DNA from: an uncultured Candidatus Saccharibacteria bacterium
GTDB taxonomy: Bacteria > Patescibacteriota > Saccharimonadia > Saccharimonadales > Saccharimonadaceae
NCBI GenBank assembly: GCA_947428935.1
Contig: CANENS010000009.1
Span: 1 to 55,937 of the forward strand
Reading direction: 5' to 3'
Length of the DNA: 55,937 bases
The notes below the pieces were generated by a model. That model did not search any database. It was given only the letters and a program-made list of their open reading frames with translations, and had not been told where the DNA came from. The position numbers and the translations under genes were made by a program. Within the stretch, counting starts at the first letter, position 1. Every line of letters begins with the position of its first letter. Positions 1 through 55,937 of this stretch are shown piece by piece.

Positions 1-54
1 CCTCATAATCCTCATAATCCTCATAATCCTCATAATCCTCATAATCCTCATAAT
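1..54. repeat. 9-bp tandem repeat, six copies
   Basis: The unit cctcataat is repeated six times without mismatch and may continue beyond the window edge. On the minus strand it encodes repeated Tyr-Glu-Asp. The unit is a multiple of three, so copy-number changes alter protein length without shifting the frame. Confidence 0.95.
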
Positions 55-334
55 CATCATAGCCATAAAAGTCTTCTTCATCGTCAAAATCTTCCTCCGT
101 ATCATCCGGGTGGGTATCGTTCACGTCTTTACCCAGACCGCCATTATTACCATACTCTGCTTCCTCGAAATCTCCATTGCCCCAATCGCCATCCTTGCCT
201 TTTTTTCGCTCTCGTAGCCGCAAGGCTCCTCGCAGAGCTAGATCCGCCAGCTCAAAATCATCGAAATGCTGCCTTTCAACCTCTGGCGTCGCAATATCTT
301 CACCGCGCTCGGCGCCACCTTTCAAATTCTCCAT
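1..334 (-). CDS. acidic low-complexity protein, partial
   Basis: The ATG lies at 334-332 and the gene runs off the left edge without a stop, so only the first 111 codons are visible. The protein begins MENLKGGAERGED and is rich in Asp and Glu, with one basic patch at about residues 35-47 (RGALRLRERKKGK). The visible part ends in a Tyr-Glu-Asp tripeptide repeat encoded by the 9-bp tandem repeat at the window edge. A TATACT box sits exactly six bases upstream of the ATG and no Shine-Dalgarno is visible, so the mRNA is probably leaderless. The composition suggests a disordered, soluble protein. I do not recognise a family, and the missing C-terminus could hold a domain that changes this view. 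Confidence 0.7.
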   Translation of the reverse strand, partial: MENLKGGAERGEDIATPEVERQHFDDFELADLALRGALRLRERKKGKDGDWGNGDFEEAEYGNNGGLGKDVNDTHPDDTEEDFDDEEDFYGYDDYEDYEDYEDYEDYEDYE

Positions 335-607
335 AACCTAAGTATAACACGCTCCGTAATAAACATAATAATTCTGCCGAGATCCGAGCAACAAAAACAT
401 GAATAGTATAAAATTGCCAATTGGCAGAAAAATGTTTACCCATGCAACCAGCTTATCAAAAATCAAGGACTAATCCTGTTTGCAAAAACTCGCTAAATTA
501 TGCCAAATATAAATTTTATGACATAATTCTCACATTTTTCTCTCAAGCATCCACCCCTGTAAATTAAGCCAAAATATGGCCTTTTTGTAAAAAAAGCAAA
601 AAAAGTA

Positions 608-636
608 TTGACTTTTTCCATCATGTGTGCTACAAT
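608..636 (+). promoter_or_regulatory. promoter of the MYG1-family gene
   Basis: TTGACT (608-613), a 17-base spacer and TACAAT (631-636) give a near-consensus sigma-70 promoter. The spacer ends in ATGTGTGC, an extended -10 that recurs in other promoters of this window. Predicted transcription starts near 643, about 265 bases before the start codon at 910. Confidence 0.85.
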
Positions 637-642
637 GGAATC

Positions 643-909
643 ATAAACTTGAAGCAGGCACAAAAGCGCTTAAGTTTATAGCACATTAAATGAATCTCAA
701 TATGAAAGTTGTTTTATACTTCTCGAAGTGGGGAAACTCGCAGACAAGCAACCCTCCTTGTTTTGCCTGCGAATTTCCCGCTTCGAGAACTCTTGCAAAG
801 CGGGTACAATTTCATAGCGCGCAGGCACGCAAGTTGTGATCCTGCGGCATCTTTCTATCAAAAAAACGTTGCCAGCAGCCGGCTGATAGGCTGCAGAAAG
901 GGGTTAGGT
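643..909 (+). promoter_or_regulatory. long structured 5' leader of the MYG1-family gene
   Basis: The leader holds several inverted repeats. The first pairs 643-655 with 668-679. The second is a roughly 25-bp stem pairing 719-745 with 765-790, with an inner AAG/CTT pairing in its loop. A third (GCAGCC/GGCTGC) lies around 873-892, just before the ribosome binding site AAAGGGG at about 896-903. A 49-codon open frame with two in-frame ATGs (690 and 702) ends at 839 and overlaps the big hairpin. I do not recognise a known riboswitch class. It could be a cis-regulatory RNA, an attenuator with a leader peptide, or a small RNA processed from the leader. Confidence 0.5.
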
Positions 910-1926
910 ATGACTAACTTAAGCATGAATTTGAAACTCGCAAACGCGGCTGCACAGGCAACCGCCGTGACACATCCGGCTCCGCATCACGGAGACGAGA
1001 CTATGGCGCTCGCTATCCTCGCTCTGATTGAGGGACGCGTGGACGTTTATCGGACACGCAACCCGAAGGAAATTGAGGAGGCAGCGGCAAATGGCGCCTA
1101 CATCGTAGACGTCGGCGGCGTGTATGACCCGGCAAGTAATCATTTCGATCATCATCAGAGAGATTTCTCTGAGGTGAGAGAAGACGAGACTAAATACTCC
1201 TCCGCAGGTCTGCTGTGGAAAGAGTATGGAGCCGATGCTTGCATCGCGCTCACGGGTTGTAACCTGCAGCAGGCACAGGCGGCAGCCGAGAAGGTGGACG
1301 AGATGCTCATTTCGGGCATTGACGCTGCTGACTACGGCGTGCGGGCTGAGGGACAGATGTCCGTCTCTCTAGCTATCTCGGTTCTTAACCCGAACTGGGA
1401 TGAGTCAGCGGATGATGCGGCGTTTGTTGAGGCGTGCCAGCTGGCGTACCTGGTGTTGACCCGGACGATTAAGTCCTGCGTCGCACAGGTAAAGGGACGG
1501 GATGCCGTTGAGGAGGCTATTCGCGCTTCCGAAGACGGTATCATGGTCCTACCGCAGTTTATCGGCGGCTGGATCCAGACTGTCCTGACGACCACTGAGC
1601 CCAAGGCCAGTAACATCCTTTATGGGGTGTTCCGCAACCTGCAAGGCCAGTGGAATTGCCAGGCCATCCCGCCCAGCGCTGAGGCACCACAGGAGCAGCG
1701 CAAACCTCTTCCCGAGGCATGGCGCGGCCTGAGCGATGCGGCTCTTGCAGAGGCTACCGGCGTAGAGGACGCAGTCTTCTGCCACGCTGGCGGATTCATC
1801 TGTGGGGCACGCAGTAAAAAAGCCGCGCTGGAGTTGGCGAAGGCGGCAGTCGGAACTCTCAGAGTTCGCCCCTGCGACGAGCAGGCGGTGGATGAGGAAG
1901 ATGCCGGCATCGTCATTCTCCACTAA
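910..1926 (+). CDS. MYG1 (UPF0160) family DHH-like phosphoesterase
   Basis: This 338-residue protein matches the MYG1 family, predicted metal-dependent phosphoesterases; a eukaryotic member is reported as a 3'-5' RNA exonuclease. Visible motifs are HPAPHHGDETMALAIL near the N-terminus, DVGGVYDP followed by FDHHQRDF about 50 residues later, KYSSAGLLWKEYG, and ISGIDAADYG. The His and Asp residues in these motifs are the expected metal ligands. The frame is open further upstream, but homology begins right after ATG 910, which has AAAGGGG at a good distance. The start at 910 is therefore preferred. The gene has its own promoter at 608, a long structured leader and two palindromes at its end, so it is probably monocistronic. 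The physiological substrate cannot be read from sequence. Confidence 0.85.
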   Translation: MTNLSMNLKLANAAAQATAVTHPAPHHGDETMALAILALIEGRVDVYRTRNPKEIEEAAANGAYIVDVGGVYDPASNHFDHHQRDFSEVREDETKYSSAGLLWKEYGADACIALTGCNLQQAQAAAEKVDEMLISGIDAADYGVRAEGQMSVSLAISVLNPNWDESADDAAFVEACQLAYLVLTRTIKSCVAQVKGRDAVEEAIRASEDGIMVLPQFIGGWIQTVLTTTEPKASNILYGVFRNLQGQWNCQAIPPSAEAPQEQRKPLPEAWRGLSDAALAEATGVEDAVFCHAGGFICGARSKKAALELAKAAVGTLRVRPCDEQAVDEEDAGIVILH

Positions 1927-1964
1927 AAGAGGGCCCTCTTTTCTATTACCCTAGGGTAATAGAA
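1925..1964. terminator. two back-to-back perfect palindromes
   Basis: An 18-bp perfect palindrome (1925-1942, AAAAGAGGGCCCTCTTTT) overlaps the stop codon of the preceding gene. It is followed directly, sharing two T residues, by a 24-bp perfect palindrome (1941-1964) centred on CCTAGG. The first ends in TTTT and fits a rho-independent terminator. The second has no clear U-tract and could stabilise the 3' end or bind a dimeric protein. Confidence 0.7.
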
Positions 1965-2370
1965 ACTAATCTTAGCTAAGCACTCGTCTGAATTTGGCAC
2001 GTCGCAAGGCGTCCACAGACAGCGAAGCCGGATTAGCCGCAAGGAGAGGGCGGAACAGCTGAGTATTGGGAAAATAACCCAGGGTCGCGTATCAAGAACA
2101 CGCATCAGGACCCTGGGTTTTCCAAGTTTGAAATTAGATAATAAATGATAGCGTAATGACCAAGGGTTTTCGGAGTTATTTTCCTAGCAACAGAAATTAG
2201 TCGTAAAACTCTTCTCTCGCTCGGCTGCTCTGTCCGTCTGATCAAGTTACATACGCATGCGGAAAGCGAGGGGGTGATCTAGGAAAACTGCGGCGACACC
2301 TTAAATCGTTAGCAACTTATCGATAATCCCTAACCCCGAGTGGTTGGGGATTTTTCATTCTGGGCTACTT
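1965..2370 (+). ncRNA. candidate structured non-coding RNA
   Basis: About 400 bases carry no convincing protein-coding frame but are rich in pairing. The strongest element is a hairpin at 2066-2125: CCCAGGGTC pairs with GACCCTGGG, extended outside by TTGG/CCAA and inside by GCGT/ACGC. A CTCGCT/AGCGAG pairing spans about 2215-2270. The region ends in a clear terminator (2325-2356). I looked for hallmarks of RNase P RNA, tmRNA, SRP RNA and group I or II introns and found none that convinced me. No clear promoter is visible, so it may instead be a 3' tail or a processed transcript of the MYG1-family gene. It is a candidate only. Confidence 0.35.
2325..2356 (+). terminator. rho-independent terminator
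   Basis: AATCCCTAACC (2325-2335) pairs with GGTTGGGGATT (2342-2352) and is followed by five T residues. It closes the structured region before the promoter of the small gene at 2405. Confidence 0.8.
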
Positions 2371-2404
2371 TTCGGTTATAATATAATCAACAAAAGGAGG
2401 TAAA

Positions 2405-2746
2405 ATGGAACCGTTGGGGATTTCTCAGTCAAATATGGATGTTAATTTAAATAATAGGGCGGCCAATAACGCTAGCCAAGCGACTATGGAATTGACGCAA
2501 GCGATTCAGGGTCTGAGTCAGACGCTGGGCGGTATGCGCAGCGTGCAAGATTTAACTTCGGCGCTGAATAATCATACGCAAGCACTGAATAGCTATGTTG
2601 AACTTTGGCGTTCGCAGCTTGACGAGCAGCGCGATGAGCAGCGCGCTATGGTCGACCAGACTCGAGCCATGATTGATCATACTAGAGCTTTGCAGGACAG
2701 CCTGCGTACCATGCAGGAGCATACTATGGCACTCAACCGGAAATAA
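2405..2746 (+). CDS. small coiled-coil protein, unknown function
   Basis: This 113-residue protein is polar and almost wholly helical. The second half contains a heptad-like stretch (about residues 64-110) rich in Gln, Glu, Asp and Arg, which should form a coiled coil. There is no signal peptide or membrane segment. Two overlapping TATAAT boxes (2377-2382 and 2382-2387) and a perfect Shine-Dalgarno AAAGGAGG at about 2393-2400 indicate strong independent expression. The gene ends just before the TGTGGAAAAC motif island at 2785. I do not recognise a family. A small coiled-coil adaptor is the most that can be inferred. Confidence 0.75.
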   Translation: MEPLGISQSNMDVNLNNRAANNASQATMELTQAIQGLSQTLGGMRSVQDLTSALNNHTQALNSYVELWRSQLDEQRDEQRAMVDQTRAMIDHTRALQDSLRTMQEHTMALNRK

Positions 2747-2784
2747 AACACGTCCGAAAGTCTACCCCAGTAGCTGCAGATACG

Positions 2785-2960
2785 CTGTGGAAAACCTGTG
2801 CACAACTTGTGTAAAAGTTTCCGCAAGTTGTGGAAAGATTAGAGAAAACTGTGGAGAAAATGTGCATAAAACTCGATATTTTGTGTATAAAATTCAAAAA
2901 ATGTGTAAAACATGCCTCAATTATGTGGAAATTATGTGTAAAAATAGTGGAAAACTTCCG
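2785..2960 (+). repeat. TGTGGAAAAC motif island A (DnaA-box-like, intergenic)
   Basis: About eleven degenerate copies of TGTGGAAAAC or TGTGTAAAA lie on the plus strand within 175 bases. Two match the DnaA-box pattern exactly when read on the other strand (TTATNCACA): TGTGCATAA at 2861-2869 and TGTGTATAA at 2882-2890. The island lies between the small gene at 2405 and ackA. Two related islands lie inside genes at 5422 and 16722. It could be a DnaA-binding cluster or a dispersed sequence element of unknown use. Confidence 0.75.
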
Positions 2961-3088
2961 GGATTTTCGGCTAAAATACGTTTCTAAGCAAGTCAAAAGT
3001 TTTGAAGAGGGCCCCGGGCGAAGAGCCACCTCGATATTTATTCTGAAGTAAAAACTCTATGATATAATTGGTGGAAAGGAGTGAAAAA

Positions 3089-4273
3089 ATGGAGAAGTTG
3101 TTTTTGGTTACCAATCCCGGTTCCTCGTCGCGTAAGTATGCGCTCTACCGTGGCGACGAATTAGTCTGCTCGTTGCATTTCGAGTTTGAGGATGGTGAGG
3201 TGGTTTGCACGCTCAAAACCGCCGACGGAAATAAGAAAAAACTGGACGGATTCAAAGAACTGACCGACACAGTCGCTTACGTGAAGGAGATTCTTGATCG
3301 CGAAGGCTACCTGGGCGAAGGCGTGAAATTGGATGCAATCTTGGCGCGCGTGGCTTCGCCGGGAAATTATTTCGCGAAAGATCATCGAGTTGATGATGAC
3401 TGTTTGAGACGCCTAGAAGAAGCCAAGAAACGCGCGCCGCTGCATGTGCCGGTAGTGGCGACCGAGATCGAAGAGTGCGTCAAGCAGTTCGATGGCACCC
3501 CAGTTTTAACGATTTCGGATTCGGCTTTCCATACTACTCGCGATGCCGCGCATACAAGTTATGCAATCGATCCTGAATTGGCCGAGAAAACTGAAATAAA
3601 ACGCTTTGGCTATCACGGCCTTTCTATGGGTTCGGTGGCTGAATATCTGAAAAAAGCCGGTCTCGTCGAAGAAAAAATGATCGTTTGTCATATTGGCTCC
3701 GGCAGCTCGCTGACCGCGATGAAGGACGCTAAATCTTTCGATACTACTATGGGTTATACCCCGCTCGAAGGCGTTATGATGGCGACGCGTTGCGGTGATA
3801 TTGATCCAGCGGCCGCGCTGGCGATTGGGCGAGAGCTCGGCCTCGAAGGCGAGAAACTGGAGCAATATTTGAATAAGCAATGCGGTCTCAAAGGCGTCAC
3901 GGGTGAGACCGATGATATGCGCGAGGCACTCAGTCTGCGAGACGAAGGCGACAACCGTGCCAAGCTGGCTTACGAACTCTATATTTATCGTATGCAGCGA
4001 GCTATCGGTCAGATGGCTGGGTCGCTGCACGGCGTGGATGCGCTAGTCTTTACTGCTACAATTGGCGAGCGCAACGCGGAGATTCGCCGCGATATCGTTG
4101 CGGGTCTCGAATACCTTGGTTTTAAGATTGATGATACGAAGAATGCCGACGGTCTGGGCGACCATCGCCATGCCAATATCGCGGCCGAAGGCTCGAAGCC
4201 GATTTACGTGATTCAGACCGACGAAATGGAAGAAATGATCCGCCGCGCCAAAATTCTTCTTGACAACGAGTAG
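3089..4273 (+). CDS. ackA: acetate kinase
   Basis: Acetate kinase transfers phosphate between acetyl phosphate and ADP, giving ATP and acetate in fermentation. The protein is 394 residues, a normal family length. Motifs include VTNPGSSSRKYAL at the N-terminus (phosphate and substrate binding), RFGYHGLS, HIGSGSSLTAM, DTTMGYTPLEG and, near the end, VFTATIGE in place of the usual FTGGIGE. The family has FTxGIGEN, so the ATIGERN variant is a slight deviation. ATG 3089 is preferred over an in-frame TTG at 3068 because AAAGGAG lies at 3075-3081. A TATAAT box at 3063-3068 lies just upstream. No phosphotransacetylase gene is adjacent. Confidence 0.93.
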   Translation: MEKLFLVTNPGSSSRKYALYRGDELVCSLHFEFEDGEVVCTLKTADGNKKKLDGFKELTDTVAYVKEILDREGYLGEGVKLDAILARVASPGNYFAKDHRVDDDCLRRLEEAKKRAPLHVPVVATEIEECVKQFDGTPVLTISDSAFHTTRDAAHTSYAIDPELAEKTEIKRFGYHGLSMGSVAEYLKKAGLVEEKMIVCHIGSGSSLTAMKDAKSFDTTMGYTPLEGVMMATRCGDIDPAAALAIGRELGLEGEKLEQYLNKQCGLKGVTGETDDMREALSLRDEGDNRAKLAYELYIYRMQRAIGQMAGSLHGVDALVFTATIGERNAEIRRDIVAGLEYLGFKIDDTKNADGLGDHRHANIAAEGSKPIYVIQTDEMEEMIRRAKILLDNE

Positions 4274-4288
4274 TGCTTGTGCTAAGAT

Positions 4289-4320
4289 ACAGATAATCTC
4301 TCTGCGGAGGGGTTATCTGT
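4289..4320 (+). terminator. hairpin after ackA
   Basis: ACAGATAA (4289-4296) pairs with TTATCTGT (4313-4320), with partial inner pairing. There is no strong T-tract, so termination is plausible but not certain. Confidence 0.5.
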
Positions 4321-4386
4321 AGTGGTAGAAACGGGAAATATTGATCTAGGCGGAAGAAAACTTGTCTCGGTAAATGCTAAGTAACT

Positions 4387-4670
4387 CTATACCATGGAAA
4401 AACCCCAAAGCAGGCGCCGTACTCCCTGCGATAACGTCGACTCATGGAATATAAAGCCAGCCTCGCCAACGGCTGCAAGAATCGTCTCGGCTCTTTTCGC
4501 ATTGACTCCGTACAGCTTCGTCAGTTCATTCGTCCTCGCGAGACAGATTATCTATTCGGCAGAACACTCATCATGCTGGAGAACCTGCCTTGTCTTTTTG
4601 TCCAGCTTCTAGCTCTGCTAGAAGCTGTTCCTTAGTTGTAACTTCTTCTAGTTTGCGGATTTTACTCATT
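4387..4670 (-). pseudogene. decayed paralogue of the HhH protein at 6098-6730
   Basis: Reading leftwards from ATG 4670 (with AGGAGGGG just upstream) gives MSKIRKLEEVTTKEQLLAEL and a stop after 32 codons. Further left, another frame reads ELTKLYGVNAKRAETILAAV, then GEAGFIFHES and LLWGFSMV before TAG at 4387-4389. These two parts match, in order, the N-terminus (MKVRKVADVGNTKEFLTEL) and the helix-hairpin-helix part (GVGAKKAKLIVEALDKAGFI) of the intact gene at 6098-6730. At least two frameshifts and internal stops separate them. This is therefore a broken, shortened paralogue rather than two small genes. A normal ribosome binding site survives, so a short peptide could still be made. Confidence 0.75.
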
Positions 4671-4796
4671 TTACCCCTCCTAAAATGAGAATACTTCTCC
4701 AAAGTATCAAAATAATCACTTTTTAGGGAAAGTGAAAGCCCACACTCTCATTGCAGCACATATTCTATAAAAAGCCAATAGAAAAACTGTAAAATC

Positions 4797-4817
4797 GGCG
4801 CCTCATCAAGAGGCGCC
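4797..4817 (-). terminator. terminator of the membrane protein gene
   Basis: GGCGCCTC (4797-4804) pairs perfectly with GAGGCGCC (4810-4817) around a five-base loop. On the minus strand it is followed by a T-rich stretch, so it serves the gene at 4861-5178. Confidence 0.8.
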
Positions 4818-4860
4818 AAGCAGGAAAGAGAATAGTCTAGATGTCAGAACCCGGCTCGGA

Positions 4861-5178
4861 TCATTTTCCTACTTCCTTCAACTGCTCCATGGTGGCGACT
4901 GAGCTAATCTTGTAGTATGTGGCCAAGGCGCACATTACGAGGCAAAGTATCGCTATGCCTACCGAAGCCCATCCCACAATCGACGAAAACCAGAATGAAT
5001 TGAGCAAAGCTGAGCTGGACGAAAAATTTTTGAAGCCAAAACAGACCAGCCAGACATAGAGTATGGTGTACGTCCCTGATAATAAGGCGATTTTACCATA
5101 TTTATGTGCGCGAGTAAGTTGGATTTGGTAAGTTTCCGCCAATTCGTCTCTTAGCCTCACAAAACTAATATCTTTCAT
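4861..5178 (-). CDS. small two-helix membrane protein, unknown function
   Basis: This protein of about 105 residues has two hydrophobic segments (roughly residues 30-50 and 65-90) separated by a short Ser-rich loop, with charged ends. This suggests a membrane hairpin with both termini on the same side. Two in-frame ATGs exist. The one at 5178 sits six bases after AGGAGGATG, while the one at 5184 touches the Shine-Dalgarno, so 5178 is chosen. A strong terminator follows at 4797-4817. I do not recognise a family. Confidence 0.7.
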   Translation of the reverse strand: MKDISFVRLRDELAETYQIQLTRAHKYGKIALLSGTYTILYVWLVCFGFKNFSSSSALLNSFWFSSIVGWASVGIAILCLVMCALATYYKISSVATMEQLKEVGK

Positions 5179-5251
5179 AATCATCCTCCTAAAGAACCTC
5201 TGTTCGCAGAACCTAATTTACTAATTTTATCATGAATTGTATAATAAAGCA

Positions 5252-6052
5252 ATGGAGATGGGAAATGATCAAGTTACGGCTCAAGAAACAGCGGAAATTA
5301 TGCGGCTCGCTAGGCAAGGCTTAGAGGTTGAAGGGGATTTTGTGGAGTTGGGTTGTTATCGCGGTGATACATCGGTTTTGTTAGGGAAGCTATTAGTTGA
5401 AAGCGCTTCACCGTTCGTAAATTGTGGAAAACCTGTGGAAAACTTGCGTAAAAGTAGCCAAAAGATGTGTAAAAATCACTCAAATCAGTGCAAAACTAAC
5501 GAAAAACTGTGCAAAACTTCGTCTAATTTGGTGGAAAACCTGTCCAAAAATCCCATATCCGCCGTGGAAAAACCGTGTAAAAACGCCGAAATTTCTAGAG
5601 ATTACAGTAATTTTGCGCTGAAAAAACTCTGGCTTTACGATTCATTTGCCGGTTTGCCAGAGAAAAGCTTGGCCGATCAATCAGGCGCTGGGCAAAGTTT
5701 CCAAAAAGGCGAATTTTTGGTCACGAAGCGTGCGGTGGTCGAGAAGATGCGCCGGCACGGGCTGAAAAATGTGATCGTGAAAAAGGCTTGGTTTGCCGAT
5801 TTAACAGATGCAGATTTGCCGCCGCAAATCGCTTTTGCTTTTCTGGACGGCGATCTCTATGAGTCGATCAAAGTCAGCCTCCAGCTGGTCGCCCCGAGAC
5901 TCACCAAGCGGGGAATTATAGTCGTACATGATTATAATAATCCCGAGCTACCAGGGGCGAGCCGGGCAGTCGAGGAATTTTTGCGCGCGCGTCCGTGCTT
6001 TCGTTTTCAACAAAAGCATAGTCTGGCAATTTTGCAAGAAAAGTGCCCCTAG
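5252..6052 (+). CDS. TylF/MycF-like SAM-dependent methyltransferase with in-frame motif-island insertion
   Basis: This looks like a class I O-methyltransferase of the TylF (macrocin O-methyltransferase) family. The SAM-binding motif VELGCYRGDTSVLLGKLL lies near residue 35, LWLYDSFAGLPEKS in the middle, FAFLDGDLYESIKVSL and IIVVHDYNNPELPGASRAV near the C-terminus. The acidic residues in the last two would bind metal in this family. Between the first and second motif lies a Lys/Asn/Cys-rich stretch of about 55 residues encoded by motif island B, where relatives have a short loop, so it looks inserted. TATAAT (5240-5245) sits exactly six bases before ATG 5252, suggesting a leaderless mRNA. An in-frame TTG at 5237 lies inside the promoter. 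The substrate is unknown. Confidence 0.75.
   Translation: MEMGNDQVTAQETAEIMRLARQGLEVEGDFVELGCYRGDTSVLLGKLLVESASPFVNCGKPVENLRKSSQKMCKNHSNQCKTNEKLCKTSSNLVENLSKNPISAVEKPCKNAEISRDYSNFALKKLWLYDSFAGLPEKSLADQSGAGQSFQKGEFLVTKRAVVEKMRRHGLKNVIVKKAWFADLTDADLPPQIAFAFLDGDLYESIKVSLQLVAPRLTKRGIIVVHDYNNPELPGASRAVEEFLRARPCFRFQQKHSLAILQEKCP
5422..5584 (+). repeat. TGTGGAAAAC motif island B (inside methyltransferase gene)
   Basis: About ten degenerate copies of the island A motif lie on the same strand in 163 bases, opening with TTGTGGAAAACCTGTGGAA. The frame stays open through the island and encodes peptides such as GKPVENLRKS and NEKLCKTSSNLVENLSK. Nothing in the family structure calls for this stretch, so it appears to be an in-frame insertion or expansion. 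Confidence 0.75.
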
Positions 6053-6066
6053 TAATGCTAGGGGCA
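6044..6066. terminator. bidirectional terminator between convergent genes
   Basis: TGCCCCTAG (6044-6052) pairs with CTAGGGGCA (6058-6066). The left arm overlaps the methyltransferase stop codon. On the minus strand the hairpin is followed by CTTTTC, so it can also end the convergent gene at 6098-6730. Confidence 0.75.
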
Positions 6067-6097
6067 AAGGTACTAAACGTTTAGTCGAAACTAGTTC

Positions 6098-6730
6098 TTA
6101 TGATAGCATATGCAGTTTCACCCCGGCTATCCTTTCCAAAATAGCCTGGAGCTCGCTCCGAAAAGGGTTCTTCGGGCTTGCGAGCTGACTCAGCGCTTTA
6201 GTATGCTCGGATTGAACGCAGGAGGGGATGGTGTTATGCCGAGCGGCAATTTTGGGCCGGCTATGCGGCTCTTCGCCGAACAAACCAAAAAATTCTTCGA
6301 GCGATTGTCGCACCGTTAGCGTTTGCGTTTTTCCGTCTCTGCACCAGACGAATGTGTGGCTATACTGATCGAGAGCTAGATCGACGGTGCGTAGATCGTC
6401 ATCTGTCAGCTCTTCGCGTCGCTCATATGCTTCGTTATTTTTCGCCAAAATCGGATCGGTATGCCGGCCAAAAATCGCCCAGAGAAACTTCCGGACCGGC
6501 TCGGTCTCGTCGCGCTCATACAGGATGAAGCCAGCCTTGTCGAGCGCCTCGACGATCAGCTTTGCCTTCTTGGCGCCGACGCCACCGATTCCTCTAAAAT
6601 CTCTGGTGCGCCCCGCGGTAACGATCTGTTCCGGCGAGCAGCCGACTAGCGAATCCTTCAGGCATAATAATCCGAGCTCCGTGAGAAACTCCTTCGTGTT
6701 GCCTACATCTGCGACTTTTCGAACTTTCAT
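6098..6730 (-). CDS. helix-hairpin-helix protein, unknown function
   Basis: This 210-residue soluble protein carries a helix-hairpin-helix type motif at about residues 49-66 (GIGGVGAKKAKLIVEAL), like DNA-binding HhH motifs and the RNA polymerase alpha C-terminal domain. The middle is acidic and helical, including RREELTDDDLRTVDLALDQY. A Trp-Cys-Arg patch (HTFVWCRDGKTQTLTV) follows. The start is supported by AAGGAGG and by a strong promoter at 6800-6828. A decayed paralogue lies at 4387-4670. It is probably a nucleic-acid-binding protein, but I do not recognise a named family. Confidence 0.7.
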   Translation of the reverse strand: MKVRKVADVGNTKEFLTELGLLCLKDSLVGCSPEQIVTAGRTRDFRGIGGVGAKKAKLIVEALDKAGFILYERDETEPVRKFLWAIFGRHTDPILAKNNEAYERREELTDDDLRTVDLALDQYSHTFVWCRDGKTQTLTVRQSLEEFFGLFGEEPHSRPKIAARHNTIPSCVQSEHTKALSQLASPKNPFRSELQAILERIAGVKLHMLS

Positions 6731-6799
6731 AATATAGCCTCCTTAATGTTCTATGTATTTTTATACATCACAAACAAACCAAAAATTTGGCTTCTACGT

Positions 6800-6828
6800 A
6801 GTATAGCAAAAAATATCAAAAAAGTCAA
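6800..6828 (-). promoter_or_regulatory. promoter of the HhH gene
   Basis: On the minus strand, TTGACT (6828-6823), a 17-base spacer starting TTTTTT and ending TTGC, and TATACT (6805-6800). The leader to ATG 6730 would be about 65 bases. Confidence 0.8.
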
Positions 6829-6925
6829 TAGTAACGTCTTCGTTCGTTCTGACATAGAATCAAAAATACGCCTTGTTCGCGATTTTTAACGATAGTTTAT
6901 TGTGCCCAGCATTGCGCTTATAAGC

Positions 6926-6954
6926 TTGCCAGGCCTAGTATAACGTGCTAAAAT
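6926..6954 (+). promoter_or_regulatory. promoter of the DnaJ-like gene
   Basis: TTGCCA (6926-6931), a 17-base spacer and TAAAAT (6949-6954). Predicted transcription begins near 6961, so the in-frame ATG at 6953 cannot be the start and the one at 7040 is used. Confidence 0.7.
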
Positions 6955-7039
6955 GGTGCAAAATAGTGGGGCGGAGGAGCCAGATTTCTTGACTGGAGAT
7001 TGGGAGAGAAGGCTTTTCGGCGCAAAAGAAAGTTTGGAT

Positions 7040-7954
7040 ATGGCAAAACGTGATTATTATGAAATTTTGGGGGTAGGGAAAAACGCTTCGGACGACGAAA
7101 TCAAGAAGGCGTATCGCAAGCTGGCGCTCAAATATCATCCGGACAAAAATCCCGGCAACAAAGAAGCCGAGGAGAAATTCAAAGAAGTTTCGGAAGCACA
7201 CGAAGTTTTGTCTGATAAGCAAAAACGGGCGCGTTATGATCAGTTTGGGCACGCTGGGGTGGGCGGCGCTGGCTCCGCAGCCGGAAATCCTTTCGAAAAT
7301 GGAAGTTTTAATTTCAACGGGCAGGGCTTTAACTTCGATTTTGGCGGTAGTGGTGGTTTGGACGACATTCTAGGTTCCATTTTCGGATTCGGCGGAGGCC
7401 AGCGCCGCCCCGCGCGAGGCGCCGACCACCGGACGGTCGTGGTGCTTACTTTTGAGGAGGCTGTCTTTGGCGCTACCAAGACCATCAACGTCGGGGGCAA
7501 AGAGCTTAAGATCAAGATCCCGGAAGGGATTGATGACGGCATGTCGATTCGTCTTAGCGGAAAGGGAGGCGCCGCGCCCAAAGGCGGCACCAAAGGCGAT
7601 CTTTACGTTGTAGTGCGGGTGAAGCCACACAAGCATTTGACGCGCGAAGGTAGCATTATCCTCTCAGAAGTGAAAATTTCCATGGTTGATGCAGCGCTCG
7701 GCACCGAGATTGATGTCGAGACGGTGGATGGCGATGTACGGATGCGAGTACCGGCAGGCACCCAATCAGGCACGCCATTTAAACTTTCGGGTCACGGCGT
7801 GCCACTGATGCGTAGCGACGGTGATCGTGGTCCGCACATTGTGACCGTGATCGTGGAAACGCCAAAGAATTTGACCAAGCATCAAAAAGAACTGCTCGAG
7901 GAATTCCGCAGTGGCGCGAAGGCCAAGGGGAAGAAGCGCGGATTCTGGGGGTAG
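7040..7954 (+). CDS. DnaJ-like co-chaperone without zinc finger (CbpA/DjlB type)
   Basis: This 304-residue type II J-protein would stimulate Hsp70 (DnaK) ATPase activity and deliver unfolded substrates. It starts with a J-domain ([20 protein letters not shown]) with the catalytic HPD in [10 protein letters not shown] Gly/Phe-rich linker follows (about residues 75-120). Two beta-sandwich substrate-binding domains come next ([54 protein letters not shown]). The CxxCxGxG zinc repeats of classical DnaJ are absent. ATG 7040 is the start of J-domain homology. An upstream in-frame ATG at 6953 lies inside the promoter. No dnaK or grpE is adjacent in this window. Confidence 0.92.
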
Positions 7955-8008
7955 TGGACTGGATCCCAGGCGGCAAACTATCTCAGAAAATACAGCAATA
8001 AAAAAATA

Positions 8009-8034
8009 GGGTTGCTCACACGTGTGAGCAACCC
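8009..8034 (-). terminator. 26-bp perfect palindrome terminator
   Basis: GGGTTGCTCACAC (8009-8021) pairs perfectly with its mirror (8022-8034). On the minus strand it is followed by TATTTTTTTATT, a rho-independent terminator for the DUF1704 gene. It may also end the DnaJ-like gene from the other side. Confidence 0.85.
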
Positions 8035-8055
8035 ATGCATGGGTTGGCAGTTACA

Positions 8056-9432
8056 CTAATCGCAGTTCGCTAACAGTATTCCTGCGATATTTGTCAAAAC
8101 GTCTACGCGTCGACGATATTTAACGTCGGTCGGCTTAATCTTGAACACCTGCGATAAAGTTTCCAAATCGCGAATCGACAGAGTACTAAACTCAAGCAAG
8201 TGCTCAAGCCCAGCATCGAACAGATCCTCCGCTAGCATCCGCCCAGAAAAATACGCCTGATCTTTCGTGAAGGCATAGCGCCGAGGATTTTTGCTGGTGT
8301 CTGTCAGACCGCGATAGATCCGCGAACAAACTTTCCAGACCCGCACTTCGAGTTCATCTTCGCCCGGTTCTTGACCAGCCGCCCGCATAAGTGGGTAAAG
8401 GCGTGTCGCCGCCTCCGAAAAGCTATATTCAGCAAGAGCGAGCCCGATCGTCGACAGCGCCCACGGTTTCGCCATGTCTTTCTTCACGCCCTCGAGCATA
8501 TACTTCGCTTGGTGCTCGATCAGCATAGCATGCCCTTCGTAGAGCGTTTCATCGGCCGGCTTCAAGGCGCCACCGCCAATTAGCGGCAAAATCGCCTGTG
8601 CGTTCTCCGAAGCGCGCCAATGCCCCTCAATCTCATGCGCAATCAACTCCAAGAGCTTCAGTCCACTAACCTCGCGCGTATGTGGGATAACAACGATTGG
8701 TCCAACCGAAGATTTGTCCCGCACATCAATTGACGTCGCCGAGGTGCTGACCTCAATCGGGCGCGTCCTCTCGATACCGTACTGTTTCGCCACGATCCAG
8801 AAGTAGTTACGAATTTCTTCAGGACCAATCTTCATGTTTCGCAGTTCTTTGCGATCATAGTCGCTCAACAGCGCAAAGTCATGTTTCTTTGTACGCGCCG
8901 ATCCGGCTTCGACCAGTCTTTCTGCTTCGGCATTTGCAGCTTCAAGCAGCTCGGACTGTACCCCAGGGAATATGGTCTCCATGGTGGTATTCAGGAATGA
9001 CATATCCTGCTCTAATATGGCTCCCGCGCATCCGATGATATAATCTGCCTCTCGAAAGCGGTTTTTGATCATCTCGACGATGGCGCGGTCTTCAGGCCCT
9101 TTATATTTTGAGTCTGCGCATATGAATAGAAAGTCTCCGTCAAGCCTGGACAGCTGTGCCCTTTTCGCACTCACCGTCTCCAACAAATCAGTATTGTACC
9201 GGAAAACCGGGTCTGTGAAGAGACCTTTCCTTGCCAGCTCCAGCCACTTTTCCTTTTCCTCAGTGGCATTCACCGGTGTTACCATCTCAACCAGATTCAG
9301 TCCAGCTGAAATCTCCGCCAGCTCTTCTAAAGCCTCTCTCAGACTGCCTGACATTAGGCCCTTAGCCTCACTAATCGGAATCTCCGCCTTCTTCTGACCT
9401 TCACGAATATTCTCAACTGCCTTTGTTGACAA
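8056..9432 (-). CDS. DUF1704 / MATCAP-like metallopeptidase
   Basis: The protein of about 458 residues belongs to the DUF1704 (KIAA0895-like) family, which includes the tubulin carboxypeptidase MATCAP and bacterial proteins once called flavohemoglobin-expression modulators. The zinc site is visible as LIAHEIEGHWRASE (an HExxxH-type site), followed about 30 residues later by DETLYEGHAMLIEH in place of the usual QEGLA motif; its Glu is the likely third ligand. The C-terminal half is helical. No ATG is available. TTG 9432 lies nine bases after AAAGGGG, while TTG 9441 touches it, so 9432 is preferred. Promoter at 9485-9513, terminator at 8009-8034, so it is transcribed alone. The bacterial substrate is unknown. 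Confidence 0.85.
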   Translation of the reverse strand: MSTKAVENIREGQKKAEIPISEAKGLMSGSLREALEELAEISAGLNLVEMVTPVNATEEKEKWLELARKGLFTDPVFRYNTDLLETVSAKRAQLSRLDGDFLFICADSKYKGPEDRAIVEMIKNRFREADYIIGCAGAILEQDMSFLNTTMETIFPGVQSELLEAANAEAERLVEAGSARTKKHDFALLSDYDRKELRNMKIGPEEIRNYFWIVAKQYGIERTRPIEVSTSATSIDVRDKSSVGPIVVIPHTREVSGLKLLELIAHEIEGHWRASENAQAILPLIGGGALKPADETLYEGHAMLIEHQAKYMLEGVKKDMAKPWALSTIGLALAEYSFSEAATRLYPLMRAAGQEPGEDELEVRVWKVCSRIYRGLTDTSKNPRRYAFTKDQAYFSGRMLAEDLFDAGLEHLLEFSTLSIRDLETLSQVFKIKPTDVKYRRRVDVLTNIAGILLANCD

Positions 9433-9484
9433 ATAAATCAACCCCTTTCTTAAAGATCTAAACTATACAGTAGTTCCGTCTCCC

Positions 9485-9513
9485 ATTAAAGCACACATGG
9501 CCAAAAAAGTCAA
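9485..9513 (-). promoter_or_regulatory. promoter of the DUF1704 gene
   Basis: On the minus strand, TTGACT (9513-9508), a 17-base spacer ending in CATGTGTGC, and TTTAAT (9490-9485). It closely resembles the promoter at 608-636 (TTGACTTTTT and ATGTGTGCT in common). Confidence 0.8.
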
Positions 9514-9636
9514 TAGGTAAAGTAAAAAAACCTCCTAAAAAGCAAAAAAATGGCTAAAAATCGCCTCAAATTTTAAGAAAAAGCGTTTATTCTATAGACA
9601 AAAGAGAAAAACTGTGCTATAATGGAAAGATAAGTT

Positions 9637-10164
9637 ATGAAAAAATCACTCATCATCGGAAATAGCACTAAAGTTACCATCGCAGGAATCCAAGATATCC
9701 CGGCCAAAATCGACACTGGCGCGGAATATTCGTCGGTCTGGGCGACTAACATTCATCTTAATGAGCAGGGGAAATTAGCTTTTCATCTCTTGGGGCCGGC
9801 GCATCCGCTCTATACCGGCAAGACTGTGACGGTTGACGACTTTTACGCTGTCAATATCCGTAATTCCACTGGTTATAATTACGTCCGCTATTTGGTTCAG
9901 CTGCCTGTCAAGATTAAGGGCCGGCGCATCCGCGCTAGCTTTAGTCTCGCGGACCGCAGCCGTAATAATTTCCCGGTCTTGATTGGCCGCCGTTTGCTTA
10001 AGGGTAAGTTCCTGGTTGACGTCTCGGAGCTAGAGGTGCCGTATCCTCCACGCATCCTTGACCAGAAGCTAAACGCCGAGCTAAAATCTGATCCGCGGAG
10101 TTTTCACGATAAATATATGGCGAATCCAGAGCAGCCGGAAACCGACCACACACCCGCGAACTAA
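9637..10164 (+). CDS. RimB-like pepsin-fold protease (RimK-associated, DUF785)
   Basis: This 175-residue protein matches the ATP-dependent zinc protease / RimB family (DUF785), retropepsin-like proteins usually encoded next to RimK. The aspartyl-protease-type motif AKIDTGAEYSSVWA lies at about residues 24-37, and the second conserved block FPVLIGRRLLKGKFLVDVS lies near 113-131. RimB in other bacteria removes glutamates added to ribosomal protein S6 by RimK. Here rimK follows 35 bases later but has its own leaderless promoter. An extended -10 (TGTGCTATAATGG, TATAAT 9618-9623) drives this gene, with no strong Shine-Dalgarno. Family assignment is good; the substrate is inferred from context. Confidence 0.85.
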   Translation: MKKSLIIGNSTKVTIAGIQDIPAKIDTGAEYSSVWATNIHLNEQGKLAFHLLGPAHPLYTGKTVTVDDFYAVNIRNSTGYNYVRYLVQLPVKIKGRRIRASFSLADRSRNNFPVLIGRRLLKGKFLVDVSELEVPYPPRILDQKLNAELKSDPRSFHDKYMANPEQPETDHTPAN

Positions 10165-10193
10165 TTGACTTTTGCTCTGACCGCGAGTAAAAT
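10165..10193 (+). promoter_or_regulatory. leaderless promoter of the RimK-like gene
   Basis: TTGACT (10165-10170), a 17-base spacer, TAAAAT (10188-10193), then six bases and ATG at 10200. Transcription should start at the A of the ATG. Confidence 0.8.
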
Positions 10194-10199
10194 AAAGAC

Positions 10200-11108
10200 A
10201 TGAAGATTGCGATTTTGTCGAATGGTAATGCGAATTACTCTACAAAACGTCTGGTGGAAGAGGCTAGAAATCGCGGACACAAAGTTCGGGTGGTAAAATA
10301 CAAAAACTGTTATCTTTCTTTGGACGAAAGTCATCCCACGATTTTTTACAAAGGGGAAGAACTAACCGGGTTTGATGTGGTGATCCCGCGAATTGCTAAT
10401 AGTATGACACGCTATGGCTGTGCGATTGTGCGGCAGTTCGAAATGCAAGGAGTTTGGACTGCTTCTAGCTCGATTGCGATTATGCGCTCGCGCGACAAAT
10501 TACGTTCGCAGCAAATTATGATCAAAGCGGGAGTAGACATGCCAAAAACTTTAGTTTCACGCAATACGACCGATATCGATGATCTTTTGGACCAAATCAA
10601 CCTCCCGGTGATCATTAAGCTCGCCTCGGGAACGCACGGAAATGGCGTAGTCTTAGCCGAGACCAAGAAAGCGGCGAAGTCGACTTTGCAAGCCTTTTAT
10701 CTTTATAACGAAGACGGCACTAATATTTTGCTGCAGGAGTACGTTGAAGAATCAGCCGGGACCGATATCCGCGCGTTCGTAGTTGGCTCGCGCGTGGTAG
10801 CGAGTATGCGGCGGCAATCGCTGGATGATGACTTTCGTAGCAATTTGCACAAAGGTGGTGAGGGCGCGAGTGTGCGGTTAACACCAGAAGAGCGCCACGT
10901 TGCGGTCAAAGCCGCGAAGGCTATGGGCCTGCATATTGCCGGGGTGGATCTTATGCGCTCGAAACGTGGCCCGTTAGTACTTGAGGTAAACGCTTCGCCA
11001 GGTTTTGGCGTGGAAAAGGTGACCGGACGCAATGTGGCTGGGAAGATTATCGAGTATGTCGAGCACAATTGCACCAGGCGCAACCCCAAGGATCGCATCG
11101 GCGCTTAA
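10200..11108 (+). CDS. rimK: RimK-family ATP-grasp glutamate ligase
   Basis: This 302-residue ATP-grasp enzyme has the length and motifs of RimK, which adds glutamate residues to the C-terminus of ribosomal protein S6. Visible are the N-terminal pre-ATP-grasp domain (MKIAILSNGNANYSTKRL), VVIPRIANSMTRYGCAIVRQ, the nucleotide lysine region INLPVIIKLASGTHGNGVVL, LLQEYVEESAGTDIRAFVVG, SNLHKGGEGASVRLTPEE and the metal site LVLEVNASPGFGVEKVTG. The RimB-like protease gene directly upstream supports the assignment. Related ATP-grasp ligases (LysX, glutathione synthase-like) are possible alternatives, but the GADIRxFVVG and EVNxSPG pattern fits RimK best. Confidence 0.88.
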   Translation: MKIAILSNGNANYSTKRLVEEARNRGHKVRVVKYKNCYLSLDESHPTIFYKGEELTGFDVVIPRIANSMTRYGCAIVRQFEMQGVWTASSSIAIMRSRDKLRSQQIMIKAGVDMPKTLVSRNTTDIDDLLDQINLPVIIKLASGTHGNGVVLAETKKAAKSTLQAFYLYNEDGTNILLQEYVEESAGTDIRAFVVGSRVVASMRRQSLDDDFRSNLHKGGEGASVRLTPEERHVAVKAAKAMGLHIAGVDLMRSKRGPLVLEVNASPGFGVEKVTGRNVAGKIIEYVEHNCTRRNPKDRIGA

Positions 11109-11130
11109 TCGGATTTTATATTTTTAGGGA

Positions 11131-11148
11131 AAACATAAATACTTTAAT
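11131..11148 (+). promoter_or_regulatory. 18-bp motif shared upstream of both beta-helix genes
   Basis: AAACATAAATACTTTAAT at 11131-11148 is identical to 13040-13057. One copy lies upstream of each of the two related beta-helix genes, 65 and 22 bases before the respective -35 boxes. It could be a shared regulator site or a relic of gene duplication. Confidence 0.5.
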
Positions 11149-11213
11149 CTTAGTTTTTTGAAGTCTGGCATATATTATTATCGAAAAAAACATAAGGATT
11201 TTGTAAAAATCGA

Positions 11214-11242
11214 TTGACAAAACCGGCAAAGAGGACTAAAAT
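11214..11242 (+). promoter_or_regulatory. strong promoter of the surface protein gene
   Basis: TTGACA (11214-11219), a 17-base spacer and TAAAAT (11237-11242). Followed by AAGGAG ahead of ATG 11277. Confidence 0.85.
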
Positions 11243-11276
11243 AAACCCATAACCAGAGTTAATAAGGAGATTTTTT

Positions 11277-12743
11277 ATGAAAAGAAGCCAAGTTTTTGTC
11301 ACTTCGGCTCTTGCCCTTTCGCTTGGCATTGCGGGACTGATGCCAACCGTATCGACTTACGCCGATGGTAGTACCGCTTGTGATGCTGGCGATAAGTCTG
11401 TTAATGTCGCGGCCGATGCAACTTTTGCTAGCACGATCGACAATTTGAACGCGGCCGAACCAGGATCGGTAGAAATCACGACCGATGCAGATGGCAAAAC
11501 GGTCTATACCTTGAAGCAGAATATCTGTGTCAGTGGTACGGCTGCTGTTGCAGAAAAAGGTATGGTCGTGTCTGGCAATATTATCCTGGATCTAAGCGGC
11601 CATCATATCGCGACTGACGATGCTGATGCGCGGTTGATCAATGTTGGCAAGAAAGATGGTGATTTGCAGAGTTCGATTGCAATCAAGGGTGCTGGTACGG
11701 TCGCCGCGAGTAAGGGAATTCCAGTGCGCGTTTATGGTGGCACCGCTGCGGGCAAAGTGCAAAACGCAGTTGATTTGAGCAACAAAGCCGTGCTTGATGG
11801 CGATGTTTATGGTTTGATGATAGGCGCTAATAGCAACAACAGCGCTCATGACGTTACTGTTACGGCTAGCGATAGTACAATTAAAGGCGCTCAAGGTGGT
11901 ATGTATGTGAACGGTAATGCTCAGGATGGCGACGTGAATATTTCCATTGAGAACGGTTCGACTGTTTCTGGCGGCACTGATTCGGGTATTTATGCTGCAG
12001 GTAAGGCGGAATGGATAATTGATAACTCTACCGTCACTGGCTATACTGGCATTAGTGCCAAAGCTGGGACGTTCACTCTGAACAATGCTAACGTCACGGG
12101 CAACGGTGCGAAACAAACGCCTGATCCAGCCAATAGTAATGGCATGGGTGAGACTGGCGCCGCGATCGCGATCGAGAGCAACCCAAGTTATGCCGGCGGG
12201 GTTAATATGACCATCAATGGCGGTACTTACACTAGCGCACATAACAGTACTTTCTTAAATTACCAGAATGGTAATTATACTGGCGATGGTGAGATCGAAA
12301 ATCTGACGGTTAACTACGGTCAGTTTAACAGCGCACCTGGCGAGCCGGTTTTCGCGGGCTTCGACAATGGTAAAGCTGCTGAAAACACTTTGGTGGCAGG
12401 CGGCACTTTTAGCAGCAACACTGGTATCGATCAATTCCTGCCGGCGGGTTCCGAACTCTCGCAGGATGCCAACGGTAACTTTATCGTGGTTCGTCCAAAC
12501 GGCATGGGCTCGAATGCGGAGCAAGGTAATGCTAACTCGAACCAAACTAGTGCTGAGCAGGATACCGATCAGGCAGCTAAGGCGGCTGATGCTCCCGAAA
12601 CTGGTGCCAGCGTTAAGGGTGAGGCCAGTGCCAAATCTTCTGCTACTTCGATTATGGCCAAAATTGCAACCGCGATCACTATGGCTGGTATTGGCGTCTT
12701 CTACGCACGTCGCCGTGCTGAGCAGCGCAAGCATAACGCTTAA
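11277..12743 (+). CDS. secreted beta-helix surface protein with sortase-type tail
   Basis: This 488-residue protein has a signal peptide (MKRSQVFVTSALALSLGIAG, cleavage probably near residue 29). A long region follows of short beta-strand repeats typical of right-handed parallel beta-helices (ILDLSGHHIA, VRVYGGTAAG, YGLMIGANSNNS, MYVNGNAQDG, MTINGGTYTSAHN). The C-terminus carries APETG at about residues 439-443, a hydrophobic stretch (about 459-479) and a basic tail (RRRAEQRKHNA). That is the layout of an LPxTG-like sortase substrate. It is probably anchored to the envelope and may contact the host cell. Own strong promoter and terminator. A paralogue lies at 13146-16091. The ligand is unknown, and the sortase is not in this window. 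Confidence 0.85.
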   Translation: MKRSQVFVTSALALSLGIAGLMPTVSTYADGSTACDAGDKSVNVAADATFASTIDNLNAAEPGSVEITTDADGKTVYTLKQNICVSGTAAVAEKGMVVSGNIILDLSGHHIATDDADARLINVGKKDGDLQSSIAIKGAGTVAASKGIPVRVYGGTAAGKVQNAVDLSNKAVLDGDVYGLMIGANSNNSAHDVTVTASDSTIKGAQGGMYVNGNAQDGDVNISIENGSTVSGGTDSGIYAAGKAEWIIDNSTVTGYTGISAKAGTFTLNNANVTGNGAKQTPDPANSNGMGETGAAIAIESNPSYAGGVNMTINGGTYTSAHNSTFLNYQNGNYTGDGEIENLTVNYGQFNSAPGEPVFAGFDNGKAAENTLVAGGTFSSNTGIDQFLPAGSELSQDANGNFIVVRPNGMGSNAEQGNANSNQTSAEQDTDQAAKAADAPETGASVKGEASAKSSATSIMAKIATAITMAGIGVFYARRRAEQRKHNA

Positions 12744-12765
12744 TACTCTCAAAAATAAAATTAAA

Positions 12766-12796
12766 ACGAGCCCCTTTCAAGGGGCTCGTTTTTTTG
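12766..12796 (+). terminator. rho-independent terminator
   Basis: ACGAGCCCC (12766-12774) pairs with GGGGCTCGT (12781-12789), followed by a run of seven T residues. Confidence 0.95.
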
Positions 12797-12817
12797 TGTT
12801 AAAAAATTACTCATAAT

Positions 12818-12974
12818 TTACAAAATACCTTTTTTCAAAACCTGGAGTATACTAATCAAATACAAAAGTATACTCTTTTGTATTTGAAAAATACCAAAAA
12901 TGACAGGGGCGATTTAATACATGTACTCATCAGTAAACTTTTCTAGGCTAGGAGTAAGATTTTGGAAGTGGGAA
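12818..12974 (+). repeat. left arm of a 157-bp inverted repeat
   Basis: This arm is the reverse complement of 16103-16260 with only two substitutions and one single-base indel. It contains an internal 28-bp near-palindrome (AAATACAAAAG...CTTTTGTATTT, about 12857-12884) and AGTATACT twice. Together the arms bound a 3.4-kb segment holding one gene. No ORF lies in the arm. Confidence 0.95.
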
Positions 12975-13039
12975 AACACCCCAAAAACACTCTAGAGAAT
13001 GTTTATGAAAAGGTCATCAAAACAAAATTGAATTATTTT

Positions 13040-13057
13040 AAACATAAATACTTTAAT
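13040..13057 (+). promoter_or_regulatory. second copy of the 18-bp motif
   Basis: Identical to 11131-11148. It lies 22 bases upstream of the -35 box at 13080. Confidence 0.5.
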
Positions 13058-13079
13058 ATAGGTATGACTAAAAATCAAC

Positions 13080-13108
13080 TTGCAAAAATTACGAAAGTTT
13101 GTTAAAAT
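13080..13108 (+). promoter_or_regulatory. promoter of the inverted-repeat-bounded gene
   Basis: TTGCAA (13080-13085), a 17-base spacer and TAAAAT (13103-13108). It lies between the inverted repeats, so it would turn around together with the gene if the segment inverted. Confidence 0.7.
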
Positions 13109-13145
13109 AATACTATGTTAGCGAAAGAGTGAAGAGAGTTATAGC

Positions 13146-16091
13146 ATGGGAAGAGCAAAAGCAACTAAAACTAGCACTGTCGAGCGTCGCACTAAGGCGC
13201 CAGCAGCTAAGACCTCATCAGTTCGCAAAAAAAATAAAACCGAGAAACGCACCCGCAAAAAAGCTCCCGCAGTGGCAGTTCTTGAAGAGGAAGCGTTAGC
13301 GGAAATTGAAGTGCCATACTTGGCGCCGCCCGTACGAGTCGAGCAGCCCAGTTTGGAAACCTTGTTGGGCACCGACAACCCGAATTACGTTGATTATAAT
13401 CCTAATGGCATTAAAAGTGCGGAAGAATTGATTTCGGCCTTGCAGGATACTGCACACCCTTATCCGCATCTTGTCTTGGCCGAGGAAATTTTTACTGATA
13501 GTGACATTGTGATTAGCCGCGATGTGACTTTGGATCTTAATGGTCATAATTTAATCGCGACGAGAAGCGGTAGCCAAGCCTTGCAGATCAAAAGCGGGAA
13601 TGTAGTTTTGACTGGTGGAGGGAAGGAAAGCCGGATTTTTGCTGAAGCGCCGGGTAGCTTGGCCGTACGGATTTATGGATCGTCAAACGCTTTGGTCACG
13701 GAGCATGCGCGAGTAACGATTGACCGCGACGTTACCTTATTTGCTTCCGGTTCGTATGGAGTTTTGGTGCGTGCTAATGTTAATGCTTGTTACGGCGTAG
13801 TGCTGAATCTGCGAGGCAGAATTATCGCGCGTGATGGCATTGCGATTCATGAAAATGTTCAGAATGTACAGGGTGCGCCGATCATGAATATTGAAGATGG
13901 CGCGGAGATTGCCGCGGAATATACCGCAATTCGCTCGAATGGTTACAGTATTTGGCATATTGGTAATGTGGAGCTGACCGGAAATTATGGACTGAGCATG
14001 CGAGCGGGCGTGGCGAATTTGAATAATACCCAGATTGCGACTAGCGGTCTCGATTTGGGCGAAAAGGACGCCGCCATGATTAATAATCATGGCGGAGATT
14101 TCGAGGCTCTGCTCAGCGCGGTGCGAGATCCGGAAGCACTCGCGGAGATTAACGCCATGCTGGGGGGCGGCGCAATTAAAATCGAAAATCATCCTCAGTA
14201 TAGCAATAGCATCGCCGTAACAATTGACGGCGGAAGTTATGTTAGCCGGTCCGGTTATGTCTTTTTCGAAGATAATTGCCGCGCCGCCCCCCAGCAACTA
14301 GCCCACTCAGCTTTGCGAGATTTTACCATTCTCGGTGGTCAGTTCAGTGGGGCTCTGGGAGCCTTTAGTCCTGGGTTGAGCGAAATTGTACAAATTGAAG
14401 ATGGGAAATTTCTGGATTTACCGGCAGAACAGCAGCAATTGGTGCAGCTCGAGACGCGCCCAGAATTGTATGGCTATCGTGATCCAGAATTTGCACCGCA
14501 AAATAACCTATACTGGAACCAGGACAGCTCGCAAATTACCGCGTATACCGAGAATTTTCCCGCAAAATCCGCTTTTGCTACCGATTTGCCGAACTCGTAT
14601 AATCAGACCACTCCTGATATTACATCGGCTGTCATGGGGGATGCGCAAGAATATGATATGAGCGCAGATTGGTCAAATGATGCCGCATCGGAGAACTTAG
14701 CGTCTCGGACTAGCCAAGCCTCAGGGTTTTACGATCAAGCAACTGGTGATTTCGATATTCAGTCAGTACCTCAGCCACGAGACGTCGCGCTGCAAACATC
14801 AGCCGTGCAGGTGGAGGAAGTTTCGCCTGCTACGATTGCTGGAAAATTCGAGTCCGAAATAGCCCAAACTAGTAATTCGACTGTCGCCGATTTGGTCTCA
14901 GCCGAAGATGATCGGCACAATAAAGATTGGATCTTGGCGGATCGTGAGGAGGCGGACGATTTTGATTTCTTTTGGGATGACGAAGGTGTTGAAGATTTCT
15001 CAGAGATCGACCAAACAGCCGACTCAAACGGGTTTTTGGATTTTGAATATTTGCCGCACGAATCTGCTCGGCACGAAACCGCAATGAGCGATTTTGATCT
15101 CGAGGAAGCTTGGAATAGCGCCATGGAAAGCAGTAGTCGACATCCTTTCAAGAATCGGGAACGAGCCTCTAAGCGATCGGATGCAGATGCTCAAAATTTG
15201 CTTTTCTCGAAAAAGCCAGAACATCCGCTCGTTGATGCGTCGCATGACATGGCGGAAACGCCTAGTGATCCAGAAGGAACAACTTATCCTGCTCTACCCG
15301 TCGTTACTGTGGAAGCTGATCAGGAGGCCGCACTGGCTCAATCATCAGGCTTGGCCCCGCAGTTACCGGCCGCGCGGACGGCAACCGAGGATAATTCGGC
15401 GGCGGAAATCGCCCGGCTCAAAATGGCCTTGTCCGAAGCGATCAACATGGCGCGCGGCCTTAAAGTGACCGATTATGTTTCTGGCTTTACTGAGCTTCAG
15501 ACCACCATCCTGGTCGCGAGCACGGTTTACCTCGACCAAAATTCCACTTTAGAAAATATTCGCGACGTTACTTTTCGTCTGGCCTCTGCCTTGGAGCAAT
15601 TAGTCGAGCAGCCTACCATGGTTCCGACCCTAAATTCCTCAATCACAAACCCCGAAGTTTCATCGCCTTCCTATTTCTGCCTCATGGATAATGATTTAAT
15701 TTCGGCCAGTTATGAATTGAATCATTATTTAGCTACTTCGGCAAGCGGTAACACCGAAACGATGCTTGATCTTTCCAATTTGGAGCAAATCTCCGCGCAT
15801 ATTTTAGCTTTGTCGGAAGAAAATTACACGCAAAAGAGTTACACGCATCTTCTTGCGACTTTGTCTGATGCGCAGAGTTTAGTTGATGACACCGAAGTTA
15901 CGCAGGATAAGATTGACACTGCGGTTTATGAGCTGAATCTTGCGCTTTCGGCTTTGCAAGCGTCGCGACATCATCGTCGGATTCAAAAAACCAAGGTGCG
16001 CGTCGGGATTTTTGGCAGTTTGAAGGCTGGTGCCGCCGCCGGAATTTCGGCTTATCGTCATAGTCGTATCGGCTCACCTCAAAATCTCTAA
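13146..16091 (+). CDS. large beta-helix and FIVAR-like protein
   Basis: This 981-residue protein starts with a very basic, disordered stretch (residues 1-40, rich in Lys, Arg, Thr) and has no recognisable signal peptide. Residues about 110-430 form a beta-helix clearly related to the neighbouring surface protein (LDLNGHNLIA, VRIYGSS, YGVLVRANVNA, VTIDGGSYVSRSGYVFF). Residues about 440-740 are acidic and probably disordered. Two FIVAR-like three-helix units follow (about 752-820 and 875-940, the latter ending TQDKIDTAVYELNLALSAL), then a basic tail. FIVAR repeats are usual in cell-surface adhesins, so lack of a secretion signal is odd; export by another route or an internal role are both open. 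The gene is the only one between the 157-bp inverted repeats. Its start follows GAAGAGAG. Confidence 0.8.
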   Translation: MGRAKATKTSTVERRTKAPAAKTSSVRKKNKTEKRTRKKAPAVAVLEEEALAEIEVPYLAPPVRVEQPSLETLLGTDNPNYVDYNPNGIKSAEELISALQDTAHPYPHLVLAEEIFTDSDIVISRDVTLDLNGHNLIATRSGSQALQIKSGNVVLTGGGKESRIFAEAPGSLAVRIYGSSNALVTEHARVTIDRDVTLFASGSYGVLVRANVNACYGVVLNLRGRIIARDGIAIHENVQNVQGAPIMNIEDGAEIAAEYTAIRSNGYSIWHIGNVELTGNYGLSMRAGVANLNNTQIATSGLDLGEKDAAMINNHGGDFEALLSAVRDPEALAEINAMLGGGAIKIENHPQYSNSIAVTIDGGSYVSRSGYVFFEDNCRAAPQQLAHSALRDFTILGGQFSGALGAFSPGLSEIVQIEDGKFLDLPAEQQQLVQLETRPELYGYRDPEFAPQNNLYWNQDSSQITAYTENFPAKSAFATDLPNSYNQTTPDITSAVMGDAQEYDMSADWSNDAASENLASRTSQASGFYDQATGDFDIQSVPQPRDVALQTSAVQVEEVSPATIAGKFESEIAQTSNSTVADLVSAEDDRHNKDWILADREEADDFDFFWDDEGVEDFSEIDQTADSNGFLDFEYLPHESARHETAMSDFDLEEAWNSAMESSSRHPFKNRERASKRSDADAQNLLFSKKPEHPLVDASHDMAETPSDPEGTTYPALPVVTVEADQEAALAQSSGLAPQLPAARTATEDNSAAEIARLKMALSEAINMARGLKVTDYVSGFTELQTTILVASTVYLDQNSTLENIRDVTFRLASALEQLVEQPTMVPTLNSSITNPEVSSPSYFCLMDNDLISASYELNHYLATSASGNTETMLDLSNLEQISAHILALSEENYTQKSYTHLLATLSDAQSLVDDTEVTQDKIDTAVYELNLALSALQASRHHRRIQKTKVRVGIFGSLKAGAAAGISAYRHSRIGSPQNL

Positions 16092-16102
16092 AAATAAGAA
16101 AA

Positions 16103-16260
16103 TTCCCACTTCCAAAATCTTACTCCTAGCCTAGAAAAGTTTACTGATGAGTACATGTATTAAATCGCCCCTGTCATTTTTGGTATTTTTCAAATACAAA
16201 AGAGTATACTTTTGTATTTGATTAGCATACTCCGGGTTTTGAAAAAAGGGTATTTTGTAA
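16103..16260 (-). repeat. right arm of the 157-bp inverted repeat
   Basis: Reverse complement of 12818-12974. Begins 11 bases after the stop codon of the enclosed gene and ends 55 bases before comEC. No target-site duplication is obvious outside the arms, although a CTCAT is shared just beyond both. Confidence 0.95.
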
Positions 16261-16315
16261 TGAAAATGAGACTCAGGGGTTGTAAAATTATCAAAAAGTA
16301 TACTATACTGCAACC

Positions 16316-18034
16316 ATGCCGAAAAAATCCCTCGGTTCAGCGAAACGAAAAGTGATATTCCTACACCCTTCTTTTTGTTTCTACGCGGGAATTTGGGGGA
16401 TTATTTTTGGTATTGTATTTGGCTTAGTTGTGCGTCAACGTTTGGATCTAAGTTGGGCTTGGCTGATCGTTGCGAGCCTATTTTTACTAATTGCGCTGCG
16501 CTTTGCGAATATTTTTATGCTGCCATTGGCGTTTTGCGCGGGGTTTATCGTAGCTAGTTTTCGGATTAATTTTGATTTGACCGGTCAGGTGCAGTTTGCC
16601 GAGCTGACGGGAAACGAAGTGACGCTTAGCGGAACCATTATGGAAGATCCAGATCCTAAGGACAATATGGTAGTATTGCGACTTTCGCGAATTTCTCTTC
16701 GTCAAGCTGCTGGAACTAGTGCTGTGGAAAACATGTGGAAAACTGGTGCAAAACTTTCCAAAAGTGGTGGAAAACTAGCAAAAAATGTGGAGAAAATTGG
16801 TGAAAACTGTGGAGAAAATGTGTATAAATATACCACAGATGGTGGAAAAGGTGTGCAAAAAGTTTTGCTGGCCTCAGTCCAAAACGCTGGAAAGATGCAA
16901 AGTTCTTCGGGTGAAGATGGAGAATGGACGAAGCTGGACGGTGTAATTTATGTGCGACTCAGTACTACGGCGGAGCTTGAACGTTCTGATCGAATTATTT
17001 TGCGTGGCAAAATTAGTGACGGATTTGGCACCTTTGTCGGCAGCATGTATCGGCCGAAATTGCTCGAGCAACAAAAACCCAATCCACCCGACCTTTTTGT
17101 CCAACTTAAAAACTGGTTTTCGCGGGCCACGCACAAATTCATTTCTAGTCCCGCGGCGGAGTTGGGGCTGGGCTATTTGATGGGCATGAAAACTGGGTTG
17201 CCGGCCGACCTCGTTACTACTCTGCAAATCGTCGGGATGACGCACGTGGTAGTTGCCTCCGGCGCGCATCTGGGAATTTTGACTAATATGGCGAAAAGGC
17301 TTTTCGGAAAATTTTCGAAGTTCGCAGGTACTTTTGCGGCGCTGCTCATGATCGTTTTTTTCGTCATGCTAGTCGGTTTCACGCCATCTATGACACGGGC
17401 AGGGCTAGTCGCTAGCCTTTCGCTCTTGGTCGGATATGTCGGCCGCAAATTTTCACCGCTGCGTTTGATTAGCTTAGTTGCTGCGCTAACTTTGCTGATT
17501 ACGCCGATCAATCTACTGAACTTAGGCTGGCAACTTTCCTTCGCCTCCTTTTTTGGCATTTTGCTGCTAGCACCGCGCATTCAAAAGTTGCTTTATGGTG
17601 GCAAAAAAGTGCCATGGCTAGCCGGTATGTTGATTACGAGCGTTGCTACTAGTTTGGTCTGTGCGCCAATTTTGATTTATAATTTTGGTAGCATTTCCTT
17701 TTTGTCACTAGTAGCGAATTTAGTCATTTTGCCGACTTTGCCTTACGCTATGTTGTTGGTTTTTCTAACCGGAATTGCTAGCTTCTGGCCTATGTTGGCG
17801 CAAGCTTTAGGAAAAATGGCGGAGCTGGTGCTCAACTTGCATATCGATCTGGTTAATTTCTTGAGTGAGAAAACGATGTTTGTGCTGACGATAGAAGCTG
17901 AGGAGCCGCGCATTTTTCTGCTTTATTTACCAATTATTATGTTTCTAGTTATCGTAGCTATTGTCCAACTTAAACGTAAGATTGGAAAAATGCCTATGCG
18001 ATCGTCGAGTCAAGCAACCAGCTCGATTTCGTAG
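16316..18034 (+). CDS. comEC: ComEC competence channel without hydrolase domain
   Basis: ComEC forms the inner-membrane pore for single-stranded DNA during natural transformation. The 572-residue protein has N-terminal membrane segments and an OB-fold region (VTLSGTIMEDPDPKDNMVVL). The competence domain carries TTLQIVGMTHVVVASGAHLG and then GFTPSMTRAGLVASLSLL, followed by many membrane helices. The C-terminal metallo-beta-lactamase domain of full-length ComEC (700-800 residues) is absent. A Lys/Gly/Asn-rich stretch of about 50 residues in the OB-fold (about residues 135-183) is encoded by motif island C and looks inserted. TATACT (16304-16309) is followed by six bases and ATG 16316, so the mRNA is probably leaderless. 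Confidence 0.9.
   Translation: MPKKSLGSAKRKVIFLHPSFCFYAGIWGIIFGIVFGLVVRQRLDLSWAWLIVASLFLLIALRFANIFMLPLAFCAGFIVASFRINFDLTGQVQFAELTGNEVTLSGTIMEDPDPKDNMVVLRLSRISLRQAAGTSAVENMWKTGAKLSKSGGKLAKNVEKIGENCGENVYKYTTDGGKGVQKVLLASVQNAGKMQSSSGEDGEWTKLDGVIYVRLSTTAELERSDRIILRGKISDGFGTFVGSMYRPKLLEQQKPNPPDLFVQLKNWFSRATHKFISSPAAELGLGYLMGMKTGLPADLVTTLQIVGMTHVVVASGAHLGILTNMAKRLFGKFSKFAGTFAALLMIVFFVMLVGFTPSMTRAGLVASLSLLVGYVGRKFSPLRLISLVAALTLLITPINLLNLGWQLSFASFFGILLLAPRIQKLLYGGKKVPWLAGMLITSVATSLVCAPILIYNFGSISFLSLVANLVILPTLPYAMLLVFLTGIASFWPMLAQALGKMAELVLNLHIDLVNFLSEKTMFVLTIEAEEPRIFLLYLPIIMFLVIVAIVQLKRKIGKMPMRSSSQATSSIS
16722..16862 (+). repeat. TGTGGAAAAC motif island C (inside comEC)
   Basis: About ten copies of the island motif on the plus strand in 140 bases, including a DnaA-box-type TGTGTATAA at 16819-16827. 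The reading frame stays open and encodes repeated GGK and ENxxK peptides. The stretch encoding ENCGENVYK is nearly identical to part of island A (GAGAAAACTGTGGAGAAAA in A), which shows common origin. Confidence 0.75.
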
Positions 18035-18076
18035 TTGTATGATTGTAAAAATATCGTATAATAAAAATAGTAAAAT

Positions 18077-18502
18077 ATGGGAAAAGAAATCAGGCAAATT
18101 TACGGTGAAGAAGAAATGCGGGCTTTTGGTGCAGAAGTGGCGCAGAATTTGGCGCGCCCCGTGGTTTTAGAATTGGTTGGTGATGTGGGGGTCGGAAAAA
18201 CCACTTTTACCCAAGGCTTGGCACATGAGCTAGGAGTTCAAGAACCGCTAACCAGCCCTAGTTTTACCATTTCCAAACGCTACGCCTTGCCGGATGGTGG
18301 GGAATTAGTGCATTATGATTTCTACCGCTTGGCAGACCCGGGAATTATGCGGGATGAACTGGCGGAAACTTTGGCAAATCCAGCGAATGTAGTAGTAATC
18401 GAATGGGGAGGAGAAGTGGCGGAATTATTACCAAAGAATAGGCTGCGTTTGGTGCTTGCGCTGACTGACGACGGTAGCCGCAGGGTAGAAGTAGACGATT
18501 AG
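18077..18502 (+). CDS. tsaE: tRNA t6A37 synthesis ATPase TsaE
   Basis: TsaE is the ATPase partner of TsaB and TsaD in making N6-threonylcarbamoyladenosine at position 37 of ANN-decoding tRNAs. The 141-residue protein has the P-loop GDVGVGKTTFTQGLAHEL (residues about 36-53), the family motif TSPSFTISKRYAL, HYDFYRLADP, and VVVIEWGGEVAELLP. All are in normal order and length. There is a TATAAT box 14 bases before the ATG and no Shine-Dalgarno. tsaB follows 39 bases downstream with its own TATAAT. Confidence 0.95.
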   Translation: MGKEIRQIYGEEEMRAFGAEVAQNLARPVVLELVGDVGVGKTTFTQGLAHELGVQEPLTSPSFTISKRYALPDGGELVHYDFYRLADPGIMRDELAETLANPANVVVIEWGGEVAELLPKNRLRLVLALTDDGSRRVEVDD

Positions 18503-18541
18503 TCGATTATTTAATGATCTTATTGTATAATTATATATATT

Positions 18542-18874
18542 ATGAAAATGTATCTCGATACCTCGACTAATAATTGTATTCTGCGCTTAGATGATAAGGA
18601 ATATCGGTGGGCAGCAGGGCATCAAACGTCGGAAGGGCTGCACGAATTTATCCATAATTGTTTGCAAAAAAATGATGCGGAGTGGCGCGATATCTCAGGA
18701 ATTACTTTTTATGCTGGCCCCGGGTCTTTTACGGGCCTGAGAATTGGCGCGGCGATAGTTAATGCGTTGGCGGACGTTTTGCAAATCCCGCTTTATGACC
18801 AGCATGGTCAGCTTCACCAAATTATTATGCCAGAATATGGGCGTCCAGCCAATATTTCACAGCCGCGTAAATGA
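18542..18874 (+). CDS. tsaB: shortened TsaB
   Basis: TsaB is the inactive partner that binds TsaD and TsaE in the t6A complex. At 110 residues this covers only the N-terminal ASKHA-type half of the usual 220-230 residues. The start MKMYLDTSTNNCILRL and the key segment ITFYAGPGSFTGLRIGAAIV are clear, while the C-terminal half is absent. The stop is clean and no decayed remainder is seen downstream. This therefore looks like a stable short form rather than a fresh truncation. The retained half contains the interface used to bind TsaD in known structures, so function is plausible. Confidence 0.85.
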   Translation: MKMYLDTSTNNCILRLDDKEYRWAAGHQTSEGLHEFIHNCLQKNDAEWRDISGITFYAGPGSFTGLRIGAAIVNALADVLQIPLYDQHGQLHQIIMPEYGRPANISQPRK

Positions 18875-18979
18875 AATATTAAATTTTGCTTAGAATTAAA
18901 CTTTTCGTCTATACCTGTGAGCAAAGTTATGTTATACTTGAAATAGAACTTTATTAATTTTATATTTATTTGTTGACCC

Positions 18980-19003
18980 GTCAATATAGCGCAAAATATT
19001 GAC
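18980..19003. promoter_or_regulatory. inverted repeat upstream of rny, possible operator
   Basis: GTCAATAT (18980-18987) and ATATTGAC (18996-19003) form a perfect 8-bp inverted repeat with an 8-base spacer, 23 bases before the rny start codon. The Shine-Dalgarno AGGAAAGG lies between. It could be an operator for a dimeric regulator or a 5' mRNA hairpin. Confidence 0.5.
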
Positions 19004-19025
19004 AAACAATTAGGAAAGGTACATT

Positions 19026-20543
19026 ATGAGCATAATTGGAACGATAGTTGTACTTGTGTTGGGAATTTTGATCGGCGCAGGTGCACTATTTGCTTATGAT
19101 AAGAAAAATGAAAATGGTGGTAAGAATAAAGCTGATGACTTAGTCCGAAAAGCCAAAAACGAAGCCTCGGATATCGTTCTCCAAGCCAAAACTAACGCTG
19201 CAGATATTGCTACTAAATCGCAGCAAGAAGAGGCTGAACGTCGGCGCGAGTGGAAAAACACCGAGCGGCGTCTTTCTGAGCGCGAAAATAATCTCGATAA
19301 TAAACTTGACCAGCTAGAGAAGAAAACCGAGCGCCTAGCGCGGCAAGAAAAAGAACTGGATGACCTGAAAAATGAGGTTCATCAGATCCGCGATCGTCAG
19401 CAGGAGAAATTGGAAAAAATCGCCAATCTTTCAAAGGAAGCAGCGCGGGACAAGCTGATGCAGATGACCGAGCGTGATATTAAGCAAGATTTGGCCGGCC
19501 TGGTCGCTAAAGAGCAAAAGGAAATTAAACACGAAGTCGACGAAGCGGCGCAAGCAATTTTATTGACGGCCATGGAACGCATGTCATCGGAAGTAACGGC
19601 TGATCGAACGGTTACGGCTTTGAAGCTGCCAGATGACGATATGAAAGGTCGCATCATTGGTAAAGAAGGGCGCAACATCCAGGCTCTGCAACGCGCAACT
19701 GGCGTTGATATTATGGTGGATGATACGCCGGGAATGGTGGTGCTTTCGAGCTTTGATCCGATTCGTCGACAGGTGGCGCGTTATGCCCTCGAACGTTTGA
19801 TGAAAGATGGTCGTATTAACCCGAGTTCGATCGAAGAGGCAGTCGCGAAAGCTGAACGTGAGATTGAGAAGGAAGTCGTACGCGCCGGGGAAGATGCGGC
19901 GCGCGAGGTAGGTGTTGTGGGCGTGCCGCGTGAATTGCTGCATTTACTCGGAGAGCTTAAATTCCGTACTAGCTATGGTCAAAACGTATTATTGCACTCC
20001 GTGGAAATGGCGCACATTGCCGGCATGATTGCAGAAGAAATCGGCGCCAATAAGCGAGTAGCAAAAACCGCCGCGCTCTTGCATGACATTGGCAAAGCCG
20101 TAACTCACAAAATTGAGGGTAAACACGCCGAAATTGGCGCCGAGCTGGCGAAGAAATACGGTATGCCGGACGATGTAGTACACGCCATGGCCGCCCATCA
20201 TGACGATATTGAACCAACCACTCCGGAAGCTGTCATTATTAAGATTGTCGATTCGCTTTCCGCAGCGCGCCCCGGCGCACGCAATATTTCGGCTGAGAAT
20301 TTTGCCGAACGCATGCGTGACCTCGAAAATATCGCTACCAGTTTCCCGGGCATCGACAAAGCTTATGCTATTTCTGCCGGGCGTGAGATCCGGGTGATTG
20401 TCGAGCCGAAACAGATCGACGATTTGTCTGCCCTGAAAATGGCACGTGACATTGCCAATAAAATAGAGGCAACCATGTCTTATCCCGGCGTGATTAAAGT
20501 TAATGTGATTCGAGAGACGCGCGCCGTTGAATATGCTAAGTAG
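19026..20543 (+). CDS. rny: ribonuclease Y
   Basis: RNase Y is the membrane-bound endoribonuclease that starts mRNA decay in many bacteria lacking RNase E. The 505-residue protein has an N-terminal membrane helix (IIGTIVVLVLGILIGAGALF) and a long coiled coil (about residues 30-170). Next comes a KH RNA-binding domain with RIIGKEGRNIQALQ, then an HD domain with LLHSVEMAH, LLHDIGKAV and MAAHHDD as metal-binding motifs. The C-terminal domain is normal. The Shine-Dalgarno AGGAAAGG precedes ATG 19026. The end overlaps the next gene by 11 bases, suggesting translational coupling. Confidence 0.97.
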   Translation: MSIIGTIVVLVLGILIGAGALFAYDKKNENGGKNKADDLVRKAKNEASDIVLQAKTNAADIATKSQQEEAERRREWKNTERRLSERENNLDNKLDQLEKKTERLARQEKELDDLKNEVHQIRDRQQEKLEKIANLSKEAARDKLMQMTERDIKQDLAGLVAKEQKEIKHEVDEAAQAILLTAMERMSSEVTADRTVTALKLPDDDMKGRIIGKEGRNIQALQRATGVDIMVDDTPGMVVLSSFDPIRRQVARYALERLMKDGRINPSSIEEAVAKAEREIEKEVVRAGEDAAREVGVVGVPRELLHLLGELKFRTSYGQNVLLHSVEMAHIAGMIAEEIGANKRVAKTAALLHDIGKAVTHKIEGKHAEIGAELAKKYGMPDDVVHAMAAHHDDIEPTTPEAVIIKIVDSLSAARPGARNISAENFAERMRDLENIATSFPGIDKAYAISAGREIRVIVEPKQIDDLSALKMARDIANKIEATMSYPGVIKVNVIRETRAVEYAK

Positions 20544-21393
20544 CCATACCGACCGAGATTCCGCTAAAGTAAAAGCTCTCGCCGAGCATGGTAAGGGTGA
20601 TCAAGATTGTGAATGTCTGCAAGCCGAATTAAGCGGCACACGTTCGGAGGCGGATGATTGCGGCGCCAGCCTCACGATTTCTGACCAGCCGATCGTGCGT
20701 AAGCGTCTTTCGCGAAAAACGAAGATAAAAGTTATCTTGGTCGGGATCATCGTCGCGATCTTAGCGGTTTTAATTATCTTAGATCTAGCTTTCGATGGTC
20801 CAGTTACACATCTTTTATCCAATCGTGATGAATTAGTTAGTTGGATTGAGTCCACGGGTCCATTTGGTCCAGTCATCTTCATCGTACTGCAGATTTTGCA
20901 AACTGTAGTTGCGCCAATTCCGGGGCAAATCGTCGGCAGCGTAGGCGGTTTTCTCTTCGGCGGCTGGGGGATATTGTGGACTTTGATCGGCAGCACCATC
21001 GGCTGCTGGATTGTCTTTGTCTTGGCGCGCAAATTTGGGCGGCCGCTGCTCGAAAAAATTTTCAAGAAATCGGTAATTAAAAAGTTTGACTTTGTGCTCG
21101 AGGCTAAGAGCGCAGCGCTGATTCTTTTTGCGGTATTTTTATTGCCCGGGCTACCGGACGACATGGTTTGCTATCTAGCGGGCTTGACTAACGTGCCGAT
21201 TTCGCAATTAGTTGTCCTGGTCACTCTGGGGCATCTACCAACGATTGTTTTAACTAATTACCTTGGCTCCGGCTTGAGCGATAACCTTTTCCTGGTGGTA
21301 TTAATCGGCGTGGCGGCTATGTTAGTTTTGGGCTTGGCCACGTGGCAACGAGAACGAATCATGAATTTCTTAAAACGGATTGCAAAAAAGTAG
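20533..21393 (+). CDS. DedA/TVP38-type VTT-domain membrane protein
   Basis: The protein of about 286 residues has a polar N-terminal cytoplasmic region (about residues 1-60), then several membrane helices with the VTT-domain signature: VVAPIPGQIVGSVGGFLFGG, GSTIGCWIVFVLARKFGRP, and FAVFLLPGLPDDMVCYLAGL. VTT/DedA proteins are implicated in lipid flipping and membrane homeostasis. ATG 20533 is chosen over an upstream TTG at 20527. The gene overlaps the end of rny by 11 bases, so it is probably co-transcribed. The specific lipid substrate is unknown. Confidence 0.88.
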   Translation: MLSSHTDRDSAKVKALAEHGKGDQDCECLQAELSGTRSEADDCGASLTISDQPIVRKRLSRKTKIKVILVGIIVAILAVLIILDLAFDGPVTHLLSNRDELVSWIESTGPFGPVIFIVLQILQTVVAPIPGQIVGSVGGFLFGGWGILWTLIGSTIGCWIVFVLARKFGRPLLEKIFKKSVIKKFDFVLEAKSAALILFAVFLLPGLPDDMVCYLAGLTNVPISQLVVLVTLGHLPTIVLTNYLGSGLSDNLFLVVLIGVAAMLVLGLATWQRERIMNFLKRIAKK

Positions 21394-21409
21394 TTGGAAA
21401 GCTAGCGAA

Positions 21410-21955
21410 ATGAAACTATATATCGTGCGGCATGGTGAGACAAATTATAATGTGTTAGGATTACATAATGCCGATCCGGCGATTAGGGTTGTATTAACTG
21501 AAAAAGGGATCCAGGACGCGAAGGGTGTAGCCCGAAAATTACAGTCCACCAAAATTGATCAGATCTTTGTTTCTGAACTTCCGCGTACGCAGGAGACGGC
21601 GCATATTATTAACCATGAGCATCAAGCTCCAATTACGATTGACGCAAGACTAAATGATATTGATGCCGGTTTCGAAGGTAAAAGTGTTGACGAGTATCAT
21701 GCTTTGCGCGACGCGGCGCCCGATAGTTATAATTTTCGGTACGAAGGCCACGAAGCGCCGAGTGATGTTCACGACCGAATTGCGAATTTTCTCGGTTCTT
21801 TACGTGCAAGCCCGACTTTGCAAAATCAAAATATTCTCGTGGTCACCAGCAAACATTGTTATCGTCATTTCCAATCCTTGATTGATGGAATTGACCCGCA
21901 CCAAACCCTGCGTAAAGAAATACTAAACGGCCAGATTCTAGAGCGTGAAATATAA
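21410..21955 (+). CDS. histidine phosphatase family protein
   Basis: This 181-residue protein of the phosphoglycerate-mutase-like histidine phosphatase superfamily begins with the catalytic motif LYIVRHGETNYN, in which the His accepts the phosphate. Further motifs are VSELPRTQETAHII and NDIDAGFEGKSVDEY with the conserved acid. The second catalytic His is probably in VVTSKHCYRH. ATG 21410 is used because RHG homology starts there and TTGGAAAG precedes it. An upstream in-frame start would overlap the membrane gene. The substrate could be a sugar phosphate, a nucleotide or a phosphoprotein. Confidence 0.88.
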   Translation: MKLYIVRHGETNYNVLGLHNADPAIRVVLTEKGIQDAKGVARKLQSTKIDQIFVSELPRTQETAHIINHEHQAPITIDARLNDIDAGFEGKSVDEYHALRDAAPDSYNFRYEGHEAPSDVHDRIANFLGSLRASPTLQNQNILVVTSKHCYRHFQSLIDGIDPHQTLRKEILNGQILEREI

Positions 21956-21966
21956 CCGTTAAAATC

Positions 21967-22548
21967 TTAGCCATAATTGTATAGCGCAGGTAGATCCAAG
22001 AGTTCTTGCAGACTATTTACTTTAGCAAAGCAACAATGGTTGATATACCGCGCACTCGGATTTTTACTCAGTTGCTTCAGCTCCTGAAAGGTAAGCTCCT
22101 GTCGCTCAATTTTTTCACCAGCATCGAGCTTTTGCGGATATTCGCCAATGCATTCGGTTGCCAGAAAAGTGTAGACAATGCGATCAACCTTTGAATTCGG
22201 CTGGCGCGTCTCGATTAATTTCCAATTTTTAAATTCAAGACCTGACTCCTCTAATAGTTCACGCTTCGCCGCCATGAGCTCATTCTCTGAAGCATGGTCA
22301 TGGCGCCCACCAGGAAAAGAATAATACCATTCGTCACGTGTCGGCTGCTTTTCTTTTGAGATGACAATTTTATCATCGCGCACCGCAATCGTCATGACCG
22401 TATCCGGCGCCTTAAGCATTTCGAAAGTTTCAATCGAATCATCATACATTTTCTGTGGCCACTGATAGACCTCAAAAATCACCCCGCGAAATTTCAATTC
22501 CGCTCCTTTTGGCAAAAGCCGAGTATTTTTAGGCACAAAACACCTCAT
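21967..22548 (-). CDS. NUDIX hydrolase
   Basis: This 193-residue NUDIX protein hydrolyses a nucleoside diphosphate linked to another moiety. The NUDIX box is complete: GGRHDHASENELMAAKRELL directly followed by EESGL, with the metal-binding REx2EExGx pattern. The N-terminal strand region (KFRGVIFEVYQWPQKMYD) resembles ADP-ribose or mutT-like NUDIX proteins found beside mobile regions. It is convergent with the phosphatase gene, with 11 bases between stops. The exact substrate cannot be called. Confidence 0.88.
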   Translation of the reverse strand: MRCFVPKNTRLLPKGAELKFRGVIFEVYQWPQKMYDDSIETFEMLKAPDTVMTIAVRDDKIVISKEKQPTRDEWYYSFPGGRHDHASENELMAAKRELLEESGLEFKNWKLIETRQPNSKVDRIVYTFLATECIGEYPQKLDAGEKIERQELTFQELKQLSKNPSARYINHCCFAKVNSLQELLDLPALYNYG

Positions 22549-22684
22549 TATATAACAATACTAGCGCAGATTAGATAAAAAATCAAGTATAAAATCTAAG
22601 AAAAGTTTTGTTTTTGTCAATTTGAGTAATTTTTGAATATTTGCGGCATAATATAATCATAAATATTAAGACAAAAGGAGAAAA

Positions 22685-22957
22685 ATGAGTCTCAAAAATA
22701 TTAATCAAGAAATTAGCAAAACCGCAAAAGAAGATTTCGAAAAAACCAAGGAAGATTTTAGCAAAGCTAAAGACAAAGCAGGTGAGATTAAAGACGATCT
22801 TGGTGAAGAATTGCATGGGGCCGGAGAAACGGTCGGCGAGAAATTTCACGAGGCCGGACAGAATACCTCGAATTTCTTTGCGAAACAAGAACAGAAGATT
22901 GGCGGCGCTATGGAGCACGGCGGCGAATCTCTAGAAAAGCACGCTCAAGGAAAATAG
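22685..22957 (+). CDS. small hydrophilic LEA/CsbD-like protein
   Basis: This 90-residue protein is very hydrophilic, with repeating Lys, Asp, Glu and Ala and no Cys (for example KTAKEDFEKTKEDFSKAKDK). That pattern resembles late-embryogenesis-abundant or CsbD-type stress proteins, which are helical or disordered and protect membranes or proteins. It has a TATAAT box near 22652, AAAAGGAG before the ATG, and a strong terminator at 22975-23005, so it is an independent, probably well-expressed unit. The stress link is an inference from composition. Confidence 0.75.
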   Translation: MSLKNINQEISKTAKEDFEKTKEDFSKAKDKAGEIKDDLGEELHGAGETVGEKFHEAGQNTSNFFAKQEQKIGGAMEHGGESLEKHAQGK

Positions 22958-22974
22958 TCTAATCGGCAAAATTG

Positions 22975-23005
22975 ACCCCATCAACCGCAAAGTTGGTGGG
23001 GTTTA
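22975..23005 (+). terminator. rho-independent terminator
   Basis: CCCCATCAAC (22976-22985) pairs with GTTGGTGGGG (22992-23001, one G-U pair), followed by TTTAT. Confidence 0.8.
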
Positions 23006-23048
23006 TGCATATCTGATATAATTGAGGCAAGATAAACGAAAGGAAAAC

Positions 23049-23723
23049 ATGAAACTAATTCTGGCGTCGTCTGGCTTTACTAATGAACCGATTATCCAAG
23101 CTTGCGAGGAGTTGGCGGGTAAACCGCGTGCGGAGATTAATTTCTTGATTATTAACGAGGCGATTAAAGGCGAGCCGGGAGATCATCGTTGGTTTATTGA
23201 AGGAGTGGAGGAGATCGCGGATAATTTCGGCGGTAACATTGAATTCGTCGATTTGCAGTCGCAACCGCTCGAATATGTTGAAGCACGCATTGAACTTGCT
23301 GATGCGATCTTTTGCTTTGGCGGCAATACGGATTATTTGGCAAATGTATTGAGAAAAACTGGTTTTGCTGATATTTTGCCAAAAATTCTCGCGGAAAAAG
23401 TTTGGATTGGCAGTTCGGCGGGGTCGTGCGTGCTCTGCCATAAGGAATCAAAGGATACGCAAGAAAATATTTTCAATGAAGACCGTTTGGCGGAAAATTA
23501 TCTGAACCTTGTGCCGATATTTTTTCTGCCGCATTTTCATAGTGATTGGTTTCCGCAACTCAAAGAAGAAGTAGCGATTCGCGAGTCAAGGAGTACCGAT
23601 CTACCAGTTTATTTGATGTCAGACCAATCGGCACTCGTCGTCACTGGCGAAAAAGGGAATTTGAATTATAAGCTGATTGGGGATGATTATCTTGTGGCAA
23701 AAAATGGTGAGACGATCGGATGA
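23049..23723 (+). CDS. peptidase E-like S51 family protein
   Basis: This 224-residue protein resembles peptidase E (S51), a serine peptidase of the class I glutamine amidotransferase fold that cleaves N-terminal Asp dipeptides. The nucleophile elbow is visible as VWIGSSAGSCVL. FCFGGNTDYLANVL, a typical S51 motif, lies earlier, and LPHFHSDWFPQL probably supplies the catalytic His. The start at ATG 23049 has AAAGGAAAA before it; an upstream in-frame start at 23022 lies in the promoter. A second, more divergent copy is at 32286-32972. In this lineage these may act on imported host peptides, which is an inference. Confidence 0.85.
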   Translation: MKLILASSGFTNEPIIQACEELAGKPRAEINFLIINEAIKGEPGDHRWFIEGVEEIADNFGGNIEFVDLQSQPLEYVEARIELADAIFCFGGNTDYLANVLRKTGFADILPKILAEKVWIGSSAGSCVLCHKESKDTQENIFNEDRLAENYLNLVPIFFLPHFHSDWFPQLKEEVAIRESRSTDLPVYLMSDQSALVVTGEKGNLNYKLIGDDYLVAKNGETIG

Positions 23724-23756
23724 ACTGAGAAAAGTAAAATTAGATTATCAAAAATA

Positions 23757-24113
23757 CTACTTATCTGCCATATAAACATTATGACAAGATTGGCAGGTGA
23801 TTTCTAGATGGTAATTGGAGATTCTATTCTCTAGAATTGTAATCAATGGTGCATGGTTTTCGGGACAACACAGGCGGTTTCTGATGATCTCTAAATTTCG
23901 CGCTGACTGTTTACCGGTCTCGCTATCTTCGAAATTAATACGGATCTTACCTTGGTTCCCGCACTGGCATCGGTATTTTAATAGAATCTCGTCATAAGTA
24001 GCATAGCATAAGAAACCGATATTCTCATTACACCTGTTGCAATAAATCTATTCGCCGTAGTTATTTGCCAGCTTTGTGCCGATCAACTCTTTTTCTCTGA
24101 TATTTCTCGACAC
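23757..24113 (-). pseudogene. zinc-ribbon-like gene with internal stop
   Basis: Reading leftwards, one frame gives YCNRCNENIGFLCYATYDE, then YRCQCGNQGKIRINFED, CCPENHAPLITIL and ITCQSCHNVYMADK before TAG at 23757. The four Cys pairs indicate a zinc-ribbon-like fold. The same frame continues upstream as ELIGTKLANNYGE but is interrupted by TAG at 24048-24050. The best start (an ATG at about 24120, just after a TATAAT box) lies in another frame, joined through an A5 tract. Two lesions suggest a decayed gene. If read through, the product would be about 120 residues. I do not recognise the family. Confidence 0.6.
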
Positions 24114-24156
24114 ACTTCCATTGTATTATATGCTGTTACGCAAGAAAATAACAACT

Positions 24157-24750
24157 TTATCGAATCGAAATAATCGAAGTCTTTCCGTTGATGCTATCGG
24201 AAAAGGTTGCTCGAAAAACTAAGCCATCATCATTCACCCAAATGTACATCTTTGAAGTCGGAGACTTTACTTCCAGATGTCCCGCGACGCCGCCAAACTG
24301 CTCAACTGTCTCGTCGTAAGTATATGAGGTTCCTTCGCGCAATAAGTTTTGTAGTTCATAGCCCTTCGCGATCTTGAAAGTGCTATCTTTGATTTTGTCT
24401 TTGTCATAAGTACCCTTAACTGTACCCGATCCGTCTTTATATTCGATTGTGATTTTCTTTTTGTCGGATAGTTGCCAAGTGTACTTTTCTTCCGTATCGG
24501 CCTTTTCGCCCTCAAATCCCATAACTTCGTTCGCTTCTGTGAGTGTCATTTTCGGTTCGAGCAACTCCATACATTCCTCGACATCGCAATTCGCCCTAGG
24601 CGCTAATTCCAAAACTTCGCCGCTACCATCATTGTCGCCGGAATTGGTCTGATTGTTTTCCATCAGTGCCACAACGCCTAGCAAACCTAGGAGTATCGCG
24701 GTTACTACGGCGATTATGATTGCTGCTGAATTCTTCGTATCTTTCTTCAT
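24157..24750 (-). CDS. membrane-anchored BamE/BLIP-like protein
   Basis: This 197-residue protein has an N-terminal membrane anchor (about residues 10-30), a short linker, and an extracytoplasmic domain with two related units. Each has a helix and a beta-meander: KMTLTEANEVMGFEGEKADT with YTWQLSDKKKITIEY, then TSYTYDETVEQFGGVAGHLE with MYIWVNDDGLVFRATFSD. This resembles the SmpA/BamE and beta-lactamase-inhibitor (BLIP) fold. Cys residues in NCDVEECMELL could form a disulfide. It lies just downstream of tRNA-Pro on the same strand. The function is unknown. Confidence 0.7.
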   Translation of the reverse strand: MKKDTKNSAAIIIAVVTAILLGLLGVVALMENNQTNSGDNDGSGEVLELAPRANCDVEECMELLEPKMTLTEANEVMGFEGEKADTEEKYTWQLSDKKKITIEYKDGSGTVKGTYDKDKIKDSTFKIAKGYELQNLLREGTSYTYDETVEQFGGVAGHLEVKSPTSKMYIWVNDDGLVFRATFSDSINGKTSIISIR

Positions 24751-24771
24751 GTGATCTCTTTATCCTTAAGC

Positions 24772-24846
24772 TGGTCGGGGTTACTGGGATCGAACCAGCG
24801 ACCTCACGTCCCCCAGACGTACGCGCTACCACTGCGCCAAACCCCG
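24772..24846 (-). tRNA. tRNA-Pro(GGG)
   Basis: A full cloverleaf can be drawn on the minus strand. The acceptor CGGGGTT pairs with AACCCCG; the D stem is GCGC/GCGC; the anticodon stem TACGT/ACGTG has loop CTGGGGG, giving anticodon GGG. The T arm is GCTGG with loop TTCGATC. The discriminator is A and CCA is encoded. The C1-G72 pair and discriminator A fit proline identity. Total 75 bases. Confidence 0.95.
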
Positions 24847-24977
24847 ACTACTAGTATTATAACACGGATAAGCCGATTGGCATAGAGGCATAACAGTTAG
24901 ATTTGAACAAAAAAAGTCACATTTTGTCTTTCGAGTAAAATCGGTTATAATAGTTAAGGTAAAGTGAGGTCAAGAAA

Positions 24978-26264
24978 ATGCAGGAAAGCGATCATTTAGT
25001 CGGAGAAAAGTTCGAACAGTCGGAATCAACGGCAGAAGTCAGTGCGGAACAACAGGAACAATTTGAAAAATGGAATGCCGCGATGTCGGAGGGGAAAGTC
25101 CCACCCTTTGACGATAGTAGTACGTGGCTTGAAGCTTATCTAGAAGGTGCGCAGGGAGGTTCGGTCCCGAAAGAAGATTATTATGCTGAGCAAATGCGAA
25201 AAGTTATTGACGAATCTTGGGGCTCGTCGCCGGAATCCGACGATAGTAGAGAAAAAGACTCGGAAAATCAGACTTTCAAAAATCTGCACAAGGATTGGGA
25301 GGAAGCAGCAAAAGCAGATTCCGTCGACACAAATAATGATAAAAAGCTAGAAACGGTCGGTGAAGGGGAAGAGGATGATGAGATAGAATTAGAGTTTCTC
25401 AAGGGCAAAGAACGGGATGTTGTGAGTGGCGAAACCGAGAAGACTTCCTATAATGATGAATTAGGTCAGGCAAGCCAAATGGCGGGGTATGGATTCGATG
25501 CCGCAGCCAAAATGTATGGCTTGGAAACGGTTTTGAAAGAAATACGCGATACCGACGAAAAAGATCGTGATGCAAAAAATCCTATTGGTGCGATTTATGA
25601 CCGTTTAGCACCCGATCCGAAGTCGCGCCGCCAATTATTTGCCGAAATCTACAAGGATTCAGTAGAACCTAGTAAATATGCTACTGAAATTAAAAAGGAT
25701 ACTCCGACCGAACGGATTGGCCTTGATGTGCGTAATCATTTTTACGAAAGAAGCGCGGACGCAGACTCGAGCTGGTATTGGCGGAGGTCGCAAGAGAATG
25801 TTACGCAAAACGCAGTTGATGCAATCAGCTCCACGAAAAGACTTTTGGATGCTATTGAGAACGACGAGGATTTCTCAAAATTGCGCGAGCGCGCGGCCAG
25901 ACAAAATAAGGAGCCAATTAAATATCTGCTATATAATGATGTTAATTCGACCTTATCTAAATTCTTTGACAATGTGGGCGAGAGTTTGGAAGAAAACGCT
26001 AATTTAGCGATTCAAGAATTGACAAACGAGGAGTATAAAAAGGGCAACACAGAGTTTTTGCAGGACGTTAGAGAGCTTGCAAAAAATGAAGATCCGACCA
26101 ACCTTCTGGAATACGTCGAAGATATTGAGGCGGAAATTGACCAACCTACCGCAGACAAAGCGATGAATATTTTGAAAGAAACGCATCCTGATCTTGAATT
26201 ACAATTGACTGACGAATTTAAAGCCAATATAATGAAGTTAATCAGTAATAAAATCCCGAAGTAA
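24978..26264 (+). CDS. acidic helical protein, unknown function
   Basis: This 428-residue protein is strongly acidic. The first 150 residues are probably disordered (many Glu, Ser, Asp, Gln), and the rest is helical with no membrane segment. A recognisable boundary is the run from about residue 155 (NDELGQASQMAGYGFDAAAK) onward, which looks like a folded helical domain. There is no signal peptide. A TATAAT box near 24948 and AAAGTGAGG ahead of ATG 24978 support the start. The following gene starts 13 bases later, so the two are probably co-transcribed. I do not recognise a family. Confidence 0.75.
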   Translation: MQESDHLVGEKFEQSESTAEVSAEQQEQFEKWNAAMSEGKVPPFDDSSTWLEAYLEGAQGGSVPKEDYYAEQMRKVIDESWGSSPESDDSREKDSENQTFKNLHKDWEEAAKADSVDTNNDKKLETVGEGEEDDEIELEFLKGKERDVVSGETEKTSYNDELGQASQMAGYGFDAAAKMYGLETVLKEIRDTDEKDRDAKNPIGAIYDRLAPDPKSRRQLFAEIYKDSVEPSKYATEIKKDTPTERIGLDVRNHFYERSADADSSWYWRRSQENVTQNAVDAISSTKRLLDAIENDEDFSKLRERAARQNKEPIKYLLYNDVNSTLSKFFDNVGESLEENANLAIQELTNEEYKKGNTEFLQDVRELAKNEDPTNLLEYVEDIEAEIDQPTADKAMNILKETHPDLELQLTDEFKANIMKLISNKIPK

Positions 26265-26277
26265 AGGAATTTAGGCA

Positions 26278-27018
26278 ATGAAAATATTGCAATTAAACAT
26301 TTGGATGGGGAAAGTTGAAGGAAATCTGAAGCGATTTTTAGAAAAACACGATTTTGACGTGATTTGCATGCAAGAGGTCATGTTTTCCAAAGATCGCGAG
26401 TTGCACCTTTCGCGTCTTTGTTTTGATTGCTCCCAAATTATTAAAATCAGTAGGATGCCACATGCCTATTTTTCGCCTAATTGGAGTAGCGAAATCGCTG
26501 GCGGCACTTTTGAACTCGGGAACTTGATTTTGAGTAAAATTCCAATAGTAAGCACTGAAAATATTTTTGTGAGTGGGGAATTTAAAACCAAAACAGTTCT
26601 TGGCGAGAAACCGGGAAATAATTTGAATGTTCAAATCGTAAAACTACAGAATAGTTTTACGATTATAAATCACCATGGCTACTGGCAGCCGAATCCAATT
26701 GGAAACGACGACACGATCCGGGCTTTTGAAAAAGTCGCGCAAATTGTTCGTGCACAAAAGACACCTTTGGTCATGTGTGGTGACCTGAATATTATTCATG
26801 AGTCGCCTGCTATGCGCCCATTCGACTTTTTGCGAGATTTGACACACGAAAATAATGTTAAGAGCACCCTTTCCGGATTGAAGTTTGATGGTGAGGTGCC
26901 TTGCGATCATATTTTGGTAAGTTCGGACGTAGAAGCGGAAGATTTTATAGTGTATAATGATTTAGTTTCGGATCATTTAGCGATTGCTGTGGAAGTAGAG
27001 GTGAAAAATGCGGCCTAA
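26278..27018 (+). CDS. endonuclease/exonuclease/phosphatase (EEP) family protein
   Basis: This 246-residue protein has the EEP (DNase I-like) fold, a metal-dependent phosphodiesterase. Key motifs are MKILQLNIWMG at the start, ICMQEV with the metal-binding Glu, INHHGYWQP, the catalytic LVMCGDLNII, and LVSDHLAIAVEV with the final Asp-His pair. Members act on DNA, RNA, inositol phosphates or sphingomyelin, and the substrate here cannot be called. It overlaps the next gene by 11 bases, suggesting coupled translation. Confidence 0.85.
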   Translation: MKILQLNIWMGKVEGNLKRFLEKHDFDVICMQEVMFSKDRELHLSRLCFDCSQIIKISRMPHAYFSPNWSSEIAGGTFELGNLILSKIPIVSTENIFVSGEFKTKTVLGEKPGNNLNVQIVKLQNSFTIINHHGYWQPNPIGNDDTIRAFEKVAQIVRAQKTPLVMCGDLNIIHESPAMRPFDFLRDLTHENNVKSTLSGLKFDGEVPCDHILVSSDVEAEDFIVYNDLVSDHLAIAVEVEVKNAA

Positions 27019-27319
27019 AATCGTGACGCTTTGCGGCTCAATTCGTTTTTGGGATAAAATTCAGGAAATGGCCGAGCGCCTAGAGCTCGAAAATCATTTT
27101 GCCGTAATCGGGATTACTCCGCACGTCATGAAACGAGATCTTTCGCCCGAGGAAGAAGACCGGCTGGATGAACTACACCGTGAGAAAATCAAAATTTCCG
27201 ACGCCATTTTTGTGGTGAATGTTGATGGCTATATAGGGAAGAGTACGGCCTCGGAAATCGCTTTTGCAAAAGAACTCGGTAAGGAAATTTTATATTTGGA
27301 ACCGCATCAGATCGCTTGA
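27008..27319 (+). CDS. nucleoside 2-deoxyribosyltransferase-like protein
   Basis: This 103-residue protein has the short Rossmann-like pattern of nucleoside 2-deoxyribosyltransferase-like and DUF4406-type proteins: IVTLCGSIRFWDKIQEMAER at the start, the central KISDAIFVVNVDGYIG, and STASEIAFAKELGKEILYLE at the end. True deoxyribosyltransferases move deoxyribose between bases; many short relatives are uncharacterised. A related protein is at 36857-37261. The gene overlaps the EEP gene by 11 bases. Confidence 0.7.
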   Translation: MRPKIVTLCGSIRFWDKIQEMAERLELENHFAVIGITPHVMKRDLSPEEEDRLDELHREKIKISDAIFVVNVDGYIGKSTASEIAFAKELGKEILYLEPHQIA

Positions 27320-27407
27320 TATAAAGCTTCAAACATGGTATTCTAGAGTACGGAACGATAGATTTGTAGCTTAAAATTATGGTTCATATTGGAGGTGTAT
27401 ATCAACA

Positions 27408-28196
27408 ATGTCCAAAACTAAAGGCGTTTGTTTAAAAAAAGAACCTATTTTGTCGGCTGAACATTCATTACAAGTGACGACTCTAATTGACGGCGCAACC
27501 TACGCTGACATAGCACAGGGAAATCATGTAGGGATTTTTAATGCTCTGCACCATTTATTTCCATCCCGAAAAATACAAGCCGGCCTCGACCTGTGTGGAA
27601 TCTGTGGCAAGACTAAAAGTGACGACTGTGGTTTTGAATTCGACGTCTTGCAAAGGACGGGCTTCTGTTCCTCTGCCGATGATATGAGGAGGCGCCTGAA
27701 CTCTTTGAAGAGAAGCGAGCGCAGTCAATACTATTTATGTAATGGTCTCTTCGCTGCGGCTTATTTGAGTGAGTCTAGTAGCGCTACTAGTAGCTATCAT
27801 TTTCTGATTACTTGTGCTTCTTCGACTAGCGAAGGAGGACCTCGCGGAGCACTATTGCCAGCCGTTTCGGATTATCCGGCGGAAGAACATCAAGAACCAG
27901 TCTCTCTGACTCAGATACTAGAAAAACTGCGCCAAAAGTCACATACATTTTTGCTGTTGGTGGATTCGCAGCGTGAATTTTGGCGAGAATATTATGATCG
28001 GGAGCAAATAATCTTGGTTAATCAACCATATTGGATATCATTGATCGAAGCGGCGGTTATCGGCATTGTGGAAGGGAGACTTGACCGGGAGGGTGTAAAA
28101 TCCTTTTTGAGCAACCACACTGGAAATGAGACGACCGCAAACATTATCACCGGCCACCTACGCAATGTGTTGCATAGGTTAGAAGTTGATTCATAA
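27408..28196 (+). CDS. hypothetical protein with Cys-rich N-terminal part
   Basis: This 262-residue protein has a Cys cluster at about residues 62-88 (LDLCGICGKTKSDDCGFEFD, then GFCSS) that could bind zinc. A low-complexity Ser stretch follows near 120 and a hydrophobic strand TFLLLVDSQREFW near 180. No signal peptide is present. The Shine-Dalgarno TTGGAGGTG precedes ATG 27408, and a perfect hairpin terminator follows at 28205-28225, so it is a single-gene unit. I do not recognise a family. Confidence 0.7.
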   Translation: MSKTKGVCLKKEPILSAEHSLQVTTLIDGATYADIAQGNHVGIFNALHHLFPSRKIQAGLDLCGICGKTKSDDCGFEFDVLQRTGFCSSADDMRRRLNSLKRSERSQYYLCNGLFAAAYLSESSSATSSYHFLITCASSTSEGGPRGALLPAVSDYPAEEHQEPVSLTQILEKLRQKSHTFLLLVDSQREFWREYYDREQIILVNQPYWISLIEAAVIGIVEGRLDREGVKSFLSNHTGNETTANIITGHLRNVLHRLEVDS

Positions 28197-28204
28197 AATA
28201 ATAA

Positions 28205-28225
28205 AGGCCCCTATCCTAGGGGCCT
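28205..28225. terminator. terminator between convergent genes
   Basis: AGGCCCCTA (28205-28213) pairs perfectly with TAGGGGCCT (28217-28225) around a three-base loop. The plus strand continues CGTTT. It lies just before the stop of the convergent gene at 28229. Confidence 0.85.
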
Positions 28226-28228
28226 CGT

Positions 28229-29002
28229 TTATGCCAACTGTTTCATCAATGCTCGATATGCTTCTAGAAAAGCTTGATCGTTCTTCTTTTTGCTTAGACT
28301 GTACTCCTTCTTCAAGTAGATTTTACGAGCTGGACCAAAAAATTGTTCGGCATATCTTGAGTTAAAGCGGCAACTCTTCTCCTCTAAGATCAGGCCCAAG
28401 GTCTGAGTATAAGTTTCGGGCGGGAAATTATAAGCCATCGCGAAACACAAATCCGCATATAGAGCCAGGGAATAAATATTGCCTCTCGAATTTATTGAGA
28501 CCATAGGGCTAAACCAACCTAGCGCAATACAAACGGATGACAGGATGACTGAAAAACAACTTAGCCAAATCCGTATCGGAAACCTCAGGAAATTAGGGTT
28601 CGAACATGGCATAATTGCTATCACTCCTAATGCTCTAATCTCCGATTCTAAGTGACGAGCGACTTGATCACCTACTCCAAAGGTTATAATCTTCGGCTTA
28701 TAGTTGTGCGTTATTATATCGCTTGCAACTAGATCAGCAGTTGCTTCTGGTTTCCAGCCTGCCTTTGCGCGCTCGACAAACGTAATTCCTCCACGTAACT
28801 CTTGCGAAATTAGTGATATGAATCTTTTGTCTTCTGGGTCGCCAATAAAATAATGCATAACAACCCCCTCTCCTTCTCGAGCGGGCGAAGCGGAGCGTAT
28901 CAGTGTTAATTCACCACTGATCTTGCCAAACAGTCGAACCGCCACAAAGCTAATACTATTCAGACAAAGCAAAACCGTCAGAACAAAAATCGAGTACTTC
29001 AC
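28229..29002 (-). CDS. membrane protein, unknown function
   Basis: This 257-residue protein has an N-terminal hydrophobic segment (SIFVLTVLLCLNSISFVAVR). A soluble part of about 110 residues follows with an alpha/beta look (ADLVASDIITHNYKPKIITF, GVGDQVARHLE). One or two membrane helices lie near residues 145-170 (WLSCFSVILSSVCIALGWF), and the tail is basic (LKKEYSLSKKKNDQAF). GTG 29002 lies nine bases after AAAAAGGAGG, supporting this start. I do not recognise a family. The middle might be a hydrolase-like fold, but no catalytic motif is clear. Confidence 0.7.
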   Translation of the reverse strand: MKYSIFVLTVLLCLNSISFVAVRLFGKISGELTLIRSASPAREGEGVVMHYFIGDPEDKRFISLISQELRGGITFVERAKAGWKPEATADLVASDIITHNYKPKIITFGVGDQVARHLESEIRALGVIAIMPCSNPNFLRFPIRIWLSCFSVILSSVCIALGWFSPMVSINSRGNIYSLALYADLCFAMAYNFPPETYTQTLGLILEEKSCRFNSRYAEQFFGPARKIYLKKEYSLSKKKNDQAFLEAYRALMKQLA

Positions 29003-29126
29003 ACATCATCACCTCCTTTTTACAACTGTGTGATAACGTAATTATATCATAGAATTAATCGAGCCGGTTGCAATAATCATCTTTAAGGTGTTTGCCGCGT
29101 CTACGTTTCGCTTTGCACAACGAAAA

Positions 29127-29151
29127 CCCCAAGGCAAAACTTACCTCGGGG
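29127..29151 (-). terminator. terminator of the metallo-beta-lactamase-fold gene
   Basis: On the minus strand CCCCGAGG (29151-29144) pairs with CCTTGGGG (29134-29127), followed by TTTTCGTT. Confidence 0.7.
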
Positions 29152-29181
29152 TGATAATTCAAGGCTAGATTAGCCGCAATA

Positions 29182-29825
29182 TTATTTTCTATAAAAATCA
29201 AATACATCACCTGGAAGCATAGGAACGAATTCCGCACCTATATTTTCGCAAATACCTTTTAGAAAATTATCGTAGATGTCTTTGCCCATTTTTGATAATA
29301 GGCCATCATGCATCGGTATGACATACTTCGGTTTCGCGACTTTGATAAATTCTACGCTCTCCGAAATTTTTGCCCACGGCGCAACTTCTGGCACTAAAAG
29401 CATAGGCACAGGTTTTGTCGAATCCAATAAGTCAAAAGAATCGCCTGGATTAAGTACTTGGTCATCAATAACTACGCCGATATTACGACATGGTACTTTT
29501 CCAGCAAAGACCGAAGCATGATCTTTACTGAAGAATTCTAGCTTAAAATCGCCAATTTCAGCAACATCTCCGCCAGCCACTAAAGTCAGGTTTGATATTT
29601 CAGCATTGACATCTTCCGGTGCGAAAAATTTTGCATTTGGATTTAATTCGAGAATTTCAGTAATTTTTCCGGCTGAAAATGATCGGAATGAATGTGCGTA
29701 ATAATAATTGCTACGACATTTTCTAGCTTAGGTAAAGTATCGGCGAATTCGACGGGGTCAAAAACCAATTTTTGATCATCTTTTTCTAAAACTAAGCCAG
29801 AATGTTCTAATTTTGTAATCTTCAT
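29182..29825 (-). pseudogene. metallo-beta-lactamase-fold hydrolase, frameshifted
   Basis: From ATG 29825 the frame gives MKITKLEHSGLVLEKDDQKL and the metal motif ITHIHSDHFQPEK (THxHxDH), then stops after 60 codons. The neighbouring frame picks up exactly there (KITEILELNPNAKFF...) and runs through HASVFAGKVPCRNIGVVI, YVIPMHDGLL and LPGDVFDFYRK to the stop at 29182. A single missing base in the T5/A5 run at 29664-29668 accounts for the break. With it restored, the protein would be a normal L-ascorbate-6-phosphate-lactonase-like (UPF0173-type) enzyme of about 215 residues. A sequencing error cannot be excluded. It is the third gene of an operon with the Cdd1-like and GyrI-like genes. Confidence 0.75.
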
Positions 29826-29849
29826 TTTTTCTTCCTTTTTAATAAAAAA

Positions 29850-30491
29850 TTATCCCTGCGAAGACTTCCTTATCGGGTGCCGTAAAACGGTTTTTAATTT
29901 TTCTACAGCACATCGACGGGGATCGCTGAGATAAATTTCGTGATGATAGCGTGGATTTTGAATATCCAACTCGTAGCCTTGATCTCTAGCGTACTCATCC
30001 ATGGCCGCTATGGTTGCCGGCTCGTCATCGTAACTTCCGATATGCATGCATTGGACGACAAGTCCCTCGTCATAGCTAAAGAATTCAACTTTCGAAAAAT
30101 CTTTTTGCTTTTTTCGCGTTGCCTCCTCGACCGCCCAATTAAAATCTTTTTCCTGCACAAAATCCGGCAAACGAATCACTGAGATAAATTTCATTTCATC
30201 TTTGCGACTATAATCGAGGCCTTGTACACCATCCTGCCACCAAAAACCTTCAAGCGGCGGCACTACATAATCAAAATACCCTTCAATTCGATAATTAGTT
30301 TTCTTACTCATCTTCAGCGTAAAAGCGACCGCATATAAAAGTTCGATAGATTTTTTGTATTCTCCGCCTTCAGCATTAGGATCACCAGCTCCCCGCACTG
30401 CTAAATAATTCATTTTCGGAATTTCAATAATGTCAGGCTTATTTTTTGGTAAATAAAATTCCTTATATTCTTTCTTAAAATCAAAAGCCAT
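29850..30491 (-). CDS. GyrI-like small-molecule-binding domain protein
   Basis: This 213-residue protein matches the GyrI-like / SOUL-BRE family (AraC-type effector-binding fold) in a form common in Firmicutes and CPR. Motifs are MNYLAVRGAGDPNAEGGEYK, LYAVAFTLKMSKK, YRIEGYFDYVVPPLEGFWWQ, VVQCMHIGSYDDEPATIAAM and the terminal HHEIYLSDPRR. The fold binds small molecules, and some members hydrolyse xenobiotic esters or inhibit gyrase. Its start overlaps the stop of the Cdd1-like gene (TAATG), so the two are translationally coupled. Confidence 0.88.
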   Translation of the reverse strand: MAFDFKKEYKEFYLPKNKPDIIEIPKMNYLAVRGAGDPNAEGGEYKKSIELLYAVAFTLKMSKKTNYRIEGYFDYVVPPLEGFWWQDGVQGLDYSRKDEMKFISVIRLPDFVQEKDFNWAVEEATRKKQKDFSKVEFFSYDEGLVVQCMHIGSYDDEPATIAAMDEYARDQGYELDIQNPRYHHEIYLSDPRRCAVEKLKTVLRHPIRKSSQG

Positions 30492-30751
30492 TATTCCTCC
30501 TCATCTTTCCAATACCACCATTTTAATTTTTCTTCATCCAAATTATCTCCATTTTCAGTGTAATATACTGCCATTCGAAATAAATATAATTGACAACGAT
30601 CTTCACGAAAACCCTTCGCCTCGCAATCACGCAGATATAATTCTTCTGGATCTCGATCTTTTAAATCTTCAACATAATTAATCCCAATGTTCGCTAAACT
30701 TTGCTTTGTCTTTTTGCCTACACCCGGAATCGTGATTAAATCGGTCCTCAT
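30491..30751 (-). CDS. Cdd1-family helix-hairpin-helix protein
   Basis: This 86-residue protein matches the pathogenicity locus Cdd1 family: a helix-hairpin-helix motif ITIPGVGKKTKQSLANIGI at residues 6-24, then VEDLKDRDPEELYLRDCEAK and a C-terminal RMAVYYTEN and KLKWWYWKDEE. The HhH suggests DNA or RNA binding; the role is not established. TATAAT lies exactly six bases before the ATG, so the transcript is probably leaderless. The three-gene operon continues into the GyrI-like and metallo-beta-lactamase-fold genes. Confidence 0.88.
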   Translation of the reverse strand: MRTDLITIPGVGKKTKQSLANIGINYVEDLKDRDPEELYLRDCEAKGFREDRCQLYLFRMAVYYTENGDNLDEEKLKWWYWKDEEE

Positions 30752-30900
30752 TTTTTCATTATATCATAGCTCCTTAAACCAGAAATACCTCATTATTTCA
30801 GGAAGATCTTATTATATTATAAAAACAATCACTCAAATCCTCAGATTATTAGTTTTTTGAAAATGTTTATGTTATAATAAAAATAAGACTGGAGTGAAAA

Positions 30901-31905
30901 ATGCAACAAATTTATATTGTCACTGGTGCAAATGGTTTTCTCGGCAACAATATCGTTCGAAAATTGGTCCAAGATCCAAATAATCACATTCGTGCCCTTG
31001 TTTCATCCTTAGACCGTGCAAACGCGCTCAAGAATCTGCGTTGTGAAATTTTTGCGGGTGATGTGACGAAGCCGAACACTTTGAATGAGATTTTTGATGT
31101 ACCGAGATCCGCACAAGTGTATGTCATTCACTGTGCAGCCGTAGTTTATATTAAATCGCAGCCCAATCCTGCGGTTCGTGAAGTTAATGTTTTTGGTGCT
31201 AAAAATATAGCCGAAAAGACCCTTAGTGTTGACGGTAAACTAGTTTATGTAAACAGTGTGCATTCAATTCCTGAACTTCCAGACGGAGAAGTCATGTCAG
31301 AAATTCGTAATTATAATCCAGAAAAAGTGATTGGCGAATATGCCAAATCGAAGGCCGAGGCAGCACGTTTAATCCTGGAAATGGTGGATAAAAAAGGGCT
31401 GGATGCCTGTATCGTGCAGCCCTCGGGAATTATAGGACCATACGATTACAGAATTAGCCATCTTACCCAACTAATTATTGATGTGGCCACCGCCCGATTA
31501 AAAGCCGGCGTGAAGGGCGGATATGATTTTGTTGATGTACGTGACGTCGTTCAGGGAATTTTAAATGCTTGTAAAATAGGCAGGGTGGGCGAAAGCTACA
31601 TTCTTTCTGGTCACTACTTGACGATCCCAGAGTTATTTCAAATGATCGCTCGAGTTACTGGGCAAAAACCAATCCAAACTTTTCTGCCATTTTGGCTAGC
31701 AAAATTGACTGCACCACTTTCTGAAATATACTACAAGCTCAAAAAACAACCGCCACTCTATACAAAATACTCACTTTACACGCTAAGTTCGAATGCGAAT
31801 TTCTCGCACGCCAAAGCCGATCGAGAACTAAAATATTTTTCGCGTCCTCCGCAAAAGACTATTGATGATACCGTATCATGGTTGAAATCAGTTGGTAAAA
31901 TTTAA
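30901..31905 (+). CDS. extended SDR: NAD-dependent epimerase/dehydratase family
   Basis: This 334-residue extended short-chain dehydrogenase has the nucleotide motif YIVTGANGFLGNNIVRKL (TGxxGxxG), FAGDVTKPNTL, VIHCAAVV, the catalytic YAKSKAEAARLIL (YxxxK), IVQPSGIIGPYDY and YDFVDVRDVVQGI. It resembles dihydroflavonol-4-reductase-like and HpnA-like reductases. The substrate cannot be called. TATAAT near 30873 and TGGAGTG before the ATG support expression on its own. Confidence 0.88.
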   Translation: MQQIYIVTGANGFLGNNIVRKLVQDPNNHIRALVSSLDRANALKNLRCEIFAGDVTKPNTLNEIFDVPRSAQVYVIHCAAVVYIKSQPNPAVREVNVFGAKNIAEKTLSVDGKLVYVNSVHSIPELPDGEVMSEIRNYNPEKVIGEYAKSKAEAARLILEMVDKKGLDACIVQPSGIIGPYDYRISHLTQLIIDVATARLKAGVKGGYDFVDVRDVVQGILNACKIGRVGESYILSGHYLTIPELFQMIARVTGQKPIQTFLPFWLAKLTAPLSEIYYKLKKQPPLYTKYSLYTLSSNANFSHAKADRELKYFSRPPQKTIDDTVSWLKSVGKI

Positions 31906-31909
31906 AAGT

Positions 31910-32210
31910 TTATTTAAAACGCCTAATCTTATCAAAATTGGTTGAGTTTGCAGCGGAACGTAATTTAGATTTGGAACCGTAGTGCGTAGAATTTCCCGGG
32001 CTATCCGATAACATATGTTGCGCGAAAGGGAAACAAACCGCCCGTTGGAGATTTTTACCAAAAATTTCTGGATACCAAGAATTCTCCGTAAGTTCTATAT
32101 CATCTAGTGGCACTCATGTCAGCCAAAAATTTACCTTCGTAGGTGGTAGTAATGATAGCTTCTTCAGCCTCAGCAGAACGTAAACCGTTCAGTTCCTCGC
32201 GCAAAATCAT
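31910..32210 (-). pseudogene. frameshifted small gene, unknown family
   Basis: From ATG 32210 one frame reads MILREELNGLRSAEAEEAII and EGKFLADMSA before a stop. The adjacent frame then continues from that point as PLDDIELTENSWYPEIFGKN and LQRAVCFPFAQHMLSDSPGN to TAA at 31910. Both halves have protein-like composition and join at about 32113, so a single-base change is the simplest explanation. A TATAAT box lies just upstream on the minus strand. I do not recognise the family, and two separate small proteins are an alternative. Confidence 0.45.
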
Positions 32211-32285
32211 CAGCTTTCATTATCACTATTATAACAAAAGATCTGCTCGGAATGCTATAATATAGAAAATAATTTTGGAGTAAAT

Positions 32286-32972
32286 ATGAGCGAGCACGAC
32301 CTGAGCAATCAACATTTATATTTAACTTCTAGTTTCCGTGGACCTGGCGTTGCGCGACTAGTGATACCACACGTGGAAAAGTTGCTCAATAAAACTGCGC
32401 AGGAAATAAAAGTTTCTTACATTATTACGGCTGGCAATCTCAAGCCAGCTGATCAGCGCGATTGGATTAATGAAGGGCGAACAATAATGTTGGAACACGG
32501 CTGGCAGGTTTTTGATTACGATATTGTGGGTAAAAGTGAAACTGACGTCAAAACGGAACTTGACGGTAAAGATATTATATTCGTGCAAGGTGGTTCCTGC
32601 ATGTATATGCTCGAGCAAATGCAAAAATGTAATTTTGCGCAAATTGTTCGTCGACTCGTCTCGCAGGGCGTGCCTTATATTGGTGAAAGCGTCGGCTCGA
32701 TGATTACTGGCCCGGATCTTTCGCCATACAAAGTTTTGTTAAAAGACCGGCGCAAAAATCCTACTGAGCTAGAAAGCTACGCTGGCATTGGCTTAGTTAA
32801 TTTTCTATTTCGTTCGCATTGGAATAATCCTACCAAATACCAAAATTCTGCCGAAAATATTATGAATAATTTTAAAGAATTTTTCTCAATTTCGTCACCG
32901 TTTATTTTGCTGAACGATAATCAGCTAGTTTACGTTGAAGGCGATAATTTTCAAATTTGGGAAGGGAAGTAA
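32286..32972 (+). CDS. divergent peptidase E-like (S51) protein
   Basis: This 228-residue protein is related to peptidase E and the copy at 23049. It has IIFVQGGSCMYMLEQMQKC in the position of the S51 GGNT motif and YIGESVGSMITG as the nucleophile elbow, where the usual GSSAG is changed to GESVG. LFRSHWNNP may hold the catalytic His. The start has TTTTGGAG ahead of ATG 32286, and an extended -10 (TGCTATAATATAG) lies upstream. Altered elbow residues make activity less sure than for the other copy. Confidence 0.75.
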   Translation: MSEHDLSNQHLYLTSSFRGPGVARLVIPHVEKLLNKTAQEIKVSYIITAGNLKPADQRDWINEGRTIMLEHGWQVFDYDIVGKSETDVKTELDGKDIIFVQGGSCMYMLEQMQKCNFAQIVRRLVSQGVPYIGESVGSMITGPDLSPYKVLLKDRRKNPTELESYAGIGLVNFLFRSHWNNPTKYQNSAENIMNNFKEFFSISSPFILLNDNQLVYVEGDNFQIWEGK

Positions 32973-32984
32973 ATTTTATCAGGA

Positions 32985-33650
32985 TTATATCACAGCGGCA
33001 TCTCGCAAGATTTTCCAATAATCTTCATAAGGTTCGGCAATAGCTTGAAAAATATTTTTGCCAGTAATCTCGAGATATTTCTGAACTAGGTAAAAGCCTG
33101 CGCTATAGCCCGACCAACGCGGAAATATACCACCGCCAAAAAATATATCATTATATTTATAATTATTATCTTGCAAATTTGGCTTCAATAAATCTAAGAT
33201 CTCGCGATTATTATCCGAGCTGCATTTTAAAATTGTTTCGAGGAAAAATGTTTTCTCAGTTTGGGTTCTAGTAAATTCTGCTTCAAGCTGAGTCGCTATA
33301 CCTTCGCTGATTAATTCAGAAAATAAATCTTTAGCCCATTCGGAATTATATCCCCATCTAATCGCATGACCTAACTCGTGTATCAACATCTCGGAAAGTT
33401 TCGCAATGGTTGCTTGCTTCGGCTCTATGTTGATCACGATAAAATCGCTTGCATACGTTCTTCCACCGACACCATCTTCCGGAATCAAAATATCCGACAT
33501 ACGCGAAGTTACCACCACATCGACTTCCCAATTGATTTTAAATTTTTTCAAAATAAATTCCTCGGCGCGTTGGAAAGCTTCTGGAATATAATCAAGCAAC
33601 GGAGCGAGCGAGTTATTCGCATTTGCTGGCATATAATGGATTCTACGCAT
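32985..33650 (-). CDS. DUF2268-like zinc metalloprotease
   Basis: This 221-residue protein has a clear gluzincin motif MLIHELGHAIRWG (HExxH) at about residues 90-102. A downstream LFSELISEGIATQLEAEF follows, whose Glu is the likely third zinc ligand. This is the arrangement of the DUF2268 predicted Zn-protease family. There is no signal peptide. TATACT lies exactly six bases before ATG 33650, so it is probably leaderless. A decayed relative lies at the right edge (55545-55937). The substrate is unknown. Confidence 0.8.
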   Translation of the reverse strand: MRRIHYMPANANNSLAPLLDYIPEAFQRAEEFILKKFKINWEVDVVVTSRMSDILIPEDGVGGRTYASDFIVINIEPKQATIAKLSEMLIHELGHAIRWGYNSEWAKDLFSELISEGIATQLEAEFTRTQTEKTFFLETILKCSSDNNREILDLLKPNLQDNNYKYNDIFFGGGIFPRWSGYSAGFYLVQKYLEITGKNIFQAIAEPYEDYWKILRDAAVI

Positions 33651-33763
33651 ATATATAGTATATCATTAAAGTCGATAAACCCGCTATTTACAAAACATAA
33701 ATTTCTCGGTATAATCAAAAAGTGGGCAAGTAAATTAAAATGAGAAGAAAAGGGGGAATTAAT

Positions 33764-35257
33764 ATGTCAGAGATTGATGCTAGGTGCCAGAAGATTGCAA
33801 ATGTTGCACAGAAACATCTTATTGCTAAGGAAATAGCTCAGAAGCAGGCTAGACAGCTTCTCGAAAAAGCTGGGAAAGATTCGATGAATAACCTCCTAGC
33901 CAAACTATACGATAAGCTCCATGAACATATTTATGGAGGTTGTGGGCTGGGCACTGAAACTAGTGTATTCATAGAAGATGTAAGCTCCTATGGACAAGAG
34001 ATTATAAACGCGGTAGCTAAGGGTAGTGGGCTCAAGCTGGGTCTTGATGAGGGTGCTCAGGCATGGTTGAATGTGGAATTTAGCGGTACGCCTAAGCGAT
34101 ATGTGCTAAAGCGACAACTCCAAGATGGTCAAGAAGAGCGTGTTTTTGATTTTGCTAAACTCGTTGCTGAAAGTAATCGCCGCGTTGCATTGTGGCATGA
34201 AGGTGTAAACGATCTAGCGGAACATTGTATCCAGATAATCGTCGACTGCCTAGAATCTAGGGCGGAGAATCATTACGGTATTCCGCAGACGATCATTGTC
34301 GAGAAGAATCGTCAAAATGCTTTTGCGACGAATTTTGATTTTTGCGGTCTTAAACTTGAATTTGGCAAACTTCAGCCTTGGCAAGTTTCGGAATTGGAGG
34401 CTGCGATTAATAAGCGAATTTCTCACGGCGCAGTGGAAGCTAAACGGGTAGGAACTTTTACGCATAGCGCCGCGCTCTGGTTCGAACTTACAAAGAAGAC
34501 CAAGAAAGTCGTCGAAGATGCAGTTTTTGACTATGCCGAATTTTATCATCATTATGACGAGGTAACGCCTGAGCTACAGAATGTCATCCAGAAGATTTCC
34601 GAGAATCTACAAATGGTCCCAGAAGAAGATCAACTTTTGGCTCTAAAGCCTCAGTCCAAACTACTATACTATATTGACACTGAGGAAGATTGGGATAATC
34701 TCCAAACAGCGTTTGGCTCTAAATACGGATTTTTCAAAGATGACTTAATTGTCGCTATAGAAAAAGCTTTGCCCGGAGTTATGATAAAAAGCATAAATTT
34801 TCAGCAGGATACAAAGGGCTGGGTTTCTCCAAGAGGCTGCGCGTACGGTCATTTTAGCGAGAATCAAAGGATGGAGTTCGATTGCGAAAGTGTGGCCGAT
34901 GGCTGTGATATTGCAAGGCGCATGGTGAAAGCTAGAGAAAGAATTTATGATCTAAAGACTAGCCAATTTGGTTCATTGGTTGACGCGACAACAGAAAAGT
35001 TATTGTCTATCGTCGAGACAATTCTCCTCAGAGATTTTAGCCCTGACCTTGATCTTCTGCTTCAATACAGTTTTTTTCTAGATTCTCAAGTAGATTTTAT
35101 TGTCTTAGTAGATGGCTGTAAAGTAGATTTGACGAAAATCAACGATGAGGAATTGTCTTCTCGTCTAGTATGGGGAATAAAACAACGCACGAAGGGTTTG
35201 TTTGAAATAGACTCTCGTTTTTCTAAGATTCATTTGAATGTTTCTTCTCGTAATTAA
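33764..35257 (+). CDS. hypothetical protein, about 497 residues
   Basis: The protein has no signal peptide or membrane segment and mixed alpha/beta composition. The first 60 residues are helical and basic (QKHLIAKEIAQKQARQLLEK). The middle contains LKLEFGKLQPWQVSELEAAI and YYIDTEEDWDNLQTAFGSKY, and the last third is acidic with LLQYSFFLDSQVDFIVLVDG. ATG 33764 is chosen because AAAAGGGGG lies at a good distance; an in-frame ATG at 33740 has no ribosome binding site. A terminator follows at 35305-35330. I do not recognise a family. Confidence 0.7.
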   Translation: MSEIDARCQKIANVAQKHLIAKEIAQKQARQLLEKAGKDSMNNLLAKLYDKLHEHIYGGCGLGTETSVFIEDVSSYGQEIINAVAKGSGLKLGLDEGAQAWLNVEFSGTPKRYVLKRQLQDGQEERVFDFAKLVAESNRRVALWHEGVNDLAEHCIQIIVDCLESRAENHYGIPQTIIVEKNRQNAFATNFDFCGLKLEFGKLQPWQVSELEAAINKRISHGAVEAKRVGTFTHSAALWFELTKKTKKVVEDAVFDYAEFYHHYDEVTPELQNVIQKISENLQMVPEEDQLLALKPQSKLLYYIDTEEDWDNLQTAFGSKYGFFKDDLIVAIEKALPGVMIKSINFQQDTKGWVSPRGCAYGHFSENQRMEFDCESVADGCDIARRMVKARERIYDLKTSQFGSLVDATTEKLLSIVETILLRDFSPDLDLLLQYSFFLDSQVDFIVLVDGCKVDLTKINDEELSSRLVWGIKQRTKGLFEIDSRFSKIHLNVSSRN

Positions 35258-35304
35258 ATGGACACTCCGGCTTTGACGCCACGTTTGTCTAAAATATTTT
35301 ATCT

Positions 35305-35330
35305 AACTCCTCGTAAAACGGGGAGTTTTT
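35305..35330 (+). terminator. rho-independent terminator
   Basis: AACTCC (35305-35310) pairs with GGAGTT (35322-35327), followed by TTTTTG. The 200 bases beyond it are very AT-rich and hold no gene that I can support. Confidence 0.75.
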
Positions 35331-35532
35331 GTTTTATACATTATGATAAATTAATTTTAGTAAAAAATGATTCATTTTTCTAATATTTTAATGAAAAAAT
35401 AGGCCGAAAAATATTTAAATATAATTTGTGCGAATATGGCAAGCTAATCCATTTAGATCTTTTATATAAAAGCACGTAAAAATTTATAAAATAATATATT
35501 TGTATGATTTTATTCAATTTAATTTTCGTGAT

Positions 35533-36159
35533 GTGAAAAAGTAAGTTAAAACTTTCTGATCTTGCAGATATAATATTTAATCGCCAAGAATATCAAACAT
35601 CAGGGGGAGCCGGTGAAAGATTTTTATATCGCGAACTGTTAAAAGTCGGTATACCTAAAAATCAGATTTTTCGTAATGTTTATATTCCTATTTCAGTTCA
35701 TCAAAAACTACAGAAAAATAAGACTACTGAAAATCGATATTTTAGTCGTCTCAAAAAAGGGGAATTTTTATTTTTGAACACAAAAATTACCAAGGTAAAA
35801 TTTATGGTGATGGAAGGTCGAAACGGTGGATGCAGGTTCATCATGGCAAGAGAGAATTTCTTAGTCCAATTGCGCAAAATGATTATCACCGCAAACATCT
35901 ACAAAAAATGATTGGTGAAAATATTCTAATCTATACTTTTATTTCGCATTCGTCCGCTGGAAAGTGGACGGTGCAGAATTTACCACCAGAAGCAAATTTT
36001 TTGCAGAAACCAGGAGATTTTATGAGGGTATATCAGAATATGCCGGATTGTCCGCAAATGACTAATCAGTTTCATCGGCTTATTGATACTTTTGGCGCTC
36101 TTTCACGTCCAGGTAATGAGGTAGTTCAGAAACATATTGCAAATTTAAAAAATAAATAA
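35533..36159 (+). pseudogene. NERD-domain nuclease-like gene with several frameshifts
   Basis: Three frames must be joined to read the protein: KLSDLADIIFNRQEYQTSGG with ERFLYRELLKVGIPKNQIF and NKTTE; then IDILVVSKKG; then IFIFEHKNYQGKIYGDGRSK and RWMQVHHGKREFLSPIAQND to the stop at 36159. The E(H)KNY.G.IYGDG block and the upstream ID motif identify a nuclease-related domain (NERD), found in DNA-processing and defence proteins. Shifts lie near 35730 and 35761, and no proper start codon remains at the 5' end (GTG 35533 meets a stop after three codons). The gene is therefore decayed; only the last 109 codons have an intact frame, from about 35830. Confidence 0.7.
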
Positions 36160-36195
36160 AAATTAATTTTATAATAACCACAAAGAGAATAAAAA

Positions 36196-36730
36196 ATGAG
36201 TAGTCAAACAAGAACAAGAACTAAATCTAAAAATACCAAACTCACAACTTGGGGCTATATCTGGCGATTAGCTGTGTCAATCATGATTCCTCTGGCCGTG
36301 GGAGGATTGTCTGCCTTAATCACTGGCGATGCCATGTCGGCGTTTGGTAATTTGAGGCAACCACCACTGGCACCTCCAGCTTGGCTGTTCCCGGTTGCTC
36401 GGGCGATTTTATATGTTTTGATGGGGGGTAGCTTGTTTCTTGGTTCGGATCCGTGCGATCGATCGTCAAGTAACCGTGAAGGAAAAGACGACATTCTTCG
36501 TAATTTACGGGATTCAGCTGGTTTTTAACTTTCTCTGGTCGATTGTGTTCTTTAATTTAGGCTGGCATTGGTTTGCTTTTATTTGGCTGATTATACTCTG
36601 GCTGATGATTTTGGCTTTGGTGATTTGGGGATTCAGGAATCAACGCCCCGTCATGTGGTTGTTACTACCGTATTTATTATGGGTAGCTTTTGCAGGCTAT
36701 CTAAACCTTATGAGTGCGATTTTGAATTAA
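36196..36730 (+). pseudogene. TspO/MBR family protein, frameshifted
   Basis: The first frame gives three-quarters of TspO helix 1 and the conserved loop (LAVGGLSALITGD, LRQPPLAPPAWLFPVARAIL, YVLMGGSLF). It then diverges and stops at 36528. The neighbouring frame continues from about 36440 with VRIRAIDRQVTVKEKTTFF, VFNFLWSIVFFNLGWHWFAF and PYLLWVAFAGYLNLMSA, which are the remaining TspO helices. A one-base indel near 36437-36445 breaks the gene. TspO proteins bind porphyrins and cholesterol-like ligands. The intact form would have about 175 residues and five helices. Confidence 0.8.
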
Positions 36731-36753
36731 GTTGAAAAAACGAATTAAAATAT

Positions 36754-36779
36754 CATCCTCGCGGAAACTCGCGGGGATG
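36754..36779. terminator. hairpin terminator
   Basis: CATCCTCGCG (36754-36763) pairs with CGCGGGGATG (36770-36779, one G-U pair), followed by GTTTAGTTTTG. Confidence 0.75.
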
Positions 36780-36856
36780 GTTTAGTTTTGTCTTTGCCAT
36801 GAGTCAAAAAAATTCTATGCTATAATACGGATAACAAGATGAAAGGAGAGAAGTCA

Positions 36857-37261
36857 ATGAAAATTTGTATATGCTGCAGTCTCAGTTTTAGCGATGAAGT
36901 GCGCGAAATTGCGAAACAGTTAGAAGCGGCGGGGCACGAAGTTCTGCTGCCAAACGGTGTCATAAATCGCTTGATGGAGCAAGCGGACTTTGATCCGATA
37001 CAAGCAAAAATCGAAACTGATTCTTGCCATCAGCATACTGATAAAATTCGCGAATCCGATGCTATCCTAGTTTGTAATTACGATAAGAAAGGTGTCAAAA
37101 ATTATATCGGCGCCAATAGTTTTGCAGAAATGTTTGTGGCGCATTATTTCGATAAGCCAATATATTGTTTAAATCCTTTGCCGGATCAACCATATATTGA
37201 TGACGAAATTCAATCTTTTGGCGTGATTATTCTACACGGTGCTTTACAAAAGATTAAATGA
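36857..37261 (+). CDS. nucleoside deoxyribosyltransferase-like protein
   Basis: This 134-residue protein shares a fold pattern with the protein at 27008: ICICCSLSFSDEVREIAKQL at the start, RESDAILVCNYDKKGVKNYI in the middle and ANSFAEMFVAHYFDKPIYCL near the end. The DAILVxN..YIG..xxxEI/M block is typical of nucleoside 2-deoxyribosyltransferase-like families. AAAGGAGAG lies just ahead of ATG 36857, and an in-frame ATG at 36839 has none. An extended -10 (TATGCTATAATACGG) lies at about 36815. Confidence 0.75.
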   Translation: MKICICCSLSFSDEVREIAKQLEAAGHEVLLPNGVINRLMEQADFDPIQAKIETDSCHQHTDKIRESDAILVCNYDKKGVKNYIGANSFAEMFVAHYFDKPIYCLNPLPDQPYIDDEIQSFGVIILHGALQKIK

Positions 37262-37274
37262 TCAAAATCTTGAG

Positions 37275-38351
37275 CTAGAAAGAATGATCTAGCTTCAATA
37301 AGTATGGTTGTAAGTATTTCTTATCCAATCGGGAAATTTTTTCACGGTTTCGCACGGTGCAAAATTCCTCAGAATCATTTAGATAAAAATATCTTGTTGC
37401 AACAATAGCCAAAAAACGGCCACTCGGTAATTCCAGTCTTTGATTATTCCCAAAATGGTTCATACTAGATCCAATCTCCTCGCCTTTAATGCTTGCACCG
37501 AGTTTTTTCATTTTCTGGGTTGCGAAAAGTCCAGCTGATTGCACCGCCCTATCAACTATTACTGTCTTCTTGATGTTTTGGTTTGTATTTAGAGAATCGA
37601 TGAGCGGATTAATAATCTCACTATTACCGCCTTGATTGCCGCATAGGTCCAGAATAAATTCATTGATTGGTTGCGATTCAAAAAATCGATTAATTTCGCG
37701 CACCGTTTGTCGCATCTTGTCTGGGTCCTGTGAGCTCGAATATACTAGCGTCAGGCTATCTCCTTGTAATTTTAGACTATAATTTTCTCTACGAGGGAAA
37801 ATAACTAGACTATTTTTGGGATTTGCAATAGTCGTTGAGGTTCCGTCATCAAATTGATATAAGATCCTTTTTGCATTTCTCATAGACGGTAATGTTAGGA
37901 GGGGATCTAAACAAGATAAGAAATGTCCTGTTATAAAACGCCGATAATTCTCGGTCGAAAATGAAATTGCATTTGCAGCTTCAATTAATAATTTATCAAC
38001 ATCAACATAGTTGATCGCAATTACTCTTTTAGATTTATATTTTTTGTAATCATTAATCGTATTGTTAACTAGGACTTTGTCTCTTTCAACCGTCAGTTGC
38101 AGCGGCAACGATTGATATTCATAACGCGTGCGAACCATCGTATGCGAATCTAATTCCCCAACTAATGTTTTGATTAGTCTGCGCAAAAAATAGATAAATT
38201 CATAATCATTAGTGATATCGTAATTTCGTAAATAATTTTCTATATACTTTTGACAATTTAATTTGCTATAGAAAAAATAAGGACAGATGTGGCTATTTTC
38301 GTAAAATTGAAGAAAACTCTTTAAGTCTTTTTGATACAAATCCAGAATCAT
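37275..38351 (-). CDS. S41-family (tail-specific protease-like) peptidase
   Basis: This 358-residue protein has the S41 catalytic core. FILDLCGNQGGNSEIINPLI corresponds to the DLRGNxGG motif, VIVDRAVQSAGLFATQKMKK carries the nucleophile Ser (in place of TASAAE), and LGASIKGEEIGSSMNHFGNN follows. The N-terminal 200 residues are unlike a PDZ domain and may bind substrate. There is no signal peptide, unlike most C-terminal processing proteases, so it may act in the cytoplasm. It sits downstream of the guanine deaminase gene on the same strand. Confidence 0.8.
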   Translation of the reverse strand: MILDLYQKDLKSFLQFYENSHICPYFFYSKLNCQKYIENYLRNYDITNDYEFIYFLRRLIKTLVGELDSHTMVRTRYEYQSLPLQLTVERDKVLVNNTINDYKKYKSKRVIAINYVDVDKLLIEAANAISFSTENYRRFITGHFLSCLDPLLTLPSMRNAKRILYQFDDGTSTTIANPKNSLVIFPRRENYSLKLQGDSLTLVYSSSQDPDKMRQTVREINRFFESQPINEFILDLCGNQGGNSEIINPLIDSLNTNQNIKKTVIVDRAVQSAGLFATQKMKKLGASIKGEEIGSSMNHFGNNQRLELPSGRFLAIVATRYFYLNDSEEFCTVRNREKISRLDKKYLQPYLLKLDHSF

Positions 38352-38371
38352 AATTCTTATTTCTATGAATT

Positions 38372-38848
38372 TTAATAAATGGTCTTATCAGGTTTTGTAA
38401 TAAATTTATTAAATTTTTTAATCGTTTCGTCTCGATCGATGCATTTCAAGTTGAGGATCTGTTTATTTTCATGGCTGTCAGTCATACTCTCAATATATTC
38501 GTAAATTAAATCATCTCGAAAGCCTATTTGGCTGGCGTCCTCCTTAGTATTACCATAATATACTTTCTTAATATTGGCCCAGATTATAGCGGCCAAGCAC
38601 ATCGGGCAGGGAAAACAAGAAGTATATAATTCGCAACCTTTCAGATCATAAGATTTGATTTGCTTGCACGCATCACGAATTGCTGTAATTTCGGCGTGCG
38701 CAGTTGGATCATTGTCGCCCAAAACGTGATTTGCCCCTTTGCCAATAATTTTCCCATCTTTAACAATACAGGCTCCAAAGGGACCACCCACATTAGTTTT
38801 TAAATTTTCCTCTGATAAATCATTGGCGACTTTCATATATGGATTCAT
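38372..38848 (-). CDS. guaD: guanine deaminase
   Basis: This 158-residue cytidine-deaminase-fold enzyme matches the Bacillus-type guanine deaminase, which converts guanine to xanthine. Motifs are GGPFGACIVKDGKIIGKGAN, DPTAHAEITAIRDACKQI with the zinc His and catalytic Glu, TSCFPCPMCLAAIIWANI with the two zinc Cys, and ASQIGFRDDLIYEYI, which is specific to this subgroup. tRNA adenosine deaminases are related but lack that last part. The gene ends a leftward unit. The tracrRNA terminates 70 bases upstream of its start, on the same strand. Confidence 0.9.
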   Translation of the reverse strand: MNPYMKVANDLSEENLKTNVGGPFGACIVKDGKIIGKGANHVLGDNDPTAHAEITAIRDACKQIKSYDLKGCELYTSCFPCPMCLAAIIWANIKKVYYGNTKEDASQIGFRDDLIYEYIESMTDSHENKQILNLKCIDRDETIKKFNKFITKPDKTIY

Positions 38849-38917
38849 GGTGATTCTCTCTTGTAAAAATATGTAATTTGATACTTATATTAATTATAAC
38901 ACTAGGCCTTGATCATC

Positions 38918-39031
38918 AAAAAAGGCCCACAATAGGCCTCACTCAAAGTGTATTTTCGCTAATGACACCCATAAATATGCCATATCGCTTATTTGAACTC
39001 GTCGTGTAAAATTCAATCGTGTAATTGAACT
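38918..39031 (-). ncRNA. tracrRNA of the type II-A system
   Basis: The transcript starts near 39031 and reads leftward. Its 5' part is an anti-repeat (about 38991-39030) that pairs with the CRISPR repeat in two blocks: the repeat end TCGTGTGACTGAAC with GTTCAATTACACGA, and the repeat start GTTTGA and TCGTGTAA with TTACACGACGAG and TTCAAAT. An unpaired bulge separates them, as in known tracrRNAs. CAAATAAG follows, like the CpG-free AAAATAAGGC region before the SpCas9 nexus, then two small hairpins. The end is a terminator with AGGCC (38923-38927) and GGCCT (38935-38939) and six U residues. Promoter at 39038-39066. Confidence 0.88.
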
Positions 39032-39037
39032 GACTCC

Positions 39038-39066
39038 ATTGTATTACATATGTGCTACAATGTAAA
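39038..39066. promoter_or_regulatory. overlapping divergent promoters for tracrRNA and cas9
   Basis: On the minus strand TTTACA (39066-39061), a 17-base spacer and TACAAT (39043-39038) drive the tracrRNA. On the plus strand an extended -10 TGTGCTACAAT (TACAAT 39056-39061) drives cas9. CATTGTA and TACAATG form an inverted repeat around TTACATATGTGC. The two -10 boxes are only 12 bases apart, so RNA polymerase should occupy one promoter at a time. Confidence 0.75.
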
Positions 39067-39092
39067 CAAGATATTTATTGCGAGGGAATCAA

Positions 39093-42000
39093 ATGAACGA
39101 AAAGCGACCTTATTATATTGGATTAGACTGCGGTACGAATTCTGTGGGATGGGCAGCAACGGATGAAAAATATCATTTATTAAAAGGCACCCGTCGTATT
39201 AAAAATGATAAAGGATTAAAAACTAAAAAACAGACTTTATGGGGTTTTCGATTATTTGACGAGGCAAACACCGCTGCGGAACGACGTGTGCAGCGCTCGA
39301 CTCGTCGTCGTGGGGCGCGAGCTAAAAATAGACTTAAACTGCTACGTATGCTTTTTCGAGATGAAATCGCAGAAGTTGATCCAGGATTTTATCAACGTCT
39401 CAAGGAAAGCTTTTATTACGAAGAAGATAAAAGATTGCGACGTAATTCTAAAAACACATTGTTTAATGATCAGAATTTTACAGATAGAGATTTTCATGCT
39501 GAGTACCCGACTATTTGGCATTTACGTCAGTCTATAATTGATCCGAAAAATAAGGACAAAAAATTCGATATTCGATTGTATTTTCTGGCCATTCAGCATA
39601 TTCTGAAGCACCGCGGTCATTTTCTACTGCAAGGAAATATTGGTGATGGTGGCGCTGACTTTCTGCCACTTTTTGATGCCTTTCGCGATGAGGCGGAGCG
39701 TCTAGGGTGTAGGATTGCGGATGTACCGAACGAAGTCGGAGCACTGCTGATGAAAGAGTCTAGTAAAACTGACAAGAAGAAAGATTTAAAAAATATTTTA
39801 TATCTTGAAGGCGATGAGTTGGACGAGGATGCGCCAAAGGGGCAAGCCGAGCTTGCGGGGCTTTTGGTTGGATCGAAAGTAAACTTAAAAAAGATTTTCG
39901 CGATTGAGGATGAAGAGAAGTTTCCTTACTCATTTGCCGAAGGTGTATTCGAGGATAAAATACTGGATATTGAGCAAGCAATTGGTGCCGAAAATTTAGA
40001 TTTGGTCTATGCCGCTAAAAATATTTACGATTACGTTGTTTTGCATAATCTACTTGGTAAGCATAAAATGATTTCCGATGCAATGGTTGTAAACTATGAA
40101 CTACACGAAGAGGATTTAGGGAAGCTAAAGAAAATTTTCAAACCACACAAAGAACTTTATCATAAATTATTTAAAACAGAACTATATGATGAAAAGTTTC
40201 CAAGTTATGATGCTTATATTGGCAAAGCCTATACACAAGACAAGAGTGGTCGCAAATCCAGTAAAAGTATTAATCAGGAAGATTTCAATAAACATTTACA
40301 CAAATTATTGACGGAAATCAAACCAAAAACCAGTCCTGATCTTTTGCCGTTAGTCGACGAGCTACTCGAACGAACGGAAACTGGCGAAAAGTCTACTTTA
40401 TCGTTTCTACTCCCGAAGCAACGCGGGCAGGCAAAAGGGACTATCCCCATGCAGTTGCACGCCAACGAATTGAACATAATCTTGGAGAAATTACAGCGCG
40501 ACTACCCAAGTTTTGCGGTGGAAGTAGCAGGCGAAAAATCGGAATATAATACCAAGGCAAAGAAAATTCTGAAAATCCATTCATTTCGAATTCCGTATTA
40601 CTGCGGCCCAATTGTGAAGCGGAAATATGATGATAACGGTAAGCTAGTGCCAAAGGGTAAAAGTCAATTTTCATGGGCGGACGAAGAAATTTCCGAATTA
40701 GTTTATCCATGGAATTTCGATGAACTTGTTAATAAAGATGGGCGTGCACAAAACTTTATTCGCCGCATGACTAACGAATGCACTTATCTTCTGGGTGAAG
40801 ACGTTTTGCCAAAAAACTCGTTAATTTATCAAAAATTCATGGTTCTAAACGAGCTGAATAATCTTAAAATTAATAATCAGAGAATTGATAATCGCCTTAA
40901 ACAACAAATTTTCGAATGTGGTTATGAAAAAGGGGAATTAAAAGGCGATATTACGCTCAAAAAATTAGAACGTTGGTGTAAGGATAATAGTTTAATCGGC
41001 AATAACGACGAACTGAGCGGAACTAGTGAAGTAAAAAATTTACCAAAATATCAAACCTATCAAGATTTTTGCCGTATTCTGGGTGACGATTTTGGGCAAA
41101 AATATACTCAAACTAAATTAGAAAAAATCATAGAATTGATTACGATTCTGGGCGACGAAAAAGATATGTTGGGTAGAAGCATTCAACGTGAGTTGGACTG
41201 CGATTCAGAGCTAGCAAAGAAACTTAGTAAGCTTTCATATAAGGACTGGGGACGTATGTCAGCTAAATTTCTCGATGGTATTGTGGTGAATAACCATACT
41301 ATCCTTGACTACCTATGGGAAGACAATAAGAATTTGATGGAATTACTAGGTCAGGAAGTTGGTTTCGGAAAAGTTGTTGAGCAGTATAATGATACTAAGC
41401 TTCCAGCTTCTGCCAAAATCAATTATCAAGATGTTGTAAAACTGTATTGCTCTCCTGCCGTCAAAAGATCGGTTTGGCAAACTATCAAGATCGTCAATGA
41501 ATTAGTGAAGAATATTGGCTGTGCACCAGCGAAAATTTTCTTGGAAGTTACGCGCGGTGAAGATCCAAAATCTAAAGGTAAATATACTTTGGCACGCAAA
41601 AGGGATTTAGAAACAAAATTTAAGGCCGTTAAAACCGACAATGCTAGAGCAATTTTGGAGCAACTCGAGGGTTTCGAAGATCGTGATCTACAAAGTAAGA
41701 AGCTTTTCTTGTATTTTTCGCAGATGGGCAAATGCGCTTATTCGGGTGAGCCAATTAATCTTGAGGATCTAAATAATTCACAACTTTACGATATCGATCA
41801 TATTTATCCACGCTCAAAAACTAAAGACGACAGTATTACACGCAATTTAGTTTTAGTAAAGGCTAGTTTGAATCGTGAAAAAACTAATACATATCCAATT
41901 AGCGAATCGATACGCGGTAAAATGCGTGGAATGTGGGCGGCATGGCTACGCGCGGGTTTAATCACAAAAGAAAAATACGAGCGTTTAGTGCGCTCCACGC

Positions 42001-43355
42001 CGCTCACAGATGATGAACTCGGTGGTTTTATCGCACGACAATTGGTCGAAACCAGCCAGTCGGTCAAGGCAATTCGAGATTTGTTGTCCCGTATTTACCC
42101 AGCAACAAAAATTGTGATGGTGAAGGCGGGGCAAGTTTCAGAATTTCGCCATCTGATGGGTGGCGACAAGAAAGATAAAACAGGAAATATTTGTCAGAAG
42201 GGCAAATACGAGTTTATTAAAGTGCGCGATCTTAACGACCTACACCACGCCAAAGATGCCTACCTAAATATTGTGGTTGGCAATGTCATGCATGAAACTT
42301 TTACTGATAATCCCTATGAATGGATTAAAAAACGTGAAGGTAAAGAATATTCTATCCGTCCAGAAAGAATTTTTCGGGAAAGTCAGACGTATCAACTCTC
42401 GGATGGTCGGCAAACTTCGTATCCAAAAGTTCGAGGTTGGGATTTTGCTGAAAGTACCAAGATTGTTAGCGATACGATGAAACGCAATGACGTGATTTGG
42501 GCACGCATGAATTATGTCGAAAGTAAAGAAATTTCTGACTTGCAGCTAGTCGGGAAAGGAGGGAAATCAGAAAACTTGTTGCGAATTAAAAGGCAGGATC
42601 GCCTGGATCCTAAAAAGTATGGAGGATATAATTCGCTTAAAGGTGCGCATTTTGCCTTAATCGAGGCTAAAAACAAAAAAGGGGAAGTCGAGCGTCGCCT
42701 TATCCAAATTCCAATTATTGCGAGAAATGATGTAGAAAAATATGTTAATGAGAATTATCCCGGTGCACAAGTAATTATTTCGGTAATCAAGATAAAATCA
42801 AAATTAAAGATTGATCATATTCCAATTTGCATTATGAATAAAGATTCGGAATCAAAGAACGGCTATTGTCACGCACTTCAGGCTCTATTTCCGGCGAATC
42901 ATAACTATTACCTGAAGAAGATTTCCGCAGTCGTAAAAAAGGATCAGCTCGCACGCTCTAACTATGAGATAAGTGAACGAGATGAAGTTAATATCGAAGG
43001 AAATTTAGCGATTTACGATCTGTTTTGCCGGAAGCTTAATCTGTATTCTGGGTTACCGGAACTTGCGAGTGTAATCCCCAAGATTTTATCCAGTAAGGAA
43101 AAGTTCGCTCGGCTGGATCTTAAACAGCAATGCCTAACTCTTAGTCAGATGCTAAATATACTTTCTTGTGGTCCTCAAAATGCCAAACTCGGTAATATTG
43201 GTTGTGGAGATAACGCTGGCAGAATTCGAATCAGTAATGATAAATTGTTTAAATTTACAGAGTTATATTTAGTTAACCAATCTCCTACCGGTCTTTATGA
43301 AGAAATAATTGATCTAAAAACTGTCCAACCTAAGAAATCTTGGAAAGCAGCATAG
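39093..43355 (+). CDS. cas9: Cas9 endonuclease, type II-A
   Basis: This 1420-residue RNA-guided nuclease cuts both DNA strands at protospacers. RuvC-I is YYIGLDCGTNSVGWAATD (D12), and the Arg-rich bridge helix is at about residues 63-90 (AERRVQRSTRRRGARAKNRL). RuvC-II is KIFLEVTRGED (E818). The HNH active site is YDIDHIYPRS (H903), and RuvC-III is HHAKDAYLNIVVGN (H1051, H1052, D1055). All catalytic residues are present. The C-terminal PAM-interacting domain has DPKKYGGY and R1377-I-R1379, aligned with R1333 and R1335 of the Streptococcus pyogenes enzyme. ATG 39093 has GAGGGA ahead of it. cas1 starts directly after the stop codon. An intact frame suggests the gene is under selection. Confidence 0.97.
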   Translation: MNEKRPYYIGLDCGTNSVGWAATDEKYHLLKGTRRIKNDKGLKTKKQTLWGFRLFDEANTAAERRVQRSTRRRGARAKNRLKLLRMLFRDEIAEVDPGFYQRLKESFYYEEDKRLRRNSKNTLFNDQNFTDRDFHAEYPTIWHLRQSIIDPKNKDKKFDIRLYFLAIQHILKHRGHFLLQGNIGDGGADFLPLFDAFRDEAERLGCRIADVPNEVGALLMKESSKTDKKKDLKNILYLEGDELDEDAPKGQAELAGLLVGSKVNLKKIFAIEDEEKFPYSFAEGVFEDKILDIEQAIGAENLDLVYAAKNIYDYVVLHNLLGKHKMISDAMVVNYELHEEDLGKLKKIFKPHKELYHKLFKTELYDEKFPSYDAYIGKAYTQDKSGRKSSKSINQEDFNKHLHKLLTEIKPKTSPDLLPLVDELLERTETGEKSTLSFLLPKQRGQAKGTIPMQLHANELNIILEKLQRDYPSFAVEVAGEKSEYNTKAKKILKIHSFRIPYYCGPIVKRKYDDNGKLVPKGKSQFSWADEEISELVYPWNFDELVNKDGRAQNFIRRMTNECTYLLGEDVLPKNSLIYQKFMVLNELNNLKINNQRIDNRLKQQIFECGYEKGELKGDITLKKLERWCKDNSLIGNNDELSGTSEVKNLPKYQTYQDFCRILGDDFGQKYTQTKLEKIIELITILGDEKDMLGRSIQRELDCDSELAKKLSKLSYKDWGRMSAKFLDGIVVNNHTILDYLWEDNKNLMELLGQEVGFGKVVEQYNDTKLPASAKINYQDVVKLYCSPAVKRSVWQTIKIVNELVKNIGCAPAKIFLEVTRGEDPKSKGKYTLARKRDLETKFKAVKTDNARAILEQLEGFEDRDLQSKKLFLYFSQMGKCAYSGEPINLEDLNNSQLYDIDHIYPRSKTKDDSITRNLVLVKASLNREKTNTYPISESIRGKMRGMWAAWLRAGLITKEKYERLVRSTPLTDDELGGFIARQLVETSQSVKAIRDLLSRIYPATKIVMVKAGQVSEFRHLMGGDKKDKTGNICQKGKYEFIKVRDLNDLHHAKDAYLNIVVGNVMHETFTDNPYEWIKKREGKEYSIRPERIFRESQTYQLSDGRQTSYPKVRGWDFAESTKIVSDTMKRNDVIWARMNYVESKEISDLQLVGKGGKSENLLRIKRQDRLDPKKYGGYNSLKGAHFALIEAKNKKGEVERRLIQIPIIARNDVEKYVNENYPGAQVIISVIKIKSKLKIDHIPICIMNKDSESKNGYCHALQALFPANHNYYLKKISAVVKKDQLARSNYEISERDEVNIEGNLAIYDLFCRKLNLYSGLPELASVIPKILSSKEKFARLDLKQQCLTLSQMLNILSCGPQNAKLGNIGCGDNAGRIRISNDKLFKFTELYLVNQSPTGLYEEIIDLKTVQPKKSWKAA

Positions 43356-44238
43356 ATGTCTTGGCGGGTGGTAGTAATTTCGAAACGCAGTAAGCTTGAT
43401 TATAAAATGGGGTCGCTAGTGGTGCGTAGCGGTGAGGATGAGAAACGCATTTTTTCTCAATGATATATCGGTATTAATGTGCGAAAGCACGGCAATTTCA
43501 ATTACGGCCTATTTGCTTGCGGAGCTGACATCGCGCAAAATTAAGGTGATCTTTTGCGATAACCAACATAATCCAGCATCTGAACTTATTCCGATGCACG
43601 GTAGTTATGTCAGTAGCGGAAGAATTCGCGAACAAATTGCTTGGACCGATGAAGGCAAAGCGAAAGTTTGGCAGAAAATCGTGCAGCACAAAATCACCAA
43701 TCAGGCTTTAGTATTAAGGCGAGCCGGCCAAGATAAAAAGAGTGAGCAGCTGTTGGCGTACGCTGTGCAAGTCGAACCTGGAGATAAAACTAATCGCGAA
43801 GGACACGCTGCGAAAGTCTACTTCAATTCGCTATTTGGTTTAGAATTTTACCGCGATGCTAGCGATATTAGAAATGCGATTCTCAATTATGGATATACCA
43901 TTTTGCTCGCATGTTTTAATCGCGAAATCGCAGCTAGCGGTTATTTAACTCAACTTGGAATTTGGCATGACAATGCAGAAAATCCGTTCAATCTTGGTTC
44001 GGACTTAATGGAGCCATTTCGACCAATTATTGATGAATTTGCTTATAAGCATTCGTATTTCAAGACTTTTGAAAAAGATGAAAAACTGCAAGTTCTAAAC
44101 CTACTAAATTCAAAAGTTGAGATCGATAGTACCGAGCAATTTTTGAATAACGCAATTGGCATATATAGCCGCAGTATATTTAACGCGTTATCTGGTGAGG
44201 ACAACAAAATTAAAAATATCAGCTGGTATGAGTTATAG
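43356..44238 (+). pseudogene. cas1: cas1, interrupted by a +1 frameshift
   Basis: Cas1 is the integrase that inserts new spacers. Reading from ATG 43356, the base after the cas9 stop, gives the normal type II N-terminus MSWRVVVISKRSKLDYKMGS and LVVRSGEDEKRIF, then goes out of frame. The rest (LNDISVLMCESTAISITAYL, VIFCDNQHNPASELIPMHG, NREGHAAKVYFNSLFGLEF, YGYTILLACFNREIAASGY, FNLGSDLMEPFRPI) is in the next frame to the stop at 44238. The catalytic Glu, His and Asp are in these blocks. The T6 run at 43450-43455 needs five T residues to restore a 293-residue protein. An internal start at 43432 would lose the N-terminal beta domain. A sequencing error or transcript slippage are alternatives. Confidence 0.85.
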
Positions 44239-44548
44239 ATTTATGCGTGTTATTGTTATGTTTGACCTTCCGACTGAAACTTCGATGGATCGCCGCCATT
44301 ATCGCTGGTTTCGTAAATATCTGATAGATGAAGGTTTTGTCATGATGCAAGAATCAATTTATACCAAAATTTGTCTGAACATGCACGCCGTATCAAAAGT
44401 TGAACTTAATATTCAGAAAAATCGTCCGCCGAAGGGAATCGTACAAGTCATGAATATTACCGAAAAACAGTTCGCGTCTATGAAATTAGTGGTAGGGGAA
44501 GTTGATTCGGTCAATATTCAAAGCGACGAAAGGTTGATAGTTTTATGA
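44228..44548 (+). CDS. cas2: Cas2
   Basis: Cas2 bridges two Cas1 dimers in the spacer integration complex. The 106-residue protein starts MSYRFMRVIVMFDLPTETSM, with the ferredoxin-like fold's first strand and Asp, then RRHYRWFRKYLIDEGFVMMQ and SIYTKICLNMHAV, typical of type II Cas2. It overlaps the end of cas1 by 11 bases and ends in ATGA shared with csn2, so all adaptation genes are translationally coupled. Confidence 0.95.
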   Translation: MSYRFMRVIVMFDLPTETSMDRRHYRWFRKYLIDEGFVMMQESIYTKICLNMHAVSKVELNIQKNRPPKGIVQVMNITEKQFASMKLVVGEVDSVNIQSDERLIVL

Positions 44549-45213
44549 TTCTGCGACATTTGAATTTAGAACAGGAATTGGAGTGGACTGAAACTCGGCA
44601 TGTTTGTGAACTAGTTATTGAATCTCCGAAGTTTTTGCGAGAGATTATTAAGGACCTTACGATTACTGAAGAAGAAAAAGAACTTAGTATTACCGTAGAT
44701 GGTAAGCCCTTAGATTTCGATAAGGACACCGATGTGATTTTTAATCCACTTAAATTGGATTTTAATAGTAGGCGCGCGATGACTACATTGCTCAAAATGC
44801 TAGTTAAAACTTCCTTGTCTGAAGAATTCTACCTTGCCACCAATACGTTTAAATCTAAGATAGTTAAATATTTGGATGAGCTTATTGACGCCGAGGCTTT
44901 TAATTTTGAAGTTTCTACGGATGATTTTACAATCGATAGTATTGCCAAAGCCGTAAGCATACATATCGTCGGAGATGAGGATGACTTCGTTGAGCTGCTG
45001 ACCGATTATGTAGCCATGATGGTTGATCTGGCGAAGATTAAGCTATTCGTTTTTATCGGATTAAGGCCACTTATGACTGAAGAAGAGCTAGTTCGTTTTT
45101 GTCATAATCTCGATAACCATCAAATAGACATATTACTGATTGAAAGCTGTGTAGGTGAAACATTATCAAATGTGCCAAGAATTATCGTAGATACCGATAA
45201 TTGTGAAATCTGA
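44545..45213 (+). CDS. csn2: Csn2, type II-A adaptation protein
   Basis: Csn2 forms a ring-shaped tetramer that slides on double-stranded DNA ends and is required for spacer acquisition in type II-A systems. The 222-residue protein matches the canonical length. It begins MILRHLNLEQELEW and has DTDVIFNPLKLDFNSRRAMT, KIVKYLDELI, and a C-terminal IKLFVFIGLRPLMTEEELVR with DILLIESCVGE, which resembles the GLRxYLTxEEL and LLIE blocks of Csn2. Its presence defines subtype II-A. It shares ATGA with cas2. The CRISPR leader follows directly. Confidence 0.9.
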   Translation: MILRHLNLEQELEWTETRHVCELVIESPKFLREIIKDLTITEEEKELSITVDGKPLDFDKDTDVIFNPLKLDFNSRRAMTTLLKMLVKTSLSEEFYLATNTFKSKIVKYLDELIDAEAFNFEVSTDDFTIDSIAKAVSIHIVGDEDDFVELLTDYVAMMVDLAKIKLFVFIGLRPLMTEEELVRFCHNLDNHQIDILLIESCVGETLSNVPRIIVDTDNCEI

Positions 45214-45326
45214 GTTAAGTCGTGATATTAGTGTTCTGGGTTTGCACGTAGTATAATGATAGTAGTCAATGCGATATATTGATAAATAAGTCGTGTTTTT
45301 ATTAACGACACTTGAGCCAATTTGAG
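45214..45326 (+). promoter_or_regulatory. CRISPR leader with leader-anchoring sequence
   Basis: The 113 bases between csn2 and the first repeat are AT-rich. They hold TATAAT (about 45253-45258), two AAGTCGTG copies that echo part of the repeat, and a GTCGT/ACGAC hairpin. The last seven bases before repeat 1 are ATTTGAG (45320-45326), the leader-anchoring sequence known from one group of type II-A systems. This fixes the leader-proximal end of the array on the csn2 side. Confidence 0.8.
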
Positions 45327-46003
45327 GTTTGAGAGTCGTGTAATATCATCGTGTGACTGAACAAGTTTTTGGCAGACCATTCTAATGCTCTAGTTTGAGA
45401 GTCGTGTAATATCATCGTGTGACTGAACCCCTGTGGGAGGGGGTAGGCTTAGGCAATCGTTTGAGAGTCGTGTAATATCATCGTGTGACTGAACCCACCA
45501 CGCCACCACCACACCCGCACAGAAGTTTGAGAGTCGTGTAATATCATCGTGTGACTGAACTCCCATTATGATTGATAAGCCACTTCTTAAGTTTGAGAGT
45601 CGTGTAATATCATCGTGTGACTGAACGGCGACGGTACTGATTGACGGGGTGAGTGTGTTTGAGAGTCGTGTAATATCATCGTGTGACTGAACCCCTGTGG
45701 GAGGGGGTAGGCTTAGGCAATCGTTTGAGAGTCGTGTAATATCATCGTGTGACTGAACGCAGTTTGTCCGCCAGCTGCAGCTGCACTTGTTTGAGAGTCG
45801 TGTAATATCATCGTGTGACTGAACGCAGCTTGTCCGCCAGCTGCAGCTGCACTTGTTTGAGAGTCGTGTAATATCATCGTGTGACTGAACTCACAGGCTC
45901 GCAACGCACTTACTTACACAGTTTGAGAGTCGTGTAATATCATCGTGTGACTGAACTATAGTTGAATATATACAGGAATACAAAAGTTTGAGAGTCGTGT
46001 AAT
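45327..46003 (+). CRISPR. type II-A CRISPR array, ten full repeats plus a truncated one
   Basis: Ten identical 36-bp repeats (first at 45327-45362, beginning GTTTGAGAGTCGTGTAATAT and ending GTGTGACTGAAC) start at 45327, 45393, 45459, 45525, 45591, 45657, 45723, 45789, 45855 and 45921. A last repeat at 45986-46003 keeps only its first 18 bases, marking the old, trailer end. Spacers are 30 bases except the last (29). Spacers 2 (45429-45458) and 6 (45693-45722) are identical. Spacers 7 and 8 differ by one base. The repeat pairs with the tracrRNA anti-repeat. Confidence 0.98.
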
Positions 46004-46115
46004 GCTAGTTTGCTCTAAGAAGTGAAGCGCTTATTATTAAAGCAGTTTGCGTTATCTGGTGGCAATAGTATAGATGTGATAGAATAGTAACTAATAGATA
46101 TTGGGAGTAAAACTA

Positions 46116-47687
46116 ATGACCGATAATAGAAAAGAGCAGGAACGCGCCGAATTGCACCGAACGATTTGGGGGATTGCCAACGATCTGCGTGGCAGTGTGG
46201 ATGGCTGGGATTTTAAACAATATATTCTGGGCATGTTGTTTTATCGCTTTATTTCAGAAAATTTGACGAATTATATTAATAAATCCGAACACGAAGCAGG
46301 GAATCTCGAGTTTGATTATGCTGATTTGTCAGATAGTGACGCTGAGCAAATTCGTGAAGATATGGTAAATACCAAAGGTTTCTTCATTCTACCAAGTCAG
46401 CTTTTTTGCAACGTGCGCAAGAATGCGGATCACGACGATAACTTGAACGAAACACTAGAAAGAGCTTTAAACTCAATCGAAGAATCTGCCAAAGGTGCCG
46501 AGAGTGAGGATGACATGAAGGGGCTATTTGACGACCTTGATGTCAATAGTAGTAAACTGGGCAATTCGGTCACAAAGCGTAATGAGCATCTCACTCAGCT
46601 CATGGATGGGGTAGGCGAAATGAAGCTTGGTGAATATCAAGATAATACTATCGACGCCTTTGGTGACGCGTATGAATACCTTATGGGGATGTATGCTTCT
46701 AGTGCTGGTAAAAGCGGTGGTGAGTATTATACTCCACAAGAAGTCTCGGAGCTGCTTACTCGGATTACGGTTTTGGGCAAAACATCGGTTAACAAAGTTT
46801 ACGATCCGGCTTGCGGTTCGGGTTCTTTGTTGTTGAAATTTGCGAAAATTCTCGGTAAGGATAACGTTCGCCAGGGTTTTTATGGTCAAGAAATCAATAT
46901 TACAACTTATAACCTTTGTCGTATTAATATGTTTTTGCATGATATCGACTATGACAAGTTTAATATTGCTCTAGGCGATACATTGACCGATCCTCAACAT
47001 GAAATGGATGAGCCATTTGAGGCGATCGTTTCCAATCCACCCTATTCTATTAAGTGGGAAGGGAGCGATAATCCGGTTTTGATTAATGACGCGAGATTTT
47101 CGCCGGCTGGAGTTTTAGCCCCAAAGTCAAAGGCTGACCTAGCGTTTATCATGCATTCGCTTAGTTGGCTAGCTACTAATGGTACGGCTGCGATAGTTTG
47201 TTTTCCGGGGATTATGTACCGTGGCGGTGCCGAACAAAAGATTCGTAAATACCTCGTTGATAATAATTTTGTTGACGCCGTAATTCAACTCCCGGATAAT
47301 TTATTCTACGGTACTAGTATTGCGACTTGCATTATGGTGCTGAAAAAGTCGAAGACCGACAATGCGGTTTTGTTTATCGATGCTTCAAAAGAATTTGTCA
47401 AAGTGACGAATAGCAATAAGCTTACTGCGAAAAATATCGAACAGATTTTGCAATGGTATCAGAATCGTCAAGACGTCGACCATTTGGTTCGGTGTGTTGA
47501 TAAAAATGAGATTGCCGAACAAAATCATAATCTTTCGGTTTCTACTTATGTTGAGCCGGAGGACACGCGCGAAAAAATCGATATTATAAAATTGAATGCA
47601 GAGTTGAAGGATATTGTAGCGCGAGAGAATATTTTACGTGCGGAAATTGATAAGATAATCGTCGAGATTGAAGATGATGAGAAATAA
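46116..47687 (+). CDS. hsdM: type I restriction-modification methyltransferase HsdM
   Basis: HsdM methylates adenine in the recognition sequence together with HsdS and forms the restriction complex with HsdR. The 523-residue protein has the N-terminal helical domain ([30 protein letters not shown]), the entry motif [15 protein letters not shown], the SAM motif [16 protein letters not shown] and the catalytic [11 protein letters not shown] (NPPY). All are intact. ATG 46116 is preferred; TTGGGAG lies upstream. A promoter with TTGCGT and TATAGA lies just after the CRISPR array. hsdS follows after 71 bases. Confidence 0.97.
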
Positions 47688-47758
47688 TGAAGTTATAGTA
47701 ATAGAACCTTCGGTTTGTAAAACTATGAGTAATATGGGCGACGTGGAGTGAGGTTATA

Positions 47759-48934
47759 ATGAGTAGGCTGAAAGAATTAATTAATAAACTTTGCCCGGAT
47801 GGGGTGGAGTACGTGGAGTTAGGAGAGGCCGTTAACGTGATTCGTGGCAAACGTCTCACAAAAAATCAGTTATCGGAAGAAAAAACAGATTCGTATGGTA
47901 TCCCGGTGATACACGGCGGCGATACTCCTATGGGATATTATATAGAGGCTAATCGTAAAGCTGGCACTACGATAGTCATTAATACGGGAACCGCTGGGAA
48001 CGTCTACTATTATGCTGAACCATACTGGTCATCGGACGCTTGCTTTTCTCTGTATCCAAAGCAATCACGGAAGCTATTAGATCGATTTTTATTCTTCTGT
48101 GTCAAAACGAAAGAAGAAACGCTACACTCAAAGATTAGAAGTGGCGCAATGCCTACCATTGATGCGCTTGCCGTTGAAAAGATTAGAGTCCCTCTTCCCC
48201 CTATAGAGATCCAAAAAGAAATCGTCGAAATCCTTGACAAATTCACTGAGTATGATACAGAATTACAGTCAGAATTACAGGGTCGTATTAAACAGTATGA
48301 ATATTACCGTGATAGGCTTTTGAGTTTCGATACAGATATCCCAAAAGTAAAACTTGGCGAGGCTTTTTATATAAAAAATGGCTATACCCCCTCAAAGTCT
48401 AATCCCGAATATTGGGAGCAGGGAACAATCCCATGGTTTAGAATGGAAGATATTCGGGGGAATGGTAGAGTGTTGGAGGATTCGATTCAACATGTTACTC
48501 CATCAGCTGTAAAAGGCGAGCTATTTCCGGCAAATTCCGTAATCCTATCCACAACGGCTACAATTGGAGAGCCAGCATATATAACTGTTCCATTCCTCAC
48601 GAACCAGCAAATTACGTGTATATGGCCAAAAGAGAAATATATTAATAAAATTGATCCGAAGTTCGTATTCTATTATAGCTTCAGAATAGGACAATGGTGC
48701 AAAATAATCTCAAACAAAGGCGGAGGGCTTCCGATTGTAAATATATCGAAGCTTAAAGAGTATGATTTTCCTCTTCCTCCCCTCGCAGTTCAAAGCCGTA
48801 TCGTCGGCGTCTTAGATAACTTTGATAAAATTTGTTCTGATCTAAAAAATGGCCTTCCTGCTGAAATTGAAAAACGCCAACAACAGTATGAATTCTATCG
48901 AGATGCGATATTGACGTTCGTAGAAAAAAGGTGA
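47759..48934 (+). CDS. hsdS: type I specificity subunit HsdS
   Basis: HsdS reads the bipartite DNA target. The 391-residue protein has two target recognition domains: TRD1 about residues 15-150 (YVELGEAVNVIRGKRLTKNQ to PLPPIEIQKEIVEILDKF) and TRD2 about 195-345 (VKLGEAFYIKNGYTPSK to PLPPLAVQSRIVGVLDNF). Each is followed by a conserved coiled-coil spacer (YEYYRDRLLSF and YEFYRDAILTF). GAGTGAGG precedes ATG 47759. A third recognition unit follows downstream in the same frame (48992-49521) but is separated by TGA. Confidence 0.95.
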   Translation: MSRLKELINKLCPDGVEYVELGEAVNVIRGKRLTKNQLSEEKTDSYGIPVIHGGDTPMGYYIEANRKAGTTIVINTGTAGNVYYYAEPYWSSDACFSLYPKQSRKLLDRFLFFCVKTKEETLHSKIRSGAMPTIDALAVEKIRVPLPPIEIQKEIVEILDKFTEYDTELQSELQGRIKQYEYYRDRLLSFDTDIPKVKLGEAFYIKNGYTPSKSNPEYWEQGTIPWFRMEDIRGNGRVLEDSIQHVTPSAVKGELFPANSVILSTTATIGEPAYITVPFLTNQQITCIWPKEKYINKIDPKFVFYYSFRIGQWCKIISNKGGGLPIVNISKLKEYDFPLPPLAVQSRIVGVLDNFDKICSDLKNGLPAEIEKRQQQYEFYRDAILTFVEKR

Positions 48935-48943
48935 GATAACAGA

Positions 48944-48959
48944 ACACACACACACACAC
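48944..48959. repeat. (AC)8 dinucleotide tract between hsdS units
   Basis: Eight AC units (ACACACAC...) lie ten bases after the hsdS stop codon, in the same frame as both hsdS and the third recognition unit. Such tracts are slippage-prone, and length change would shift the frame of anything translated across it. Confidence 0.85.
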
Positions 48960-48991
48960 TTAGAAGAATAATCCAATATATCTTTGGATAT

Positions 48992-49521
48992 GTGCCGGTT
49001 AAACTACATAATATATGTAGCATTGAACGTGGACGTCGCGTTGTAAAGGCGTCCTTACAAAATGAAAATAAGTATCCTATCTACCAGAATAGTTTAACCC
49101 CGTTAGGTTATTATCGGGATAGTAATTTTCCTAGTGGAACCACCTTTATAATCGCTGCTGGAGCTGCAGGCGAAATAGGATATTCAAAAGAGGATTTTTG
49201 GGCGGCAGATGACCGCTTCTGTTTTAAATGCACTGAAGACATACAAGACAGATTTTGTATTATACGCTTTTATCTCAGCACGAGAAAATAAAGAATCAAG
49301 TCAGAAAAGCGAGCATCCCACGAATTTCGAAGCAAAGCATAGAGAATTTAACTATTTTGTTGCCTACTACAGAAAAACAAAACGCAACTATAAATACCCT
49401 TAACCACTTCGACCAGCTTTCTCACGATCTTACGACTGGTCTCCCTGCCGAGATTGAAAAACATCAAAAACGCTACGAATATTATAGGAATAAACTACTA
49501 TCTTTCCCAGAAAAAAAGTAA
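48992..49521 (+). pseudogene. third HsdS recognition unit, frameshifted
   Basis: From GTG 48992 the frame reads PVKLHNICSIERGRRVVKAS, YPIYQNSLTPLGYYRDSNF and TFIIAAGAAGEIGYSKEDFW, a TRD similar to TRD1 of hsdS. It goes out of frame at about 49255. The next frame continues YYTLLSQHEKIKNQVRKASI, LLPTTEKQNATINTLNHFDQ and LPAEIEKHQKRYEYYRNKLL, the conserved spacer. One T missing in a TTTT run (GATTTTG, about 49253-49256) explains the break. Restored, it is a half-subunit of about 177 residues that could recombine with hsdS to change target specificity. Confidence 0.75.
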
Positions 49522-49533
49522 TATAATATTGCT

Positions 49534-52500
49534 ATGTCCAAGTTCAATATTGTCGCCGAAAGTTCAGAGAGTACTGTCGTCGCCGAATATACCACAGAAA
49601 AGCGCAGTAACGAGCCGTACCAAAGTGAAGCGGATCTGGAAAAAGAGTTAATTCGGAATTTGTGTGAACAGGGCTATGAATATCTGCCTATTCACGAAGA
49701 AAACGATCTGAAAAAGAATTTGCGCAAACAACTGGAACTTTTGAATAATTTTGAATTTTCCGGTATGGAATGGGAGCGATTTTTTCGAGAAAATATTGCT
49801 AATAGTAACGACGGTATTGTTGAGAAAACTCGTAAAATTCAAAATGATTATATTCAGGCTTTTCGTTTGGATAATAACGCCACGAAAAATATCTATCTTT
49901 TCGACAAAAAGAATATTCACAATAATCGTTTGCAAGTTATTAACCAATACGAAGAATCTGAAGGTACCTACAAGACTCGTTACGACGTAACCATTTTGGT
50001 TAATGGCTTGCCGCTTGTCCATGTCGAGCTCAAACGCCGTGGTGTTGCGATTAAGGAGGCTTTTAATCAAATCAAACGTTATCAGCGAGATAGTTTTTGG
50101 GCTGCTAGTGGCCTCTACGAATATGTTCAAATTTTCGTCATCTCTAACGGTACAGAAACAAAATATTATTCTAATACTACGCGCAGTAGCTACATTAAAG
50201 AACTGAGCGGGGAAGGTCGCAAGAAAAGCAAAAAGACTAGCGACAGCTTCGAGTTTACATCGTACTGGGCTGATGCCAATAACAAAATTATTCCGGATCT
50301 AGTAGATTTCACTAAAACCTTTTTCTCGAAGCACACAATCTTAAATATCCTTGCCAAATATTGTATTTTTGATGTAGAAAATAAACTCCTCGTCATGCGC
50401 CCGTACCAAATTGTAGCGACCGAACGCATCTTGAATCGAATCGAAATTTCCACTAATTATAAAAAACTTGGCACAATTGATGCGGGTGGATATGTTTGGC
50501 ATACCACAGGAAGCGGTAAGACATTGACTAGTTTTAAAACAGCACAGCTAGCTTCCAGCATGGAGACCGTTGAAAAAGTACTTTTCGTAGTTGATCGCAA
50601 AGATTTAGATTATCAAACAATTAGAGAGTATGACCGTTTCGAAAAAGGCGCCGCCAATGGCAATAATTCTACCAGGATTCTGCAACAACAGCTCGAAGAC
50701 AATAAAAGTAAAATCATCGTTACTACGATTCAAAAGTTGAGTGTCTTCGTTCATCGCAATAAACAACACCCTGTTTATCAAAAACACATTGTTATAATTT
50801 TTGATGAATGTCACCGTAGTCAATTTGGCGAAATGCACACGGCGATTACAAAAGCCTTCAAAAAATATAATTTGTTTGGTTTTACGGGCACGCCAATCTT
50901 TGCCCAAAACGCCGGTAATAGCGGCAATCCCATGTTTCGCACTACCGAACAGGCTTTTGGTAATAAGTTGCATACCTATACGATCGTAGATGCCATCAAC
51001 GACGGCAATGTTTTGCCTTTCCGAATTGACTATATGAGTATGATGCATAGCCGAGAAAACGTTGATGATAAAGAAATCTCGGCCATTGATCGCGAGCGCG
51101 CCTTGAGTGATCCGCGCAGAATTGCGGAAGTTACGAAATATATTTTAGAGCATTTCGATCAGAAGACGAAACGCAATTCGTTTTACTCGTTAAAGGGTCA
51201 GCGCATGGCTGGTTTCAATTCTATTTTGGCCGTCTCTTCTATCCCGATGGCAAAAATGTATTATCAAGAGTTTCAGAAACAATTTGCTCAGACGAATCGC
51301 AAAATGGTAGTTGCTACGATCTTCAGTTTTTCTTCCAATGAAGACGACGACGAAAACGAGATTTTACCCGATGAGGATTTTGATACTTCTAGCCTAGACC
51401 AAAGCTCGCGTGATTTTCTCGAAAGTGCTATTGGCGATTATAATCGCACCTTCAATACCGAATTCGATACCTCCGCCGATAAATTCCAAAATTATTACAA
51501 AGATCTTTCGCAGCGCGTCAAGAAACGTGAAGTAGATTTGCTGATCGTGGTCAATATGTTTTTGACCGGGTTCGACGCTACTACCCTAAATACTTTGTGG
51601 GTAGATAAAGATTTAAAAATGCATGGATTGATCCAGGCCTTTTCGCGCACGAACCGAATCTTGAATTCAGTGAAAACCTTCGGCAATATTATTTGTTTTC
51701 GGAATCTGCAGGAAAAAGTTGATGAAGCGGTTGGTCTGTTTGGTGATAAAGAAGCGAACGGTGTGATTTTGTTACGCAGTTACGATGATTATATTAATGG
51801 CTATGAGGATGCAAATAAGCACCATGATGGTTACAATAAGCTCGTGTCTCAGCTGCGTACAGATTTTCCGCTACAAGAAAGAATTGTTGGTGAACAGAAT
51901 CAAAAGGATTTCATTAACTTGTATGGTAAAATTCTGCGCATTCGTAATATTCTATCTTCGTTTGATCAATTTGCACGCGATGATATCATGAATGAACGCG
52001 AACTGCAGGATTATCAGAGTGCTTATCTCACGTTATACGATAATTTGCGAAAGGACCATGATGGAGAGGATAAAGAAGTTATCAACGATGATCTTGTTTT
52101 CGAAATCGAACTAATTCGTCAGGCCGAAGTTAACGTTGATTACATATTGTCTCTCGTGGTGAAGTATCATGAATCAAACTGCCAAAATCGCGAAATTCTG
52201 TCTACGATTGACCGAGCGATCGATTCGAGCATTCAGCTGCGTAGCAAGAAGGAATTGATCCACGAATTTATTAGCGTTTCTACGAATACCAGCGAGATTC
52301 ATCATTCATGGCAACAGTTTGTGAATCAAGTGCGCGATGCGGAAATAAAACAAATTATTCAAGAATTCCAGCTTAAAGAGGACAATACTCGTCGTTTGGT
52401 TGAGAATGCTTTTCGCGATGGTGTCTTAAAAACTACTGGCACCGATGTAGACCGGATTTTGCCGCCCATGTCGCGTTTTGGTAATGCTCGCCAAGAAAAG

Positions 52501-52560
52501 AAGCATCGCGTGCTTGAGAAACTCAGAAGCTTCTTTGATAAATACCTCGGCGCAATTTAG
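49534..52560 (+). CDS. hsdR: type I restriction endonuclease HsdR
   Basis: HsdR is the motor and nuclease of type I restriction, translocating DNA with ATP and cutting at a distance. The 1008-residue protein has the PD-(D/E)XK-type nuclease region near the N-terminus (YDVTILVNGLPLVHVELKRR), then the helicase motor: P-loop YVWHTTGSGKTLTSFKTA, Walker B IIFDECHRSQFG, TGTPIF, and motif VI AFSRTNRILN. The C-terminal helical domain binds the methylase. TATAAT (49522-49527) is followed by six bases and ATG 49534, so hsdR has a leaderless promoter separate from hsdM-hsdS. Confidence 0.97.
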   Translation: MSKFNIVAESSESTVVAEYTTEKRSNEPYQSEADLEKELIRNLCEQGYEYLPIHEENDLKKNLRKQLELLNNFEFSGMEWERFFRENIANSNDGIVEKTRKIQNDYIQAFRLDNNATKNIYLFDKKNIHNNRLQVINQYEESEGTYKTRYDVTILVNGLPLVHVELKRRGVAIKEAFNQIKRYQRDSFWAASGLYEYVQIFVISNGTETKYYSNTTRSSYIKELSGEGRKKSKKTSDSFEFTSYWADANNKIIPDLVDFTKTFFSKHTILNILAKYCIFDVENKLLVMRPYQIVATERILNRIEISTNYKKLGTIDAGGYVWHTTGSGKTLTSFKTAQLASSMETVEKVLFVVDRKDLDYQTIREYDRFEKGAANGNNSTRILQQQLEDNKSKIIVTTIQKLSVFVHRNKQHPVYQKHIVIIFDECHRSQFGEMHTAITKAFKKYNLFGFTGTPIFAQNAGNSGNPMFRTTEQAFGNKLHTYTIVDAINDGNVLPFRIDYMSMMHSRENVDDKEISAIDRERALSDPRRIAEVTKYILEHFDQKTKRNSFYSLKGQRMAGFNSILAVSSIPMAKMYYQEFQKQFAQTNRKMVVATIFSFSSNEDDDENEILPDEDFDTSSLDQSSRDFLESAIGDYNRTFNTEFDTSADKFQNYYKDLSQRVKKREVDLLIVVNMFLTGFDATTLNTLWVDKDLKMHGLIQAFSRTNRILNSVKTFGNIICFRNLQEKVDEAVGLFGDKEANGVILLRSYDDYINGYEDANKHHDGYNKLVSQLRTDFPLQERIVGEQNQKDFINLYGKILRIRNILSSFDQFARDDIMNERELQDYQSAYLTLYDNLRKDHDGEDKEVINDDLVFEIELIRQAEVNVDYILSLVVKYHESNCQNREILSTIDRAIDSSIQLRSKKELIHEFISVSTNTSEIHHSWQQFVNQVRDAEIKQIIQEFQLKEDNTRRLVENAFRDGVLKTTGTDVDRILPPMSRFGNARQEKKHRVLEKLRSFFDKYLGAI

Positions 52561-52715
52561 TTTTTTGAGATGATTTTGATTTTGGCTTAATGATTGCGAT
52601 AATATAAAACAACGGACCTTAGTAAAGTCTAGCAAGTACCATGGTATAATCACTAACAGAGCGAAAGACTTTAAGTTTCAAGGTTCGTAACTAATATTGA
52701 GAAAAGGCAAGAATA

Positions 52716-53132
52716 ATGCAAATTTCAGATTTTAAAATTGGGGAATCATATGTAAATCGCGATATTGTGGAAGCTTTTAAATGTGGCAATATGGGTGGTA
52801 TGCGGCGCTCGAAGCAAACTAATACTTTGGTGCTGATTGCAAAATATGGTAATTGCTACCGTAATAATCAATGGAATGAACAGACTCAAATACTAAACTT
52901 TATGGGCATGGGTAAGATTGGGGATCAGAGTTTGGAATACGCACAAAACAAAACCTTGGCCGAAGCGGGGAAGAACGGCGTCAAAGTACATCTTTTTGAA
53001 ACTTTTAAGACGGGAGTTTATCAGTACAGTGGGGAAGTCGAGCTGGCTGCCAAACCTTTCACGGATTTTCAGCTCGGCGCGGATGGTGAAATGCGTCGAG
53101 TTATTATGTTCCCGTTGCGGCAGGTGAAATAA
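52716..53132 (+). CDS. ScoMcrA-like SRA domain protein
   Basis: This 138-residue protein matches the SRA-like domain of ScoMcrA-type restriction enzymes: NRDIVEAFKCGNMGGMRRSK, TNTLVLIAKYGNCYRNNQWN, LNFMGMGKIGDQSLEYAQNK, GVKVHLFETFKTG and RRVIMFPLRQ. SRA domains flip and read modified cytosine. In ScoMcrA relatives the domain is fused to an HNH nuclease, while here it stands alone next to the GmrSD nuclease gene, so the pair may act on modified phage DNA. GAAAAGG lies before ATG 52716 and TATAAT near 52644. Assignment is good; the target modification is inferred. Confidence 0.8.
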   Translation: MQISDFKIGESYVNRDIVEAFKCGNMGGMRRSKQTNTLVLIAKYGNCYRNNQWNEQTQILNFMGMGKIGDQSLEYAQNKTLAEAGKNGVKVHLFETFKTGVYQYSGEVELAAKPFTDFQLGADGEMRRVIMFPLRQVK

Positions 53133-53233
53133 TTTGTGGGTAATTAGTCATTTCGTTATTGTATATAACTTTATTCATGAACGTCGTGCTGCGCATTATA
53201 TGATCACTATAACTTATTAGAACAAAATATGTT

Positions 53234-53261
53234 ATAATAAATAGGTAATAATAAATAGGTA
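53234..53261 (+). repeat. 14-bp tandem duplication upstream of the GmrSD gene
   Basis: ATAATAAATAGGTA occurs twice in tandem (53234-53247 and 53248-53261). The first copy overlaps the TATAAT box, so the duplication lengthens the 5' leader before the Shine-Dalgarno. Confidence 0.85.
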
Positions 53262-53282
53262 ATTACATGAAAGAGGTGACGT

Positions 53283-55133
53283 ATGCCGAAAAACATCGAG
53301 CCAGAACTCAAGGGAATCGGAGAGTATCTGAGGCTAAACGAAGGGGCTTCATTTATTATTCCAGAATACCAGCGGGCGTATTCTTGGGGAATTGAACAAT
53401 GCGACAAGCTCTGGAACGATATCGTAAAATATATTGAAGAAGAAAATACTGTGGAAGACTGCTATTTTTTCGGTACGATTATTTTGAATTGCCAGGAGAA
53501 TGATCAGGAATTACTGTTAATAGATGGGCAACAACGCACCACGACTTTTTTGCTGCTTCTGAAAGCGTTTTTAATCAAGATTAATGTTATGATTGGCGCA
53601 ACCAAGGATGATGAAGATTCGAAGAGTTTTCGCCGCGCACTATGTAGACGCCGAGAAAATATTATGAGTATTTTGTGTAAAATCCACCCGGATGAAATTT
53701 CGGATGAACCTAATAACGAAGAAGATATTGAGTTATTGAAACGAAGTCGTTTCTTACTGCAAAATAAATCAATTCGGGAGCCTTTCAAGAATGATTTTGC
53801 GCAAATTATGCAAGCTATTAGCCTTGAGGAGGCCGAGAAGAATGTTGCGACCATTAAATTTAAACAAAAGGATAATAAGTATTCCAATTACTTTCGTAAT
53901 TTTAAATTTTTCTATGGTAAGCTGAACGAAGTTTCTGATTTAATGATCAATAGCATGGCTAAGACTTTCATTGAGAGAAGTGAGATTATTGCCATCAAAA
54001 GTTGGAATCTCGAGCAGGCCATCACAATGTTTAATTCGCTAAATTCGGATAGTTTGCCGCTGAATGATGCTGATATTATTTCTTCCAAGCTATACGAAGT
54101 TGCTAAAAGGAGTAATTGCGAAAAGGAATTTGCGGTCCATTGGGAAACTTTTCATAAAGACGCACAAGAGTTAGAAAAAAGTAAAATCGCTGATATCGAC
54201 GCGGTTTTGATGCAATACATGTATTACGAACGCGCCAAACGCAAAGAAACGCTAAGTGCTTCCGGCGCGGTGACGGTGACTACGCCAGGGTTGCGCCGGT
54301 ATTTTACCGAAATCAATACTAAGACATTAAGCGATCCGCTGAAATTCTCCGATGGCGTAAGCAAATTAGTAAAGTTTTGGCAAGATGCTTATAATTTTCC
54401 CTGCGTCCAAGTTCTACTTAAGTTCAATGAAAATGCTAAATTATTCCTAGCAAGTTATTTATATCGATTCGAAGGTAAAATTGCCGAACAGGAAATCAGG
54501 CCGATTGCCGAAAGTCTGCTTAAACTCTTTGCCATTTTGGAAGTTGAAGACACGGGCTACTCGAGTAAGAATTTCAAAAGCTTCTTATTCAAAGTGCAGA
54601 TTAAAATGGTTGACCCTAATGTCCCTATGCAGGAAATTGAACAAGACTTTAAACAACATATCCTTGATAATTGGAAGCGAGATGAACTCGCCAGGAAGAT
54701 TTCTGGTTATGATAAAAATATGTTGGTTTATCTTAATGAATATCTTTATGCTCGGGAGCATAATCTCGATTTTAATCTAGAAAGTAAATATGATATTGAG
54801 CACATCATGCCTGCAAGCGGTCGTAACAAGCAAATTATCCAAAAGGATGCCGCTATCAAAGATGGCGATGAATTCAAAGAATTGGTTAATGCTTTGGGGA
54901 ATAAAATTCTGCTGGAATATTCTATCAATCGTTCAATCGGAAATGAGTGGTTCCGTACTAAAATTTCCACTACGCTGAAAGATAAAACGGGATATATCGA
55001 TAGTAAATATCCGATTGCGAAAGGATTAGTCGAACAATATCGCAAAGCTGAAAAGCTTTATTGGACTAAAACTGATATTGAAAAGGCTACCGAAAAAGCC
55101 AAAGATCGTATTACGGATTTTATTTTCAGCTAA
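53283..55133 (+). CDS. GmrSD-type IV restriction enzyme (DUF262/DUF1524)
   Basis: GmrSD enzymes cut phage DNA carrying modified (glucosylated or methylated) cytosines. The 616-residue protein carries the N-terminal DUF262 domain with FIIPEYQRAYSWG, FFGTIIL and the nucleotide-binding LLIDGQQRTTTFLLLLKAF (IDGQQR), where NTP hydrolysis occurs. The C-terminal DUF1524 HNH-type nuclease has YDIEHIMPASG, then LVNALGNKILLEYSINRSIG (NxxGN and SIN motifs). Both domains are intact in a single chain. AAAGAGGTG lies ahead of ATG 53283. It follows the SRA-like protein and type I system, completing a defence island. Confidence 0.92.
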   Translation: MPKNIEPELKGIGEYLRLNEGASFIIPEYQRAYSWGIEQCDKLWNDIVKYIEEENTVEDCYFFGTIILNCQENDQELLLIDGQQRTTTFLLLLKAFLIKINVMIGATKDDEDSKSFRRALCRRRENIMSILCKIHPDEISDEPNNEEDIELLKRSRFLLQNKSIREPFKNDFAQIMQAISLEEAEKNVATIKFKQKDNKYSNYFRNFKFFYGKLNEVSDLMINSMAKTFIERSEIIAIKSWNLEQAITMFNSLNSDSLPLNDADIISSKLYEVAKRSNCEKEFAVHWETFHKDAQELEKSKIADIDAVLMQYMYYERAKRKETLSASGAVTVTTPGLRRYFTEINTKTLSDPLKFSDGVSKLVKFWQDAYNFPCVQVLLKFNENAKLFLASYLYRFEGKIAEQEIRPIAESLLKLFAILEVEDTGYSSKNFKSFLFKVQIKMVDPNVPMQEIEQDFKQHILDNWKRDELARKISGYDKNMLVYLNEYLYAREHNLDFNLESKYDIEHIMPASGRNKQIIQKDAAIKDGDEFKELVNALGNKILLEYSINRSIGNEWFRTKISTTLKDKTGYIDSKYPIAKGLVEQYRKAEKLYWTKTDIEKATEKAKDRITDFIFS

Positions 55134-55160
55134 AAACAATATTATTTAGGAGCGCGAAGA

Positions 55161-55460
55161 ATATCTGCCACCAAAGAATATAAAGATTTTATACTAGCGC
55201 AATTGAGTTTGTTGGACGACATTACTTGTAGGCCTATGATGGGCGAGTATTTACTGCATTATGATGGAACGTTTTTTGGTGGAATTTATGATGACCGACT
55301 GCTGATTAAAATCGTCAAAAGCAATAAGAAATATAATCTGGATGAATCTATACCATATGATGGCGCAAAGCCGATGTATCTAGTCGAGGAGATAAATGAT
55401 CAACGAATGTTGAAAGCGATAGTGGTCGATACGTGCAAGGATCTGCCGGCTAAAAAGTAA
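55161..55460 (+). CDS. TfoX N-terminal domain protein with ATA in place of the start codon
   Basis: The protein matches the short TfoX/Sxy N-terminal domain family: ATKEYKDFILAQLSLLDDIT, PMMGEYLLHYDGTFFGGIYD, DRLLIKIVKSN and YDGAKPMYLVEE. Family members usually begin with a Met directly before SSKEY-like residues; here that codon is ATA (55161-55163), eight bases after AGGAG. The next in-frame start, TTG 55203, would remove the first helix. So either translation starts at ATA or TTG, or the gene has lost its start. In other bacteria TfoX domains regulate competence genes, but short forms like this are uncharacterised. Confidence 0.75.
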   Translation: MSATKEYKDFILAQLSLLDDITCRPMMGEYLLHYDGTFFGGIYDDRLLIKIVKSNKKYNLDESIPYDGAKPMYLVEEINDQRMLKAIVVDTCKDLPAKK

Positions 55461-55544
55461 TGCGAATTATAATTTGTAGGTCACTTGGAAAGCGTAAAGA
55501 GTGGCAGGGAATCGAAGGTTACGTTAGTACCAGCCCGAGCTTTT

Positions 55545-55937
55545 CTAAGGGCTAAAATACTCCATCGATCTTCGCACTTGGTCATAGCTCACGTCTATAA
55601 CATCAAGAACCGTTTTGTTAGTTTTGTGCAAATACTGTTGCACGATAAAATATCCTACCGAATATCCCATCCACCGCGCATGTTTTTCGTTACCGAAAAA
55701 CATGCCGTCATAGTCATAATGGCTATCGCCAAAATGCGGCTTTAGTTGATTGTATAGTTTCCGATTTTCTTTATCACTGCGATTCAAAATAGTTTTTAGA
55801 AAAAATGTTTTCTCGTCTTGAATTTTGGTAAATTCTGCCTCAATGCACACGGCGAGCCCTTCATTTATAAGTTCACAAAACAGTGACGCAGTGCTCGCTT
55901 CATTACGCTCCAAAGATTCTCAATGTGGTTAGTAATG
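55545..55937 (-). pseudogene. fragment of a DUF2268-like metalloprotease
   Basis: The leftward frame gives ERNEASTASLFCELINEGLA, CIEAEFTKIQDEKTFFLKTI and RWMGYSVGYFIVQQYL, clearly related to the second half of the metalloprotease at 32985-33650 (LFSELISEGIATQLEAEF, TEKTFFLETIL). Upstream, in the same frame, stop codons (TGA 55922-55920 and TAA 55931-55929) fall where the HExxH motif should be. The zinc-binding half is therefore broken or absent. The window ends here, so an earlier part of the gene may lie beyond the edge. Confidence 0.65.

Follow-up and report, generated by a model that had tools for sequence, protein, structure and literature searches.

Our analysis shows that the near-perfect inverted repeats bracketing a single adhesin-like gene in the window (the whole stretch of 55,937 nucleotides analysed here, from an uncultured Candidatus Saccharibacteria bacterium) are both copies of an intergenic repeat whose family has about 17 members dispersed over the genome, and are not specific to this locus. 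Most probably, they are copies of a REP/MITE-like, helically phased repeat that arose by recent duplication or gene conversion and flank an ancestral gene. Being two copies of a dispersed repeat beside an older gene, the arms lend little support to a DNA on/off switch or to a mobile cassette, the two options that the original prediction had favoured.

That the arms are real, as had been claimed, is clear from pairwise alignment of 12818-12974 with 16103-16260, which are reverse complements (157/158 bp) but for two substitutions and a 1-bp indel. In a repeat search they emerge as 147-nt arms (12828-12974 / 16103-16249; 99% complementary, 3128 nt between) and form the sole inverted pair of at least 40 nt in the 56 kb window. 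Their content, too, is as described previously, namely a 981-aa ORF (13146-16091) with its promoter-like site (13080-13108) and nothing else; the list of ORFs between the arms includes neither a recombinase nor a transposase, and a recombinase is also absent among the neighbouring genes checked by Pfam. The locus is composed of the following features (model R2 is introduced below):

11277..12743, + strand: gene for a 488-aa paralogue of the enclosed protein, with signal peptide and C-terminal anchor
12763..12792, + strand: rho-independent terminator of this upstream gene; the left arm starts about 25 bp later
12818..12974, + strand: left arm (C9L), a copy of the dispersed 21-bp-unit repeat by alignment, unit pattern and model R2; units near 12825 (degenerate), at 12846 and 12867, then the core with CAGGGG, then units at 12932 and 12953
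13080..13108, + strand: promoter-like site TTGCAA-17-TAAAAT, located between the arms and belonging to the enclosed gene (consensus match only)
13146..16091, + strand: enclosed gene for a 981-aa pectate-lyase-like-adhesin/FIVAR-like protein with a basic N-terminus and no signal peptide
16103..16260, - strand: right arm (C9R), an oppositely oriented copy of the same dispersed repeat that agrees with C9L at 97% over 148 bp and is matched by model R2
16261..16323, - strand: possible degenerate outward extension of the right array that overlaps the promoter region of comEC (weak R2 match, 7.2 bits, E 0.8); a AGTATACT unit is readable in its sequence
16316..18034, + strand: comEC (competence protein), the conserved 3' neighbour (Pfam PF03772, E 2e-41)

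When the arm was compared by BLAST with its own genome (1,103,184 bases in 27 contigs), the two arms were returned at 100% and 98% along with short, weak and partial matches on contigs C14, C1 and C22, which are further members of the repeat family. Read out, these three sites consist of rows of 21-bp units (AGTAWAC, AGTAAGA or AGTATGC) on both sides of a CAGGGG or CAGAGG core. Two such units 21 bp apart (AGTAWRM-N14-AGTAWRM) match the genome 55 times as opposed to 2 times for a reversed control, and the five matches in the window, where none is expected, all fall within the arms. With a sequence model built from 12 copies (R1) we count 17 copies in the 1.1-Mb genome; arm-like elements stand alone at 15 other places. 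Model R2, made from ten copies with the two arms left out, still recovers both of them (12832-12966 and 16111-16245, each at E 1.9e-11), so that their family membership is established independently of their own sequences. No copies were found in viral contigs (two exact patterns searched) or plasmids, and a three-unit pattern compared with 85k named genomes gave, among the matches listed, scattered hits across many phyla. In the literature on repeats in Saccharibacteria/Patescibacteria we found no description of the family.

Each element is made of a core (..CAGGGGTgAAtt..; TTTTCCCAGGGGTgAATTA-like) set between degenerate 21-bp units (AGTAWACTT.., beginning AGTAWAC or AGTAAGA), which extend to about eight upstream and about six downstream of the core, chance matches being expected at about 1% per position. 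Spacing between neighbouring units is exactly 21 bp in 74 of 111 cases (14 copies), and the spacing across the core is 63-65 bp in 10 of the 14 as scored, the exceptions being copies in which a unit match is missing or due to chance plus C5a, whose core appears about one helical turn longer. Since 21 bp equal two and 63-65 bp about six helical turns, the sites stay on one face of the helix. RNAalifold found zero consensus pairs in an alignment of 12 copies, and Rfam gave nothing relevant for the six loci searched (the arm and elements), which together with the phased spacing argues for an array that operates at the level of DNA and may be bound by protein. If the element acts at all, it would do so as DNA, offering a one-face array to a cooperatively binding protein in the manner of a REP/BIME-like or nucleoid-type site. 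Copy boundaries are variable, and terminal inverted repeats within one element were not found when the arm start was compared with the reverse complement of the arm end.

Pairwise, the copies are 51-74% alike, apart from two near-identical groups. One unites C4, C7 and C8, which lie on contigs other than that of the window and agree at 100% over 148 bp, with C22 at 94%; the other is formed by the two arms themselves (97%), either of which is only 51-60% identical to other copies. The earlier view that arms so alike stem from recent duplication, gene conversion or recombination is supported, and the identity of C4, C7 and C8 at distant loci indicates that recent copying also occurs away from this locus. 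The copies are intergenic; the majority are 3' to at least one gene, and C5a is placed between divergent genes. About 1.5 kb from the element copy on C1 there is a serine recombinase gene (PF07508; L053 4971-6500, C1:143970-145499) that overlaps a tRNA match. In the window, one copy is located past the terminator of the upstream adhesin-like gene and the other, in opposite orientation, between the enclosed gene and comEC. To our minds, one arm was probably copied recently from, or converted by, the other, and the ancestral gene was simply bracketed by both. The family may spread as a non-autonomous repeat; with no binding protein or mobilising enzyme identified and neither target-site duplication nor terminal inverted repeat found, the word mobile relies on near-identical copies at different loci.

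The same locus in relatives bears directly on the history of the enclosed gene, whose product shares 30-39% identity over aligned regions with its closest relatives in the genus. In 11 genomes of the same genus its orthologue could be assigned a place next to comEC (G013, G024, G330, G333 and G350-G356; other species, one genome per species), and in 11/11 of them it lies immediately upstream of comEC with unchanged orientation; on the other side of the orthologue there is usually rimK. A comparison of related genomes for the arm and its orientation, which had been proposed along with the original prediction, speaks against it: at all 11 comEC loci there is no arm, no model match and no inverted pair around the gene, and gene orientation is constant. 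Inverted pairs that do occur at the loci of relatives (a 38-bp one of 82% in G355; short weak ones in G013 and G024) are all unrelated to the arms, and a single 15-base BLAST match to the arm in G333 falls within rimK.

How then do alternative explanations fare? An invertible segment, where homologous or site-specific recombination between the arms would flip the gene with its promoter and keep the arms identical, is in our opinion unlikely. Long, 99% identical inverted arms 3.1 kb apart, which are by far each other's closest copies, are what draws one to this option, and under random dispersal a given pair would lie as near as 3.3 kb with a chance of only about 0.6%. For a near-identical pair this hints at a local process more than at random scattering, and local recombination is conceivable; among 17 elements, some pair comes that close in 57% of random placements. 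The promoter-like site (13080-13108, from a consensus scan only) and the whole ORF are, however, inside the arms, so an inversion would carry the promoter along and by itself not switch the gene. Moreover, the present orientation is the ancestral one, shared by 11/11 relatives with no inverted arrangement in any of them, and no recombinase is linked to the arms: the serine-recombinase gene close to the C1 copy, which might otherwise lend support to inversion, lies on a different contig and has no linkage to the majority of copies.

Regarding the enclosed protein, it had been seen as a paralogue of the secreted surface protein next door. Paralogy stands, albeit as a distant one (25% identity to the product of 11277-12743, E 3.8e-8), whereas secretion of the enclosed protein is not supported given its basic N-terminus without the signal peptide that its neighbour has. 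This N-terminus (13146-13373) is Lys/Arg-rich and lacks a signal peptide likewise in the G350, G354 and G330 orthologues; other orthologues have a hydrophobic N-terminal start. The C-terminus appears FIVAR-like, FIVAR being our own reading of the matched regions, and the resemblance to pectate-lyase-like adhesins comes from the G024 orthologue, which matches PF20585 at E 5.9e-5, just under the curated cut-off.

A search of 173 other members of the genus gave divergent copies of the element in ten of them, the best being that of G330 at E 5.3e-9, and one weak match comes from a genome outside the family (G122, E 8e-4). In G015, units of the type AGTATGATTTT... run in-frame within ligA, xthA and prmC, gene names that are our reading of the translations for the part of the copies that was checked. 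With 21 bp amounting to seven codons, they specify EYDF-type peptides in LigA (L097 460-2517), an exonuclease III-like protein (L101 1217-2050) and a prmC-like methyltransferase (L109 1199-1918). In a LigA alignment of relatives, restricted to rows in which LigA was clearly recognisable (the window's own genome not among these), the unit site in ligA is a length-variable loop. Inverted contig ends on G024:C53 were considered as a transposon and rejected, as what they have in common is a long protein-coding stretch unrelated to the element.

Such variant AGTATGATTTT units in relatives, some of them in genome-maintenance genes such as ligA and xthA, may together with the adjoining comEC bring to mind sequences similar to DNA-uptake signals in genus-specific dialects. 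Uptake signals usually number hundreds of copies or more per genome, and a density as low as here (17 elements, and no more than 14 exact GAGTATRATTTT, a related variant, per genome) renders this very improbable. That the arms are the terminal inverted repeats of a composite transposon or cargo unit is suggested by layout only and hardly credible, since the gene occupies the same locus without arms in 11/11 relatives, and also in view of a missing transposase, of arm-like elements standing alone at 15 further places and of a search for target-site duplications around the arm-flanked unit that found none (longest common flank, AAAAT); judged from sequence comparison, the enclosed gene is ancestral rather than cargo. 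Finally, a structured RNA (3' UTR or sRNA) present twice would fit with many copies lying downstream of genes, some directly past terminators, and is scarcely tenable in light of the absent consensus pairs, the lack of relevant Rfam matches and the copies at C9R, C6 and C6:31126, which have opposite orientations relative to the upstream gene.

Further observations concern other parts of the window. Positions 39078-45959 contain a complete type II-A CRISPR-Cas locus with Cas9 (1425 aa, TIGR01865 E 1e-247), Cas1, Cas2, Csn2 and an array of about 9.5 units with a 66-bp period and the repeat GTTTGAGAGTCGTGTAATATCATCGTGTGACTGAAC. A second repeat type, TGTGGAAAAC, recurs in steps of about 11 bp at 2786-2858, 5423-5495 and 16723-16822 (the last within comEC) and resembles degenerate DnaA boxes; TGTGGAAAA is observed five times in the window compared with 0.8 expected. 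The very start of the contig (1-61) is a 9-bp tandem repeat, CCTCATAAT, in 6.8 copies.

Rather than phase variation, what we describe is a reduced genome with a dispersed, helically phased repeat family for which no described counterpart was found and whose divergent versions occupy intergenic regions and, in related species, even lie in-frame inside housekeeping genes. Should the arrays be bound by a protein, this little-studied lineage would have a candidate system of chromosome organisation or of mobile repeats. It is conceivable, albeit rather unlikely, that phased arrays with their conserved core serve a DNA-organising or recombining protein of the genus that has yet to be described, that related units entered genes in-frame by seven-codon steps and that recombination between facing copies such as the arms maintains their identity and may invert the adhesin-like gene beside comEC.

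Among known systems, the element resembles dispersed repeats of the REP/BIME or MITE type but fails the defining features tested (a tagged stem-loop; terminal inverted repeats). REP elements of the GTAG/CGTC kind are stem-loops of 20-40 bp tagged by GTAG or CGTC, the GTAG type being associated with RAYT transposases, and REPs are also reported from within replication and repair genes (PMC3733652). Our family is REP/BIME-like in that it is dispersed, clustered, mostly intergenic and downstream of genes, with some copies in replication/repair genes, and in its size, as many REP families have 20-100 units or fewer (PMC3733652). It differs in its unit, a direct repeat of 21 bp that is strung into long phased arrays on both sides of a core and forms no conserved stem-loop; the unit consensus (AGTAWAC...) bears neither the GTAG nor the CGTC tag. 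With MITEs it shares being short, non-coding and dispersed (17 copies) with recent near-identical copies (PMC10969869), yet terminal inverted repeats or target-site duplications were not found for the element and its boundaries vary. In-frame insertion into genes is known from Rickettsia palindromic elements (PMC10969869), and similarly, related units lie in-frame inside ordinary genes of relatives, 21 bp being seven codons. Here, however, these are 21-bp direct units and not palindromic 150-bp insertions, and the core-bearing copies of this genome are intergenic. The 22-bp iterons of R6K and the TnsB sites of Tn7 are iteron or multi-site arrays, and while our family occupies about 17 dispersed chromosomal loci with no linked Rep or Tns gene seen, it has in common with them direct repeats of 21-22 bp, placement on one helical face and a defined core.
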